Source of the DNA: Isoetes taiwanensis
Taxonomy: Eukaryota; Streptophyta; Lycopodiopsida; Isoetales; Isoetaceae
Assembly: GCA_021234155.1 (NCBI GenBank)
Contig: JAJEKV010000020.1
Coordinates: forward strand, 3,580,563 to 3,644,562
Reading direction: 5' to 3'
Length of the DNA stretch: 64,000 nt
Both the position numbers and the translations under genes were made by a program. The stretch's first letter is position 1, and each line of letters begins with the position of its first letter. Of the stretch, positions 1 through 64,000 are shown one piece after another. The notes under the pieces were generated by a model. The model had not been told where the DNA came from and ran no database searches. It saw only the letters and a list, made by a program, of their open reading frames with translations.

Positions 1-285
1 TAGTTTTGGGCCCCAAGACAGTGCAGGGAACACCCATGTTGTGGAAGATCGACCTCGTCCTCCAGGGCAAAGGAGGAGGAGGGTTCAAAGGGGGGAGAGT
101 GTTAGAAGGGGATGCCAATGTCATTTCACTTTGAGACAACTCTACCTTCTTCCAGAAACCACTCAAATTACCTACCACAAATGGGATCATGTGAACCAAA
201 GAAGGTCAAATTTGCCACGGTAAAGCTTTTTAGTCAGCCGAGAAAGGGTTGAGGTATAGGCTGGCTCCGTGGGCTCACGGATGAA

Positions 286-2323
286 AAGAGAGAATGGATC
301 AAACAAAAGCTATTGCATTACATTGCACCTAGAATGGTGATGAATATCCACCAAGAAAGAGTGAGCTTGAAGAAGGAACTACTTGGTTTGGAGGGGCTTT
401 CGAGAGATGACATGTTAAAGATGCATGAAATCTACAACATTGAAAAGGAAGTGACCCGAAATGTTTGGAAGTTGCATGAAGATGAAGCTACAAGCACTCA
501 TATGTGGGTGCAACAACACCTTGACAAGATTGTATTCCATTATGAGCAAGGTGAGATCTTCCAATTGGGTGTTATGACTCCCACCCAAAGAGGAGCCTTC
601 TTTGAGATTTGGAAAGGATAGGGCATTGTGTCTCGACTCCACCTACAAGACGAACGGGATGAGGTAGGGTTGCACCTCTTGCATTTCAATGCTCATATAA
701 GACTTTAGCTTCCTTGCCAACATTCTTAAGTTGTGTTGCTACTTTACATTAAAGGTACTACCTCTTCACTATCATTGGATTCGATGACTACTTCAATGGG
801 ATGCCTTTGGCTTGGATTATCACGAACTCCCAGAAGAAAGATGCAATTGCAAGATGGCTAGAAGCCATGAAAGTGTGGGTTGAACGCCATGACTCAACCT
901 GGAAGCCCTCATGCTTTATCACCGATTCTTGTGATGCCGAAATACATGCAATTAAAAAGGTAACAATGTTTCCACTATGAGCAATTTTAAGTGGTTCATT
1001 TTGCACACTCACATGTGGCATCTCTCTACACTTCAGGTTTACCCTAGCGTGCGCTTGAACCTTTGCATCTGGCATGTGAGAAGAGACTGGTTGAAGTGGT
1101 TAGTCAAGAACGTGAAGAACAAGGAGATAAGGAACCAAATGTTTAAGGAATTGGGTGAGATCATGTATGGAATCAAGTGTCCCCCAGGTAACAATGAATA
1201 TGGAGAGGATTACAAGGAGGCTGTTAAAGTAGAAGCTTTGAGAAAGTTGGAAACCCTGAAAGGAAAGTATCCTCAGTATCCCAGATTGGCCTCCTACATG
1301 AGTCGTGAGTGGACTCGCAATATATGTGAATGGGTGTTGGCCACAAGAATGTTCCCCCATTCAAACCAAGAAACCAATGCTGCAATAGAGGGTTGGCACA
1401 AGATACTAAAGATGCGCCTGGGCATCTCCAAATCCTGTCTGAAGGGAAGGAGGATGGACTGGCTACTACATATGCTTGTCAATGAAGTTGAGGCACATAC
1501 AACATACTCAAGGTAATTTGCAAAAGATAACGTGTTTTGTATACTTACGTGTGCACTAACACACCACGTTGTTTCATTTACAAGCACACAGGGGGATGAA
1601 AGAGGCTGGTTTTGTCATAAACACATCACAAGAGAAAATTATAGAATCGGCTATTCGAGGGGCGTGGGATTCGATGATGCAAATACCTTTGTAGACCTCG
1701 GCAAAGGCGAGGCATATGTCCGAACTCTTGATCTCAACCGCCAACCGCACTTTGTGAGTGGGGCACACAGAATTGGGCGAAGTTGTGATTGCCCATGGGG
1801 TGCCAAAGGTAACCTTTGCAAACACCAAGTTAAGGTTATTCAACTAATGGACGATTCTGAGAGAGCAGGACATCTTGAAGGTTCTAGGTTCGATTATGGA
1901 AATGCAAGTGGTGGCATGGAGCACTTGCGCCCTTGTACACCTGGGGTCCCCCCTGGAGATTCACTTGAAGAGATAGTTAGTCTAGAGGATGACATTCTCC
2001 CTATGAAGAAAGTTGGGTTGACCGTAGAGGAAGCTAGGGCCTCACTAGAATCGTGTGTTGCAAGGGTTATGGGACGGGCCTCCAAGGATCCCAGCCTCCT
2101 CATAGCCACAGAGGCGATGATGAGACAACTCGACACCAGGCTTGAGAGGATGGACGAAGAGGATGGACAAGACACAACTATAATGTCTTTGTCAGTGCTG
2201 GAGGAAGAGGAGGCATATGGAACGAGCCTTGTAAGGATGAAGCCACTCTTGGAAATAGGGAAGAGGGGGCCAAAGGACAAGAAACGGAGTTGGAAGGAAG
2301 TTGAGATGGAGAGCCTTGCTTAG
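286..2323 (+). pseudogene. MULE-type transposase with SWIM zinc finger, intron-containing, frameshifted
   Basis: Conceptual translation gives a Mutator-like (MULE) transposase. The first catalytic Asp lies in LDSTYKTNGM (about 628-660), followed by FTIIGFDDYFNGMPLAWII (about 765-822), a second Asp in CFITDSCDAE (about 911-940), then LCIWHVRRDWLKWL (about 1055-1096). A C-terminal SWIM finger, SCDCPWGAKGNLCKHQ, sits near 1783-1830. Three short introns restore the frame: 664-754, 960-1036 and 1513-1591, all GT..AG. The frame still breaks near 620, where a TAG follows EIWKG and the DSTYKTNG frame is offset by one, and again near 1680 in the SWIM exon. The copy is therefore decayed. Such proteins normally cut and paste their own element at terminal inverted repeats; no such repeats were identified here. 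The 5' start lies in poorly resolved sequence. Domain assignment is strong, exact ends are not. Confidence 0.8.
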
Positions 2324-2390
2324 ATGGTTTGTAATATCTTTAGTTTTGCACGAATACTATGGTTTTTAATTTGATGAGTTTAGCATATGC

Positions 2391-3413
2391 ACAAAATACT
2401 ATAAGTATGAATACTCTGTGTACAAATACACAATGTATTAATACTCTATGTATAAGTACTGTAATTTGTAAGACTACTCATATAAATACCATGCGTACAA
2501 AATACTATAAGTATGAATACTCTGTGTACAAATACACAATGTATTAATACTCTATGTATAAGTACTGTAATTTGTAAGACTACTCTTATAAATACTATGT
2601 GTACAAAGTACTATAAATATAAATACTCTGTGTACAAATACACAATGTATTGATACTCTATGTATAAGTACTGTAATTTGTAAGACTACTCGTATAAATA
2701 CTATGTGTATAAAATAATATAAGTATGAATACTCTGTGTACAAATACACAATGTATTAATACTCTATGTATAAGTACTCTTGTAATTTGTAAGATCCGCC
2801 AGATAAATACCATGCATACAAAATACTATAAGTATAAATACTCGGTGTACAAATACACAATGTATTAATACTCTATGTATAAGTACTGTAATTTGTAAGA
2901 CTACTCGTATAAATACTATGTGTACAAAATACTATAAGTATGAATACTCTGTGTACAAATACACAATGTATTAATACTCTATGTATAAGTACTGTAATTT
3001 GTAAGAGTACTTTCAGATAAATACTATGTGTACAAAGTACTATAAATATAAATACTCAGGTACAAATACACAATGTATTAATACTCTATGTATAAGTATC
3101 GTAATTTGTAAGAGTACTCAGATAAATACTATGTGTACAAAGTACTATAAATATAAATACTCTGTGTACAAATACACAATGTATTAATACTCTATGTATA
3201 AGTACTTGTAATTTGTAAGACTACTTAAATATTATGTGTACAAAGTACTATAAATATAAATACTCAGGTACAAATACACAATGTATTAATACTCTATGTA
3301 TAAGTAATCGTAATTTGTAAGACTACTGTTATAAATACTATGTGTACAAAATACTATAAATATAAATACAATGTGTACAAATACATAATGTATTAATACA
3401 TTTTGTAAAACTA
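2391..3413. repeat. Minisatellite, about 9.6 units of roughly 106 bp
   Basis: Unit starts, marked by ACAAA(A/G)TACTATAA, fall at about 2391, 2497, 2603, 2709, 2818, 2924, 3032, 3137, 3240 and 3346, so spacings are 103-109 bp. Each unit is itself built from shorter AT-rich pieces of the type ATAAATACTATGTGTAC, giving a higher-order structure. It begins directly downstream of the MULE relic. The open frames across it are repeat artefacts. Confidence 0.95.
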
Positions 3414-3419
3414 CCGGGT

Positions 3420-4320
3420 CGAAATAAATCCCGAAAGTCGTTATCCCGTCCTAAGTGGAATCACCAATTGCGGATTCCACCGGGATGGAAAACGCCCGGC
3501 CATCATTGCATGCCGCAGCAATGATGCTACTTCAAGTCGATGTCAAGTCGGGCTTGTCCGCCATTATGCAGACGGCTAACCGACGACGCAATGTGGGTGA
3601 TTCCAATCAACGTAATCACGGTGGTGATTCCATCAACGGAATCCGCGTGGTGATTCCACCCCACGAGAATCAACCTTGGGCATCGGACCAAAGACCGCCC
3701 CTCTTGGTATTCACTCATAATTCCCCGGAAGACGCACTCGTGAGGCGCTTCGATCTTCGTCATCGCTCGCTTATGGCCGACCGCCCCCAAGAGCCATACT
3801 CGACGGGGTCCTAGTGGTGGACCTCGGTTTTCTCGGAGGCCCTCAAAGATTGCAGCCTCGAAATCTGCGGGGAGGCGCCTCGGTCGAAAGCATTGGTAGA
3901 CGTCCCGCCCATTCCTATCGCCATACCTTTCGAGACGGGGTTGTGAATGCATCGATTCCCGTGAAGGTTTCCAACGCTTCACACATCCCCACGGCACGCA
4001 GACGGCTTAATGAAGAGTGGGCAAAGAATCTGTTTGCCTACGCTACTTTAATCGCCGAAGGAAGAATCTGGCTGGTTCAAAGCCGCTGAAGGTGGAGTGC
4101 AAGGATGAGCCGGATGATCTGTGAGTTTGCTTTCCTGGTTCCTCGGCCGCAAGGAGACAAGTTTTGGGAGGGTTGGATGGTCTACCAACAAGGTGTGAGT
4201 TCATACATTGCTGTTCATTTGATGTTCTGTATTGTCGCTGCAACTAATGTTCTTTATTGCTGCTGCATGAACCACGCTAGAAAAAACGAGCCCGCCCCCA
4301 GCTTATAGTGCATAGCTCAT
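3420..4320. other. CpG-rich segment with GTGATTCC motifs and gene-like frames
   Basis: Base composition changes sharply at 3420 from AT-rich minisatellite to CpG-rich DNA. Paired GTGATTCC/GGAATC motifs occur at 3468-3480, 3597-3610 and 3630-3665. Open frames on both strands overlap (+3814-4089; -3527-3997), and I cannot assign a product. A WAKNLFA peptide on the plus strand (near 4016-4038) recurs on the minus strand near 5700. Probably part of a large DNA transposon or of captured gene DNA. Confidence 0.45.
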
Positions 4321-4439
4321 GACTATCAATGATGGAGGACCGTCCTTTTTGGTTTCGCTCGCATAGCCTGTTGATTTTTATTTCCGGTAGCTACCTTGCT
4401 ACACGCCTTCTTGTGAAAAATACGATTTAAGTTAATTGT

Positions 4440-5190
4440 TCGCAATCTCTTCAATTGGCTTCAAATACTATGCATATTGTGAATGTACATATGGTAATTT
4501 TTGATGAGTTTTGCACAATATGAGTTCCCCGACATGATATGTTTTGCATAGATACTCAATGTACGTAATCTATGGTTGAAGATGAATACCGACGATAAAT
4601 ACTCGCAAAAATACTATAATGATACATACTATTAGTACAAACACACACAATCCGCAAATCACTAAAGGTTTGAATACTATCTCGTATAAAATACTAAAAA
4701 GTATAAATACCATTTGTAGAAAATACCGTATGTATAAATACTGTGTATAAATACCATGTGTAGAAAATACAAGAAGCATAAATACTCGTGGTACAAATAC
4801 CATGTGTAGAAATACTACGTGTATAGCGGTGTATAAATCAAGAAATTACTATAGGCTTGAATACTATCTCAGATAAAATACTAAACGTGATAAATACCAT
4901 GTGTAGAAAATACCGTGAGTATAAGTACTCGTGGTAAAATAACATGTGTATAAAATACCGTAAGTATAAATACACTGTGTATAAATACCATGTGTAGAAA
5001 TACTCTGTGTATAAATCTGCAAAGGAGTATACATTTGAATACTATCTATATAAAATACTAAACGATAAATACCATGTGAGACGAAATACCACAAGTATAA
5101 ATACTGCTTTTAAAAACTTTAATATATTAATACTACGTGCGTATACTCAAGCTCTATGTACAATACTTGAAGTATAAATACTCCCATGTA
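4440..5190. repeat. Second AT-rich minisatellite of ATAAATACCATGTGTA-type motifs
   Basis: From about 4570 the sequence is a loose array of the motif (T)ATAAATACCATGTGTAGAAAATAC with variants. It uses the same building blocks as the array at 2391-3413 but in another order, without a clear 106-bp period. It ends near 5190, where CpG-rich DNA resumes. No coding sense. Confidence 0.8.
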
Positions 5191-5199
5191 TATCACGTT

Positions 5200-6760
5200 T
5201 ATAATCGCCTATGGAATCACGATTAATCCCCGCTAGCATTATGGAATCACAAGAAGAAGCCATAATCGGTGAAGCGCCGCGACCAAAAAAAAAGCCAGTT
5301 GTTTTAACTGGACAGGGTTTAGCGGCCAGGGTTCAACCAAAAAAGAAACACCGTGGTTTTACCGCATGCTGAATAATATCGGACATGTATAGATGCTCAA
5401 AAGGAAACCGCCAAGAAGACGGCAGTTAATCCGCTTCATTCGCTACCGCCAGCCTAGCCGCTGGAGGTGTGGGAACGCTTCCTCCGATCAAACATGCAAT
5501 TAGTTACATCCAGCCAAAAAAAGAAAAATCGCGGAAGCAAGAGGCGCAGATGGCTCACCTTGACGCCGGTCCAGCTTAGTTCGCCGGTGGAAGGGTCTTT
5601 GCAAAGAGTAACCTAAACACGGTCGTCGTCATCTTCCGTTCATCAACTCAAACGCCCCCACGAACATCCGCATGCGACGCTTTACCAGAATGAAGAGATG
5701 CAAACAAATTCTTGGCCCAATCACCGCCACATTCCTCGTGACCGTGAATTCGAACCCCTAGAAACTTTAACTCAATTTTCGAGCCATTGATTTCCTCAAA
5801 GGCACCCTCACGCAAGCAGCCCCTCTTGCCTCGTATGGCGACCGGAACCGCGGGACCTAAAGGCAAATAATCGACTTCGAAGATGATCCCGCAGCTCTCG
5901 AGCCCGCAATGCGTGGAAATTATCCAAGTAACGGCGATCAATCTTCAAAACCCGCCCTCTATAACAATTGGTGGACAAACTACCATTCCTACAAGCCGAA
6001 CCGATGTTAGAGCAAAGCGAAGAGCGCATAAAGAAATTCCTTACCGAACCACAGGAAAGAAGGAGAACTTCCTTAACAACAACAGAAACCACGAACTATC
6101 GCAAGGATATGGCGCCAACAATCGGATCGGTTACCGGAGCTGGAGCTAAGCACCAAAACCAAAACATATGATTGAATTGAAGCGCCAGTTTTGTCCGTCG
6201 GGCTCGAAAATCCCCCACGGAATCACCGACTAGGCTAAATTCGTTGTCGGGCCTAGGGGCCAACGGGCACCCTGACATTATCGCCGACGCCACGCCACTT
6301 CAGTTTGGCACCAATCCATGCGTTGAAGTACTAAATTGGCCGCCGCTGTAGGGGCCAACGTGGCACCCTGGCATTCGTGAACGCCGCGTCGCTTCCGGTC
6401 CGCACAAATCCTAGTAGTGAGGGCAATAGATGGCGGCGGCTTGGCATTTATTACGTACGTCGCTCCACGTCACCGACTCGAGCGATGATGATTCGTCGCA
6501 AACCACAGCCTTGTGATTCCACGGGAAAGAATAGCCCACATGTGATTCCACGGTATGGAATAACATACGAAAGTGATTCCACGGACTTGAATCAAACTTT
6601 TATCAGCAGGATTCTACGGAATGGACGCACCATGGAGGTGATTCCACGGTTTGGAATCACCGTGGTGTGATTCCGCATAGAGGAATGTTGCATGCAACTC
6701 AAATTCAAATTCAAAAAAGTTCCCGCTCCAAAATCTTTCAAATTCAGATTCAAAAACTTC
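5200..6760. other. CpG-rich DNA with GGAATCAC/GTGATTCC motifs, unassigned frames
   Basis: Motifs are seen at 5213-5221, 5240-5248, 6222-6229, and densely at 6510-6690, where GTGATTCC and GGAATCAC alternate about every 30 bp. The minus-strand frame ending near 5650 reads plausibly as protein (GIIFEVDYLPLGPAVPVAIR, then KIELKFLGVRI and WAKNLFASL) but I do not recognise it. No intact gene is claimed. Confidence 0.4.
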
Positions 6761-6765
6761 ATCGA

Positions 6766-7700
6766 TCATATACACGGTGGTGTGGAATTAAAACCAAAGA
6801 AAGCTGGGAATTTTCGCTTCTCAGACAATAGCAAGGTTGAAATCATGGGCCATTTTTCCTCGCACGGGTAACCAAGCCACCCTCCTCGGTCCAATCTCCC
6901 CGGGTAGATGAAATGTGCTTTTCCTTTCTCGGACGCAAGCCAAATAACTTCAGTAGCATGACAGCAAATGTCGACCTTGTCATGTCGATTTCCCTCCGCC
7001 CAAACCATTTGATGTGTCAATGACCGCAAAGCGCCCGAAGTTTAGAATGAAACATCACGAAATTAAGTAAAATTGCATAATGAACACTCACGAGAATGAT
7101 CTTTCGAGTTGCAAATGTCCAAAGAAGAACCTCTTCACAAAACAAATTGTGTATATCCCACAATCCCGGTGTTCTCTGGGGGCATTTCAAGGGGACACGG
7201 GGGGCATTGTGAAGGCTTGTGGATTCAAAATTCCATCTCTTCATAATGTCTGCGCTATGAAACCGAAAAAACATAGCAATCGTGGAAGGCAAATTCGATC
7301 TCATAGTCTGTAAAATTGATCTTACATGGTCGCGAAAGATCTTAAGTTGGAGTGCATGGGCGCCATTGAATCCAGATGCAGCACCACAGGGCACGGGGTT
7401 TGAAGCCTCCGGCTTGCCTCTTCGTTGGATACCAATATAAACAGGCTCCAGTGGTTGCTGCAAAACAAGTTTATGAAATCCAATGGCCTACCTGTTAACT
7501 CGAAATCGAATTGTATACCTGCTCATAACTGGGAAGTAGTAGAAACCGACATTTTGCATCCGCCAATTCTGCCTGCTAAAAGGTTTGGGTGGGATTAGAT
7601 TACTGAAAATTTCATAGGCACCTGACCGACCCTCCAAAGAGTTTTGCATGAAGAGGCCAAGGCAAGGTCACGGATGGATGAAAACATGCCGCACCTCTTA
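6766..7700 (-). pseudogene. Unidentified gene fragment with intron/exon structure
   Basis: Minus-strand reading shows exon-like blocks. One block near 7520-7650 reads SGAYEIFSNLIPPKPFSRQN then WRMQNVGFYYFPVM and ends at a GTATAC donor. A second runs from a TTTTGCAG acceptor at about 7463 through QPLEPVYIGIQRRGKPEA to FRDH, ending at a GTAAG donor near 7326. A further frame (6766-7029) contains HQMVWAEGNRHDKVDICCHA. Splice signals and protein-like composition argue for a captured or decayed host gene. The family is not recognised. It lies between dense GTGATTCC repeat blocks, which suggests transposon capture. Confidence 0.4.
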
Positions 7701-8455
7701 TTCTGGGGGATGGCATGAATTAAGGCTCTGTGAAGGGCATTCTACAGTAAGTGAATGATATTGTCAAACCAAACGAAAAATCAGCTTTGAACTTACAGAA
7801 GATAGACACCAACGCATTCCTCGTTGATTCTGCAGTCCACATCGTCTTCTACACCGGCAATCGCCATGAAAACCCGGCAAAATTGGCATAGATCCCAAAT
7901 TCAGATGTCGCCGATTTTTTCCCTACCAATTGTCGTCTTTGATTGTTAGTGGATACTTGAATGTAAAATTACAGTCCAATTCCCGGAAACAAGGCCTGTT
8001 TGGTAAGCAAAAACAGAATCAAAAATGTGGCCTCCAAATCTATGCATCATGGGAATCTCAATAATTGTCCCTCCTCTTCCGGAGGCCAAGTAGAGGGGTC
8101 GGAAGACCGGCTGTTTGAATAGCATCGCAGAGACCACGAATGTAGCCGGACGCCTCAAAAACAATGTGATTAGGAGCTATGCAATCTTACTCGCTTTTAT
8201 TTGCACCCCTCTTTTCCCTCGGGTGTTTTCGAAGCCTCTTGACCGGACCGGAGCTTGCATGTTCTTTTGGGAGGGGGATGGAAATTCCCCTCTTGTGCGA
8301 CTTCCATACTGAAATCATCTCGGTTAACTGCTCCTCGCTCTCTACCCAAAGACAGTCGGCCCTCAACTCTTCAACAAAGAACATTGAACCTTCTAGCAAT
8401 GTTATTTCTTATTGCTGCCCTCTTACGTTCCTCAAACTCTCCTCCACCATCCGCT

Positions 8456-9046
8456 TTATCTCCACCGCCGCATGACCCAAGCAGCCTTGTTTGCCGGTTT
8501 GAGAATCCCATGCTCTATTTGCTCCTCTGCCATGGCTTCGGCCCTACGCCTGGCCCTTGCCAAAATCCGTCTCAGATTGTGTTGCCACAGGTAATCCTCA
8601 TCTACACTCCGCTGCAGCTTCACCAATTCAAAATCCCTCTTCTTCTTCGCTAACTCAGGGGCATTGGGTTTCCTTCCCCGAATTGCTGCTGGCAGCTTGT
8701 AATCCCCGCCCATGTTGTGCTTGGCTAATCTGTGGATTTCCAAATCCCACTTCTTGGAGTAACTTCGATCACAGTTGTCGAATTGGCAGTGCCACCGACC
8801 ATCACCCGCATCGAATTTCCAGTTGGGAATATCTGCCATGTTTCCGGGATTCTCCCAGGGAGCGTTTTCTATGGCATCGCTGCATAAATCCACTTCGCAC
8901 TCTATGCTGGCTTCTGCTTCATTGCAATCAACATCCTCTTGAGGCACTGGAACAGACCTTTCGCGGGCATCTGCAACCCCCCAAATATTTGGGAAAAAAC
9001 GAGAAGCTTGAGCAATGAGCTTAGCACGAACAGAATCCGAAGAATC
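8456..9046 (-). CDS. Uncharacterised protein segment with one C2H2 zinc finger
   Basis: An open frame runs from just after a stop near 9049 to a stop at 8456. It reads DSSDSVRAKLIAQASRFFPN near its start, then an acidic region, then a C2H2 finger CQFDNCDRSYSKKWDLEIH with a second His five residues on (C-x4-C-x12-H-x4-H). A basic, helix-rich tail follows (KKKRDFELVKLQRS, then RRILARARRRAEAMAEEQ). A single finger with a basic helix suggests nucleic-acid binding, which is inference. No credible ATG precedes the conserved-looking part, so this may be an internal or terminal exon, or a fragment. It is embedded in the GTGATTCC island, so capture by a transposon is possible. Confidence 0.5.
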   Translation of the reverse strand, partial: DSSDSVRAKLIAQASRFFPNIWGVADARERSVPVPQEDVDCNEAEASIECEVDLCSDAIENAPWENPGNMADIPNWKFDAGDGRWHCQFDNCDRSYSKKWDLEIHRLAKHNMGGDYKLPAAIRGRKPNAPELAKKKRDFELVKLQRSVDEDYLWQHNLRRILARARRRAEAMAEEQIEHGILKPANKAAWVMRRWR

Positions 9047-9349
9047 CGGCTATGGCTCCAAACTGCTACCGCAGCTGTCCCAAAACCATGAACTGCAAAA
9101 AGCCTTTACCGAGGGGAGTCCACCTCCGAATCAATAGGCTCTTCTTGCAAGGGATTGTTCACAGGGAACACAAAGGCCGAATTTGCATCGGATTCAACCT
9201 GGAAGTTCTCGCCCTGCGAGGTTTCAAGACTTTGCGCCATCCGAAACGGATTGAAGCGACAAAAAACACAAGAACGACGCTTAGAAGGAACGGGGCGCCG
9301 GAAGAACGGAGCCGTAACGAGTCATGAGAAATCGTATGTTGGACGCTAG

Positions 9350-9648
9350 CGTAAAAAGCCACGAACGAACCTCAAGGAGAAAACGAATGTTTCGAAAGAT
9401 AGAAAGGGAAATTTCGGTGTGATTCCTTCGATGGGCGCAAAGAATGCAAGGGCTTGACGGGAGGACGGCGATACGCTGAGCCGGGTTCAATCATGACATT
9501 GTCGTGGTACCGTACCGGCCATAATTATGAGTCGCCAGAGTTCAAAATATCCCAAGGACATAATTAAAATAGCCAAAATATCCACGCACAAATCGAAAGG
9601 TTAGGATGCGTCACGACAAATTGAGCGATCAGGATGCGTCACCCATTT
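9350..9648. other. No feature seen
   Basis: Short frames only; CpG-rich. It leads into the dense repeat block that starts at about 9650. Confidence 0.4.
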
Positions 9649-9649
9649 G

Positions 9650-10230
9650 CAGTGATTCCGTCGAATGGAAAATCAAAAAACTGTGATTCCGTCCCCCGGA
9701 ATCTTCATGTCGTGATTCCACGGAGTTGAATATCACAGAATGTGATTCCATCTTGCAGAATCGCGTTGACGTGATTCCTTCGCTGGAATCGAGATTTGGG
9801 TGATTCCGCTGTCGCGGTTTCCTACGGTTGTGATTCGTCGAATGGAAAATCAAAAACGCGATTCCGTCCCCGGAATCTTCATGTCGTGATTCCACGAGTT
9901 GAATATCACGCATCGCGATTCCATCTAGCGTAATCGCGTTGACGTGATTCCTTCCGCTGGAATCGAATTTGGTGATTCGCGTTGCGGTATCCTACGGTTG
10001 TGATTACGCCGAATGGGGAATCAAAAATCGTGATTCCATCCGCTAGAATCTCTATGTGGTGATTCCATCTAGCGTAATCGCGTGGTGTGATTCCTTCCAA
10101 AGGGAATCGTGGTTTAGTGATTCCGCGCGCGGTATCCTAAGGTCGTGATTCCTTCTAGTGGAATACAAGAGTTGTGATTCTATCCCACGGTTTCTACCGC
10201 GGTGATTCCGCCGAAGGTTTCAAACCGACG
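9650..10230. repeat. Higher-order GTGATTCC repeat, units of about 170-178 bp
   Basis: GTGATTCC(N)GGAATC-type monomers recur about every 30 bp. Six different monomers form a larger unit that repeats: the block beginning gtgattc(c)gtcgaatgg starts at about 9652, 9830 and 10000. Copies share monomer order but differ by small indels. Many CpG sites remain. Flanking relics of the motif reach 10380. Confidence 0.85.
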
Positions 10231-10406
10231 GGCCAGATACACCCGGTGACCGACGGCCGGGATGCGCCGAAGTCGCGACGCTATGTTGTCGGTGTGATTC
10301 GCTTCTGGGTCGCCGCAACGGACCCCGCTTCCCCGGTCGATTCTTAAGGCAAGGAATATCTTGCGATGGAATCACAATAACCGGGGTAAAAATATCTCGA
10401 CGCTGC

Positions 10407-10870
10407 CTACTGCATTTGAATATCGCTTCCTCCTTTTCCGTACATGCTGTATAGGAACCACACTGGCTGGCTACTGAATAGGGTCATCCTGATAGCTGTG
10501 TAGCTACAGCGCTCAGGTCCCAACATTATTCGCCATGTTGCCTGCACTCTCTCCAAGAAAATGTAGGCTGAGTTATTGGGAAGAACCCATGAACTACACA
10601 ATCTAAATTTCCCTGTCTGCATCATGCACTTGACAGTGTGGATGAGTGATGCAGTTCTAAATCTGCCCGTGTGATAAAGTATATAGTGGAAGGCTCTGGC
10701 CAGGAGGTTTTTGTTATCTAGCATAATAAAGTGCTTCACCTCACCAGCACCATACAAAGCATATAGTCCCTTCTCTACATTGATCTGTTCCAACCAATTC
10801 TTGATCAGATAAACGTTTGATTCGTAATCAACGAAGGAGCCGACAACCTGAATTTCAAGGTATTCCTAGT
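10407..10870 (-). CDS. Unidentified open reading frame
   Basis: A continuous minus-strand frame of about 150 codons reads VVGSFVDYESNVYLIKNWLE near 10850, preceded by an in-frame CAG that could be a splice acceptor. It continues through HFIMLDNKNLLARAFHYILY to a stop at 10407. Composition looks protein-like but I recognise no family or motif. It directly follows the GTGATTCC block. It could be one exon of a gene, or transposon-derived. Confidence 0.3.
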
Positions 10871-11159
10871 CTCAAACATGCTGTTATACCTAGTAGACTA
10901 AAGGATATGGAAACAAGGGCGGTGATTGGGTGCATCCGACATGAGGGTGTGAAACTTGATCTATTTATGTAAAATGGGTAAGAGACCGGAGATCAATGGA
11001 CTTTACTGACTTGATTTTCAGTCTTTGTCATGGAATGTGGTAATGCAAATATTGTCACATTTTTTCTCAAACAGGGCACAATGTATAAGGCCAACACCCA
11101 ATTTTATTTCCAGAAATGGAATGCCAAATTTGATTCGCAAAACTTGAAAAAACTCTTCC

Positions 11160-11412
11160 ACCTTGCATTATAGAGGTGGCACGGCTATTATTCGGGATAC
11201 CTGGCCCCTGAACCCTTGGTTGGGCTACCTTTAGTCGTGCAGACACATCCTTATATATGTGTTTATATGCATCTGTTTATACTCTTTGTTTATTTCATCA
11301 TGTGATGGGGCTTTGTCCCCCGCTCTAGTTTGGGCTTATGCCCTCTCTTTTGTATTGGGTCCCATAACCCGATTGGGTTTCCAAGAACGTTAAAATTATT
11401 ATCTTATCTTAA
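11160..11412 (+). mobile_element. LINE 3' end with TTATC tail
   Basis: The segment carries a conserved 3' module: TGTATTGGGTCCCATAACCC, CGATTGGGTTTCC, then ACGTTAAAAT followed by a short TTATC-type tail (about 11395-11410). The same module occurs inverted at 49970-50040 and, in related form, at 25616, 42800, 47070 and 47480. It is therefore the 3' untranslated end of a non-LTR element family. No coding part of this copy is recognisable. Confidence 0.65.
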
Positions 11413-11425
11413 CACTAGAGTTGTC
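11409..11425. repeat. TTAA plus 13-bp inverted repeat, left copy
   Basis: TTAA followed by CACTAGAGTTGTC. The exact inverse, followed by TTAA, is at 18085-18101. See the corresponding finding. Confidence 0.6.
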
Positions 11426-12165
11426 CACTGGACCATCTGTAGTCCATGGGCCAGAATTGGTCCATCGTACCTCTGCCACTTAAACCCATATATCTAGAGG
11501 GAAACACCTCCATTTTGCAATCTACCACCACCTTTTGAATCTTCACTTGATTCTTTATGATCTAGAAGAATTTCATGACCAATGAATTCACCCATATCTT
11601 GTGGTAATTGTCCAAACCTCATACAATTTAGCAGTTTTCGTACTAGTCCAGAACTGCATTCTTCATATTTTCTAGCACAAAGGGGTCCAAACCTTGCTAA
11701 AATCAAAAGCAAATGATTTTTTTTAATAAAACATATTGATTTGTATGTTTCCAAGTTTTTTCACTATTATATGACATTAGATGAAGTCGCCATACCCAAT
11801 TTTGCTCAAAAGCACTGTTTGAGGGTATGAATTATTTCTCTCTTACTATTATAAATTTTGGCATAATTCTTGTGGTCATAAGTTGTTGATTCTAAGAGCT
11901 ATAGTTTGATGTTTTTTTGAAGCATTCATAAGTTATGATAATTTCAATATTGACTAAAGAATCTCTTGTATGGAATTCAGGACAAAAATAAATCTAAAAT
12001 GATTTAATAAAACTCGTATATCGTCTTTAATAGGGTAATAAAAGATGCAGGCTATGCACTACACTTATATCTACATAGATTATAATTTTATCAACCTATA
12101 TGTAGTAGTTAATCATTCTGATTGTGTTTGTTACTACAAGATATTAGAGTTTAAGTATGCTAATT
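11426..12165. other. No recognised gene
   Basis: AT-rich DNA. A minus-strand frame at 11494-11754 has no recognisable motif. The last part (about 12000-12170) probably belongs to the non-autonomous Helitron that ends at 12219. Confidence 0.4.
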
Positions 12166-12170
12166 GTTCA

Positions 12171-12219
12171 TACAAGAAACTTATCGCGGCGGCCAAGGCC
12201 GCCGCGAACGTTTCTCTAG
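12171..12219 (+). mobile_element. Helitron 3' terminus (hairpin plus CTAG)
   Basis: A perfect 10-bp-arm palindrome, CGCGGCGGCC-AA-GGCCGCCGCG (12185-12206), is followed 9 bp later by CTAG (12216-12219) and then T. That is the textbook Helitron 3' end: subterminal hairpin, CTRR, insertion before T. The 22 bp at 12171-12192 match, inverted, 39978-39999 beside the large Helitron. The 5' TC end was not located. Confidence 0.7.
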
Positions 12220-12299
12220 TTTCAACCCGCTGAGGTTTGGCCCACTATTAACGTTCAACATGTCAATGCAATGCATGCTTAATAATGGGTTTTTATTCA

Positions 12300-12765
12300 C
12301 AAGGGTGCGAGACCACATGTGGTAGCATTTATGAATTGCCGAACAGGCGGGATTTGGACCCACATTGTTGCCTTGTGTCCTCTTGCCCATACGATAGATA
12401 GTTGCTGTGAGACGACCATGAGATTCCCAATGCTAGTATCCCTTTCTCTCTTTTATCCTCTCCTTTTTATCACCCGATACTAGTCAGTGGGGTTTGAGCC
12501 TGGATGGGTGCTGCCCAGAACCAATGGCCTGACCACTAGGCTAACAGCGCGGTTGCCATTATCTCTTTCTCGCCATCCATTGCTAGTCAGTGGGTTTTGA
12601 GCCTGGATGGGTGATGCCCAGAACCAATGGCCTGACCACTAGGCTAACAACACGATGGACCTTTTTTGTTTATTTAGCTGCACCCGATGATGGGCAGTGG
12701 GCTTCGAGCCTGGACGGGGGTTTCCCATAACCATTAGCTTAACCACTTGGCCGTCAACGCGGTGA
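12300..12765 (-). repeat. Array of tRNA-like (SINE-head) sequences
   Basis: Read on the minus strand, three units about 105 bp apart (anchor CAGTGGG at 12485, 12588 and 12695) each have an A-box-like TTAGCCTAGTGG or GACGGCCAAGTGGTTAAG and a B-box-like GGCTCRAA(A/G)CCC. A fourth partial T-arm-like GGTCCAAATCCC lies near 12350. None can fold as a complete functional tRNA as far as I can judge, so tRNA-derived SINE heads are the better reading. Confidence 0.6.
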
Positions 12766-12789
12766 GCATCTTTTTATCTCTGGCTCTTT

Positions 12790-13740
12790 TGTTTAATGTA
12801 ATTTATTTGTTTAATGTTTCTAGTTTGATTTCTTGAAGAATAGATGTGGGGAACCTCATGGTAATCAAACAGCATGCCAAAAGACCATGTGGGCAAGAAT
12901 TTGCGATCTGAAAGCTAGGCATTGCAGATAGAGAACAAAGAAATGGACTCCTCGGAAGCCATGCCAGGACAGAAACAGAGGTAGATTCGATTTTATGGGC
13001 TCATATATTGTAAAGCATGTAAAACCTTTCCATCTAGAAGTATTGAGGAAAATGCCATCTGAGTTTAGCATTTGCAAGCAATTAGCATTAGCATTTTCTA
13101 GACTCGTGTGAGATTCCAAACAATCCCATCCATCTATTAAAAATATCATGGAATGTTCCGTAGCATATTACATCTAAACTAAATCAAGACCTTCTAAGAG
13201 ACACTCTGCCCTCCAACACAACGAGCAACCAAAAAAAAGAAAGATCTGAAACCAGAAGAAATTTGAGAGTCCATAAGGTTATGGGTTTCTAGCGGATTGA
13301 TACACCAATTCTAAGATATAGATGCATCCATGGCCTAAATAGTTGTCATACTATACGAAACTACAAAAGTAAATATTGTGGCATTTGCAATAAGAAAAAA
13401 ATTGAGCTTGGCTTTGCTTGATTAGTTAGGTCGAGTTCATTCAGCCCCACTGGTGTTTTTATGATGCTGTTTTTGCTCTCTGTTTTTCCCAACTTAAAAA
13501 GCCAATGTACCACCCCGTTTCAATTGGCCCCCCTTCTATAACAGTGCCCAAACTTAATATGCTAATTCGTGCCCACCTCTGGCAAACTTGATATAAGGTT
13601 TTCCATGATGCTTTAGTTTGCTTGTTGAATAATAGTCTTCCAATGCAAGAATACTATGGCATACGGACCAACAAAGGATGAAACAGAACTTGGTAGTAAT
13701 AATATTTAAGCAGAAGAACAAAACGGTAACTTATGTGAGT
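12790..13740. other. No recognised gene
   Basis: AT-rich DNA with scattered short frames, no motif or repeat that I can name. Confidence 0.4.
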
Positions 13741-13742
13741 AC

Positions 13743-13793
13743 CTGCTTGTATATATTATACAAGACAGGCATGCGGCGGCGTTGCCGCCGCAT
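13743..13793. repeat. Two adjacent perfect palindromes
   Basis: CTTGTATA-TAT-TATACAAG (13746-13764) is followed after 6 bp by ATGCGGCGGC-GTT-GCCGCCGCAT (13771-13793). The second resembles the Helitron hairpin at 12185-12206, but no CTRR follows on either strand. Confidence 0.7.
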
Positions 13794-13891
13794 TGGTTAA
13801 ACGCCAAATGGTTTTGGTGGATCAGGTTTTAATATATCGTAGATACAAATAATATCGTTTGAGCTGAGTTGTATTTCTATATGGTGTTGGG

Positions 13892-13999
13892 AGTTAGTGA
13901 TAACTGATATATGAATTATGTTTGTTTGCACAAAGTACAATTTAAAGTTAGTGATAACTGATATATGAATTATGTCTGTTTGCACAAAGTACAATTTAA
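13892..13999. repeat. 54-bp tandem duplication
   Basis: AGTTAGTGATAACTGATATA begins at 13892 and again at 13946. The two 54-bp copies differ at about one position. Confidence 0.9.
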
Positions 14000-15700
14000 T
14001 GTCATACATGCAGTTCACTGCCCTTTTCTAAGAGTTGGACTTTCCCCAACTAGTACCTGGATTCTAGACTAGCCTTGAAAAGCGCAGTCTCTTTCTCAAG
14101 GTAAGATTGATACAACCTGTTTTCTGCATCACATTCACATAAAAAAAAAATTAAATTAATCACATAGCCTTCTCTTTATTCCAGTGAGCATGCTCTGTGA
14201 ATGCAAGAGTTGGACGGATTGTTACACTTTCAACCTGTTTTTTTTTGCAAAAGTTCAGAGCAAAGGCAGAACAACGACCTCTAAATCGAGATTCTTACCT
14301 GGCAAGCTATTGTCGGGTAAGACATAAAGGCCAGCAGGCTTTGTCTTAGCCACTATACATTCTGTATTTCTCTATTCTTGCACAACAGTCACATAACTTA
14401 TAGATTAATTACAAAGGACCCAGACGAAAAAAGAGGTAATAATATAGGCCAGCAAGAAAGTGTATGGAGAAGAGGGAGATGGCAATCGGGATCTCTTATA
14501 GAACTATTGACAAATGGAAAGCTCTGCCATTAGCATGTAGAACTATTAACAAATGGGAAGTTCTGTTATTAGCAAGTTTGGCAGTTCAAGTAAGTAGGCA
14601 GTTCAAATAGTTGGCGCACAGAAAGCTTTCAAGTAGAGATCAGCAATGGTTGCATGCAAGGTAGTGCCAGATTTTCGGATTTCAAGCTTGCTGCTCCGGA
14701 TTTCCAATCACAGATTTTTTTGGCAAATGGATTTGGCTTTAGGTTAGCTAGAAATTTAAGTCTGCATTTCAGCTTCTGTCTTCTGCAAAGATATCTGCAT
14801 CTAAGGTGAAGCTTGTAGCCAGATGCCAGCCGAATTCATCTTCACATAAATTTTCTTGGCCCAATCTATCCAAAATGCTCTGGCCCGAATGAAAACCCCT
14901 GTTTGCTACAAAATCTCCTGCTTCCATGTTTCCAGATACATTCTAACACACCGCCTATAGCTTAAAGTGGCAAACCAAAATGAAGAAAGCAAGCAGAAGA
15001 AATGGAACCTGCATAAAACCGATGTCTTCTCTGTTGAACGGAGAACCCAAGCTCGGCTATGGTGCCTTTAAGACCCTCCACCTCTTTAAAACCTCTGATA
15101 CCTCTGAAACACTGTGGCAGACCAGAACAGTCAATCTACTCAAGGGCTACTGCTTGGAATTAGCTCATCTAGTTTATTGGATGAAAAATCACGGCGGCCC
15201 TGCAAAGGGCAACTTTAAATATCTTAAAAGACAGGGTCTTCAAAACACTAGCACACAACTTACGGCCTTTGTCTCAACTCTAACCTTCCAGGCCCTCATA
15301 CCAGTTTAAGACCCTCGTTTTTAAGCGCAGAGATTTCTCTCTCTGATCTGAAGCCCAAAGCAAGGCGCTCCACCGGACGCTAAAGCCCCGTTTCTGCTTA
15401 ACCTGAAGAAATCCTGGCCCTCCATCCCAATCTAACTTGCTGACGTGGAATTTTTTCCCCTGTACACGTCATCTTTTTCTTGCTCCACGTCACTTTTTTT
15501 TCCTCAAGCCACGTCACATTTCAAAAACACCTACATAATTTTATATGATGAGAGATATACACAAAATGTATATAATAGTTACAATAGAGAGACAAAATTG
15601 TTAAGCAGAAAGATCAAGTTGCAGATACCAAAAAAGACACCATTAATCAGAAGTAGAAATTTCTCAAGAAGAGAAGCCTATCTAGGAATTCTCAAGAAGA
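14000..15700. other. No recognised gene
   Basis: A 109-codon plus-strand frame at 14980-15309 has low-complexity TSDTSET-like composition and no recognised domain. It may be transcribed or promoter DNA. Nothing else can be supported. Confidence 0.35.
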
Positions 15701-15717
15701 GAAGCTTATCGAGAGTA

Positions 15718-16250
15718 TGAGGCCATTCCAACTGATGGACCTCCATAAGGTGCTTGCCATGAAGCTTCCTGAGCTTTCACTAAGCACAGGTAATATGCCT
15801 CACTCAGCAACATGGGAAAGAAGATAAACGCTGCAGCTGCTGAAATTCAAGTCAAAAGCTCCTTCATAACCTTCACTTTTAGTCCGGTATGCTGCTTTGG
15901 TTGCGCCTGCTACTAGGCATCCAGCTGATATAATGAATGAGAGCCTGCAAGAACACGTCCTTAAGTTCAAACTCAAATCTCAAGATGCTTGTTATTGTGT
16001 CTATAAATCCCAGGCAATCGCACATTAGATTCTTACCATGAGAATATAAACAAATAATTGCAAAGACTCGAGCTCCACTAGGCTTCAAAGGATTAGATCC
16101 ACACAAACACCTTGTCAAGCCCATGACAACAACCTGGGCAAACAGAAGGAAAAAGAAGGCCCCAACCCCTAGACCTGTGGTAACATCTTTGCAGTAACTA
16201 CAGTATGTTAAACTTGTTGTTGAATCCTTCTTGATTGCAACCTGCATTGA
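15718..16250 (-). pseudogene. DUF1218 (MWL/DEAL-type) membrane protein relic
   Basis: An exon begins after an acceptor CAATGCAG (about 16243). It encodes YCKDVTTGLGVGAFFFLLFA and VVVMGLTRCLCGSNPLKPSG, then RVFAIICLYSHG, ending at a GTAAG donor near 16037. The next exon, after TTCTTGCAG (about 15945), reads LSFIISAGCLVAGATKAAYR, and a last part reads AAAAFIFFPMLLSEAYYLC, ending about 15718. This order, with conserved Cys and four hydrophobic segments, is typical of plant DUF1218 proteins, some of which affect secondary-wall lignification. Joining the exons is out of frame by one, and another shift precedes AAAAFIFF. No N-terminal exon was found. Best read as a decayed copy. Confidence 0.6.
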
Positions 16251-16289
16251 GACAAATGGAAAGATAAGAGATTCGGATACATACATTTT

Positions 16290-17700
16290 TATCTTGCGTT
16301 AGTCCTAAATTTGCACACATAATCATACTAACATTATAATGACAAAAACCTCCAGAAGAACTGCATTAGGAGTATTTGACAGAAGCAACCAAACTGCTTA
16401 AACACCTGCAAATCTAACTTTAGCAGCCACAAAGTGCTTCTGTGAAAGAAATACCAGCCCAATGACAACAGCAAAGAGTCTAAGAAACCATGCAATTTAT
16501 TGCATAGAAATAACATAAAGCTTATCAACCCCAAACACTCAACTATTGGGCCTTCCCAAATGCGAGATACTTTTGAGAATTAACAGATCTCTAGCACCAC
16601 AATGTCTTCGGGGGTATCCACCAGCTCTAGCAGAGTATGACGCCTTCTTGTTGCCATAGCCACAGCTGAAAGCAGAAAGGGAAAACCACTTGCCTTCTTT
16701 AAGCTTTAGCTATCTAACGAATGGTTCCTCTTGTAATCTTGTTCCAACAGTTCATCCTGTAGACCTGTGCAAAACCCTCTAAAACACTTGTGCCCTCACC
16801 AAAGTAAAAAACGATCTGCAAAATCCCTTCATAAAGGTCGGCTTCCTCAAATTTTAAGCAGAATCTGGCCATTCACACCATTTACACCGGAAGTGGGTTG
16901 AAGATTTCCGTAAAAAAGGGCTCTTCCTGCACAGAAGCACCTAAGAAATAATAAGAAAGAGAGAAGAGGACCCAGGGATTCATTCCGGCGGGTCAAGAAC
17001 CCTATAAATGCATTCGGAAGGAGGGGCGCCGAAACGGAGCGCAGAAGAAGAAGGCATGTGGGGTTTTATTCCGGCGAAGCTCGCCATGCCACAACAGTTG
17101 AGCTGAGGTCGTGCCCGCCATCGCCAATAGCCAGGCGTCCAAATCGCAGGAGGAGATTGTCCAAAAAATTATACGTGGCATCTAAACATCGAAAACGATT
17201 GCGGCGCAGAAAAAATACCCACGACAAAAACAGAAAATAGAAATTGGAAACTGACTTATATATGTTCAGATAGTTCATCTTTTAGGAAATGCTATATTTT
17301 TTATGAATGCAAGGCTTCATTGGCAACATGGATCTCAAATTTGATGTGAAAGTGACATAGTAGTTGCAAGATCTAAATATAAATATCTACGGTCCATTAA
17401 TGGTCAATACTTAGACTTCTCAAAATTTGAATCATTTAATCAAGATAACACTCTTTTTCAACTCACATATAATAATACATGTGCATAGAGGTTCTTGATG
17501 TTATATATTGCAAAAAATACAAAGAAACCTATTCTCTTGCTATCATAAACTTATTAATGTGTTTGCTACCAGAAGTATTGTAGGTTAAGTATGATAATAA
17601 TGCATGTAGATCATCTTTCATGATGAGCTATATGTTTTATTATGGATGCAAGCCTTGGTAATATAGTTCTCTAATTTCATGTTAAAATAATTATTGATCC
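16290..17700. other. No recognised gene
   Basis: Contains a TATAAAT at 17001-17007 and, 50 bp on, a short ATG frame (17055-17105). Neither supports a gene call. The remainder is AT-rich. Confidence 0.35.
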
Positions 17701-18084
17701 ACAGAAGACAGAAAACAGGTTGACCCTGTCATGTTCGATGAACCCTATCTTCCTTCTCATACCTTGGAATGAGGTGCAGTTTTTTGTGTTGTACTCTCTA
17801 ACTCGCATAGAAAAATAAGAAAATACTGAAAAAAAATCAAAAAAATCATTTTGTTAAGTCAGTTTTACCTTATGTAAATATAAGGCAGTCTTGGCATGAC
17901 CCCCTTGGATTCAACTAAGCATAACTTCCAAGAATGGAAGTAGATAGATTTTTAGATATTTTTCATATGGAATATGACTGCCACATATGAACTTTTAGGA
18001 AGGATTTTATTGAATTTTGAGCCATTGATTTTATATGAGTTTTCAAGTGAACAGTGCAAATACACCATTTTTGGTCCATCGCCT

Positions 18085-18101
18085 GACAACTCTAGTGTTA
18101 A
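18085..18101. repeat. 13-bp inverted repeat plus TTAA, right copy
   Basis: GACAACTCTAGTG followed by TTAA, the perfect inverse of 11409-11425. TGGACC lies just inside both copies. Confidence 0.6.
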
Positions 18102-18149
18102 TGCTCAGTCCAAGGATTGAGCCCAATTTACTGGCATGAAGATATATTT

Positions 18150-19260
18150 AAACAACTATTCCAGGGAGTAAGGGAATACATAGGTTGTGAGGTAATCTCG
18201 GTGAGAGCCCCCAAGGTTTGGGTTCAATTGGACATCCTCAAACCAACACCAAAACAATTAGAGTACAAAGATAACCCCGTGACATTGAAAGTTTGATAAA
18301 CAATTGGTTTGGGCTACCCATCCCCTGCAACATCTGTGGCATTAGACTTCATGGTGGAGGGGTGTGCATGAGGGAACAACCTATAGAAATCATCCATGAT
18401 AATATAAAAAAAGTGTCCGGAAACAAACAGGTTAATAATGATGGATGGATTCCTGCTCAAAGGAAGAAGAAAGCCAATTCTAATGGAAGTACCAAAAGAC
18501 TTGAGAGAAAAAGGAAAGCCAAAAAACAGAAACAGGTAACAGAAATGGAAAGAATGGACCTTTGGAGACAAAGGAAAGAATGGAGGAGGAAGGAACAAGA
18601 GAATAAAGTGGTCAGTGGTATCAAGGTCCTTGTAAGTCCTACTGGACAATCAAGTCCAAAAGGCCAAGAAATAATACCAATAAGGCTAATATACTGGACA
18701 ATGGACTAATAAGTGCTAATGGTCAAGGAGCAGCTTTGACCTCCAGTTAAGCTAAAGTCCTTAGAAGTCCAAAGGGCCAAGGGATTGTTCAGTCTAAAGG
18801 GAAAGCTAAAGATGACATGATCAAAGACGCAAAATGGGTTGTTACACCTACACATCTGATGAGGAGTATCAAACTAATGATAATAGAACCTCTCTGCCCA
18901 AGGATCAATGAATATCCAGATACATCTAACCCTGATCGATTATCAGGAGGCACTCTTTTGTTTCAAGGGGAAAGATTCAAGTTATCCCCTGCCATCCCTA
19001 ATATAATGCTGTTCACATCTCCAGACAAAAACCTTATTGAGAAGGAGGAAAGATCTGATTTGAGTGAGGAATTAATGAAACTCATAAACCAGAAGGAGTT
19101 AGACATGTTGGTAGAAATGGATAAGGGTATGCAGAGTGGGCCCTTAAAATTGACTCCAAATACCCAGACTGATATGGTGCCATGCACTCTAGAGAAATTC
19201 CAAACTCTAAGGGATAAGGTGGAATTTAATTTTGTTTTTCACGAGATCGTCTATGGATGA
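18150..19260 (+). pseudogene. LINE ORF1 (gag-like, zinc knuckle) fragment
   Basis: Translation gives APKVWVQLDILKPTPKQLEY (about 18207-18266), then GLPIPCNICGIRLHGGGVC, which is the zinc-knuckle position of plant L1 ORF1 proteins after a DUF4283-type domain. A Lys/Glu-rich tail and a linker follow, to about 19260. In-frame stops near 18296 and 18707 break it. ORF1 proteins bind the element RNA. It is followed in order by the endonuclease start at 19478, as expected for an L1 element. Confidence 0.65.
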
Positions 19261-19477
19261 CTTGTGTTTGGAGGGAATTGATGACACATTTGCTGGTACA
19301 GAGGAAATAATTATGTCTGATGAGAGCAGTATTGAGGAATCCTTACTCCCAGATACAACGGAAAAAGAAAATTTCTTCACACCTCTCCCAAGCAAGGAAA
19401 GAAATAATCTATTAATTCTCTAATTGTAGCCCAGCTCTCAACCTGAGGGTATGGGCTAGAAAGTCTTATCCTGCTTA

Positions 19478-19690
19478 ATGAAGTTGATCAGCTGGAATTT
19501 GAGGGGTATCAAAGGACCCCTCAAAAGGAAAAGAGCTTTAATTGCTCTTAGAGAAATGAAGGCAAATATTATATTGCTGCAGGAGCATAGGCACTATCTT
19601 AGGAGCCAACTTCTTTTTTCTAATTTGCAAGAATCTCAAACTCACGGATTAGTCTCTCCTATACTCTTTCGAGAGTATTGTCAGATTAAC
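19478..19690 (+). pseudogene. LINE ORF2 start: AP-type endonuclease, N-terminal part
   Basis: Begins MKLISWNLRGIKGPLKRKRA and continues ALREMKANIILLQEHR. SWNLRG and LQEHR are the first metal-binding Asn and the catalytic Glu motifs of L1 endonucleases. Similarity fades near 19690. The rest of the domain appears at 23270, so the element is either interrupted or two fragments lie side by side. Confidence 0.7.
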
Positions 19691-19759
19691 CAAAACTTAG
19701 AAATGCGAATGCTTAGCAGGGAACGAATGTATCGAATCAGATAGAGGTTAGAAAACTAC

Positions 19760-22700
19760 ATTGAACTCAAGCAATGCACTACTTGGACTAAAGATCTGGT
19801 CCTGCCGATTATACCTGAAAGCCATTGCCACTTTCTAACCAAGCAAAAACTAGCCAAAGCTCGGATATGGCACCGCCTAGCTCCATCGCCTAGCTAATGA
19901 TAATTTAAAATGATAAACTCCTAAATCTCTAAATGCATCTTCTTGTCAATTGCAAGGTGATCATAATAGTGCGTAGTTGTGGAAGCATCAATGGGTATTC
20001 CAATATGCAACCCATTGATGAACAGTGTTCATCTTCTTTTATTTTCCCCTACACCTTAGGAACCCCAACGAAAAAACGAATCACCTCTACTTTCCCGCCG
20101 CTGAATCCCTCCCCGGGACCAAGCAACAATGACCACCACCAAAAAAACGAACGACAATCTACTTTCCCGCGACTGGATTCGACCTCCCGCAGAGCAGATC
20201 CGATGCTTGTAAGCATTAGCTTTGCTATGTTTCTTCATTGAGGCGTTTCTCAAAGGGGCTCGACCAGGGATAGGAGAGGAGGTAAAACGGAAACTTTATT
20301 CTAAGAATTTTGATTATACTGAGAGAGAAAAGGGCACCTAAATAAAGTGTCAATCTAGAACTGGCAACATAGAGTCTACTCTTTAGAATAATGCTTGGCT
20401 TATGTCATTGTACACATATAAGAAGAATTGCAGCATCAGTGGCTGGACTGCTGATTAATTGGCTAGGCAAATGAATTTGAATATATTACTGTTCCCTTCC
20501 CCGTGATATGCTTAAATTTCAGTTTAGCGTAGTTACCCGAGGTTAAGCTCCCTATGCGCTTTAGATACTTTTTACTGCATTTTTGCCCTTGCATTAGTCA
20601 GAGATAGTTTAGGTCAGGAATACTGGAAAATGCTGCTGCACTAGAGAGCAAAGAGCAGGTTTTGGCCTGGAAAGATCACATTAACACGGATTAGCAATAC
20701 CATTTTACATACGAGATTCTTATTTTGGCATTTGCATTTCCAGTTGTTTTGGACTTCACGATGGCATCGGAATACGAGGCTCATTATTGTCATCCTCTAT
20801 ATACATACAAGTGCAGGGGAGATGGGGATTCCCCAATACTTGTGCATCGCATACTTGTCTGCAGTGATGGCAATACAAACACCAAGAAACTTGTAGGAGT
20901 TTGCTTCGTTTTCTTTCTAATGCTACTTGCATCAAATAGGGTGGGTATGGATTACAATAGTCTCCTTTATTTTCTTTCAGAAAACTAAAGTTGTTAAGAT
21001 GTAATTGTAAAATACCATCCACCATTATCTATTGTCTTGCAAAGGGGTTTTGATTGATGCTGTCTTTAAATATGCAGAAGAACTTCATAATAAATGATTT
21101 TATCCTTAGCTTTCCGCAGGAATAATATAACCTTTCTAAAGCCGGCTAGATCACAAAAAACAGGCAATCAATGAAGCCTCCAAAGCCAGTGATGTGTGCT
21201 CCAAGAACCAAACAGGTTAAAATTTATTACTTACATGTTGTCAAGGACATGGGGGTAGCCAAGGTGACAGCTTGCATCGTAATCTGGAGTTTTTACTGGA
21301 CATTCAGGAAACATTCATCAGCATTGATGCTGGATCAACTATTTGAGCACATATCTGCAGTATATTAATGAGCACTGAGCTTGTAGGACAAGCTAAGAAT
21401 GCAGAACTGATATATCTCATTCATAGTTGCCATTGCATTGGCGTCATGAATGTTGTAGTTGTTGTTTGCGAATTCATCACGAAGACACAGTCTGCTGCAT
21501 TATTAAGGAACTGCATGTATCCGGAATCTTAAGGAAATAATGTGCACTATCCAGAGCACATAGTGAATCTTCATGTTCTTTGGTTATGCCACAGATTCTT
21601 TTATAAAACTATACAGGGTTTGGAAACATGGGTCCTACAAGGAGCTCAATGATTAGGACATGCACATATTTATTATATGTCGTGTCCTGCATAAATTGCC
21701 TCTTTCTAATAGCCCTACCCTTTTTAGGTACTCCTTTCTTCTTGCATTGATCTTGACCAAATTGAGCTCATTTAGGAGGTGCCAGAAAGCACTACTGATA
21801 TCTGGTCAGTTTCATGGAGTTTGGGAAGCAGCAGATTTCCCAGAGTTGATGTCCATATTGGACGTACCTTGCATCATCCTATTAAGCTTTCCCCATCCTA
21901 TGGATTGATTGATCCTCCCTTACTAGTACAGCCTTGGCTTAAGTCTATGCTTCTGATTTATTTATGTCGAATTGTTTTTTCCTAATCTAAGGAAAAAATT
22001 TACTTATCTTTTTCAGGTTAAACTGGATACAAAATTCTGTTGGACCCCTTTGTTTATCGGATTGCTGTACATTATGTGGACCAGAAATATGGTACAGGAA
22101 GGTATGTCTCAGGGAGGAAGGAGGAAGAGAAAGGATGGAGAGAGAGATTTCTAAAGATCCAAGATTCAGTGGGTCTATGGGATCAAGTAGTCTGGACCCA
22201 GGAACCTTATTGTCTATCTAAGTGAAGTAGATTGAATGGAACTCTAGATGCCCGATTAAAAAAATAAGGAGGCATGGTCTGGCATACCAAAAATTAGGTC
22301 TGGAAACGTATTTCACCGTAGGAGACTCTTTTTATCCTCCATTTTCTTCTGAAATCGCATTTGTCTTTCATCTTTATGGAAAGTCTCTATCCTTACGCTG
22401 TGTAGGATGCAACTTTTTACTGTTGGTTCCTCCTTTTTTTGCACTTTCTAAAAGACATATTAAAGCCACAGACTTCTGAATATGGAAATCCATAAGCTGT
22501 TGTTTTTTATATAAAGCTGCTCCAGCTTATTGACTCCTTGCTATGTCAAATTACTGGTACGTTAAATTAAAGTGGCAAATGGCATGTTCCCTTCATCTCA
22601 GCCCAGTTCCTTAAAAAAGCCATGTTTATGCATCCTTTGCATCATATGATATTGCTTCAAATGCAGCCGCAGCATACATATCATACTTAGGCCGTGATAT

Positions 22701-23250
22701 CACCAGAAGGTATTTGCAGGGATCCATATCAATTTTGTTAATTTGAGTTGGATGCTGCAGGTTTTAATATGGCTAGTAAGTTTTTATATAGGCCCCAATC
22801 AGCTCAACAATCTAGGCATTTGAAATGCCATTTTCTAGGTGTTGCGTATTATTCCTATGCAATTTAAACTACAAAAGGGGCTTCACTGCCCAATCCTAAA
22901 AGCAGAACCGCTTCATCTCTGAAGGCGGTGAAGTATGCTGGGTCACTTCAAGCAATAAATGGGAAAGGACCAGAAGAAGAGAACATGGCTCCATTGCTCC
23001 TTTATATCCTCCTCTAGCTTCTACCTTGGTTGGATATTTCTTTGACCTTCCAATGCTGGAACATGTACACATTTCAAGTAATAACTCTTATCCCACAGGA
23101 TGCATCAAGTAAGAAATTCTCATCATTGGTCGACAAAGATCCTTATAGCTGGCTCTTAAGTCCTCAAAAACCTGGCTTGCAAAAATATAAAAGAATTTGC
23201 TATGCTGAAGTTCCACATTTGGCTGCCTTTCTAGGGCTGCGCCCTTAACA
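19760..23250. other. Insertion or unrelated DNA between LINE halves; nothing identified
   Basis: About 3.5 kb separates two consecutive parts of the LINE endonuclease. I looked for long terminal repeats, inverted ends and recognisable frames and found none. Short frames such as DPFVYRIAVHYVDQKYGTGR (about 22040-22100) are not assigned. Confidence 0.35.
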
Positions 23251-23269
23251 ATATTAGTGAGAACATTTG

Positions 23270-24510
23270 AGACTGGGGCAATGGATCTCCCCAAATAGTG
23301 ATTTAGTTTGGACCCTTGCAGATGGAACCAAGGGAGGAATCTGCACAATTTGGGTTGGATTCAAGAAAATTGAAACTTTCTGTCACCCCTCTATCAGGTA
23401 AACAATTGCCATCTTGGAATATGAAGGAGAAAAACTAGTTGTGGTCAATGTATATGCTTCTACAGATCCTTCTGAGAGGGAGGGGGAGTGGACAGAAATG
23501 CATCAATGGCTGACTCAAAAGTAATTAAATAATATTTTGCTTGCTGATGACTTCAATAATACGCCAATTTGAGAACAAAAACTTGGCAAAAGACTCGACA
23601 TGTTCAGCTTGTCTCTGAATTATGCTATATTTCCTCATCATCATCAAATATATTCTCCTGGTCGAAAAAAAGAAAGAGAGAAGATAGACTATTTTGCCTT
23701 CTGGACAGGTTTTATTTGAAAAACCAAAGCATTGATTCATTAAACAAGTTGATAGACACATGTGATATATGGAATTCCATCTCTAATCATTTCCCTCAGG
23801 TGCTGGCACGCCTCGAGGTGGCTCGGAAGGATGGATCTAACATCCCCTTTAAATTCAATGTTGATCTCCTCAAAATTAAGAAATTCTGTAAGGAGTTTAA
23901 AGAGTTTTACTTAGGCCTTCCCAAAGTAGAAAAACAGAATTCATGAAGCTATTCATGAGAAAGATAAAAGTATGGGTTAAACAATGGAGGAAGCAATGGT
24001 ATGCTCAGAAAAAGAAGGAAAAATAGGAGATTTACAAGAACATCAGGAAGGTAAGAGAACAACTATTCACTGACAAAAATAATTCAATGCTGCAAAACCT
24101 AGAAGAACAGTTGGAGAGAAAGGTTAAAACAATTGAGGAGATTGAAGCCAAGGCATTATCTGTGAGAAGTTGATGCACTTATATTAATGGAATGGATAAA
24201 AGCAACTCCTCATTCTTCTTTAGGACGACTAAAAACAGGCTTTTGAATAATGGAATTGTGAGGGTAAGATCAGAGATGGGGAGTTATATTGAGGAACAGG
24301 GCCTACAAGAATATTTCAGGAATGGATTTTGCTGAACAGCCTGTCAACAATGAGCATCTAGATGCATTTTTTGATGAGATTTTCAGAAAAGAGATGATTG
24401 AAATCCAAGAGGGAAATCCAATAGACCATTAAGGCTATGCCCAAGGGCAAACATACAGGACCTGATGGCTTCCAACCAGAGTTCTATCTGGAATTTTGGG
24501 ATATAGAATA
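23270..24510 (+). pseudogene. LINE ORF2: endonuclease C-terminal part and start of reverse transcriptase
   Basis: Translation reads SDLVWTLADGTKGGICTIWV, then EKLVVVNVYASTDPSEREGE, DRFYLKNQSIDSLNKLIDTC and further on MPKGKHTGPDGFQPEFYLEF (about 24436-24495), the KTPGPDGFPPEF-type opening of L1 reverse transcriptase. Many stops and frame changes. It continues the fragment at 19478 in order and orientation. No catalytic YxDD motif is present before the sequence changes near 24540. Confidence 0.7.
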
Positions 24511-24539
24511 TAATAGAATTATTGTCCCTAGTGCCCTGA

Positions 24540-25227
24540 GGCCCCCGAACTGATGTAGCATGGGCAAGCTCCCAAGGGGTGCTACTAGCATTGCATGCTG
24601 GTACATTGTCGCTCTTTCAAAGGGCTTCTCTTATTTTTTATTGATACCGGCACCCCGCTTATAATCAACATCATGGCCGCGCGGTGGTGCGTCGTTATCA
24701 TCAGCTTTTAGCTGAGATTTTTGCGGGCTTCAATGTCCCACCCTTTCAGTGGTTCATATTACCAGCCCTCTTTCTCTCGGTGTCTAGTTATCATCTTCTT
24801 GATTGCGTCTGCTAAATCCGCTTTTGTATCTGCTCTTGCCATTAGGATATGTGCTGGTTGTCCCCACCTTATAAGCCTGTATTTGCTTTTGATGTTTTCA
24901 TATGTCGTACAATCGTTGAGCATGTGATTCTCGTCCTCTACTCTCCCTGTGTCACAGATAGGAACTGTGTCTCCATGTGGTCTCCTGGAATTGCGTCAAA
25001 CCATCGGTTACGTGTGAAGGTTGTGGTCTCCAAGACCTATCGCAGGCGGATTCTCTCAAATCACCTTTTTGCAACAGTCCCGAACACTTCAATCAACTGG
25101 TCCATCTGTTGCTCTAGCATAAGGAGCAATCAGCCGCTGCATATGATGTTAAGCATATCTTCAATGCGGTTACCGGGATATGGATGAGGGCTTGCCCCCT
25201 AGGGGCAACCGAAAAAAAAAAAAAAAA
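24540..25227 (+). mobile_element. LINE/SINE-type 3' end with hairpin and poly-A
   Basis: Ends in GGGCTTGCCCCCTAGGGGCA followed by ACCG and about 15 A (25188-25227). The same ending recurs at 29728-29756, 46782-46810 and 49839-49869, so it defines a dispersed retroposon family. The body has no recognised domain. Confidence 0.55.
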
Positions 25228-25555
25228 CTAGCAGAAATGCAGGCTTGGGGCAAAGAATAAGGGGATTGGAGAAGTTTGACAGAAGGAAGAAATATGAGAT
25301 GGTTGATTGATGGTGTGCTTCTATTATTGTTGATTCTCTATTGAAATGTTAGCTATATAGAAGTTAGACAATTATCATTTGAATATGAAGAAAGCCCCAT
25401 AACTATTATGAAAAAGATATTGGATGAACCATTGTTGCTAATGAAATTGAAGCCATATGCAGTTTCACTAGTTGTTGGATGGATTTCCTATTGTTTTCTG
25501 TGATCTAATAACCAACAACAATACAATACGAGAGAAAGAGAGGGAGCAAGTGATT

Positions 25556-25616
<61 letters not shown>

Positions 25617-25665
25617 TATTTTAACGTCACACCACTAGGCAGCATCCAACTGGACATGTGAGAAG
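25556..25665 (-). mobile_element. LINE 3' end with (TATC)n tail, about 15 units
   Basis: Read on the minus strand: CATGTCCAGTTGGATGCTGC, CTAGTGGTGTGACGTTAAAA, then TAC and a long TATC run, seen on the plus strand as GATA repeats at 25556-25616. The module matches 42790-42886 and 46990-47080, so the microsatellite is the tail of a retroelement. Confidence 0.75.
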
Positions 25666-25669
25666 ACTA

Positions 25670-26960
25670 GAAACTTGACGATAACAATAACGTCCAATTT
25701 TTTCTCTTTAAATGCTACTGGAACAGAGGGGTCTCAGTTAAGGAAACTAGAAATGGACGCATGTTAGAATTTAGATAATGGTTCAAGAGAGGGTTTTGCT
25801 TTTGCTTTTGTTTTTTTATTAAATTGAATGGTTGACGTTTAAAGTACTTGAGTTGAAATAAACACATGTACTCGATTTGCTTTCGATGTTTTCGAAATTG
25901 AATAACGATTCATACACATTGACAATGTGTGGGTGCAAAATGAATAGGTTTTTTTATAAGGTGGCTAGTCTTTGAACTCAATTTTTGGGATATAAATCAC
26001 CTTAGTTAGCAGTAAACTCTAGTTGAATAACTAATGTTTAACATTGATGTGGTGAGCGAAGTCATATGCAAGCTAGCATTTGCTGTTTAACATTGAGTCG
26101 TCAATGTTCGTCTCAAATATGAACCTCATCACTTAGACATGTTGGCTGCATATCAAAGTTTGATTGATATATTTTTTTTTTCCTTCTTTTGTCTCTTAAG
26201 AGAGCTCATTCTAAATTCATGTTCACTTATAGAAGCAAAAAGGAAGAAGAAGGTAAGTTCACTCTATCATGTCTCAATGCAGATATGACATGCTTAAATA
26301 ATCAGTTGTAAAGCAACTTTCGGGCTATGAAGCATGTTAATTAGTGATACACAATTTTTGTGCCATCGAGCATCTTAGTTAGCAGTAAACTCTAGTTATT
26401 TTAAAGTTGAATAAGCAATGTTCAACATTGAAGCGTTGATATTTGTCTCAAAAATGAACCTTGCAATTCGGTAAGTTCTAAGTCTTGTAACCTTGCAATT
26501 AGGTAAGTTCTAAGTCTTGTGAAAGCAGGCCCAATGTTTTCTCTAAATGATTAAATATTGTACAAAAACATATGATAAGATTTAAGATGCTTTTAGTAAG
26601 TTTGTGAGCCTCAAAAACACTTTATGAATCTGTTCTAATATATTGCCTATTTCATAGAAACATTCTCCAACCCACATCTAACCAACCACAATGTCCAAGG
26701 TGATTCAATATGTAATTGAAATGTTTCGCATACTTTGATCTGCCAACTGTTTGATAAACAGAATTAAGCCAATGACAACCTTCCACAAGGCTTTGATTGG
26801 AGCCAGTGACCATCTTTTAACAGATGAAACTGCAGGGCGTAAAAGCATGTTCAACATCTGGGCTATTCACCAAGAACACTAGTAAATGTAAGATTGGTTA
26901 GCATTATACCTTGTAACTGCATTTCTCTCATCAATCTAGAAGCTTGTTTCTGTATCCATG
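25670..26960. other. No recognised gene
   Basis: AT-rich DNA. Phrases such as TTAGCAGTAAACTCTAGTT (near 26005 and 26380) occur twice, so part may be an old duplicated repeat. Confidence 0.35.
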
Positions 26961-27170
26961 TTGCGCATATGCTGCTATCATAGCATTCGTGAAACTATAT
27001 TCCTTTCATGCATTTTATTAAAAAGAGCACATGCATCTTGCAAGCTCCCAGACTGAGACTGAGCTTGTACTGTGAGCATTGCTGTCCACATAAGCAAGTT
27101 CAATTTGCCAACTTTTGTGAATAGCTTGAGTTCATTATGCAAGCTTACGCACCCGCTATACATAGCGATG
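26960..27170 (-). pseudogene. Pentatricopeptide-repeat fragment
   Basis: Minus-strand translation MYSGCVSLHNELKLFTKVGK followed by DACALFNKMHERNIVS. This matches the plant PLS-type PPR signature (MYxKCGSLxxAxxLFxxM, then A..F..M..RN.VS). PPR proteins bind organellar RNA. Only about two repeats survive and no start is visible. Confidence 0.55.
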
Positions 27171-27474
27171 ATAGATGTTCAAATAACAACATTTTAATCA
27201 AGTCTTGCTTCAATCATAAGGGTATGGATCTATCTCCTGATGCCTTCCTTTACTGCCCTGTAAAATACTCGCAGGATGTGCTTTGATTAGATATGGCGCC
27301 TTGTAGTATAGAACCCATCAGTGGTGTGAAGAGCTATTTTTATGGATATAATGGGCAGCAGTGTACTAGTGTACTGTACAAGACCTAGCTCTGCAGTACT
27401 ATGGAAATGATGAAGGCAGCTGGCTATTTTGCTTAAAATACAAAGTGTCGTGCCGCGCTTGACCTAGGTCATAA

Positions 27475-27794
27475 GTGAATGGGTCTACCTTGTATTATTA
27501 CCTGGCAGATCCAACAAACGAGTGAGGATATACTAAACTTGTAGGAGACAAAAGGCCCTACCATTTTAGTTGTTCTTTCTAACATTTTAGCCAATGGAGG
27601 CACTTTCCATCTTCGAGGTGGTTTACCAAGCCAAATTACTCGTTGTTGCAATGCTAAGTGCTCAGCAGCTTTCATAGAAGGGTCATTTACTACAGGCTCT
27701 ACAACCTGTAGACTTTCTTCAAAGCGGCCAAGATGTTCAAGATCTATTGACAATCTTTGAGTCCAATAACCTCTTCTTTCTTGCAGTATTTGTG
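27475..27794 (-). pseudogene. FAN1: FAN1-type nuclease gene fragment (two exons)
   Basis: The exon at 27562-27794 reads ERRGYWTQRLSIDLEHLGRF and, after a stretch, VIWLGKPPRRWKVPPLAKML. An in-phase GT..AG intron (27502-27561, 60 bp) leads to VIIQGRPIHL. These are hallmark sequences of the TPR-like region of Fanconi-associated nuclease 1, a structure-specific nuclease in DNA cross-link repair: LGKPPRRWK, then I.GRP, precede the nuclease domain. A stop follows shortly and no nuclease domain is found within 27.5 kb upstream or downstream on this strand. I read it as a gene fragment, though distant exons outside my recognition are possible. Confidence 0.65.
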
Positions 27795-28084
27795 ATTTAG
27801 AATATGTTTAAGCAATTCACGGACTGTCTATACCTAATAAAAGAAATATGGAATAATATTAAATTTTTGCGGTAAAAGATGGTTGACAATGAATGCAACA
27901 GAAATAACTATTTTTCAATGTGCCTGGATCTAGAATACTACAGAGAGACAGTATATAGAATACTCAAATAAGTGAAAAGAGCATTTAAAGCTTACCTATG
28001 TCCTCTTCAAGTACTGACATGTCCAATGTGCATACTTAAATGTACACCCAACCTGCTCTGAAACGAGCTAAGAATGCATTATTC

Positions 28085-28235
28085 TCTTACATCTTCAAGT
28101 TGAGAAAGCTCACTTTGGGCCCTTTCTAAAGAAATCATAACTGCATTATGGTAGTCGCCTTCAACTGCTTGTTCCATGAGCTGCTTGTTCCATGAGCTGA
28201 GCCACTTGTAATGCCTGTAGAAATTTTTTCATTTC
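28085..28235 (-). pseudogene. Exon resembling a UVR-type helical motif
   Basis: After an acceptor TTTCTACAG (about 28216) the minus strand reads ALQVAQLMEQA, and after a 16-bp tandem duplication VEGDYHNAVMISLERAQSEL. The pattern (V/I)EG.DY..A resembles UVR motifs of plastid proteins, but the match is weak. The duplication breaks the frame. Confidence 0.3.
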
Positions 28236-28666
28236 AGCTTCAGAATACTAGAGGGATTTGCTAATACAACAGTACAACTCTAATGTTTGATAATATAACA
28301 ACAAGATATCCATGGCATATCTTCATGTCCTCAAGAACAGAATTGCTATGACTTTGCATGTTGCATAAACAAATGCACATTAGAGCGAAAGGAAATGTGA
28401 CTGAAAGGCCATCAATCATGATTAAAATACTCTAAAATGGCCATAATTCTGACTTATGTTTGATCTTGCCTGATCCCTGGTGCAGATGCCCTGATGTTGT
28501 TGTATACTGGTGAATACAGACATACTTGCATGAGAGATGGCATGTTTATGGTCAATACTTGCAATATTTAACTCGTCATAGAGGCAAATCACCTTCCAAT
28601 TTATGCAAACCGGAGACTTGGATATGTGCCAGATTTTTTTAACACATGAGGGAGAATTAGAGTAGC

Positions 28667-28936
28667 TCAGGGCCATTGGAATTCGGACATTTCTAGCAAA
28701 GAATATGGTCTGCGGCAATTAGGATGTATGCTTGCAGGCAAAATTTGGTTCGACTTCGGTGCCAATAAATGTCTCTTCCAAGCTATAGTTGAAAGCTCTG
28801 CAGGGATTGCTCTGGCAAAATGGCCATGGCTAGGAATAGGCTGCTGAAGATTTTGACGGCTATGGCAGATACAAATGTAACGGGGAAAACGAAGATGTAA
28901 ACCGGCAGGGATTTCCAATCCAATCACTTGGGCCAC
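28667..28936 (-). CDS. Possible first exon with transit-peptide-like N terminus
   Basis: An 89-codon frame starting MAQVIGLEIPAGLHLRFPRY is rich in Ser, Arg, Pro and His and poor in acidic residues, as organelle transit peptides are. It lies upstream, in the same orientation, of the UVR-like exon at 28.1 kb, so the two could belong to one gene. No donor site is clear. Product unknown. Confidence 0.25.
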   Translation of the reverse strand: MAQVIGLEIPAGLHLRFPRYICICHSRQNLQQPIPSHGHFARAIPAELSTIAWKRHLLAPKSNQILPASIHPNCRRPYSLLEMSEFQWP

Positions 28937-28939
28937 AAA

Positions 28940-29570
28940 TTTTACCTTTGAACCGTTCTTTTCTGCAAAGATTCAAACTTCACTAAAAATTTCAACATGC
29001 GATAATGTGGGCACATTCAATCAGATCAAAATGAGGCATATTTTCCCTAATGCACAGAATCGAAAGCAATCTCTGCAAAAAATGGGCTAGTCAATAGCAT
29101 ACCTGTTTGTTCTGCTTAGCATCAGAAATCATGACTCATTGCAGAGATTAGAATGAAGGGTCGGAAAGAATAAGGTCGAAGTCTGTGTCTTCATCTGATG
29201 TGCATCCCAGTTCTACCATTCAGTTTAGTTGCACTGGTTATGCATTTATAGAGATGTGCTGCAAGGCTTCCGAATGTAGTATAGTTACACAAGATCCAAT
29301 CGCAAAGTGAAGCTCTTCGGACTTATCGTCAGCATTTTGTCTTTGCTCCAGTTCTTGGCATCTACAATATAAGAATAAGTCGATTACAGATTACATAAGG
29401 TTGCAAGCAATACTGGAGATTAAAACTCACCTCAAAGCTATTTGATCAAAACTCGCCTCAAGCTGCTCTCAAGTGACGATGATGCTACCCTAAACCAAGC
29501 CGATTCCTTCTAAATCCTTCTATTGCAACTACGATAATCTCCAGGCTTGTTTTCGAGATTGGGCACCAGA
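28940..29570. other. No recognised gene
   Basis: Nothing recognised; possibly upstream region of the minus-strand exons. Confidence 0.3.
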
Positions 29571-29574
29571 ATGG

Positions 29575-29760
29575 ATGTGGCAACCGGTTAGCCGGTTTCC
29601 AAAGTGGTTGCTCAACAACAGCGGCCACGGTCAGTTTACACCCGATAGCAAGTTTGGAGCAGTCATTGGCATATTCCTGGTATATACTGATATATATCTA
29701 GAATATGCCATAAACCCACATGGACAAGGGCTTGCCCCCTTAAGGGCAACCCAAAAACAA
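29575..29760 (+). mobile_element. Retroposon 3' end (GGGCTTGCCC family)
   Basis: Terminates with AGGGCTTGCCCCCTTAAGGG and CAACCCAAAAA (29727-29756), matching the endings at 25188, 46782 and 49839. The preceding frame is probably not a host protein. Confidence 0.5.
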
Positions 29761-29799
29761 GACTCTAATTTAAAATGTACTAAAAAATGGCGCCCTACA

Positions 29800-31170
29800 A
29801 AATCTAAATAAAAGATGAATTCCCCCTTTAGGTATTGGTTGTTTTTTAGGTCCGGAAGGGCTCGGAAGTTTTGTTAATACAACCACCAAAAGATTAGTTA
29901 AAATAGACGTCAACCTCGAACCCCCCTATTATTTTGGTGCATATTCTTGCAAGGCGTCTAGCCAAAGATGTATGTCAAAATCTTAGTTCAATCCATGCAA
30001 AAAAATTGACGCATACACGAGTGCCTGATTAACAAGGAATTGAGTGTTGTCTATGAGGGTCTGATAATCCGTCGGGATACTGACCAAATGTGCAACAAAC
30101 TGGCACAATTACACTGGATTCGAAACAGGAAGTTCTTGGTCTACAAAAGGGGCACATTAAAGGGGCAACTTTAATTAAAGGGCACTTTAATAAAGACCGC
30201 AACTGCACAATTGATTCCTTGCAAAGGTGCGGAAAGAGTGGTGGTGGAGAAACTTACCGGGGCGAAAGCATTAGCATCCATGAGTGTGGTTGCATGCAGA
30301 GTGTTGAAGCGGAAAGAGCTAGCCATAGCGGCAGGAACATTGAGGCGCTGGAGGAAACGGAAAGGACTTGAAGAAATAGGATTATGGCAGTTCATAGTGC
30401 AATTTATATACAGTTCTGGGATAGGAAATTAGAGCCGTTGAAGGAGATAGGTGGCAACCTTTGAAGAGACATACAGAGAGGACGAAAATTTTGGCTAAGT
30501 CCCAAGAAGGGGAATAAAAAAGGCACAATATCACAATGTCGTGAAGAGGAGCCAGCACAGAGAAGCGAATCTTTTAGTAGTGCATATCCAGATGGTGAGA
30601 TAATAAAAAGAGACGGAATTTGCGGCATAATATGGTAATCTCCAATAGTATTTGCTTTAATGAGAAAATCCTTGAAGGGATGAGGATGGGATGAGTGGAA
30701 TGATTGCGATTGTGCCAGAGCGGCAGAGTGTTAAGCCAGTGACCTATATAAGAGTAGACCGGGTTGCAATGAAGAGACCACTATTCGAGCACCATGGAGA
30801 TGAGCAATACGATGCCCAACAATTGCCTTGAATGGATGACTTGCCGTATGAACAATTTAGATATATGGAAGCTGAAGAATCGTGGAATTCCAATGGGTGG
30901 GTGGGTGGAAGGAGTGGCAGAGAATCTCAATCTAGATTTTGATTACATGGATGTGGTAATACATCTGCGTCGGCACCCTGGGCAGGGATATCACATCCCT
31001 TGAATCTGTTCTGCAACCAATCCCGAATAAGTATGTAGGTTATGTAATAGGTAGCGCAAGTATAGGGAAAGAACTCCTCAATTTGTATGTAAACTTGTTT
31101 TTGAAATGTAAACATTTGTCTCAAGTTTCTGTGTCTTGTTTTGTGGTTGGATTAGTACTATCACCTTTGT
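29800..31170. other. Unassigned; possibly LTR or flank of the Ty3/gypsy relic
   Basis: Contains CTATATAAG at 30744-30752 followed by an ATG frame at 30794. It lies on the 3' side of the minus-strand integrase. I could not find a matching long terminal repeat. Confidence 0.3.
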
Positions 31171-31179
31171 GAAATAATT

Positions 31180-32330
31180 TGAGAAGAAACCCATTAATCA
31201 AGGATACAAGTGGAGTGACATCCAACTCAGCGAGTTGAAAAACACTAGGATGAACGACCTTTGTAACTTCATAAGGTCCTAACCATCGAAATTTGAGTTT
31301 GCCAGGATGGTGCTTGTATCTGGAATCATATAATAGGATTAAATCTCCTTCCTTGAATTCTTTGATTCTAATCTTTTGGTCATGCTAGGATTTCCGTAAC
31401 TGGTGTCCCAGCAAGGACGCGAAGATAAGCGTCTCGGTGGACTTCATCAAGTTATTGGAGTTGATAGACACATCCTCTGAGAGTAGGAGGAGGATTAGGT
31501 GTCATTGCCAACTAAAATCTCAATGTGGGTAGAACATACTCAAAAGGCATGAAGGCTTCTTGGCCATAAACAAATTTGAAAAGTGTTTGGCCCATAGCAA
31601 TTTTGTAAGTAGTGTTATAGGCCCATAAAACAGTCGGTATCTTTTCATGCCAATCTCTCAGAGAAGCATCATAGACTTTCTTGAGAATATATCAGTGTTT
31701 TATTAGTGCTTTCTGCTAGACCATTGCCATGAGGATAGTAGGGTGTGCTTTTTCTGTGATGGATACGAAGGTAATCTGTGAGCTCTTTGATGGTGCGATT
31801 CACAAAATGAATACCACAATCACTAACAAGTTCCTTGGGGCACGCAAAGCGGGTGATTATGTGCGTGTAGAGAGCCCTGCCATGTTGGGATGCAGTATTG
31901 TCTGGCAGGGCACAAGCTTCTGCCCGTGAAAAGGATACAACATGCCCAGGTATGGCTAGCCGGTGGGTCCAAAGAACCTATAAAATCCATACCCCACGTA
32001 CTAAAGGGGAGAGACGTGGCAACCGGGGTTAACGGTAAGGCATCAGGGGTAGTTGATCGACCCACACTTTAACAGACATCACAATTGTGGGTTTGTGCAT
32101 GAGGATCTTTAAGCAGCGTGGGCCAATGATAACCATTCAGAAGGATTTTCTGCGGCGTATTATCACCGCCGAAATGGCCACACCCCAAGCCTTCATGTGC
32201 TAGTTGAATAATTCGTGGAATTTCATTGGGAAGAAAACATCTGCGTAAAATCATATCCTTGCCTCGTTTGTATAGATAGCCTGCAACCATGGATTAAGCA
32301 GCATTAACAGATTCCTTTAAGAACTAAGAA
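31180..32330 (-). pseudogene. Ty3/gypsy retrotransposon integrase relic
   Basis: Minus-strand translation gives the HHCC zinc-binding region: ILRRCFLPNEIPRIIQLAHE, CGHFGGDNTPQKI, then HNCDVC near 32070. The catalytic-core opening PLTPVATSLPFSTWGMDFIG follows (about 31960-32035), then YGQEAFMPFEY and a C-terminal linker to about 31200. Frames shift and stops occur, so it is inactive. Integrase inserts the retrotransposon cDNA. The protease, RT and RNase H regions were not recognised upstream (above 32.3 kb). Confidence 0.8.
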
Positions 32331-34160
32331 TATCGTCAAAGTATGAGTGGTCCTCTTCTGGCTATTACGTCCAACTATAGCATTTGTCCTCTTCTAAATG
32401 AAACGTAGCACAACTTCCTGACACCTTTCTTCTACTTCAGAAAGAAGTATGTTCTCATCTAAGACAAGCAAATCATGTGGCCATAACCTAAAGCAACCAA
32501 TATTAGCCTTCTTCAAGCAAATTCCAGAAACTGGTTACTAGCTGAGCTGTCTTCAAGCAAATTCCAGAAGAACTAGTTACTAGCTAAACTGAATACATAT
32601 ACTATGGTACTAGTTAGCTGGTTGTCACTTAAAGGCAACTCATATTTTTTACGTGCTTTCGCTCAACTGGTTATAAACCAAAACAAATTACTTCGATACT
32701 GCTACGCCCCTTAAAGATGGTCTGATAAAACACCCCTGAGGAGGCTTGATAGATCGTCATGCATGAGCAATAACTTTACATGAAAACATGCAGGACCACA
32801 AATAAGAACACAGCTTCACATAGTCTCCCATCCTAGAAATGCCTTGCACTTGTAGGGCCTTATATCATTAAAAAAATTTCTTATATGAAAAATAATAACT
32901 ATACTTCCACATTTCAGTGAAGATATGTCTCCTGATGATATAGATATGGATATGCTAAAACCTAAACTACAGCTTTACAGGGTGAGCTCTGAGTTCCATA
33001 CCTTCCAATCATATTATGCAGTGTAAGAAAAATTTCCTTCTCTATGTCAAAACAAGATTCAAGATGGCAGACGAAAGAATCACACAATGGTGTACTTGCC
33101 TCTGTGCCTAAATAATGGAAGTAAAATCATAATCAATAACATTGAAATGCAGCCTACATCTAAATATAATTCCAATCAAATATTCACTTCTATGAGGATC
33201 GTCATTTACTTCATATTCTCAGCCAATAAAGATAGTTAATTCCTAAGTGCCTTTAGAAACCAGAAGATGCTAAGAACATTGTTGTCTTTGAAATTCTACA
33301 GATTATATTCCTAGTAAAGCATAGTAGATAACTGTAGTTAACTATTTGAACCAGTAAAAGAAGTTTGTCTTGCATCTCATGATAAAAAACAGACCATGAC
33401 TATTTTTTCATGTTCCATTGCATCTCAAAAATTCTCTGTCTACTCTGCTGCTCATGCTTTCAAGTCCCAGCCATCTCTGTTGTAAGGCGATGATAGATGA
33501 TGCATGGAAAGACTTGATGTTTAATAGACCAATCAAGCCAGCACAAACAAACACGAATGTGAGCGAGTACATGTGAATGACGACCACCACCACCTCTCCC
33601 ATCATAGATGGCACAATTGCACCTGAAAATGCAACAGCTTGTCATACATCATGAAGAACATCAATCCAAACTGAAATCTTCATCTTACATTTTCATCACG
33701 ACGTGCAAACAACCTAAAAATGATCCTCTAGCTTAGGTTGAAGTAGAAAAATGCAAATGCCTAATGTTCATGGGAGTTTGTAAGAAAGCTTAACTGCTTG
33801 GAGTATATAGTATCAAAAATATCTATAAAATTGATCTGTTTCCAGATTGCATAAATTAAATGACGTCTCCTGTTCTTCCAAAATCGATTGTGTCTTAATT
33901 AGAGAAATTTTACTTCAGGCTATCAGTATAGTTAATCAAAAAGCCTTACCTTCTTAACTGCAAGGACTAGGCATCAGCACCTTCCACAATGACAATCATA
34001 CAATCTGGTACAGATGGACATCTTTGCAACATGGAAACCATGAACTCCAGAAAAAAGCAGGTGCACGAAGAACTGCATATAACTACAAATACAATGAAAG
34101 AATTAACATGGACAAACATCAAAAGCTTTAAATTGCAGATGAAAAGTATTTGAACAGTCA
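32330..34160. other. No firmly recognised gene; possible minus-strand exons
   Basis: A minus-strand exon-like block after TTTTCAG near 33625 reads GAIVPSMMGEVVVVVIHMYS then LTFVFVCAGLIGLLNIKSF, which is hydrophobic and possibly membrane-spanning. It may belong with the PHD-like exon at 34.2 kb, but I cannot show this. Confidence 0.3.
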
Positions 34161-34170
34161 GGCCACTTAC

Positions 34171-34247
34171 CTTCTGACACTGCTTTTCACAAAACCATTT
34201 CGAACTTCCAACCTCAATGCCTTTGGCTGTTAAACACGATACATGAT
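34171..34247 (-). CDS. Exon encoding part of a PHD-type zinc finger
   Basis: A 77-bp exon is bounded by TTGCAG (acceptor, 34248-34253) and GTAAGT (donor, 34165-34170). It reads DHVSCLTAKGIEVGSSKWFC then EKQCQK, entering in phase 1. The H-x2-C ... W-F-C-x3-C arrangement matches the second half of the PHD fingers found in plant IDM1-like acetyltransferase/PHD proteins, which read histone marks. Clean splice sites suggest a real exon of a minus-strand gene whose other exons I could not identify. Confidence 0.45.
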
Positions 34248-34249
34248 CT

Positions 34250-35320
34250 GCAACAAAAACGCTAATGCAGGTATATAGAACATGATTAACTGGTTCTAAA
34301 TAATTGATAGTCAATTTGATGAATCATACCTTGTAAGCTCTCTGATTTTGTAGTCTCTTTCTATAAATACTTGGGCATTAACATAGGACATAGGCAAGCA
34401 GTTGAAACATCCTTTATGCATCACAAATATGCACCAAACAACACCGCGTGGGGGTGTTGTTTTGGAGGGCGGGGGTTTTGGGGAGGGGGAGAGGGAGGGT
34501 TTTAATTTCAAAAATTGACGTCCATTTTAGTGATGGTTGTATGTTGGTAGTTTTACTAATATACTAATTGATGTGACAAGACATGAGGAAACACAACTAA
34601 TAGACAAAACCTTTTATAAATGCTTGTCCATGCCTAGATGTTGATACACAGCCCGGCTCGATGCATCATATGATTAGTATCGTCTTATACAATTGATGCC
34701 CATGGAATTGATGGCTCACGAATTAATTAATTAAACCTTACTTATGCTTATGTGTTCGCTTGCTTGTCAGATGGTGCTCCTAAGATGTCAGATGGAATAG
34801 GAGGGTAAAATAACCCTTCACATTTATTATTCTACTTAGATGCAAAATGCAAATTGTGGTTATAAATTTCTACTATATTTCAAAATATGTAATCCTCCAT
34901 ATATGATCTAGTAGACGAATCAAAAGATATTTTATTCGCACTTCGAAATCCATATCTAAAACTGATCTATCTATTTTACGTGGCAAAACGTAGCAGGCAT
35001 GAAAGCAAAAGTTTTGGATGAGGCAACATTCAAGTTCTAAGTGGCCAGCTAGCAAGGCTGGAAGAACACACTAAATTGTGTGTAAAACATTTATCTCTTG
35101 AAAAACTCTAGTCTGCATATTAAAAAGACTAGTGCGTGCATATCTTGCCAAAATATCGCATCCAAGACTTAGGATGACATGCATCACCAAACAACATCCA
35201 TTTGGTGGCTTAAGCACAGTTTTAGAGCGATTCCTATTCTGACATTCCTTTTGCAGAAACATAAATTGAAGCATTTTACTTAAAAGGCAGTGAACAAAAA
35301 AATGCAGATCTTTTCATACC
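34250..35320. other. No recognised gene
   Basis: AT-rich spacer between the PHD-like exon and the F-box gene's stop codon. A minus-strand frame at 35071-35274 is unassigned. Confidence 0.3.
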
Positions 35321-35322
35321 AG

Positions 35323-37007
35323 TCATTTGTTGATCGTGAGTGAAACTGGGATGAGGGAAGGTCTATATGCAATACCAAAGCTATAATAATGCTCTCCTGG
35401 ACTGTTGATTCTGTTCCAACTCTGGTTCCTTAAATTGCACACTATAACTGGAACAGACATGGTCCCACATGGAAAATAGTTGGTTCCTCCCACACACATT
35501 ACATTGCCTTCCACTATTCCAACTCTGACTGCAGCAACCTTGGAAACATGGTCCTCATGCACTTCCCAAACACCCATGCCAGTAACAATATTATAAGCAG
35601 AATAGGTGTCCAACCCCGAGGTGCTTCCTAAGTACAAGGAACCCTTGTGCCTCAACAAGCAAAAGCCTTGCCAAGGTGGAAGCAGCAGCAAACGCATTGC
35701 AGAATCTTGAGGTAGGATTTCTACAGCTTCAGGAGGTAATACTTCATCCTCAGAAGGTAGAATATCTGATAGTTCAATTTTGTTGCTCTCAAGTACAGTA
35801 ATCCACTCTTCATGATGCAGACCAAAGTCTACAAGTTCTCTCCCTGGCCTATCACTCTCTCTGTCGTATTCTTCGTCATTTTCTCGGTTGTATTCTTCAT
35901 ATTCTAATGTATCAGACCAGACATTAGCAACAGAATCATAAACATGATAAACATAATCGTAGTCGCATTCGCGCCATACACCTGTAATAGCAAGCCTGTA
36001 TGCACCTGAAATACAATCCAGTAATTCCATCTTCACCTGGACTCCGCATCTATTCATATGTAAATGACTCCACAACCTGACTAACGTGCTCTTAAGAGGT
36101 GGCAGCCGGAACCATTCCCTTATCAAAGGATTGCCCACCACGAGGGCAAAAATTGAAGGACATTCTGCCACTAGTCTAGCACACACCAACCCCTAAGAGG
36201 CGTGGGATAGTCTTACCCTGGATTGGGGGATCCCGGAGGTGTGATCCTAGAGGACGGGATCCCCGAGGACGTGTGATCCCGGAGGACAGAATACCCCTTA
36301 CTGCGCAGTAAGTGTGCATATTTTTTGGCCCTTGAAAGAAAAAATGGGGCAGATTTCGTGTGGGATTTTCTCCCTTGATCTGCAACCAAATCGAATGGGG
36401 TCAGTTCGAGGATGGTCGGAATGGGCTGGATCAGAGGCACAGGTAGGAGCAAAGGAGGAATCGAAGCGAGCGCCGCTGTAATCAGCAAGCTTCAATCCGG
36501 CCAAAAATCAGCCCTAAACTGCGCAGTAACCCATTAACTGCGCAGTTGACTGTGTGATCCCGGAGGACAGGATCTTTTCTGATGGTGATCCCGGAGGACG
36601 GGATCGCCACCTCCGGGATCCCCCAATCCAGGGTAAGACTATCCCACGCCCCCCTGAGATGAAGCCACAACCTGAATGTCTGGGCTTATAGGAGAGAACC
36701 TGGATATACCCCTAACAGAAGTCCACAAATCTGTCCATGAAGGATTTTCCTCCCCCGTCTTAAAGCAACTTAGCAAAACCCATGAGTCCTCATCATGCTG
36801 CCACTTCTGCCTGAATCTGGAGGAGCTAATGAAAGAATGCCATGCCTTGCAGACACTCAAACATCTGAAGAGGCTCCTTACGTCGAGAGCTAGAAGTATA
36901 TTTTCCAATAAATCCTCGAAAATCACTGATCTCAGGTTATCCATTTCCACATTTGAAAACAGTCCCTTGTTCCTCTTCATCCCAATCTCTTCTGCAGAAC
37001 TAGCCAT
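35323..37007 (-). CDS. F-box/kelch-type protein gene, interrupted by a 456-bp element
   Basis: The N-terminal part (37007-36651) begins MASSAEEIGMKRNKGLFSNV and holds an F-box, LRSVIFEDLLENILLALDVR then SLFRCLSVCKAWHSFISSSR (residues about 24-66). The C-terminal part (36189-35323) begins LVCARLVAECPSIFALVVGN and carries the kelch-like region PLIREWFRLPPL and onward to a stop. Joining the parts through one copy of the CCCCT duplication gives SSQGLVCARL in frame and 407 aa in total, a usual length. F-box proteins select substrates for SCF ubiquitin ligases. The break falls in the VVASSxGLVC segment, which is continuous in this family, so it is an insertion and not an ancestral intron. An upstream in-frame ATG (37020-37022) is possible. 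Function depends on splicing of the insert. Confidence 0.75.
36190..36655. mobile_element. Non-autonomous inverted-repeat DNA element inside the F-box gene
   Basis: The left arm 36199-36241 and right arm 36609-36651 are perfect or near-perfect inverse copies of about 43 bp, beginning GGCGTGGGATAGTCTTACCC. CCCCT flanks the element at 36190-36194 and 36651-36655, a likely 5-bp target duplication. Inside each arm lie GTGATCCCGGAGGACGGGAT repeats and the palindrome ACTGCGCAGT (three copies). No transposase frame. The left end has a short extra AAGA, so the exact element boundary is uncertain by a few bases. Superfamily not assigned. Confidence 0.85.
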
Positions 37008-37099
37008 GACCTGCCTAATCATATCTACTGCATGTACCACAGAGATTTTGTGATCTTTGTAATTACAACACTCAAGATTTAAGAAATGCGTCAAAAAGA

Positions 37100-39970
37100 A
37101 AGACCTTAAAACTCAGAGCTCTTGTTGTCGCGAGATGCCTCATAGCCGGAACGATCCATAGTGCAGAAGCCCCCCCCTGCAAACAAGACCTAAAGGCGAA
37201 ATGCTTCCCGCCATGGCAACGGAAATCTAGATCCTTGCTTACGTATATGAGAATTTCCTTCTACTTGCAATTCTGTTATGGAAAATGTGCCGCCTTTATA
37301 CATTCCTCTAAGGAATTGTTTCGTTACAAAAGTTTGTAACATTCCTGTAACGAATTGTTTAGTGTTGTTTATAGTTGTCAAAAAAAAATTGTTAAGTAGG
37401 GTTAAAAAATAGAATCTTCCAAATTCTAGACGATCCCTCCCACCTTAGTGAATGTTTGCCCACTCTACGAATGCAATTGGAGCGATGTTCCCCAAGATTT
37501 TCTTGATATGAAGCTTGAAGGAAACTGCATTCGTCAGTACCGGTTCAAAATATTTTTTGCTATGGTTTACTATCCTTGTTCGTCGAGGTATTTCAACTTT
37601 GGATACAGGGGCAAAATCTACAATTCAAGCTTTACCTCGAAAGCAGTAGTTAGCTTCTCGATGTATTTTGGTACAAAGTGTTCTTTATGTGCATTATACT
37701 CCTATATTAATTTTATATTGCTTGATCGAAAATAGGGTATCTTCTGTAGGTAAATATACTTATATGTTTACTGCATGCTTTACATGATCTTGGTAAGCGA
37801 CATCAAAACATTGGGCACGTGGTAATACTTGCTGCTAAATGTATTTAAAACATGTGATTAAATATCATTTTTATTCAGATCCCTGCGAACAGAACAGAAG
37901 CTTATTTACAAAGGCAAAAATTTGGTAATCAAAGCTTTTTGTCTAAGTTTTAAAGTTATACCGACAAGACTTGCCATTGGATAGATGTCACAGACCTTTG
38001 ACTTCCTCCTCTGTGAATTGAAGAATATTACCTACCAAAGGAAGCACATCATTAAGAATTTCGAGATGATCATATAATTGGACCAACCGCTCATCCCATT
38101 GCTGCATAGGAATATATCCAAGAGTAGGATGTGATCGATATAATATTTTGCACCAAAAGGTCCAAGGCTCACGTAGCAGCAATTCAAACATTTGCTTTTG
38201 ATGCTCAACAACAAAGCGTGCCTTTATGCATTTCAACACGGACTTATACTTTTTGATGGCATACTGACAATGAAGCTTGTACTATTGAGAATCCTGTTTG
38301 CTCTAATAGTGAGTCCTGTTTGTTTAAAATGAATAAACTTGTAATTTATACTGAGATACGTTATGTTTGAGCACTCTCGAACATGTATCTACACATATAT
38401 AATCAAGCTTCTTATTTTTCTTTTTCTTTTTTTGTTCTCTCCTCATTTTTTCTCTGCCGCAATCTATATCACTATTGAAAAGCCACGTTTTCGGTGAGAT
38501 GGTTGAGGAGATCTCCACCGTATATGTTGGCAGTGCCATAGCCACACTGCCATAGCCACAACTCGTGCTTTTGCTTCTGGCAGAGGATCAAACGACACCA
38601 TAGCATTTATACTTGCCAAAGGAATCGACACAATTTTTAAGTATTTGTGCAAAGAGCCAGTGTCGATGTTAGTCTTTCCTTGAAAAAACAGAGCAAAACT
38701 CCTTTTTTTGCTTTTTGTGTATTGTGGAAAGCTAATTTACCTCCAATCCATTTGGGCTTCGTTCGTGGCTCGATATGTTGAAGCTGAGGCTAAAGCAGCG
38801 ACGGCGGGTTGAGCAGAGCAAAGCAAAAGGAAAATGACTATGGTATTTTTTTCACCATCAGGGCATAGTCCTTCTTCTGTATGAAGAACACGCCATCTTC
38901 TGCTTCATTCTGCTTCCTTGTGAAGGTTGCATTTACTTACAGGATTGAGTTCAATTTAGTTAAAGTATTTTGATTGAGTTCAGTTTTGTTAAAGTTGAAG
39001 GCATCGCGCGGCCTTCTGAGGACATGCCTTCTAAGTCTTCTGCTTTCATTTACACAAAAGCAAAAAAGTTTTGTATTGATTTTTCTCCTGCTCTGATGTC
39101 TCTGGCTAATTTACAGCAGAAGGTGGCATGCTGCATGCTGCCACTCTTGACAAGCCAACTTTGTGGGCCATGGTATTTATGCTTAAAGCTTAAAATTACT
39201 AAAGCTTTCTGCTCGTCCTGCACCACCCACAAAGGGCTTCGGGAGCTAGAAAAAAATTGGTAAGCATTCTTCTTCCCTTGTTAGAATCGGACAATTGCTT
39301 AGCATAGGCCCTGACCCGGGCAACACTTAGGCTGCAGATGTAGCCAGGGCCACTCCATCACTCCATGCATGGCAGTCCTGTGCAACCTCAGACTCTTCGC
39401 TGGAACTAGGCATGCTCCAAATCTTCCATGGAAGCAAATCGATGGCTGCTAATCTTCAAGCAAACTCTGAGGACCTGTGCACGTTACAGCAGAAGCCGCC
39501 CTACAGATGCTCCTGCAAAATATGGTGCAGAAGGTATGGATTATAATTTACTGCAGGATTTGCAGGCCGTGGATGAATTTCTGCATTCCAGCATCATTGT
39601 CCATCATCAGGGGTCGAATTCAAGGGACAAATTTACCCATTGAAAAAACCCAATTTTTTTCACATAAAATGCATTGTCGCTATGGTGTTGTGGCTATGAC
39701 AGATTGCTAGAAGCAAGCAGGGCATCATATCCGACTAGTCTTTCCTTTCTTCGGTATGGTTTTCTGATGAAGTTATTTATATTAGAATGTATCTGCTAGG
39801 GATTGAAACCGCCAGAATGCCAACTATGCCAACAGATTCGCATCAGAACATTTCAGAATAACAGCTATGGTGCATCTAATAATCGCCTTAGGCTTCTTAA
39901 TCAGTACCTCGTCCAATCTTACTCTTTAAAATGTGATTTCAAAGAAAAATTTGTAACTTATTCACCTTGG
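37100..39970. other. No recognised gene
   Basis: Several modest frames (37448-37735 plus; 37988-38239 minus, reading EPWTFWCKILYRSHPTLGYI) match nothing I know. 37130-37380 is the likely upstream region of the F-box gene. Confidence 0.35.
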
Positions 39971-40254
39971 TAGAATACCGCCGCGATAAGTTTCTTGTAA
40001 CTACTATCTATTTCACAGGCATGTGATTAACTTCTTTGGATGGACGAAGAATAGGAATGGACATTAATACATTTATTTGATAATATTAGTAATGGACATT
40101 AATTAGAATATTGACATACCAAATGCATGATCAATTTGATAGATATACAAGTTATGTTAATAACACAAATTATTCATTACTATATGAAGTGATATATGTT
40201 TTAGGAATGTACATGAATTTCTAAACAATCGCATTTTCATTGTAAGAACGTGAA

Positions 40255-40902
40255 ACAACAAAAGATCTGCAGTGATCGCTCCAATAACATGGCGCGACAT
40301 CACATATTTGAACTGAGAAGTTAGTCCATATATGGTCTAGCAAAGCACTTTGTCTTATTGGTTTGCAAACATGTTGGGTGTACTAAGACATTACATCTTT
40401 AAGCATTCTCGAATATCCATTATCCTTTAACATGTCGATGTTGAAGTCTCCTAATATAGCATACAACAATTTAGATCTTATTTGTTTGATGATATTATGT
40501 ATTATCTTCACAAAATCCTGTTATAGATGAGTTCGGTGGTCTATATATCTTTACAACAGAAATTGCCTTTCCATCGAATTTGTCAACAAAGGAAACAGTG
40601 ATGGATATAAGATTTGTTGAATATACCTCATTCTGCTCAGTGGTCTTGAATCTGAATTTGTTGTACAAGGTTGCAATACTATTCTTATTGAAGTTGTATA
40701 TCCCCATGAAATGTTGCGAATCTATGAACCCATGGACGTGACTTCTCAATTCTTGTACACATATAATGTCAGACGTAATCAATTGGTGGTCTGCACATAT
40801 GTCTGCTTCATATGCCATAGCAGAACAAGTATTCAATGTTGTAATTATAATATTAGGAGCCTTAAATTTTTGCAAATTCGGAATTGTTATTTGCCATGGC
40901 AT
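40255..40902 (-). pseudogene. Endonuclease (EEP-type) domain at the Helitron C terminus
   Basis: Follows the helicase on the same strand. Motifs in order are ITTLNTCSAMAYEADICADH (metal-binding Asn region), SDIICVQELRSHVHG (catalytic Glu), VVKIYRPPNSS, LGDFNIDMLKDNGYSRMLKD (40434-40451 for GDFNID), LLDHIWTN (40320-40343) and YWSDHCRSF (40272-40280 for SDH). These are the conserved blocks of apurinic-type/LINE-like endonucleases. One frameshift near 40495 and one TAG near 40384 break it. C-terminal endonucleases mark the Helentron (Helitron2) branch. Plant Helitrons more usually carry RPA genes. Confidence 0.85.
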
Positions 40903-40929
40903 TTTTTTTTCCTAATCGCTCCATTTCAG

Positions 40930-42785
40930 CATCAACTACTGGGTTTACATTGAAATGACAATGTTGTATGGGATTTGTGAGATACAAAGTGTCCTTGGAC
41001 CTTACTTGCGACAAAGCTGTATATGCCATTCCTCATTTTTTAACTCCTTGTGGATTGATTTCGTATTGCTAATTGCATGGGAAATTGTTCACGCATGATA
41101 TTGTGCTTTTCATTTTTACCAATTTGGCACAGTCTTTTTTGTTTTTTAAGTGGTGTCCATGACTTCTCTACTACTGCAGGTCGCAAATGCTCCAAATTAC
41201 GTCGAACTTTCTCTCATGTGGAAGGTGTTGGGAATTCTACCCACAATATTTCCTTTCTAAGCATCGTACTGTAATACCTTAATATTCCATCTGCGCCATT
41301 AACTAAACCATCTGATAGATCAATATTAGAAGTTAGCTCGACAAGCATACCCAATTTCAGTCTCAATTCTTTATGCAATCCGTATGTCTTGCGAGCATTG
41401 GTTGGCAAACATGCTGTATGTGGACAACCTTTCTGTCGCACATCAGTGGCTGTGAGATTGTAAGAATGCTAGAGCGCTTGTTGTAGGACCTACACATGTA
41501 TGCATCCTTAGATGATATTGCAATACTGAAATAATATAAGACGTTTGCAAGATACCTACTCCTTATGTGCTTGGACATCGTCATATTTTGAGAATAAATA
41601 TGGAAGTGTCAACTTATTATGTGGGCATCTACAACATGCATTATTTATATCTATGTCCGTTTGTACTCCAATACGAATGTGCGACAAGCATTCTGCAAAT
41701 GGTAAATCGTCGCGCTGCCTGACAAGTTCAAAAAGCTCATAGTATCTGAAATTGGACTTCCATAAATGATTGATCCCTGGTATAGAAATAGAATCGAGAC
41801 ATTTTTGGTCCTTATCATCAAGATTATCAAAAACCATCTTGTCAAACAATGGTGGCAATTGATAAAAATCTCCAGAAGTTATGACATCTAGTCCGCCAAA
41901 TGGGATGTTCAATGTACTTTTGATGCTGTGGTGGAAAGATAAAAAATTAATAAAAATGATACATGTCCTCAATAGCACATTACTTACTTAATGAACTATT
42001 ATCTATTGCGTAAGGCATCAATGTATGAAAAGAACACTAGTCCCACCAATGATATCTCATTGACTACGGGCAATTTAACATCTTCATGTTTATTTCTCGT
42101 TACTTGCAGTACTTCACGTACAAGCATTTTGAGGTGTGCACCCATTGTGGCTGTAGGACGAATCTGAAATGCTGAGTGTATTGTGATCTCGTTTATATTC
42201 TTTGCAGCTTTTTCTGTATATGCCATTACAGTAGTTGTTGTTTTCCCGAGTCGTTTGGAAACTGTTGCTGAAAAATACTTTAATCCATCGATCAAGCACT
42301 CAACAAGTCTTGATTTACCGACACCAGCACCTCCAGTCAAAAAAAGTAATATTTGAAAATTGGAATCCGCTCCATGGTGTTCTTCGTTTGGCATCACGGC
42401 AATGTTTGGGATTTTTTATGAAAATCGTTCATTATCGAGATGCTTAAATGAAACTTGAAATGGCAACTCATAACCTACATCAAACTCATCATTCTCTTGG
42501 TGATGATCGAGTGAACCAACTGTATTCTCACTGACCGACATTTCAATGTTTTCCCATTCACCTTCTTTTGTAAAATATAATCTTGAATGTGCTTCTTCAA
42601 TCATTTTTTCATTTCGAATATAAGCAGCATAGCATGTCTCTCCTTCGCATACTAATTCTTTTTCGTTCGTGAATGGTACATGAAGCATCAGTTGCTCATA
42701 TGCCCATGCCTCGATGCCCTTGTCTTTATTAAAGTTAACAAATCAAATAATGGCATCCTTTAATGTGCCAGATTTGTCCCTCTGT
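40930..42785 (-). pseudogene. Helitron Pif1-like helicase region
   Basis: Starts LKDAII..FVNFNKDKGIEA and AYEQLMLHVPFTNEKELVCE. The Walker A motif is LLFLTGGAGVGKSRLVECLI (about 42290-42350), then AYTEKAAKNINEITIHSAFQ. A degenerate Walker B, VNEISLVG, has Asn where Asp is expected. IPFGGLDVITSGDFYQLPPL lies near 41850-41910, LTSNIDLSDGLVNGADGI near 41290-41340, and a much-shifted terminal motif near 40970-41080. The order matches the helicase half of Helitron RepHel proteins, which unwinds DNA during transposition. Multiple frameshifts. Confidence 0.85.
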
Positions 42786-42789
42786 CTTG

Positions 42790-42886
42790 TATTTATAGAA
42801 TAGAATAGTAGTTTTAACGTCACGCCACTAGGCAGCATCCAACTGGACATGTGACCACACACCACACTACATTGCTCGGTTGAGAT
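42790..42886 (-). mobile_element. LINE 3' end with TATTC-type tail, nested in the Helitron
   Basis: On the minus strand: GTGTGTGGTCACATGTCCAG, TTGGATGCTGCCTAGTGGCG, TGACGTTAAAAC, then a TATTC-repeat tail. It matches 46990-47080 and 25616-25665. It interrupts the helicase coding region between 42785 and 43205. Confidence 0.75.
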
Positions 42887-43208
42887 TGACGTGGTCTATG
42901 GTATATGCGATAAAGCCTGGAAAGGTTGAGGCTCATGAAGGATCCGCCCTTTTGGTGTGTTGGTTATCACTAGAGGTACTAGTGCGTAACATTTGGTATC
43001 AGAGCCAAGGTTCGATTCCTTATGGCAACATTGGTATGTCCCACATGCTTGAGGGCAAGCATCTCGAGGAAGAGGAGGAATTGATATGGTCTATGGGGTA
43101 TGGGATAATGCCTAGAAAGGTTAGAACCTATTGGATAATGATTTCTTTGAAGGATCCGCCTTTTTGTTGTGTTTGTTATCACTAGAGGTACTAGTGCATA
43201 ACAGAGAT
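42882..43208 (+). mobile_element. Complete TRIM retroelement with 5-bp target duplication
   Basis: LTRs at 42887-42991 (105 bp) and 43082-43203 (122 bp), each starting TG and ending ACA. A primer binding site TGGTATCAGAGCC (42994-43006), complementary to plant initiator Met tRNA, sits directly after the first LTR. The polypurine tract GAGGAAGAGGAGGAAT lies directly before the second. GAGAT flanks both sides (42882-42886, 43204-43208). The internal part of 90 bp is non-coding, so movement must be in trans. The second LTR has an extra block of about 15 bp. Orientation is plus, opposite to the Helitron host. Confidence 0.92.
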
Positions 43209-43325
43209 ACATATCTCTTAGGAATGGGTTAATGCATTTTCTATTTTACGAATTCTTTCTACAACATGGTCATTATTCTCTTCACATGTTCTCATCACCT
43301 TTGTCATTGTTGTAGATATTTCAGT

Positions 43326-44960
43326 TTATGGGCTAGTGATGTATGATAAATAGTATGTGGCAACAACATATGCATTGAAGATATACTGGAAATTAATGTT
43401 TGCCCTCCATAGTAGTGCAATCTCCAAGCTGAAATTGTTTTCCTTGCAATGTTTAACTCTTCTCTTCAGGAAAACTGTAAGACCTTTTAAACGGTACGAA
43501 AGCACTCTAAAATACTGAATTTCTGTCAATTGCAGATCGTGCAACATGTCGTCGTACTCTTTGTTACTATCTTTCCAGTTTGCTTTGAGCCACAACTTCA
43601 ACTTTTGCTTGCACTATACTAACGATCCCAATTCATTGCCAGGATAGTTATACGGTTCCAAAATACGTGTTTTCATCATTGGTGGTTTTGGAATTTGAAA
43701 TCTACAATCCACATTCTTCTTTTTCTTGCACGAACGAACATGCCTAGGCACTTGCATTTGCCGCAATTCCGTTGGTAATTGATTGGTGTCTGTTGTAATA
43801 AAGCTGTCGACGAAATGAATTATCTCATCGTACGATGCGTATGGGTATTGTGGAGCTCCATTGATCCACAAAATCATATGATCATGAGGACTTCTCCCAT
43901 GTTGAAATTGTGTAATACATACGAAATCCACTACACCACTCGCCAACATAGATTGCTCATGAAGAATCAACTTCAGTCCAGTTATCCTATTTGCATAGTA
44001 CCTCGTACAAGTTAGAGGATCAACTCTAATAAGTTCGAGTATCAATCGTTTCTCGGTCCATTGCTGTTCATTTGCCTTTTCTATTATATCAGGATTTAAA
44101 AACTAGGTCCGGCAAATTCGTTTCAGCCATACTAAATGTTGCAAATATAGTAGATGGACCTATTTCCCGAATCATTCCCATTGCATCCTTCTTCACAGCT
44201 TCTAATTTTTAAGGTGATGAACGTATTGACTTCAAATCAGTATACTCCATATTTGTTTTGCAAACTTCTTTCAGTTTCTTTGAATCCATGGCATCTATTG
44301 CTGTTAGATTGAAATTACTTCGTCTACCACATCGTATGCGAAAGTTTGTCTAATCACTGACAAATTATAATTCTTCTTTTACTAATTTGAAAAATATGTT
44401 TGATGCAGACCTTGCAAAACATCGATCTGCATTCATTAACTCCCAATGACATATTTGTTTGTAAGTAATCACCACCAAACAATTCTGGAAAACACATTTC
44501 TTCTGCATGTGGAATAGCATACAAATCTAGAGGATGAGATCCTTCGCCAGGAGCTACAGCGACAATTTTATCTTTGTAATCTCTTATCATCTCAGGAGTT
44601 ACATTCTAGACTAAAGTGTCTCCCTCGTGTCTGTTACTGTTCTGGTCCACACCATCGTCAACTGCATCAATATCGATGACATCGATTTTGCTTCTAAGAA
44701 GAACAATCCATTCATCAATAATTTTAATGTTTGCTGCCCTGTGTAAGTTGCTATTATGTAAGGAGCTCAATGCTGACATAACAACAAATGGTCTAACTAG
44801 ACCTTCCATGTGTACATTTGCATCAGACATTCTCCTTTTCAATTGCAACCTTATCATTATCATGTAGACGTGGTAATGCAACTTGAGTTCCCTCGATATC
44901 CGCAGCAACATGTATTAGACCACCGCGTAACTGTTGTTGACCAATTCTATTGTCTGATAA
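43326..44960 (-). pseudogene. Helitron Rep (HUH) region with upstream DUF6570-like part
   Basis: Begins with ADIEGTQVALPRLHDNDKVA and GLVRPFVVMSALSSLHNSNL, like the segment that precedes Rep in Helitron proteins. KIVAVAPGEGSHPLDLYAIP and AEEMCFPELFGG follow, then the Helitron_like_N domain: DPLTCTRYYANRITGLKLIL, then FQHGRSPHDHMILWINGAPQ, whose H-D-H is the HUH metal-binding motif. It continues with VRSCKKKKNVDCRFQIPKPP and LLWRANINFQYIFNAYVVAT. HUH endonucleases nick DNA to start rolling-circle transposition. At least one stop and several frame changes occur near 44.1-44.6 kb. Confidence 0.85.
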
Positions 44961-44999
44961 CGATATTAGAGCAAACAGGATTCTCAATGATACGAGTCA

Positions 45000-45830
45000 A
45001 TTTTCCAATTCTGATAACAGGGAGCCAACAATTGTTTCCAGTCTAACACCAGCCACTGTCCAACTTAAAAAGATGGTATGGTGGTACATATGCTTAAGAA
45101 TGCTGCAGATGTGGCCTGATTTGCTTGCACGCCCTCGTGTTGCATTTGGCAAAAGAGAAAATGTGCTTCTTGCATATTCTAGAAATAAACTCCAATTATT
45201 GTACTCCATAATACAACATCAAGAGTGATTGCTCTGTCAAATACTTGCCATGCATCTTTAAGAAAACCATGTTTAGAGTATATATCCATAAGATACCTCC
45301 AATGTATAGGGTACTTCCAATGTTTAGAGTACCTCCATACTGTAATCAATATTTAGAATGTCAGCATGGATTCACTTTCCAATCTCTGGGCATGTGGTGG
45401 CGGTGCATACGCTTAGGATGTTGATATAAGTAACTTTATCTAACTTCAAATTTGAGCACGCATCTGTCCATAATCTCAATAACACCTTTGGTAATTTCAG
45501 ACTGAGGATATGCCACAATTATTGTATTCCATGAAACAATGTCTCTCGAGGGCAATGCTTCAAACAAGTGATAGGCATCCTCAGTCCTTCCACACTTGGC
45601 ACACACGTCAATAAGTGCATTACCTACAAAGTCTTCAGACTGGTATCCAGTCTTTATGATGGTAGCATGAATCCACTTTCCCTGTCCTAAAACTAAAATA
45701 GCAATACAAGCACTTAGAATGTAGACAAAGATCCTTGTATGGTCTGACACCCTCAAGTTGCATCTGCTTAAAAAGTTGAAGTGCACCTGCGATTATGATT
45801 GTCCATGTGAAAATACTACGCATATGTAGC
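45000..45830 (-). pseudogene. Pentatricopeptide-repeat (PLS-type) pseudogene
   Basis: Minus-strand reading gives ALQLFKQMQLEGVRP, then FVYILSACIAILVLGQGKWI, HATIIKTGYQSEDFVGNALI, CAKCGRTEDAYHLFEALPSR and DIVSWNTIIVAYPQ, standard plant PLS repeats. After a shift it continues ACT...IGKWIHADI, then LKDAWQVFDRAITLDVVLWS and LFCQMQHEGVQANQATSAAF near 45060-45200. At least three frameshifts. PPR proteins process organellar transcripts. Its low-coordinate edge abuts the truncated 5' side of the Helitron. Confidence 0.75.
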
Positions 45831-45839
45831 CTATCAAAA

Positions 45840-46980
45840 ATATATATCGCATCATATATGAATCTGTTTAATCTTCTTCGAAGTGCTTAATTAATTTGAT
45901 ACAACATTCCAATAAATATATATAATTTTCTAAATATGCCCATGTTCCACACCGGCCAGACAGCTCCGAAACAATCAAAGCCTCCTGCAGTTGTTCCTTT
46001 TGAATTACGTCTTGAGACTTTGCCTGTGAGTTTTTTCGATGTCCATACCTTAAAGTCTCTTGTCTCTAAAGCGAAAAAACACCCAACAGACCGAAATGTG
46101 ACGAATATTTCCATGAAGATCAAATAATAGTTCAGTCGATTGTGCCAAGTAAATCATTATAGCAATTATCACCGGTTACAAAATCCACCCAAATTGCATG
46201 TACTTATGGCTAATTTTCCACTTCGGATTACAAACAAAAAATCCATTGTATTAGTTATATACAATGATTGTAGAAGGGTTGATCTAGAGAGAATTTAAAA
46301 TTCAAAAGAAAGAGAAGGCAACCTCTGTCGAGATTGGCACCAGCTCAGAGATACACACACAAAGTTTCCTACACACCTTTTCCCTGCCTCTGTTTATAGA
46401 TATTGAAGATTCTAGCCCAAATTTAAATACCGGAGCTCTGTGTCATATAATTATCGTCTTAAGCAAAGCACAACAATCCATAAATTCCTATTGGTTTTCT
46501 GATTGATTGAATGTACGGACAGGTAACACCTGCAGGAGAGCTTGTGTCCAGTTTCTCAGCCTGAATACTTTTGAAAGGTTTAAAACTCCAGAACTATCTC
46601 AGGCACTACCAAGGAACCAAGGAAAGGGATTTCCACCTTCCACCTGGCTCCCATACAATCCTCACCCTCTAACCGTCACTAACTTTCACTAGAAGCCAAA
46701 AAGTCCACAGCCATCCAAGAGGAATGTTCTAAATTATTCTAACATTCGAGCCATCTATATGTCACTCCCCCATCATCTCAAGGGTTGCTCCCTATGGGCT
46801 ACCCAAAAAACAATTTAATTCATTTCAATTTATCCAATTTTATCAATTGCTTAATCCTTCTGAACCGTGAAAATTCTAATGCTCTACAAATGAATATATC
46901 TTAGCATATTTTACTTCATAATTTAGAGAAATGCATATGTTGCATTGTAGAATCGCACTCTGAATTGTTGGGTGTCAAAA
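45840..46980. other. No recognised gene apart from a retroposon end
   Basis: 46782-46810 (GGGTTGCTCCCTATGGGCTA, then CCCAAAAAA) is an ending of the hairpin/A-tail family. The rest is unassigned. Confidence 0.4.
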
Positions 46981-46984
46981 CCCA

Positions 46985-47085
46985 CAGACGCAATGTAAAG
47001 TGGTTGGTGTGTGGTCACATGTCCAGTTGGATGCTGGCTAGTGGCGTGACATTAAAATACTATCTATCTAATATTGGTCTTGCAA
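46985..47085 (+). mobile_element. LINE 3' end with TATC tail
   Basis: GTGTGTGGTCACATGTCCAG, TTGGATGCTGGCTAGTGGCG, TGACATTAAAATAC, then TATCTATC. This is the plus-strand counterpart of the copies at 25616 and 42800. Confidence 0.7.
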
Positions 47086-47454
47086 TGGTGTCATGATATG
47101 AAGGTCATATTCATGTGACAATATTATAACATTCAGAACCTAGACTAGCAATGAGTAAGCGCGTAGATACCGAACTTGCTCTTGTTACATAGGATAAAAC
47201 ATTAAACATGAAAACGTCTTATTTATTTTTTTAATTATCTAGTCAATAAAACAAAAGCCTGTAGAAGCAACACTCATTACACATTTTCTTTATACCCAAA
47301 GGACATATAATTCTAATTTCAAAATGCATTTTTCTTCCTTTTGCATGCTTCACAAATGATTAATATCAGATTTAACAAAATAAACACATTCACCAAGGGA
47401 AGTTTTAAATTCCGAAATTCGTCTAAATGTTCTGACTTGGTGAAAAAGGCTAAA

Positions 47455-47525
47455 AGGAAGGAAGGAAGGAAGGAAGTTTATTTTAACGTCCACGGAGGCC
47501 AAAGGCCTATGAGACGGTATGGTCA
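47455..47525 (-). mobile_element. LINE 3' end with (TTCC)n tail
   Basis: On the minus strand: TCATAGGCCTTTGGCCTCCG, TGGACGTTAAAATAAAC, then TTCC repeats (GGAA run at 47455-47476). The small stem GGCC-TTT-GGCC is conserved in position with the copy at 49970. Confidence 0.65.
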
Positions 47526-47939
47526 AAAAATTGCATTAGCTAAATTGATTCAGATACATCTATCACTATTTTGCTTACTTATGGCTAATTAATCCGTAGA
47601 CATTAGATTTATCCAATGATTGATTATTGATTAGTTTATTTGATCAATTTCCATATAGCTTTGGGATCAAATTCTTGCGGTGAAGAATTTAAATGTCTTA
47701 TTGTTAAAAGGAGAGTAATATATATGGTAAATCCAGTTGGGATGAGATTCTGGCACATCAGGAGTGGGTTGTTCAAAACAACAAGCTACGAGATGAAAAC
47801 ATGACCAACAAGCATATATGATGGATTTGATGAGCTATAGAGATGGAAGCATGCAAAACCATAAACAAGGTGCAAAGCACTGTGGATTGCCCCCAAAATG
47901 CTATTATGAATAAAGCTTTATAAATGTATCTTCATGCGT

Positions 47940-48100
47940 CTGGTCGTTTAGTCTAGTGGTAATACACTAGGTCTAGCAACTATAGGTCTTGAGTTACCAA
48001 CCTGTGACTGCCTTCTACACAGTAACCCAGTAGGCGGACCAAGTTCTTATGTCGAACCTTGCCAATAGCCTCTACTTCAACAGTGAACTCCCTCTCAGCC
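47940..48100 (+). repeat. tRNA-derived SINE-like sequence
   Basis: GTCGTTTAGTCTAGTGGTAA (A box) and GGTCTTGAGTTACC (B box) are about 30 bp apart, as in a Pol III internal promoter. The rest cannot form a tRNA acceptor stem, so a SINE is more likely than a tRNA gene. Confidence 0.5.
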
Positions 48101-48302
48101 TGGCCCCTAAAAGCATTGAAATCAAACTGGTAAGAAAACCAAAAGGCAGGGAAACTAAATGGGCATCCTAAGAAGCATAGCTTAGAACTTTTAGAACTGT
48201 CACATTAAGAATCAAAACACACTAATCATTCTGGCCGGAGTCCATTAGAAGAATTACTCTTCATAAATGCTAAAAATTACTCCACGTAAGCTTAAAACTT
48301 AC

Positions 48303-48915
48303 AAAGTTGTTAAGGAGACGTTTGATGGCAACAACGGACCCATCCGAGAAAATGCCCCCGTAGACAACTCCATATCCACCTTCTCCGATTTTACAAGCTT
48401 ACGCGAAATCCGTCGGTAGCAACCTCTAGGTCTCAAGAGTATACCAAATGCCCCGGCCCCGGATGAGAAACTTCGGTATACAAGTAACTTGCACCATCTC
48501 TGTGGAGCCAGATTCTCCACTCCAAATAGAGCCATCGCCCAGGCACGTTTGTTGCAATCTGTGGAGGTCCAGTTTTTTCCGCATGGCCATTGCCGGATTC
48601 GCCAGATCCACCGGGAACCGCCATAGCTTTCGCCTTTCCTTCCAATACCCGGTTCGCGGAACTACCTTTTCCGGTTCTCCATCGCCGCACTTGTCTGTGA
48701 TAGTAAGCACTACTCCGGTGCGCTTGGGGAACTTCTTTGATCTCCTTAGAAACAATGGGTATATTTTGGGATTGGAACTTTGTGTATGCGGTGTTGGATC
48801 TGCGCCTAGAAGCTAGCCGACCGAGATGAAAACAGCACTAGAACTATGAATGCTCCCACCCCAATGCCGATTACTACCCATAGCCGAAGCCCAAAAAGAG
48901 ATGTTCTTTTCGAGA
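48303..48915 (-). pseudogene. Receptor-like kinase gene fragment (TM, juxtamembrane, P-loop)
   Basis: Minus-strand reading begins SKRTSLFGLRLWVVIGIGVG and AFIVLVLF (a membrane span), then IPIVSKEIKEV, GRGIWYTLE, DLEVATDGFR and KIGEGGYGVVYGGIFSDGSV, VAIKRLLNNF, ending exactly at a GTAAGT donor (48297-48302). This is the layout of plant receptor-like kinases of the At2g42960 type: the glycine-rich loop GEGGYG and the VAIK lysine are intact. Stops after the membrane span and a shift before ATDGF break it. No catalytic-loop exon was recognised downstream. Read as a truncated gene copy. Confidence 0.7.
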
Positions 48916-48919
48916 GTGA

Positions 48920-49960
48920 TTATTGAGAAATCCTTCCATCGCTTGAATGGATCGAGATGGGTACGCATAAACAGACGATCTAGACCATTTTTCTCGCGAT
49001 TTTCAGCCCTAAAAGCGGGGGGGGCCGGAAATATGTGCCCTACGCCAATTGCGCACCCTAATTTTACCTTTATTCTTAAGGCGGCTTGTTTGCCAAGGTC
49101 TCACCCATTCTTCGCCTTGAAGCTCTTGCGTTGGTCTGATTTTAAGAATGGGCTATGAAAAAATGCATGAATCCCACCGAAAAGGCAAGGATCAATGCTA
49201 GTATATTTTCGAAAGGGTGCTAGAATCCAAGAGTGGATGATGGGGTTGCGAAGTAGCAGCCCACTTCTTGGAATGGCTTGATCTCCATGTCGGTGTTACA
49301 ATACCACATTTTTGCAAAGAAGGTCTCGTTATAGTTCCGAAATGGCGGAGGAGGTCGTTCACGTATACAATGTAAGAAAAAAGCGACAAACAAGCGGGAA
49401 CCAATATGAAGCTATCGAGAGAACGAGGAAAAAAGACAAGATCGCTTTCCGGTGGGAACCCAAATGCACCATCGCCAAGTTTGAGCTTTTATTTTTGAAG
49501 CGGTGAAGGAAATAAAGGTTGGAAGCTTGGAGAGATCCGTGAGAATCAAGCATCTTCGCAATGCCCATGTTTAGCAGATGATTAGCACGGATATTTAAAG
49601 TTCAATCTAGAAAACGTGAAGGGATTACAAATCCTTTTCTATAAATACATTCCAATAAAAAAATAGTTTGTTTTAAAAATAAAAAACCCAAAGATAAATT
49701 CTAAAAAAAGGAATCTCTAGCCCAAAGGTTAAAAAAACCAATAGTTTTTCACAAAAAAAAACGAGTTTCTGATCGCCGGAAAAATAATTTGGCGTCCAAA
49801 ACACGGAAAACCTTAGCAACCAACCCTCCCCCTAACGAATTGCCCCCTTAACAGGGGCAATCCAAAAAAGAAAAGACTAAAAAATATGGAATGACAAAAA
49901 CGAGACCCAACTTTTATATGGGTATATATCTTATACATATGACCCTTACATGAAACTTTA
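48920..49960. other. No recognised gene; one retroposon end
   Basis: 49839-49869 carries TTGCCCCCTTAACAGGGGCA, then ATCCAAAAAA, an ending of the hairpin/A-tail family. Short frames at 49198-49568 are unassigned. Confidence 0.4.
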
Positions 49961-49969
49961 AGATACATA

Positions 49970-50040
49970 GGAAGGAAGGAAGGAAGGTACTTTTATCGTC
50001 CACGGAGACCAATCGGTCTATGGGACCCAATACAAAAAAC
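49970..50040 (-). mobile_element. LINE 3' end with (TTCC)n tail
   Basis: On the minus strand: GTATTGGGTCCCATAGACCG, ATTGGTCTCCGTGGACGATA, AAAGTACC, then TTCC repeats. The first 20 bases closely match 11337-11360, linking the two tail types to one family. Confidence 0.7.
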
Positions 50041-50528
50041 GCAGCAAGCGGATTACTGCCCGGATACAAATGGGGATACCATATGTAAAAACTTACGTGC
50101 ATTACACATGGGCACACCATTATTCTACCACACTAGGAAATCGAATGCAACCAGGAGCGAGTCTTCCATTATTGGCAGAATGAGACCCATTTGTCTTTCC
50201 TCCACAAAAGCAGTCTGGCACCTTCATTACATTGAGTGGAATGGGGATTTCAATAACAATTCTGCAAACTTTACATCTAGCACAAAGTAAAAACATATGC
50301 TCGATAATTGGATCCCTATCTTGGATGATTAATTGTTCTAATGTTTAATGGATTGATAATAGTCTGAATTTACACATTTTATATAACAACATAAAGATAT
50401 TCTGATTAGTAATCTCTCGTTCAGAGAAGCAATATAGGAAGAAGGCGGAGTATGAACATAGGGGCCAAGGAAAGAAAAAAGAGAAGTCATGTGAAAGAGA
50501 AAAAATATATATACGAATGCTAGGTAAG

Positions 50529-51413
50529 CTAAGTATATGAATCGAGCCAATCAAACATTTGTTGGCATTTCCTGCCAGTAACAGCATGTCTACCTTCAGC
50601 AACCCGAAGAATGCTATGAATAAACTCGAGAAAGTTATCTTCACTTAAGGGAGAGTGAAGAAGAGGAAGGATATCATCTCGACGGAGCATTTTCCTCAAG
50701 TCAGAGAGGCTAACAGGGGCCATGATACACCCATGGGGGGTAGAGATACCACTATCAACAAGAGAGAGGAATATCTTTTCAGAGAGTTCGGGAGAGACGC
50801 CAGGCATGTGGGAGGAGAAGATGCAGGGATGGATGGGAAAGTCGAGGCAAGTGATTTCAGAGACGGGGGAGTTACGGGACGAAAGGAAGCGGATTTGGTC
50901 GGTGATCTTCCTGGCAGTGAGGGAATCTTTAGGCATGTGGATAAAGAGGGTGGGGGGAAAGGGGTTGGAAACTAGGGCTTGGGGGGCTGCTGTGGATACC
51001 ATTACCACGAGGGCAGAAATGCTGACAAGGCGCGCCAGCGCGGAGACAAATCTTCCGCCAGAGGCGGAGCCCAAAGCCACGAGGGGGAGATGCTGGAGCA
51101 TATGCTCCTTGGTCCAACTGCTCAGAATTGAGCTCACGTTATGGCAGTCCTCAGAGGCCTCTGGTGGCCATTCCTGCCAGAAATCCTTGCTGCTTTTTAT
51201 TGCTATCACTGCATATCTCCTCCTCAGGGCTGCCATCACTATAGCCACATGCTCCGGTAGTCCCACACATGCCTTGCACCCTGGATGTGGATCCCAGTAT
51301 GCTGCTGGCCTCGAGCCTCCTGAATGTGCTATGAACAACACTGCCCTCGGCTCCGCCGGTATCTGCCATATTATCTCCACATTCTCTCTTGTTTCGTGGT
51401 GCGGAGCCAACAT
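50529..51413 (-). CDS. Alpha/beta-hydrolase-like protein, single exon, intact
   Basis: An uninterrupted 294-codon frame from ATG (51411-51413) to a stop at 50529. It reads MLAPHHETRENVEIIWQIPA, EPRAVLFIAHSGGSRPAAYW (beta strand plus oxyanion-type turn) and CVGLPEHVAIVMAALRRRYA. The turn where the nucleophile elbow sits reads LVALGSASGGRFVSAL (residues 111-126), followed by PTLFIHMPKDS. This resembles an uncharacterised plant alpha/beta-hydrolase family. The elbow is G-S-A-S-G-G, so a Ser is not at the usual middle position, and catalysis is uncertain. The leader upstream contains AACTC/GAGTT pentamer repeats (51417-51459). No signal peptide or strong membrane span. Substrate unknown. Confidence 0.8.
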   Translation of the reverse strand: MLAPHHETRENVEIIWQIPAEPRAVLFIAHSGGSRPAAYWDPHPGCKACVGLPEHVAIVMAALRRRYAVIAIKSSKDFWQEWPPEASEDCHNVSSILSSWTKEHMLQHLPLVALGSASGGRFVSALARLVSISALVVMVSTAAPQALVSNPFPPTLFIHMPKDSLTARKITDQIRFLSSRNSPVSEITCLDFPIHPCIFSSHMPGVSPELSEKIFLSLVDSGISTPHGCIMAPVSLSDLRKMLRRDDILPLLHSPLSEDNFLEFIHSILRVAEGRHAVTGRKCQQMFDWLDSYT

Positions 51414-51416
51414 GCT

Positions 51417-51459
51417 CAATTCAATTCAACTCAACTCAGCTCAACTCAACTCAACTCCA
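51417..51459. repeat. AACTC pentanucleotide run in the leader of the hydrolase-like gene
   Basis: TCAATTCAACTCAACTCAGC and following repeats. It is located immediately 5' of the start codon, and so probably transcribed. Confidence 0.7.
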
Positions 51460-51469
51460 CTAGCTGGCC

Positions 51470-52080
51470 TCTTTGCTGCTTTGCATCCCTGCATACACAC
51501 AACATGTTGTTAAATCTTACACAACGCTATGTATCGTATGCTATGGTTATTTCTGTAGACCTCTAACTTGGCATATTCCTCACATCACTCTAAACATTCA
51601 TATCCTTTTCATACAACTCATTTACCCAAAACTAACAACATAGTACAGTCCTAACTAAGTTCTTTCATCTTATAACCCAATGCTTTCATTAGTATCATTC
51701 AGGAGCATCTTCCCATACGGAGAAGGACACTGTTAGCCTTTTACTATGCTTTTCACTACGAAAAATCACGGCTGATGCAGAGCAGCCCTACGATTTCAAG
51801 CGGCCAGAAAGAATATCCTAGAGAGAAGTCTAGACTAAAACAGCATAAGTTACTTTATCAGCTTCAGATTTGCACAGAATTTCATTTTAAAATGAACTTG
51901 GTGTGATGAAAACGATGCAACTTAACATATTAAAAAATATATTTACTTATGTGCGAAGCAAGCACCACAACTCACGGTAAAAAAAATTACCTCGCAGAAG
52001 CTCGGAGCTAGATCTACTTGTTGGAGCTTAAAAGCTCCGGAACTCTGCAGCTCAAACTCCTTTGAAGTGGAAAAGTCGGC
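51470..52080. other. Upstream region, no gene seen
   Basis: Spacer above the hydrolase-like gene. Nothing recognised. Confidence 0.3.
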
Positions 52081-52082
52081 AG

Positions 52083-52640
52083 ATTTTTTGAAGCCCCCAA
52101 CCTTTGAAATCTTCGTCACATGGCTTCGTATCAAAACCATGTGCCTTTCCAGATTTCTCACCAATCTTTCCTCGCCACATATACTTTGTTCCCAACTATT
52201 TGTCTTAAGCACATTGTTCCTTCCACTGATATCATGCCACTTGCCAAATTTGTATTGTTTTGCAATCCCAATCATGTCTCTATCACTATCTTTTGCCCAA
52301 ATGACATTCATAATAATTTAAGTTGATCAAATTTACCATGCTCATCCTTCCTATTCATTAATGATTTCAAGCACTGGCACTCGGCGTGCACATCTTGCTT
52401 GAATATTCTTCTATCGTCTAATCAAGTCCTAGAAGTTGTTTACTTATGGTACATTGATGAATCAAGTTTGAGAAGCCATGTGCAATAATCGAACCAAATC
52501 CTTGAAGTTGTTTACTCAGGTTGGTATATCGTCGAATCAAGTTCAAGAACGCTACAATCATCCAATCAAGTCCTAGCAACTATTCAACCAAGTTGGTACA
52601 TCATCGAGAAGTCATCTACAGACATACAATTTGCGCTCAA
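52083..52640 (+). repeat. Dispersed repeat, copy 1
   Basis: Shares long stretches with 59755-60215 in the same orientation, for example AAAACCATGTGCCTTTC, CACCAATCTTTCCTCGCCAC, CTATTCATTAATGATTTCAA and AATCAAGTCCTAGAAGTTGT. No coding domain or terminal structure recognised. Likely a decayed transposable element. Confidence 0.7.
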
Positions 52641-52814
52641 ATATCTTTCCTAATGCCTTAGTCCTTTTCTTGGGTTGAGATGTCTTGCACAGTCTCTTAA
52701 TCTTGCTTCATTAGAACTAATCGAATGTCAATACCATTCAAAATAATTTCTTTTTTCCCCGTGAACCATTGCTTTTTTTTTTTGGTATACGGTATTGTTT
52801 TTTTATATCTTACT

Positions 52815-52965
52815 GACGTGGCACCACCCGATTGGGTGGAAAATTCTAAAGGAGAAACTTTTGCTATCCCGACCTGTGCGGCGAGCAGGGAAAGATCTGC
52901 CGTTCTTAGGGTTTCTGCCTGTCTGCCAGAAAAGCAACAGGTCGGCTCATCTTCCTAGGGTTTCG
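52815..52965 (+). promoter_or_regulatory. Promoter/leader of bL33m with two telo-boxes
   Basis: TAGGGTTT at 52907-52914 and 52956-52963 (AAACCCTA telo-box on the other strand), and a TGACGTGGC G-box-like core at about 52814-52822. Telo-boxes are typical of plant ribosomal-protein gene promoters and leaders, which fits the gene that follows. Confidence 0.6.
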
Positions 52966-53076
52966 CCATAGCTGCTGCTTCTCAGAGCTTCTGGCAGCAA
53001 CCAGATTCATTTGGACTCACTCCTTAGCAACCCAGTCCACGAAATCACACACAGAAAATTTCCGGAATAGGAGAAA

Positions 53077-53253
53077 ATGGCCAAGGGAAAGAAGGCAGGG
53101 CGAATATTGGTGCGCCTCATCTCCGCAGCGGGTACAGGTTTCTTTTATGTTACCTCTAAAAATCCTCGGAAGACACTTCACAAGTTAGAGTTTCGTAAAT
53201 ATGATCCCGTTGTGAGGCAGCACGTTTTATTCACCGAAGCTAAAATGCGATAA
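53077..53253 (+). CDS. Mitochondrial-type ribosomal protein bL33
   Basis: A complete 58-codon frame: [58 protein letters not shown], stop. This is bacterial-type large-subunit protein L33, with the usual [20 protein letters not shown] and HVLFTEAKM blocks. It is the length of plant nuclear genes for mitochondrial bL33, with no plastid transit peptide and no Cys pairs. The single coding exon is followed by a long untranslated stretch. Two telo-boxes lie 110-170 bp upstream. bL33 sits near the E site of the ribosome. Start chosen because it is the first ATG after the leader and gives the family's N terminus. Confidence 0.95.
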
Positions 53254-56200
53254 AGCGATAAGTTTTTTTCTGTTCTCAAAACAGTGCTTTCCGCTTTTTG
53301 TAACTGGATTGTTCATCATCTTCATTTCCAGTATGGCTAAGGTTTATTGTGATTATGGTGTGGTACGTATCATTATGATTCTTACGTTATGAGAAATATA
53401 CTATTATCAATTTCAGTCAATGTTCCTTTCAAAGGTTAGGCGAAGATACATTTAATAGGCTGCTGGAATATCAGATACACAATAGCTCATTTTACAGTGT
53501 TATCAACCATGGTCACTTTCCACATAAGTTGAATGCTTTCTTCATGGCTATTTCGGAAGGAGGTTATCTGTATTGCATTTTGTTATGTTTCGAAAACAAT
53601 ACTTTTTTTGCACTTAGTGTTCAGTGTAATTTAGGTTTATTTCGTTTCAGATGTATGCATTGGCTCTGCTGTATAAGATGCCTAGATGGACCAAACAAAC
53701 AGGGTGGTACATTTTTTTTACCATCATGCTGAGCATGAATGGACTGCTACATCTAAATGAGGTCTGTATAAGAATTTTCTACCATCATGCTGAGCATGAG
53801 TGGAAGGTCGCAGTATCCACTTCTGCTACCTTGCCATCTTGCTAGGTCTCAAATATTGGTGGAAGAGTGTTGCTGCTTCTTAGAGGCCCTGTTTTTGTGC
53901 TTTTCAGAAATCCTCTGGTTTCTATCCCTGTTGCTGGGAAAAAAAGCTTGTCATCATATCCATTGCCCATTATCTTGATGCATAGGTTCTGCGGAGGTGT
54001 TCGGCATGATGAGCCTCTTATCGAAGTCTTATAAATGCAGACAAGGAGAAATTAATATGTAGAAATTTTGTGACCGCATGCTTGTTATGCATTTAAGTAC
54101 GTGCTGCTCGCAGAGGTGTATTGGATGAAGGTGCAGCACTCTACATAAAAGACTTCCAAGCATAGTTATCCAGGTAGTAATTGGAGTTAGATATTTACAT
54201 TTACATTTGAATGCATTATTGGTTTTACCTCAAAATACAGCTCTTGGAAACGGAATGGGCTAATTGCACCCAAGCTAAAGTTTCCTTATCAAATTATGTT
54301 TTGCATTGATATTTTGAAAAGTCTTTGCACTCATATAGATATAACCCTGGATCTCATGATATTTTCTGTACGGTTCTTTACAGTGAGACTTGTTCAGCGG
54401 TAGCATTCTGTGAAGCGTCTGCATTCAGAAAACTGAGATCATGGCAAATGCTAGACAATAGGTGGAATAAGAGGCTGTTGCTTTTTGAAAAACCAAAGTT
54501 TACGTATATTTTATTATAATTTTGCCGAAGCTTTGTGAAGTGAGCCTCTAGCTCGGAATTCCCGTGTTTGCTGTGTACACATGAATGTATTCATCGCTGT
54601 AACATATTATGGACATGTATATTTCATTTTTATCCAATGGTCAACTGATATGTATTTTCATTATTAGCCAATGGTCAACTATTTAAAAATGGGAACATCA
54701 AAACACACCAAAGCCTGATATACTAATGCTATATGTTAAATCTCAATGACCAAAACCAAGCCCAATTTAAAAAAAAAAAAAAAGCTAAGCCCATTGAAAA
54801 AACTAGCAAAAAGGCACGCCAGAGGCCATAGAAAATAGAGGCACAGGAAAATTAGGGCAAGGTAATTGGATACCAAAAGATAGTTGAATTGTCTTTTATG
54901 TTTTTTTTTTTTCAAACCATTTGAAAGCTTAATAATGGCAAAATTGTATTGAAATTTATTGTCCATGATAGAACTAGCATATTTTGTTTGGATAGTTTAG
55001 ATGGTGCCCCTGCATTTAAGTTACCAGTATTTTCTAGTTTTGGATCTGTTTGTACCTAGTTGATAGGTTTGTTGTTTGTCCTACGTATTTCTTGTTGTTC
55101 TTATGGCAATATATCTATATCGTAGGTTTTAGTTTAACTTGTTAGTTGTATTAGAGTTGTTTTTACGTGTAAATATTTTTGTTCTTTCCTTTTTCTTTAG
55201 TTTTTGTTCTGGTGTGTTTATAGTTATGAGATCAAAATTGTACTGTATGATGTTGAACAGTTTAGCATTTTGAATAGTTTAGCCTTTGAAAAATATCAAA
55301 GTGAAATTGTAAGGTTATTAACTGTGAAGTTTATGTCTCAAGCTTGATTGTGCTAAATGGTAAAGTAGTATGATTTTTAATCCCTGAATTGGCAGGCACT
55401 AGGAAATGAATTGAGGAAAAGAGTTAGAGAAATCTACACATGGTAGAGCAGAGCTAGACAGGTGTTCTTGACAGTTTTTGACAGTTGACTTAGGCTTGTT
55501 CTTTCCATTTAAATCTCCCTGGGTTAGGTTCCACACTACGAGTTAGCGTGCAAGTATTATGAAGATAAAGCAGCATAAGTACAAGGGTTTTGGAACTGCC
55601 TAGATGCGTGAACTGTGTGCCTTCTCTGACTCAAATTGCTATTAGCAGAATTAGGTGCTACAAATTATTTGCAAAGTTTAATTTTGAATCATACTTAAAT
55701 GATTTGCAAAAGGAGTGCCATTGCAGGTTCTTTTTCATTTTGACTTTGCAAGTGAAATTTATTAGCAAAAATCTGCTTTAAGCTCGAATGGACAGGTTAG
55801 AGAACCCAGTAGTGACGTATTAGTTTGCACATACACATCTCACATCTAGAATATATTATAAAATTGAATGATGTTCTTTGATATCTATCTTTGATGTAAA
55901 TGTTTATCTTTGATGTTCTTGAGCTGACTGCAAATATGCTGCTTGTTGAAGCAAGAGTGCCTTGAGCTCCTTCTGGTTTACCTGAGATCAAGAACAATTT
56001 TTTAAATACTTATTATAATTAGGTGCAAAACAGATTAAGGACGCTTATTTTTTCGATTACATTTCGGGGCAAGGACTCCCATATGTACAATTGTTGTGGA
56101 ATCTGACATTGTTTAATAATATGCATTTAATGACATGTTTAATAATATGTAGAATCATGATACCTAAATATGATGTGCTACATTCCTGTTTTAGGGGAAA

Positions 56201-56820
56201 ACAGAGGAAAAGGAAAAACACATCTTCATTTGTAAGGGCAGCAAAACAGTAATCTCTTCAACGTGACAGATCAAAAAAACATGGCTGCTAGGAATTCCCA
56301 GTTAGGATGCATCTTGGCATCAGCTTTAGCGCATAGCAGAATGTTCGAATGTAAGGGTTCAAAAATGCAATGTGAAAATTATGTCACAATAACATGGAGC
56401 TAAGGACAATTTTGCATATAATTTCTGAAGGTGGCCGCCTTCATGACCTACTAACTCTGAATTTAGCCCGCTGCTCTGACAGAAGTTTGATGGTTTTGGA
56501 TGTTTAATACTGATGCTAAAAGTTGTTGGTCGAAGGGCTGGTTTTATCAGGGGCTTTCACTCAAGCGTTATTTTCCTTTTCTAGGTGGCCACGTTGAAGC
56601 TCTTAATGATTAATTAGGCAGGTTGTGATGTGTCTATCAATTAATGAGAGAAGTTCCAGAATAAAAAATATGTAGTTATTCTTAATAGTGGAACATACTG
56701 CATTTAGCATCCAATGTGTAGGCCAAACTCAAAACAAAGCAATTTAACATAGAAAGGTCCAGAACAAGCATCATAATGATCATGAAGTATGCGGATAGAC
56801 TTTTGTTCTTATAGCCTTTG
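53254..56820. other. 3' flank of bL33m and AT-rich spacer
   Basis: No gene recognised. A minus-strand exon-like stretch near 55915-55985 follows an ATCTCAG acceptor and reads NQKELKALLLQQAAYLQSAQ then EHQR and a stop, a helix-forming tail that may be a terminal exon of the gene at 57-59 kb. This is unproven. Confidence 0.3.
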
Positions 56821-56828
56821 TTGTATCT

Positions 56829-57137
56829 TTGGAACAGAATCTCTATCTGGATTTTCCGTGCGTGAAGGAAATAAGCAAGAAATTAATCCTAAAAAGCGTG
56901 ATGCATGAGCTTTTACAGGGATTGGGAAGCAGAAGTTGTAGCAAAAATATGGTAGATTTTAAGAAGGAAAATGGGCTAGATGTTGAACTGATAAAGTGCT
57001 TTATTTTAAGTCTTTCAGTTGGTTGGGATGGCATGAAAGATTGTAGAGCACAAGATGGGAAAATAGTTTCTAGTGATGCTTTGCCTGAAATTTCTGAACA
57101 GAAGAAGAAGATTCATGCTCAAGACGAAATGATCTAG
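56829..57137 (+). CDS. Unidentified open frame
   Basis: A 102-codon frame reading LLQGLGSRSCSKNMVDFKKE and FILSLSVGWDGMKDCRAQDG. Protein-like but unrecognised. The first ATG is not well defined. Could be chance. Confidence 0.2.
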   Translation: MEQNLYLDFPCVKEISKKLILKSVMHELLQGLGSRSCSKNMVDFKKENGLDVELIKCFILSLSVGWDGMKDCRAQDGKIVSSDALPEISEQKKKIHAQDEMI

Positions 57138-57147
57138 CTTATGACTT

Positions 57148-59000
57148 ACCTCCCATGGTCGAACAAAACGTAGCATCGTCTTAGAGGTGCTTCATCATTA
57201 AGAATCTACACATCGCTTTGCAGTCTGTTCTAGATCATAAGACTTTATCATCTCTGATAAAAGCTCAATAGCTTGCACTTGGACCTTGCAGACATTATTG
57301 GCTGTTTTTTCTACAAAGAAAAAAGATAATGCAAAATCAGATGCAAGTGGCTGCACAAATACAGAATCAGAATAATAAACATCCGTAGCGTATTATAAGG
57401 CCAGCAAGATCATAAGCTCCCCAATGTCTATCTAGCAAGCTGAGCCTATAAATAATGATAATTAAAAAAATGGAGAACACAAGATTATAGTGCATTTGGA
57501 AGAATACCATTACAATGGGCAAATGCCTACAAACACAAGATTATAGTGCATTTGGAAGAATACCATTACAATGGGCAAATGCCAGGGGTAGACAATGAAA
57601 AATGAGATGGAAGTTAAACCTTACAAGGTTTCGTTGAGGCATAGAATCATGAAGGTATGCCCAAGCAGAAGAAAGGAAACAACTGGAAACAAGACCCTAT
57701 CTTGATTGCTTCTCGGAAAAGCCCATACTTGATAAGAAATATATCCATTACATTGTTCTATGCTATCCCGAATGCCATCACTCAATGCAACTAAGATGCA
57801 TGTTGTGCAGCATGGTTGTTCTAGCTTGACTCTTTATTCTACACATAAAATCTCACACGGTAGCACAAAAGAAGAGCATGAAAGATATGGTTGAACTAAA
57901 ACGTAGCATAACTGCAGATATATTAAACAAAGGATGGTCTCCTCACATATCAACAATCTTGGGGCCTGTTGATGTGAGATAAACAATCACAGGTTAGAAA
58001 CATCTAAGGTGCAAAATGGAGCATAAGAGGCATCTTAGATTTAGACTCCTTTTACACATAAACAATGCGACTAAAGTCAAGACAAATTCATGTGACCAAC
58101 TCATGTAGGAGATCTATCTCGCAGGAAAGGATCCAAAATGAAATTCTAACCTGTTTGTTTTCACTCCCGATTTAGAGCTTTGCTCTCTCTTTGGACGAAT
58201 TCTGCCTGATGCTGCCAGTATTGCCAACAACGGCCAGAGTCTGCTTGCAAAGAATCTCTGCCACATCGTGTTGTTGCATGTTTCTAAATCTCGAATTTTC
58301 AAAAATGATATGTAGTAGGCATGTTCTCAAAGGCAAGAACATCATAAGAAAACCCGACCAAGAGTTAGGATATGCAGCAAACAAGTGTGCGACGGCGCGA
58401 AGGAAGAGGGAAGGAAGAGGCAGCCATGTGAAGGTGATGCTGCAAACAGGTCTGCGACAGCGGGAAGGAATATGTTTGGAGTGGAAAAAAGGAAAAAAAA
58501 AAGACGGTTGGGTAGGGAGACAAGAAGAAAAGAAGAAGAAAAGGTAAGCTTTGCTTTGTCGATTGCCGCTTCACACAGCGTCCGATGCCATCTCCATGCA
58601 TTTGTCAGGCATATCTAATATGCACACATATTTGGTCCTGAAAATCATCCAATTACCTGTCTGGCTTCAGCAATACTTTGGACCAGCACCACTCCACGAC
58701 CCTGCATCATGTATATACAGCAATTAGTATAAGGAAGAGCTTTAACATTTACAATTTCTAAGCCTACAACTAGGCTGGATTGATTTCGAAACTGAAAGAA
58801 AAGGAACAGAAAAGAAATCATCGGCTAAAATTTCTGGAAGAAATAAGGAATGCAGACTGATAAAAAAAATGTACCCTAATTGAAGCATTTGATTTCGAGG
58901 CAATAATGTAAAGTCCATGCAAATCTGGTGCTATAGTCCACTGCTTCAAGATCCTTGCTACGAATTACCCCTCCGAAGATATTCAGTACGCTGAAACCGA
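57148..59000 (-). CDS. Unidentified multi-exon gene
   Basis: Minus-strand exon candidates in order: 58870-58960 (WTIAPDLHGLYIIASKSNAS, IR); a 45-bp phase-0 exon at 58657-58701 flanked by GATGCAG and GTAATT (GRGVVLVQSIAEARQ); a frame near 58190-58320 (MQQHDVAEILCKQTLAVVGN); and a block after TTTGTAG near 57310 reading VQVQAIELLSEMIKSYDLEQ, TAKRCVDS, stop, with a strong GTAAGT donor at 57143-57148 beyond it. Splice signals and coherent peptides favour a real, possibly host, gene. I do not recognise the family, and the exon chain is not proven. Confidence 0.35.
57477..57584. repeat. 56-bp direct duplication
   Basis: AAGATTATAGTGCATTTGGA begins at 57481 and again at 57537; copies are nearly identical. 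It lies inside the presumed intron of the unidentified minus-strand gene. Confidence 0.9.
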
Positions 59001-59120
59001 ATAGGACCTAAGTAATTTTAGGTAATTTTCGAAAAGCCCTAGAAATGAAGAACTAAGCTTTGCTTCGTAAACGCCGGTGTCCGATCCCATCTCCGTCCAA
59101 TTTCCCACGGATATCTAATT
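58553..59120. repeat. Two related 70-bp segments
   Basis: 58553-58620 and about 59052-59125 share GCTTTGCTT(T/C)GT, GTCCGAT(G/C)CCATCTCC and ATATCTAAT in the same order. Probably a local duplication. Confidence 0.5.
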
Positions 59121-59754
59121 TTCATAGCCTTAGATTTCGGAAAAAATGTAGATCTAACGGTTTTTAATAATGCCATGTCAAATTTAGTTGAGGTGAGGTG
59201 ATACGTGGATAGGCTAGAATTGCAAGAAAGGCTGTAGGCTTGGTTAGGCTGGCGTGCTAAAAACTTCAAATCTTTGTTTGGGTGTGTTATGGGAGTTGCA
59301 TACTCAATGGTTGATATGCTTTCTATGAACTTGCTCATGTTTTTTGAATTTTTTTTTTGCCACCCAAAAAACATCTCCCATAATATACCCAAACTTAGAT
59401 TATTAGTTAGATTATTGATCTTTCTTGCTCAGAATCTTCTATTTAATAGTTTGTCAATTTTAATAATTACAACAAGGTGCGAATTAAACGGGACCATTGC
59501 AGTGATTCCATTTCAAGATTCCCTTCTAAAAAAAATATTAGGTCTAAAAACTAATTGATTTTCTTTTGGTGAAGTATTGAGACTGCATTTGAAAATGTTG
59601 TATTTAGTTTTTGCCAAAGCGCTTGCCTCTCTTTACGAAATGTAGCATCTGCAAGTCATTCATACTAATCTCTGCTTTTAAACTAGCCTTGTGCTCATTG
59701 TATACAGTAGAAAGAATCTTATCAACTAATGCCAAAATCCTATTGAAATGGATG

Positions 59755-60215
59755 GTCTCCAACCTCTGAAATCTTCTTCATATGGCCCCGCTTCAAAACC
59801 ATGTGCCTTTCTCCAGATTTTCACCAATCTTTCCTCGCCACGTATACTTCCTTCCCAACTACTTGTCGTGTGGTTTTATCCAGCTGCTTTTTTTCCACTG
59901 ATATCATGCCACTTGTCAAATTTGTATTGTTTTGCATTCTCCATCATATCTCTATCATTCCCTATTCACTACCCTTTATCCACATGGCATGGTTATCGTT
60001 CCTATTCATTAATGATTTCAAGCACTGGCACTTGCTATGCACATCTTGCTTGAATTTTCTTCCATCATCCAATCAAGTCCTAGAAGTTGTTTACTCAAGT
60101 TGGTACATTGTCAAATCAAGTTCGAGAACGTTACTATTGTTCAATCAAGTCCTAGCAGCTAATCACCCAAGTTGGTAGGTCTTCTGAAAAGTCATCTACA
60201 AACTTACAATTCAAA
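59755..60215 (+). repeat. Dispersed repeat, copy 2
   Basis: Counterpart of 52083-52640. It lacks part of that copy's middle. Confidence 0.7.
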
Positions 60216-60825
60216 TAGTACAAGTTAGTGAGATGCTACATAGGATTACCCATGTCGTCCTACTTGAGCATGCCTATTAAGGGCCTCCCCATCTGCAGTT
60301 CTACTTGCAATGATCTTAATTTTTTATTCTTTGACAAGTTTCCTTGCCATGTCGCTCTCTCATAAACATTACTATTTATCTAATCTAACATATATAATTC
60401 TCCTATAAATATGCTTTTGGGATATTCTTCATTGATGCTTTCTTTTAAAACTGACACGTACCTTTCTAAGAAAAAAATAGAGCTTTAAAAAATATGAAAA
60501 AAAGAAAACAAAAAAAAGACAGATTTGAGGGGGGCACTGCTCTTGCCATGGTGCTGAAGTTCTTGTTTACTATGGCGCCTTGCACCGCCATCGTCGGAGC
60601 AGCGAAACGGCATAAGCTCAACACATGTTCTGATCTGCCCTAGCCGGCAGAGCTATTTGGGGTCCTTAGAAACTCCGGCAGAGGTATTTGTGATATGCAA
60701 AACCCTAAATCTTTTGGTTTGCAGCCGAAGTTCTTCAATGGAGGTGCTAGTGGTTTTCACGAGCTGGTAAGGAGGCAGAGGTGCAGCTATAGCAGAAAGC
60801 AAAGTGTGGAAGTTTGACAGAGCTT

Positions 60826-61026
60826 ATGGCGCGACTCTTTACCCCGCTTTTGATCCCTCCTTTGATTTTTCCAGTGAATACTCTGCGGCAACAACTTGAC
60901 AAGGATTTGAATGCTCTGGACATATACTTAGCCATTTTTTATTCCTCGGCCGTTTTTCCTTTGTTTGTTGGGCTCGGTGCATGGTATACTGGTTGGAGTT
61001 GGAGAAACAGAGCCGCTTTATTTTGA
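60826..61026 (+). CDS. Small hydrophobic open frame, unassigned
   Basis: A 66-codon frame: MARLFTPLLIPPLIFPVNTL, then a hydrophobic stretch IYLAIFYSSAVFPLFVGLGA and a basic end. An AAACCCTAAA telo-box-like motif lies at about 60700 and a TTTGCAG acceptor at about 60717-60723. It could be a small membrane protein. Not recognised. Confidence 0.25.
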   Translation: MARLFTPLLIPPLIFPVNTLRQQLDKDLNALDIYLAIFYSSAVFPLFVGLGAWYTGWSWRNRAALF

Positions 61027-61150
61027 AATAGAATCTTCTGAAACAAAGCTGCTTTCTTGGTTTACAGCCAATGTTCTTCAAGGGAGGTTTGGAAGATAAT
61101 GGTAGATGTGTTGCAATGCCATGATTTGAGTTGTAGGTTAAGATCATGAT

Positions 61151-61720
61151 CACTACAAGATTAAAGCCCTGTTACGACGTCTATTACGACGTCCAGACAT
61201 CGTTTGCACGTCGTTTATCGACGTCGCAACGTCGATAAACGACGTCTATTTCGACGTTTAAGCGTCGATAAACGACGTTTATCGTCGCTATACGCTGTCA
61301 AACGCCGGCGTTTTGTTTATCGAAGTTGACGCCGTTCAACGCCGTTGCGCACATCGCGGTCGATACCCACGCCGCAAGATCGCTGCCCAGACTGGAATGC
61401 CAGCCAGTGGCCGGCCGGGGCGGCGGCAGATGACTCGGCAACGCCGTTCAACGGCGATAAATACACGCCATCATGTCGCCGCGGGTCGGCGCCCGTCCGG
61501 CGTGGCGTTACCACCGCCAGAAGCGGCGGCGTGGCTGCGGTAAAACGCCGTTCAACGACGTTGTCGACGTGGTCGCCACTGCCTGCCGGGCGGTGGCGAC
61601 CACGCCACCATCGCCGCTCAACGACGCTCGGGCGTATGCTACCGACGCTGGCGTGGCGGCGAATGAATGCGGTGGCGATACACGCGGGCGACCATTCCTC
61701 AACGCCGTTAAACGACGATT
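61151..61720. mobile_element. Terminal region of a CACTA (EnSpm) transposon
   Basis: CACTACAAGATTAAAGCCC at 61151 is the standard plant CACTA terminus. It is followed by CpG-rich subterminal repeats based on CGACGT and (G)TCGATAAACGACG (61180-61300) and by GC-rich DNA with ACGCCGTT(C/A)AACG motifs to 61720. The opposite end is not in the window as far as I can see. Confidence 0.7.
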
Positions 61721-61729
61721 AATGAATTT

Positions 61730-62130
61730 TGAAAAAAAAAAATATTTATTTAATATTATTCAATATTATTTAAAGGACAATTAATATTCATATTCAATAT
61801 TAACAAATATTTAATATAAATAAATATTTAGTAATATTTATTAATATTATTAAATAATATTAATATTAACAATAATATTAATAGTATTAATAAATATTAA
61901 ATATGAACAAAATAAATCGAGAATAAAAATTTAAAAATTTAAAAATTCGAAAAATAGAAACAAATATTGATTAAATTATATTAGTATTCAGTATCATGGT
62001 AGATAAGCATTATTATTTAATATGTAATTAAATGTTTAATAAATCTAAGAATAAAAAAATAGAATCGAGCATAAAATTAACATAACAAAAAAAAATCACA
62101 AATAATAAGAACAAAGCATAAAAAAATTAA
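61730..62130. repeat. Extremely AT-rich tract
   Basis: About 400 bp almost wholly of A and T, dominated by AATATT, ATTAAT and TTAATA words. It follows the CACTA terminal region. No gene. Confidence 0.9.
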
Positions 62131-62514
62131 TATATTTCACAATGTAATTTGCACATTACAAAATATATTGAGTCTTTAGTTGTTGCTCTCTTCTTCTTCT
62201 TGGGTGAAAGTATGCTGGTGGGTAGCAAAAGCATGCGTCCGGACGCATGCTTATAGCAGGGTTTTAGCCCGCTTAAAGCACCCCTGCTTTTGCTTAATTT
62301 GGGGTGCTTTAAGCGTAACTGCCCGTCATTTTTTTTACGCCCTTCATGTACTAACACGTCCACCTCACGAATGAACCGTTAGGATAATGATTGTGGGTTT
62401 TTGGCTGGATTTTCGCGCGAGTGGTGTGGTAGTACGTTGCAAATTGGATTACTTCGTCATGGGCCGCGAAAATTCTCCCTCCAATTCAATTATCCTCCCT
62501 CTCTCAGGAATTTC

Positions 62515-63132
62515 ATGGCGCCCCGATACCGGGCCCGAGGCAATCACGCGTTTAGCATTGGATTTTCGGCCGATGAATCCCAATACAAGAAAACCCAAAT
62601 TTGTTGGATGTCAATCCAACACGAAATATCACGTGAAGATCCAGTTTCCTCTGCAATTTACAAGAAATTGGATGCAGAGAGAAAGAGAGAATACAGATTA
62701 AGGAATAAGATGAAAAGAGCAGCGGTTGAACGGGAGGATCTGAGCATGAGACGCAGGCAAGAAATAGCCAAGCAAGTAGTTGATTACTTCAATAAGCTCA
62801 CCAAAAAGCATTCACCAGAACTCAAGGCTGATGTGATGAAGAGGGTGGTTCATCACCACGAAATGGAAATCTCAGAACCTGGACTTTTGCCAAATCCAAA
62901 GGAGTGCAAGGCAAGCGGAGTGCCGCTCAACAACTTGAAAACAGACAAAATGGCAGCCACAAAGAGGCAAAGGAACCATGATATTTGGAGAGCCAGAACC
63001 TCAACACTTGTGATGGCTTCTTCCACAAATTCGAGATGCAATTCCACTATGGCAGGGCTGTTAGGTACATCTATTTCTTGTCTTCATGCCTGTGCTTCTT
63101 CATGCTTTCAAGTGCTTGTATCTGCTGAGTGA
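62515..63132 (+). CDS. Transposon-associated protein, unidentified
   Basis: A 205-codon frame from ATG 62515. It reads YKKLDAERKREYRLRNKMKR (basic, likely helical), DYFNKLTKKHSPELKADVMK and GLLPNPKECKASGVPLNNLK. The last 40 codons look non-coding, so the true frame may leave by splicing. Situated inside the CACTA end, downstream of the AT tract, it is probably element-encoded. I cannot name the domain. Confidence 0.4.
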   Translation: MAPRYRARGNHAFSIGFSADESQYKKTQICWMSIQHEISREDPVSSAIYKKLDAERKREYRLRNKMKRAAVEREDLSMRRRQEIAKQVVDYFNKLTKKHSPELKADVMKRVVHHHEMEISEPGLLPNPKECKASGVPLNNLKTDKMAATKRQRNHDIWRARTSTLVMASSTNSRCNSTMAGLLGTSISCLHACASSCFQVLVSAE

Positions 63133-63489
63133 TGCTGGCTGGGATATGTTCATTGATACATGTGCAATATTTCTTATGATAGGTTGCATGAGGTCAACAA
63201 TTGCAACCGCCGCATTAAGGAAATCGGAAGCCTTCCTTGAAATGGTCCGTGGTCCGCTTTCCAAAAGAGGTTGAGGTGCGATTCTCTCACCCCCGCTTTG
63301 CAAGCAAAGCATAACGAATTCGAAAGAAAACAAACAGAAGTCTCTCCTTGCAAGAAAGATGTTGTGAACACCGTTGGAGAGTCAAGCTTCAATTTCTTAT
63401 CCCTTGCACCTTCCGAGGTCACACACATGTATAAGTTTCCATACAAACTTTTTTTTTCGCTATTTCTAACCAAAGGCCACCATTCACCA

Positions 63490-63800
63490 AGCAGCTATAT
63501 CAACAATACAAAAAGGCACATCCTGAACACCCTGTTTGCTTAAAGGCTTTCGAGAAGTTGAAGCCTATTTATGTGAAGAAAGTATCAGAAAGGGAAACCT
63601 GTTGTTGCATATACCATATGAAGTTGGAGTATGCCAGGGTAGCAATCAATGCATTAAGGTCGTGGCCCGGATTCCATGGTGAAGAGTGCAAGTGCACCCG
63701 CGAGGTCCGGGACCTGGTGAGAAGTGTCCGGCCAGCCAACATACGTATGACTCAACCAAATGAGCTCGAGGGTCGTGGTTTGCAACAAGAGCGAGGGTGA
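63490..63800 (+). CDS. Cys/His-rich transposon-associated segment
   Basis: Reads YKKAHPEHPVCLKAFEKLKP, IYVKKVSERETCCCIYHMKL and EYARVAINALRSWPGFHGEE, CKC. The block KLKPIYVKK..ERETCCCIYH recalls zinc-binding segments of plant transposon proteins. It continues the coding direction of 62515-63132 and may be a later exon. The window ends 200 bp on. Confidence 0.4.
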
Positions 63801-64000
63801 AGAATGGTATAAACATGACCGCTTGATGCGCATATGTCGAAGTGTGGCAATTTAAAAGTCTTCCTATATGTCCAAGAGAAAGAGAGAATCACGAGTTCTT
63901 TGAAAAGGTAATACTCTCTTTATTGTTTGGTCGGGCATACGCCGATATGTCTTTGTCATGCATTGACCATCGCTTTTGTGCTTTCAACTTGCGCCCGATC

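What the first reader, a model, noticed from the sequence alone, without database searches (positions are those of the whole stretch)
40255..44990. Plant Helitron with a C-terminal endonuclease (Helentron-like)
Rep (HUH), Pif1-like helicase and a full EEP endonuclease (GDFNID, LDHIWTN, SDH motifs) lie in order on one strand. EN-bearing Helitrons are best known from animals, fungi and algae. Plant Helitrons typically carry RPA genes instead. A land-plant copy is worth placing phylogenetically.
Basis: partly seen in the sequence, partly recalled or inferred. Interest (0 to 1): 0.75.

Follow-up and report, generated by a model that had tools for sequence, protein, structure and literature searches.

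The report
Quillwort Helentron transposon with fused endonuclease
The stretch is a dead copy of a rolling-circle jumping gene (a Helentron) that carries its own DNA-cutting domain, a type known mainly from animals and fungi and doubted in plants, and it belongs to a family of many copies resident in a land-plant genome, very probably a quillwort.

Summary
On the minus strand, window 45018-40216, lies a decayed Rep(HUH)-Pif1 helicase-EEP endonuclease gene, one of many copies in a 1.66-Gb genome whose size and contig number fit Isoetes taiwanensis. The stated refutation (a separate LINE) fails: 33 of 86 Rep loci have an endonuclease downstream on the same strand, 25 of them at 2.4-2.9 kb; in at least four of 11 copies read, helicase and endonuclease share one open frame; the endonuclease evolved under constraint. 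A young subfamily gave both ends: 5' hairpin, asymmetric inverted repeats, short 3' hairpin, insertion within T-T, three insertion-free sites. These are Helitron2/Helentron ends, not canonical ones. Rep carries the Helentron serine (RGSPHDH); a canonical Helitron of the same genome has leucine. Longer copies also carry two RPA-like genes, and two putative introns are conserved. Thomas et al. (2014) could not rule out contamination for their few plant hits; here copies sit on scaffolds of 2-53 Mb and inside host repeats. This is a resident plant Helentron family, a new member of a known kind. The window subfamily's own ends, its place among animal Helentrons and the endonuclease's source remain unsolved.

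The parts
40216..45018 (-). decayed Helentron-type element, coding part (window copy, subfamily A); true termini of this copy not found
   Evidence: blastn to sister copy L013: 78% over 45018-43204, 76% over 42797-42373, 76% over 42368-40216
44745..45018 (-). remnant of the DUF6570-type region N-terminal to Rep, broken frames; limits approximate
   Evidence: aligns with L013, whose frame hits DUF6570 at E 6.7e-8
43851..44402 (-). Rep (Helitron_like_N) region, frames broken; HUH motif PHDH 43889-43878; limits approximate, by alignment with L013
   Evidence: open stretch 44102-43617: genome matches, Helitron_like_N E 0.05, 1e-17 in L013, motif
43329..43613 (-). Rep continuation with YxxxY motif (43355-43341)
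42798..43203 (-). foreign stretch of about 0.4 kb with direct repeats, absent from sister copy
   Evidence: gap in alignment to L013; 56-nt direct repeat, 93%
42002..42415 (-). Pif1-type helicase, Walker A GGAGVGKS (42334-42311)
   Evidence: AAA_19 6.1e-10, PIF1 5.9e-4
41559..41987 (-). helicase continuation (GGLDVITSGDFYQLPP); the first putative intron of sister copies lies at its start
   Evidence: PIF1 7e-5; GT-AG in sister copies, donor GT lost in the window copy
41217..41468 (-). helicase 2B domain
   Evidence: Pif1_2B_dom 1.7e-6
40865..41032 (-). helicase motif VI, passes by a frame change into EN
   Evidence: one open frame in L013:6896-7702
40498..40911 (-). EEP endonuclease, N-terminal part (TLNT, QELR)
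   Evidence: EN of sister copy L018: Exo_endo_phos 1.4e-6
40386..40520 (-). EEP endonuclease, GDFNID motif
   Evidence: sister copies
40224..40382 (-). EEP endonuclease C-terminus, LDHIWTN and SDH motifs, stop
   Evidence: sister copies

Best explanation
It is a dead member of a family of Helentrons (Helitron2-type rolling-circle transposons) resident in the nuclear genome of a land plant, very probably the lycophyte Isoetes taiwanensis. Proposed working of a living member (inferred from anatomy and known Helitrons): the Rep HUH/YxxxY domain nicks one strand at the 5' hairpin end, the fused Pif1 helicase unwinds, the displaced single strand is coated by the element's own RPA-like proteins, the asymmetric inverted repeats and 3' hairpin mark where replication ends, and the fused EEP endonuclease nicks T-rich target DNA so that the element joins between two T without target duplication. 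Shown here: domain order and fusion, ends, T-T insertion and insertion-free sites (in a sister subfamily), constraint on EN, resident copies. Inferred: the role of each protein and the order of steps.
For: Order and distance: 33 of 86 merged Rep loci have EN downstream on the same strand within 15 kb, 25 at 2400-2900 bp; 1 of 86 has EN on the other strand, 3 of 86 upstream (with the window query alone 28 of 86, 22 of them at 2571-2799 bp). Fusion: one open frame over helicase motif VI and EN in at least 4 of 11 copies read, L009, L011, L013, L018. Domains: DUF6570, Helitron_like_N, PIF1, Exo_endo_phos. EN fold: Foldseek finds nocturnin, LINE-1 EN and TDP2 at E 4e-9 to 1e-8, TM-scores 0.4-0.5 (model pLDDT 57). 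Constraint: dN/dS of the window copy against L013 is Rep 0.17, Hel 0.24, EN 0.21 (no significance test). Ends: 8 of 8 fetched 3' ends (of 19 matches) read GTGCGCAAGCACCTTG|TT; 9 of 10 fetched 5' ends carry the GGGTTGCCCGAAGGGC-type start with up to 4 changes, 7 of these 9 directly after two or more T. Inverted repeat GGGTTGCCCGAAGG / CCTTCGGGGCAACCC. Three insertion-free sites, TTTTTT against TTTTT[element]TTT. Rep signature S in 12 of 12 sequences, L in Helitron1 copy L063 (signature from PMC4067079). Two putative GT-AG introns at constant places, the first in 8 copies, the second in 6.
Against: 53 of 86 Rep loci show no EN within 15 kb; part must be truncation or divergence, but EN-less relatives are not excluded. 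In two other pairs EN is less constrained than Rep and helicase: L013/L014 0.39 against 0.24 and 0.24; L018/L019 0.31 against 0.20 and 0.19; and L013 against the decayed L015 gives 0.70 (Rep), 0.98 (Hel), 0.49 (EN, 64 codons). The second Rep signature named by Thomas et al. (F/Y-x-R) is not seen where I expect it (FVC, YVC, SVC). The 3' hairpin is short and no better than shuffles (z -0.85). Ends were solved for subfamily B, not for the window's subfamily A. The RPA-like call is weak (DUF223 E 3e-4 to 1e-3, under the cut-off). None of the 12 copies read has an unbroken gene from N-terminus to EN.
Confidence: 0.93

Rival explanations
1. A canonical (Helitron1) plant Helitron into which a LINE was later inserted, so that the EN is a separate element.
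For: LINE-type endonucleases are abundant in this genome (104 matches to PF14529 at E <= 1e-3, 150 of 2036 candidates scored); the window copy has frame breaks between helicase and EN.
Against: Near constant Rep-EN spacing on one strand in 25 of 33 pairs; one open frame over helicase and EN in at least four of 11 copies; EN constrained in the window/L013 comparison like Rep and helicase; four Helentron ENs split from four LINE-type ENs of the same genome with local support 0.985; no reverse transcriptase hit in the 10 window stretches scanned.
Confidence: 0.02
2. [quoted passage not shown] Thomas et al. 2014 could not rule contamination out for plant hits).
For: The assembly authors state that contaminants were present and had to be filtered. 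Some EN matches lie on short contigs, for example C210 of 172 kb.
Against: The 12 contigs from which copies and ends were fetched are 2.4-53 Mb long; EN loci lie on 78 contigs. One copy sits inside a repeat that has insertion-free relatives on three other contigs.
Confidence: 0.02
3. A Helitron2 lineage of plants that captured an EEP endonuclease on its own, independently of animal Helentrons (Helentron by convergence).
For: Rep signature differs in part from animal Helentrons; putative introns, whereas the mite Helentron ORF is described as without introns; EN fits Exo_endo_phos better than Exo_endo_phos_2 (L018 1.4e-6 against 0.1, L013 8e-5 against 8e-4), while the mite EN was reported as Exo_endo_phos_2.
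Against: Same order (C-terminal EN), same kind of ends, same T-T target as animal Helentrons (PMC4067079); a single origin is simpler. The Pfam difference is weak evidence.
Confidence: 0.2

Closest known systems
Helentron (Poulter et al. 2003, recalled; Thomas et al. 2014, PMC4067079, sections 10 and 11 and passages read)
   Same: Rep-Pif1-EN in one protein, EN C-terminal; RPA gene in the element; palindromic subterminal inverted repeats; 3' palindrome; insertion in T-rich TT; deletion derivatives
   Different: land-plant host; two putative conserved introns; two diverged RPA-like genes on opposite strands; second motif-2 signature not seen; no OTU or SET domain hit in the stretches scanned
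Helitron2 (Bao & Jurka 2013, PMC3627910, section 9 and passages read)
   Same: 5' ATIR at the very end forming a hairpin, 3' ATIR about 20-30 bp from the end just upstream of a hairpin; they name Helitron-5_SMo
   Different: Helitron2 elements are described as Rep/Helicase without EN (as summarised in PMC4067079)
Canonical Helitron (Helitron1) of plants
   Same: Rep HUH and Pif1 helicase; RPA genes in many plant Helitrons (PMC4683698, passages)
   Different: same-genome Helitron1 frames L063 and L064 have no EN and end after the helicase; L063 has RGLPHVH; 5'-TC/CTRR-3' ends and A-T target are not those found
LINE endonucleases (L1 EN, 1vyb/8sp7)
   Same: EEP fold and motifs
   Different: fused to a helicase, no reverse transcriptase found in the stretches scanned; apart from same-genome LINE-type ENs in a small tree

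Membership tests
Helentron | HUH Rep with two tyrosines (YxxxY) | tested here: met
   HxH in 10 of 12 sequences (PHDH in 9, LHDH in L013; L015 and L017 read HDY); YxxxY found by pattern in 7 of 12 (six YCLSY, window YYLSY)
Helentron | serine before the PHxH of motif 2 (Helitrons: leucine) | tested here: met
   S in 12 of 12 sequences; L in Helitron1 control L063; control L064 gave no pattern match; signature as stated in PMC4067079
Helentron | F/Y-(w/l/y/k)-R signature near motif 2 | tested here: inconclusive
   F, Y or S present, C in place of R where I place the signature; the figure that fixes the position is not held
Helentron | Pif1-family helicase in the same protein | tested here: met
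   L014:2981-5461 is one frame from Rep (E 1.4e-17) to PIF1 (E 5.7e-11)
Helentron | AP/EEP endonuclease fused C-terminally | tested here: met
   one frame in L009, L011, L013, L018; Exo_endo_phos 1.4e-6 in L018, 8e-5 (just under the cut-off) in L013; fold
Helentron | palindromic inverted repeats, terminal at 5' and subterminal at 3', plus 3' palindrome | tested here: met
   subfamily B only; 5' hairpin z -3.9, 3' hairpin z -0.85; not solved for the window's subfamily A
Helentron | insertion within TT, no target duplication | tested here: met
   8 of 8 fetched 3' ends followed by TT; three insertion-free sites for one copy, two T fewer than the filled site
Helentron | EN related to CR1 LINE endonuclease | not testable with these tools
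   no CR1 or animal Helentron EN held; only four LINE-type ENs of the same genome compared
Helentron | clusters with Helentrons in a Rep/helicase tree | not testable with these tools
   no reference proteins held; scans of viral contigs and genome contigs confirmed no relative
Helentron | more numerous non-autonomous partners (HINEs) | tested here: inconclusive
   one deletion derivative of about 3.9 kb (C1043) and a shortened copy (L024); only 19 matches to the 3' end and 12 to the 5' end of subfamily B genome-wide
Canonical Helitron (Helitron1) | 5'-TC and CTRR-3' ends, insertion between A and T | tested here: not met
   subfamily B ends TT|GGGTTG... and ...CACCTTG|TT
Separate LINE insertion | EN outside the transposase frame, with own reverse transcriptase | tested here: not met
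   shared frames; near constant spacing; no RVT hit in 10 window stretches

The most novel reading that the evidence does not exclude
Land plants hold an old, self-standing Helentron lineage whose endonuclease was captured independently of the animal one, so that the fusion of Rep-helicase with an EEP nuclease and the T-T target arose twice; in plants it was combined with two RPA-like genes.
Probability: 0.15. Interest if true: 0.7.

Novelty: new member of a known kind. Interest (0 to 1): 0.5.

Why it matters
Thomas et al. [quoted passage not shown] Here the family is shown to be resident in a land-plant nuclear genome, diverse (four ENs 32-42% identical to each other) and with copies whose 3' ends are 97-100% identical. 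That makes the questions of vertical descent or transfer into plants, of one or two captures of the endonuclease, and of what the endonuclease does in target choice, open to direct test.

Tried and rejected
Rejected: separate LINE insertion and contamination (see rivals). Tried without result: relatives outside this genome in viral contigs and genome contigs (14 and 19 pattern matches, none confirmed); subfamily B end motifs in the window (4 matches, 2.4 expected; 0); the 3' end of subfamily A (other copies continue past the first apparent end); RPA-like identity by PDB sequence search (none; best Teb1-type OB at E 0.24) and by fold (pLDDT 41; best Teb1 OB-B at E 1.9e-3, so only suggestive). 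A first reading of the 5' end at L029:2003 was wrong: that point is where another high-copy repeat interrupts the C1027 copy. The notebook entry still carries it, and the 3.6-kb length of C1043 given in the notes is too short for the same reason; it is about 3.9 kb. Paper searches: searches used too loose term sets and say little; (Isoetes taiwanensis, genome assembly, Helitron; 2 of 3 terms) listed 10 of 1,001 papers, none on Isoetes; one search gave one general review; (Helentron + Isoetes) gave none; searches list 30, 30 and 5 papers. Of all these I read only named sections or passages of PMC4067079, PMC4683698, PMC5148889, PMC3627910 and PMC6213432, and passages of PMC8566536 (found). So 'not in print' is limited to this open library and these searches.
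Full report
WHAT IS THERE. The window lies at G000:C1019:3580563-3644562 in a genome of 1,658,258,908 bases and 1110 contigs. The published Isoetes taiwanensis assembly is 1658.30 Mb in 204 scaffolds plus 909 contigs (PMC8566536, passages read), so I take the host to be that lycophyte; this is an inference from size and number. On the minus strand, 45018-40216, the window holds a Rep-helicase-endonuclease gene in pieces. The copy is dead.

A FAMILY, NOT AN ACCIDENT. Protein searches of the whole genome gave 103 Rep (150 of 201 candidates scored), 71 helicase and 88 endonuclease matches; a second endonuclease query gave 156. After merging neighbours there are 86 Rep loci and 153 endonuclease loci, the latter on 78 contigs. 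An endonuclease lies downstream of Rep on the same strand within 15 kb in 33 of 86 Rep loci, and 25 of these lie at 2400-2900 bp; one Rep locus has an endonuclease on the other strand and three have one upstream. The 53 unpaired Rep loci may be truncated, too diverged for the two queries, or EN-less; I did not sort them. Eleven further copies were read; by nucleotide identity they fall into four subfamilies, A (L013-L015 and the window), B (L016, L017), C (L009-L012), D (L018, L019). Their frames show DUF6570, Helitron_like_N, PIF1 and Exo_endo_phos. Helicase motif VI and the endonuclease share one open frame in at least four of the eleven, L009, L011, L013 and L018. None of the eleven, nor the window, has an unbroken gene.

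THE ENDONUCLEASE BELONGS. Between the window copy and L013 (dS 0.67-0.81) dN/dS is 0.17 for Rep, 0.24 for helicase and 0.21 for endonuclease (Nei-Gojobori, stop codons dropped, no significance test). In other pairs the endonuclease is less constrained than the rest: L018/L019 give 0.20, 0.19 and 0.31 (N-terminal part 0.36), L013/L014 0.24, 0.24 and 0.39; L013 against the decayed L015 gives 0.70, 0.98 and 0.49, the last on 64 codons. All values for the endonuclease are below one. A model of the endonuclease (pLDDT 57) matches EEP nucleases in the PDB, nocturnin, LINE-1 EN and TDP2, with TM-scores of 0.4-0.5; a profile finds LINE-1 EN at E 0.002. In a small tree four Helentron endonucleases split from four LINE-type endonucleases of the same genome with local support 0.985; two of the four LINE-type rows are partial, and a reverse transcriptase hit was checked for one only, L061. 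Two canonical Helitrons of the same genome (L063, L064) have strong Rep and PIF1 hits and no endonuclease in a frame that ends after the helicase; they are 2 of 150 scored candidates out of 1813. A third (L062) was fetched but holds a run of N and was not scanned.

ENDS AND TARGET. A young subfamily (B: C1035, C1027, C1025, C907, C985, C1043) showed both ends. The 3' end was the same in 8 of 8 fetched copies out of 19 matches...GTGCGCAAGCACCTTG, followed by TT and then unrelated DNA, except that two copies on C907 share their flank, apparently a duplication. The 5' end, TT|GGGTTGCCCGAAGGGCTAACCC, was found with up to four changes in 9 of 10 fetched ends; one (C1056) diverges, two of the nine (C1018, C878) belong to related sequences that match over only 42-53 bases, and the C907 pair again share a flank; 7 of the 9 have two or more T directly before GGG. 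It folds as a hairpin (z -3.9), while the 3' GTGC-GCAA-GCAC hairpin is short (z -0.85). The 5' GGGTTGCCCGAAGG pairs with the 3' CCTTCGGGGCAACCC, which lies about 20 nt from the end, just before the 3' hairpin (changed by a deletion in L027). This is the layout that Bao & Jurka describe for Helitron2 (PMC3627910 section 9) and Thomas et al. for Helentrons (PMC4067079). For the C1035 copy three insertion-free relatives of the site exist on other contigs: TTTTTT where the filled site reads TTTTT[element]TTT. So it inserts within a T-tract without a longer duplication. The window's own subfamily (A) ends were not solved.

OTHER GENES. Longer copies (C1025, C1035) carry two related genes (38% identical), one on each strand, between the 5' end and Rep. 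The minus-strand one hits DUF223 at E 3e-4 to 1e-3, below the cut-off. A low-confidence model (pLDDT 41) of the plus-strand one resembles single-strand-binding OB folds, best Teb1 OB-B at E 1.9e-3. I call them RPA-like. Of 118 loci of this gene, 29 lie within 16 kb of a Rep or EN locus against about 0.4 expected at random; 20 of 86 Rep loci have one (125 of 139 matches used). The helicase part has two putative GT-AG introns at constant places, the first in 8 copies, the second in 6; no transcript was seen. C1043 is a copy of about 3.9 kb with the middle deleted.

WHAT IT IS. Rep motif 2 reads RGSPHDH or a close variant, with the serine that Thomas et al. give as a Helentron sign in 12 of 12 sequences; the Helitron1 copy L063 reads RGLPHVH. 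Their second sign (F/Y-x-R) is not seen where I expect it, so the family looks divergent. With the fused endonuclease, ends and target met, I file it as a Helentron, new member of a known kind. Thomas et al. [quoted passage not shown] they list fungi among the hosts, whereas Chellapan et al. found no endonuclease in the Helitrons of 102 Pezizomycotina proteomes (PMC5148889 section 12). Here copies sit on scaffolds of 2.4-53 Mb, one of them shown inside a host repeat. Whether the plant lineage and its endonuclease share one origin with the animal ones could not be tested, since no relative was confirmed in the held collections.

HOW IT PROBABLY WORKS. Inferred: Rep nicks and joins by its tyrosines, helicase peels the strand, RPA-like proteins coat it, pairing of the two asymmetric repeats undoes the 5' hairpin and ends replication (idea of Bao & Jurka), and the endonuclease opens T-rich target DNA (idea of Thomas et al.).

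Noticed in passing
window 45060-45900 (-): Decayed pentatricopeptide-repeat gene fragments (PPR E 5e-6 in 45439-45792) directly upstream of the Helentron coding part and on the same strand; homology to sister Helentrons stops at about 45018. Could be a neighbour or a captured gene.
   Followed up: partly
window 42798-43203: About 0.4 kb of foreign DNA inside the element; a 56-nt and a 43-nt direct repeat lie in and next to it, copies about 200 nt apart.
   Followed up: partly
L035:223-1498 (+) and L035:3802-5439 (-): Two diverged RPA-like genes on opposite strands in one Helentron; 89 of 118 loci of this gene in the genome are not near the Rep/EN loci found.
   Followed up: partly
L049 (C1018:14441050-14441200), L050 (C878:322100-322250): Sequences that share only the first 42-53 bases of the subfamily B 5' end: perhaps other or non-autonomous families with the same terminus.
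   Followed up: no
window 1517-2320 (+): SWIM zinc-finger protein fragment (E 4e-4), probably of a MULE-type transposon (recalled).
   Followed up: no
window 36642-37112 (-): F-box protein (E 7e-7), possibly continuing to 35326.
   Followed up: no
window 31672-31977 (-): Integrase core fragment (rve E 5.8e-6, below the cut-off), probably of an LTR retrotransposon.
   Followed up: no
L013:7641-8064: An insert in this Helentron copy flanked by an exact 86-bp direct repeat, holding a tRNA-like stretch by eye.
   Followed up: no
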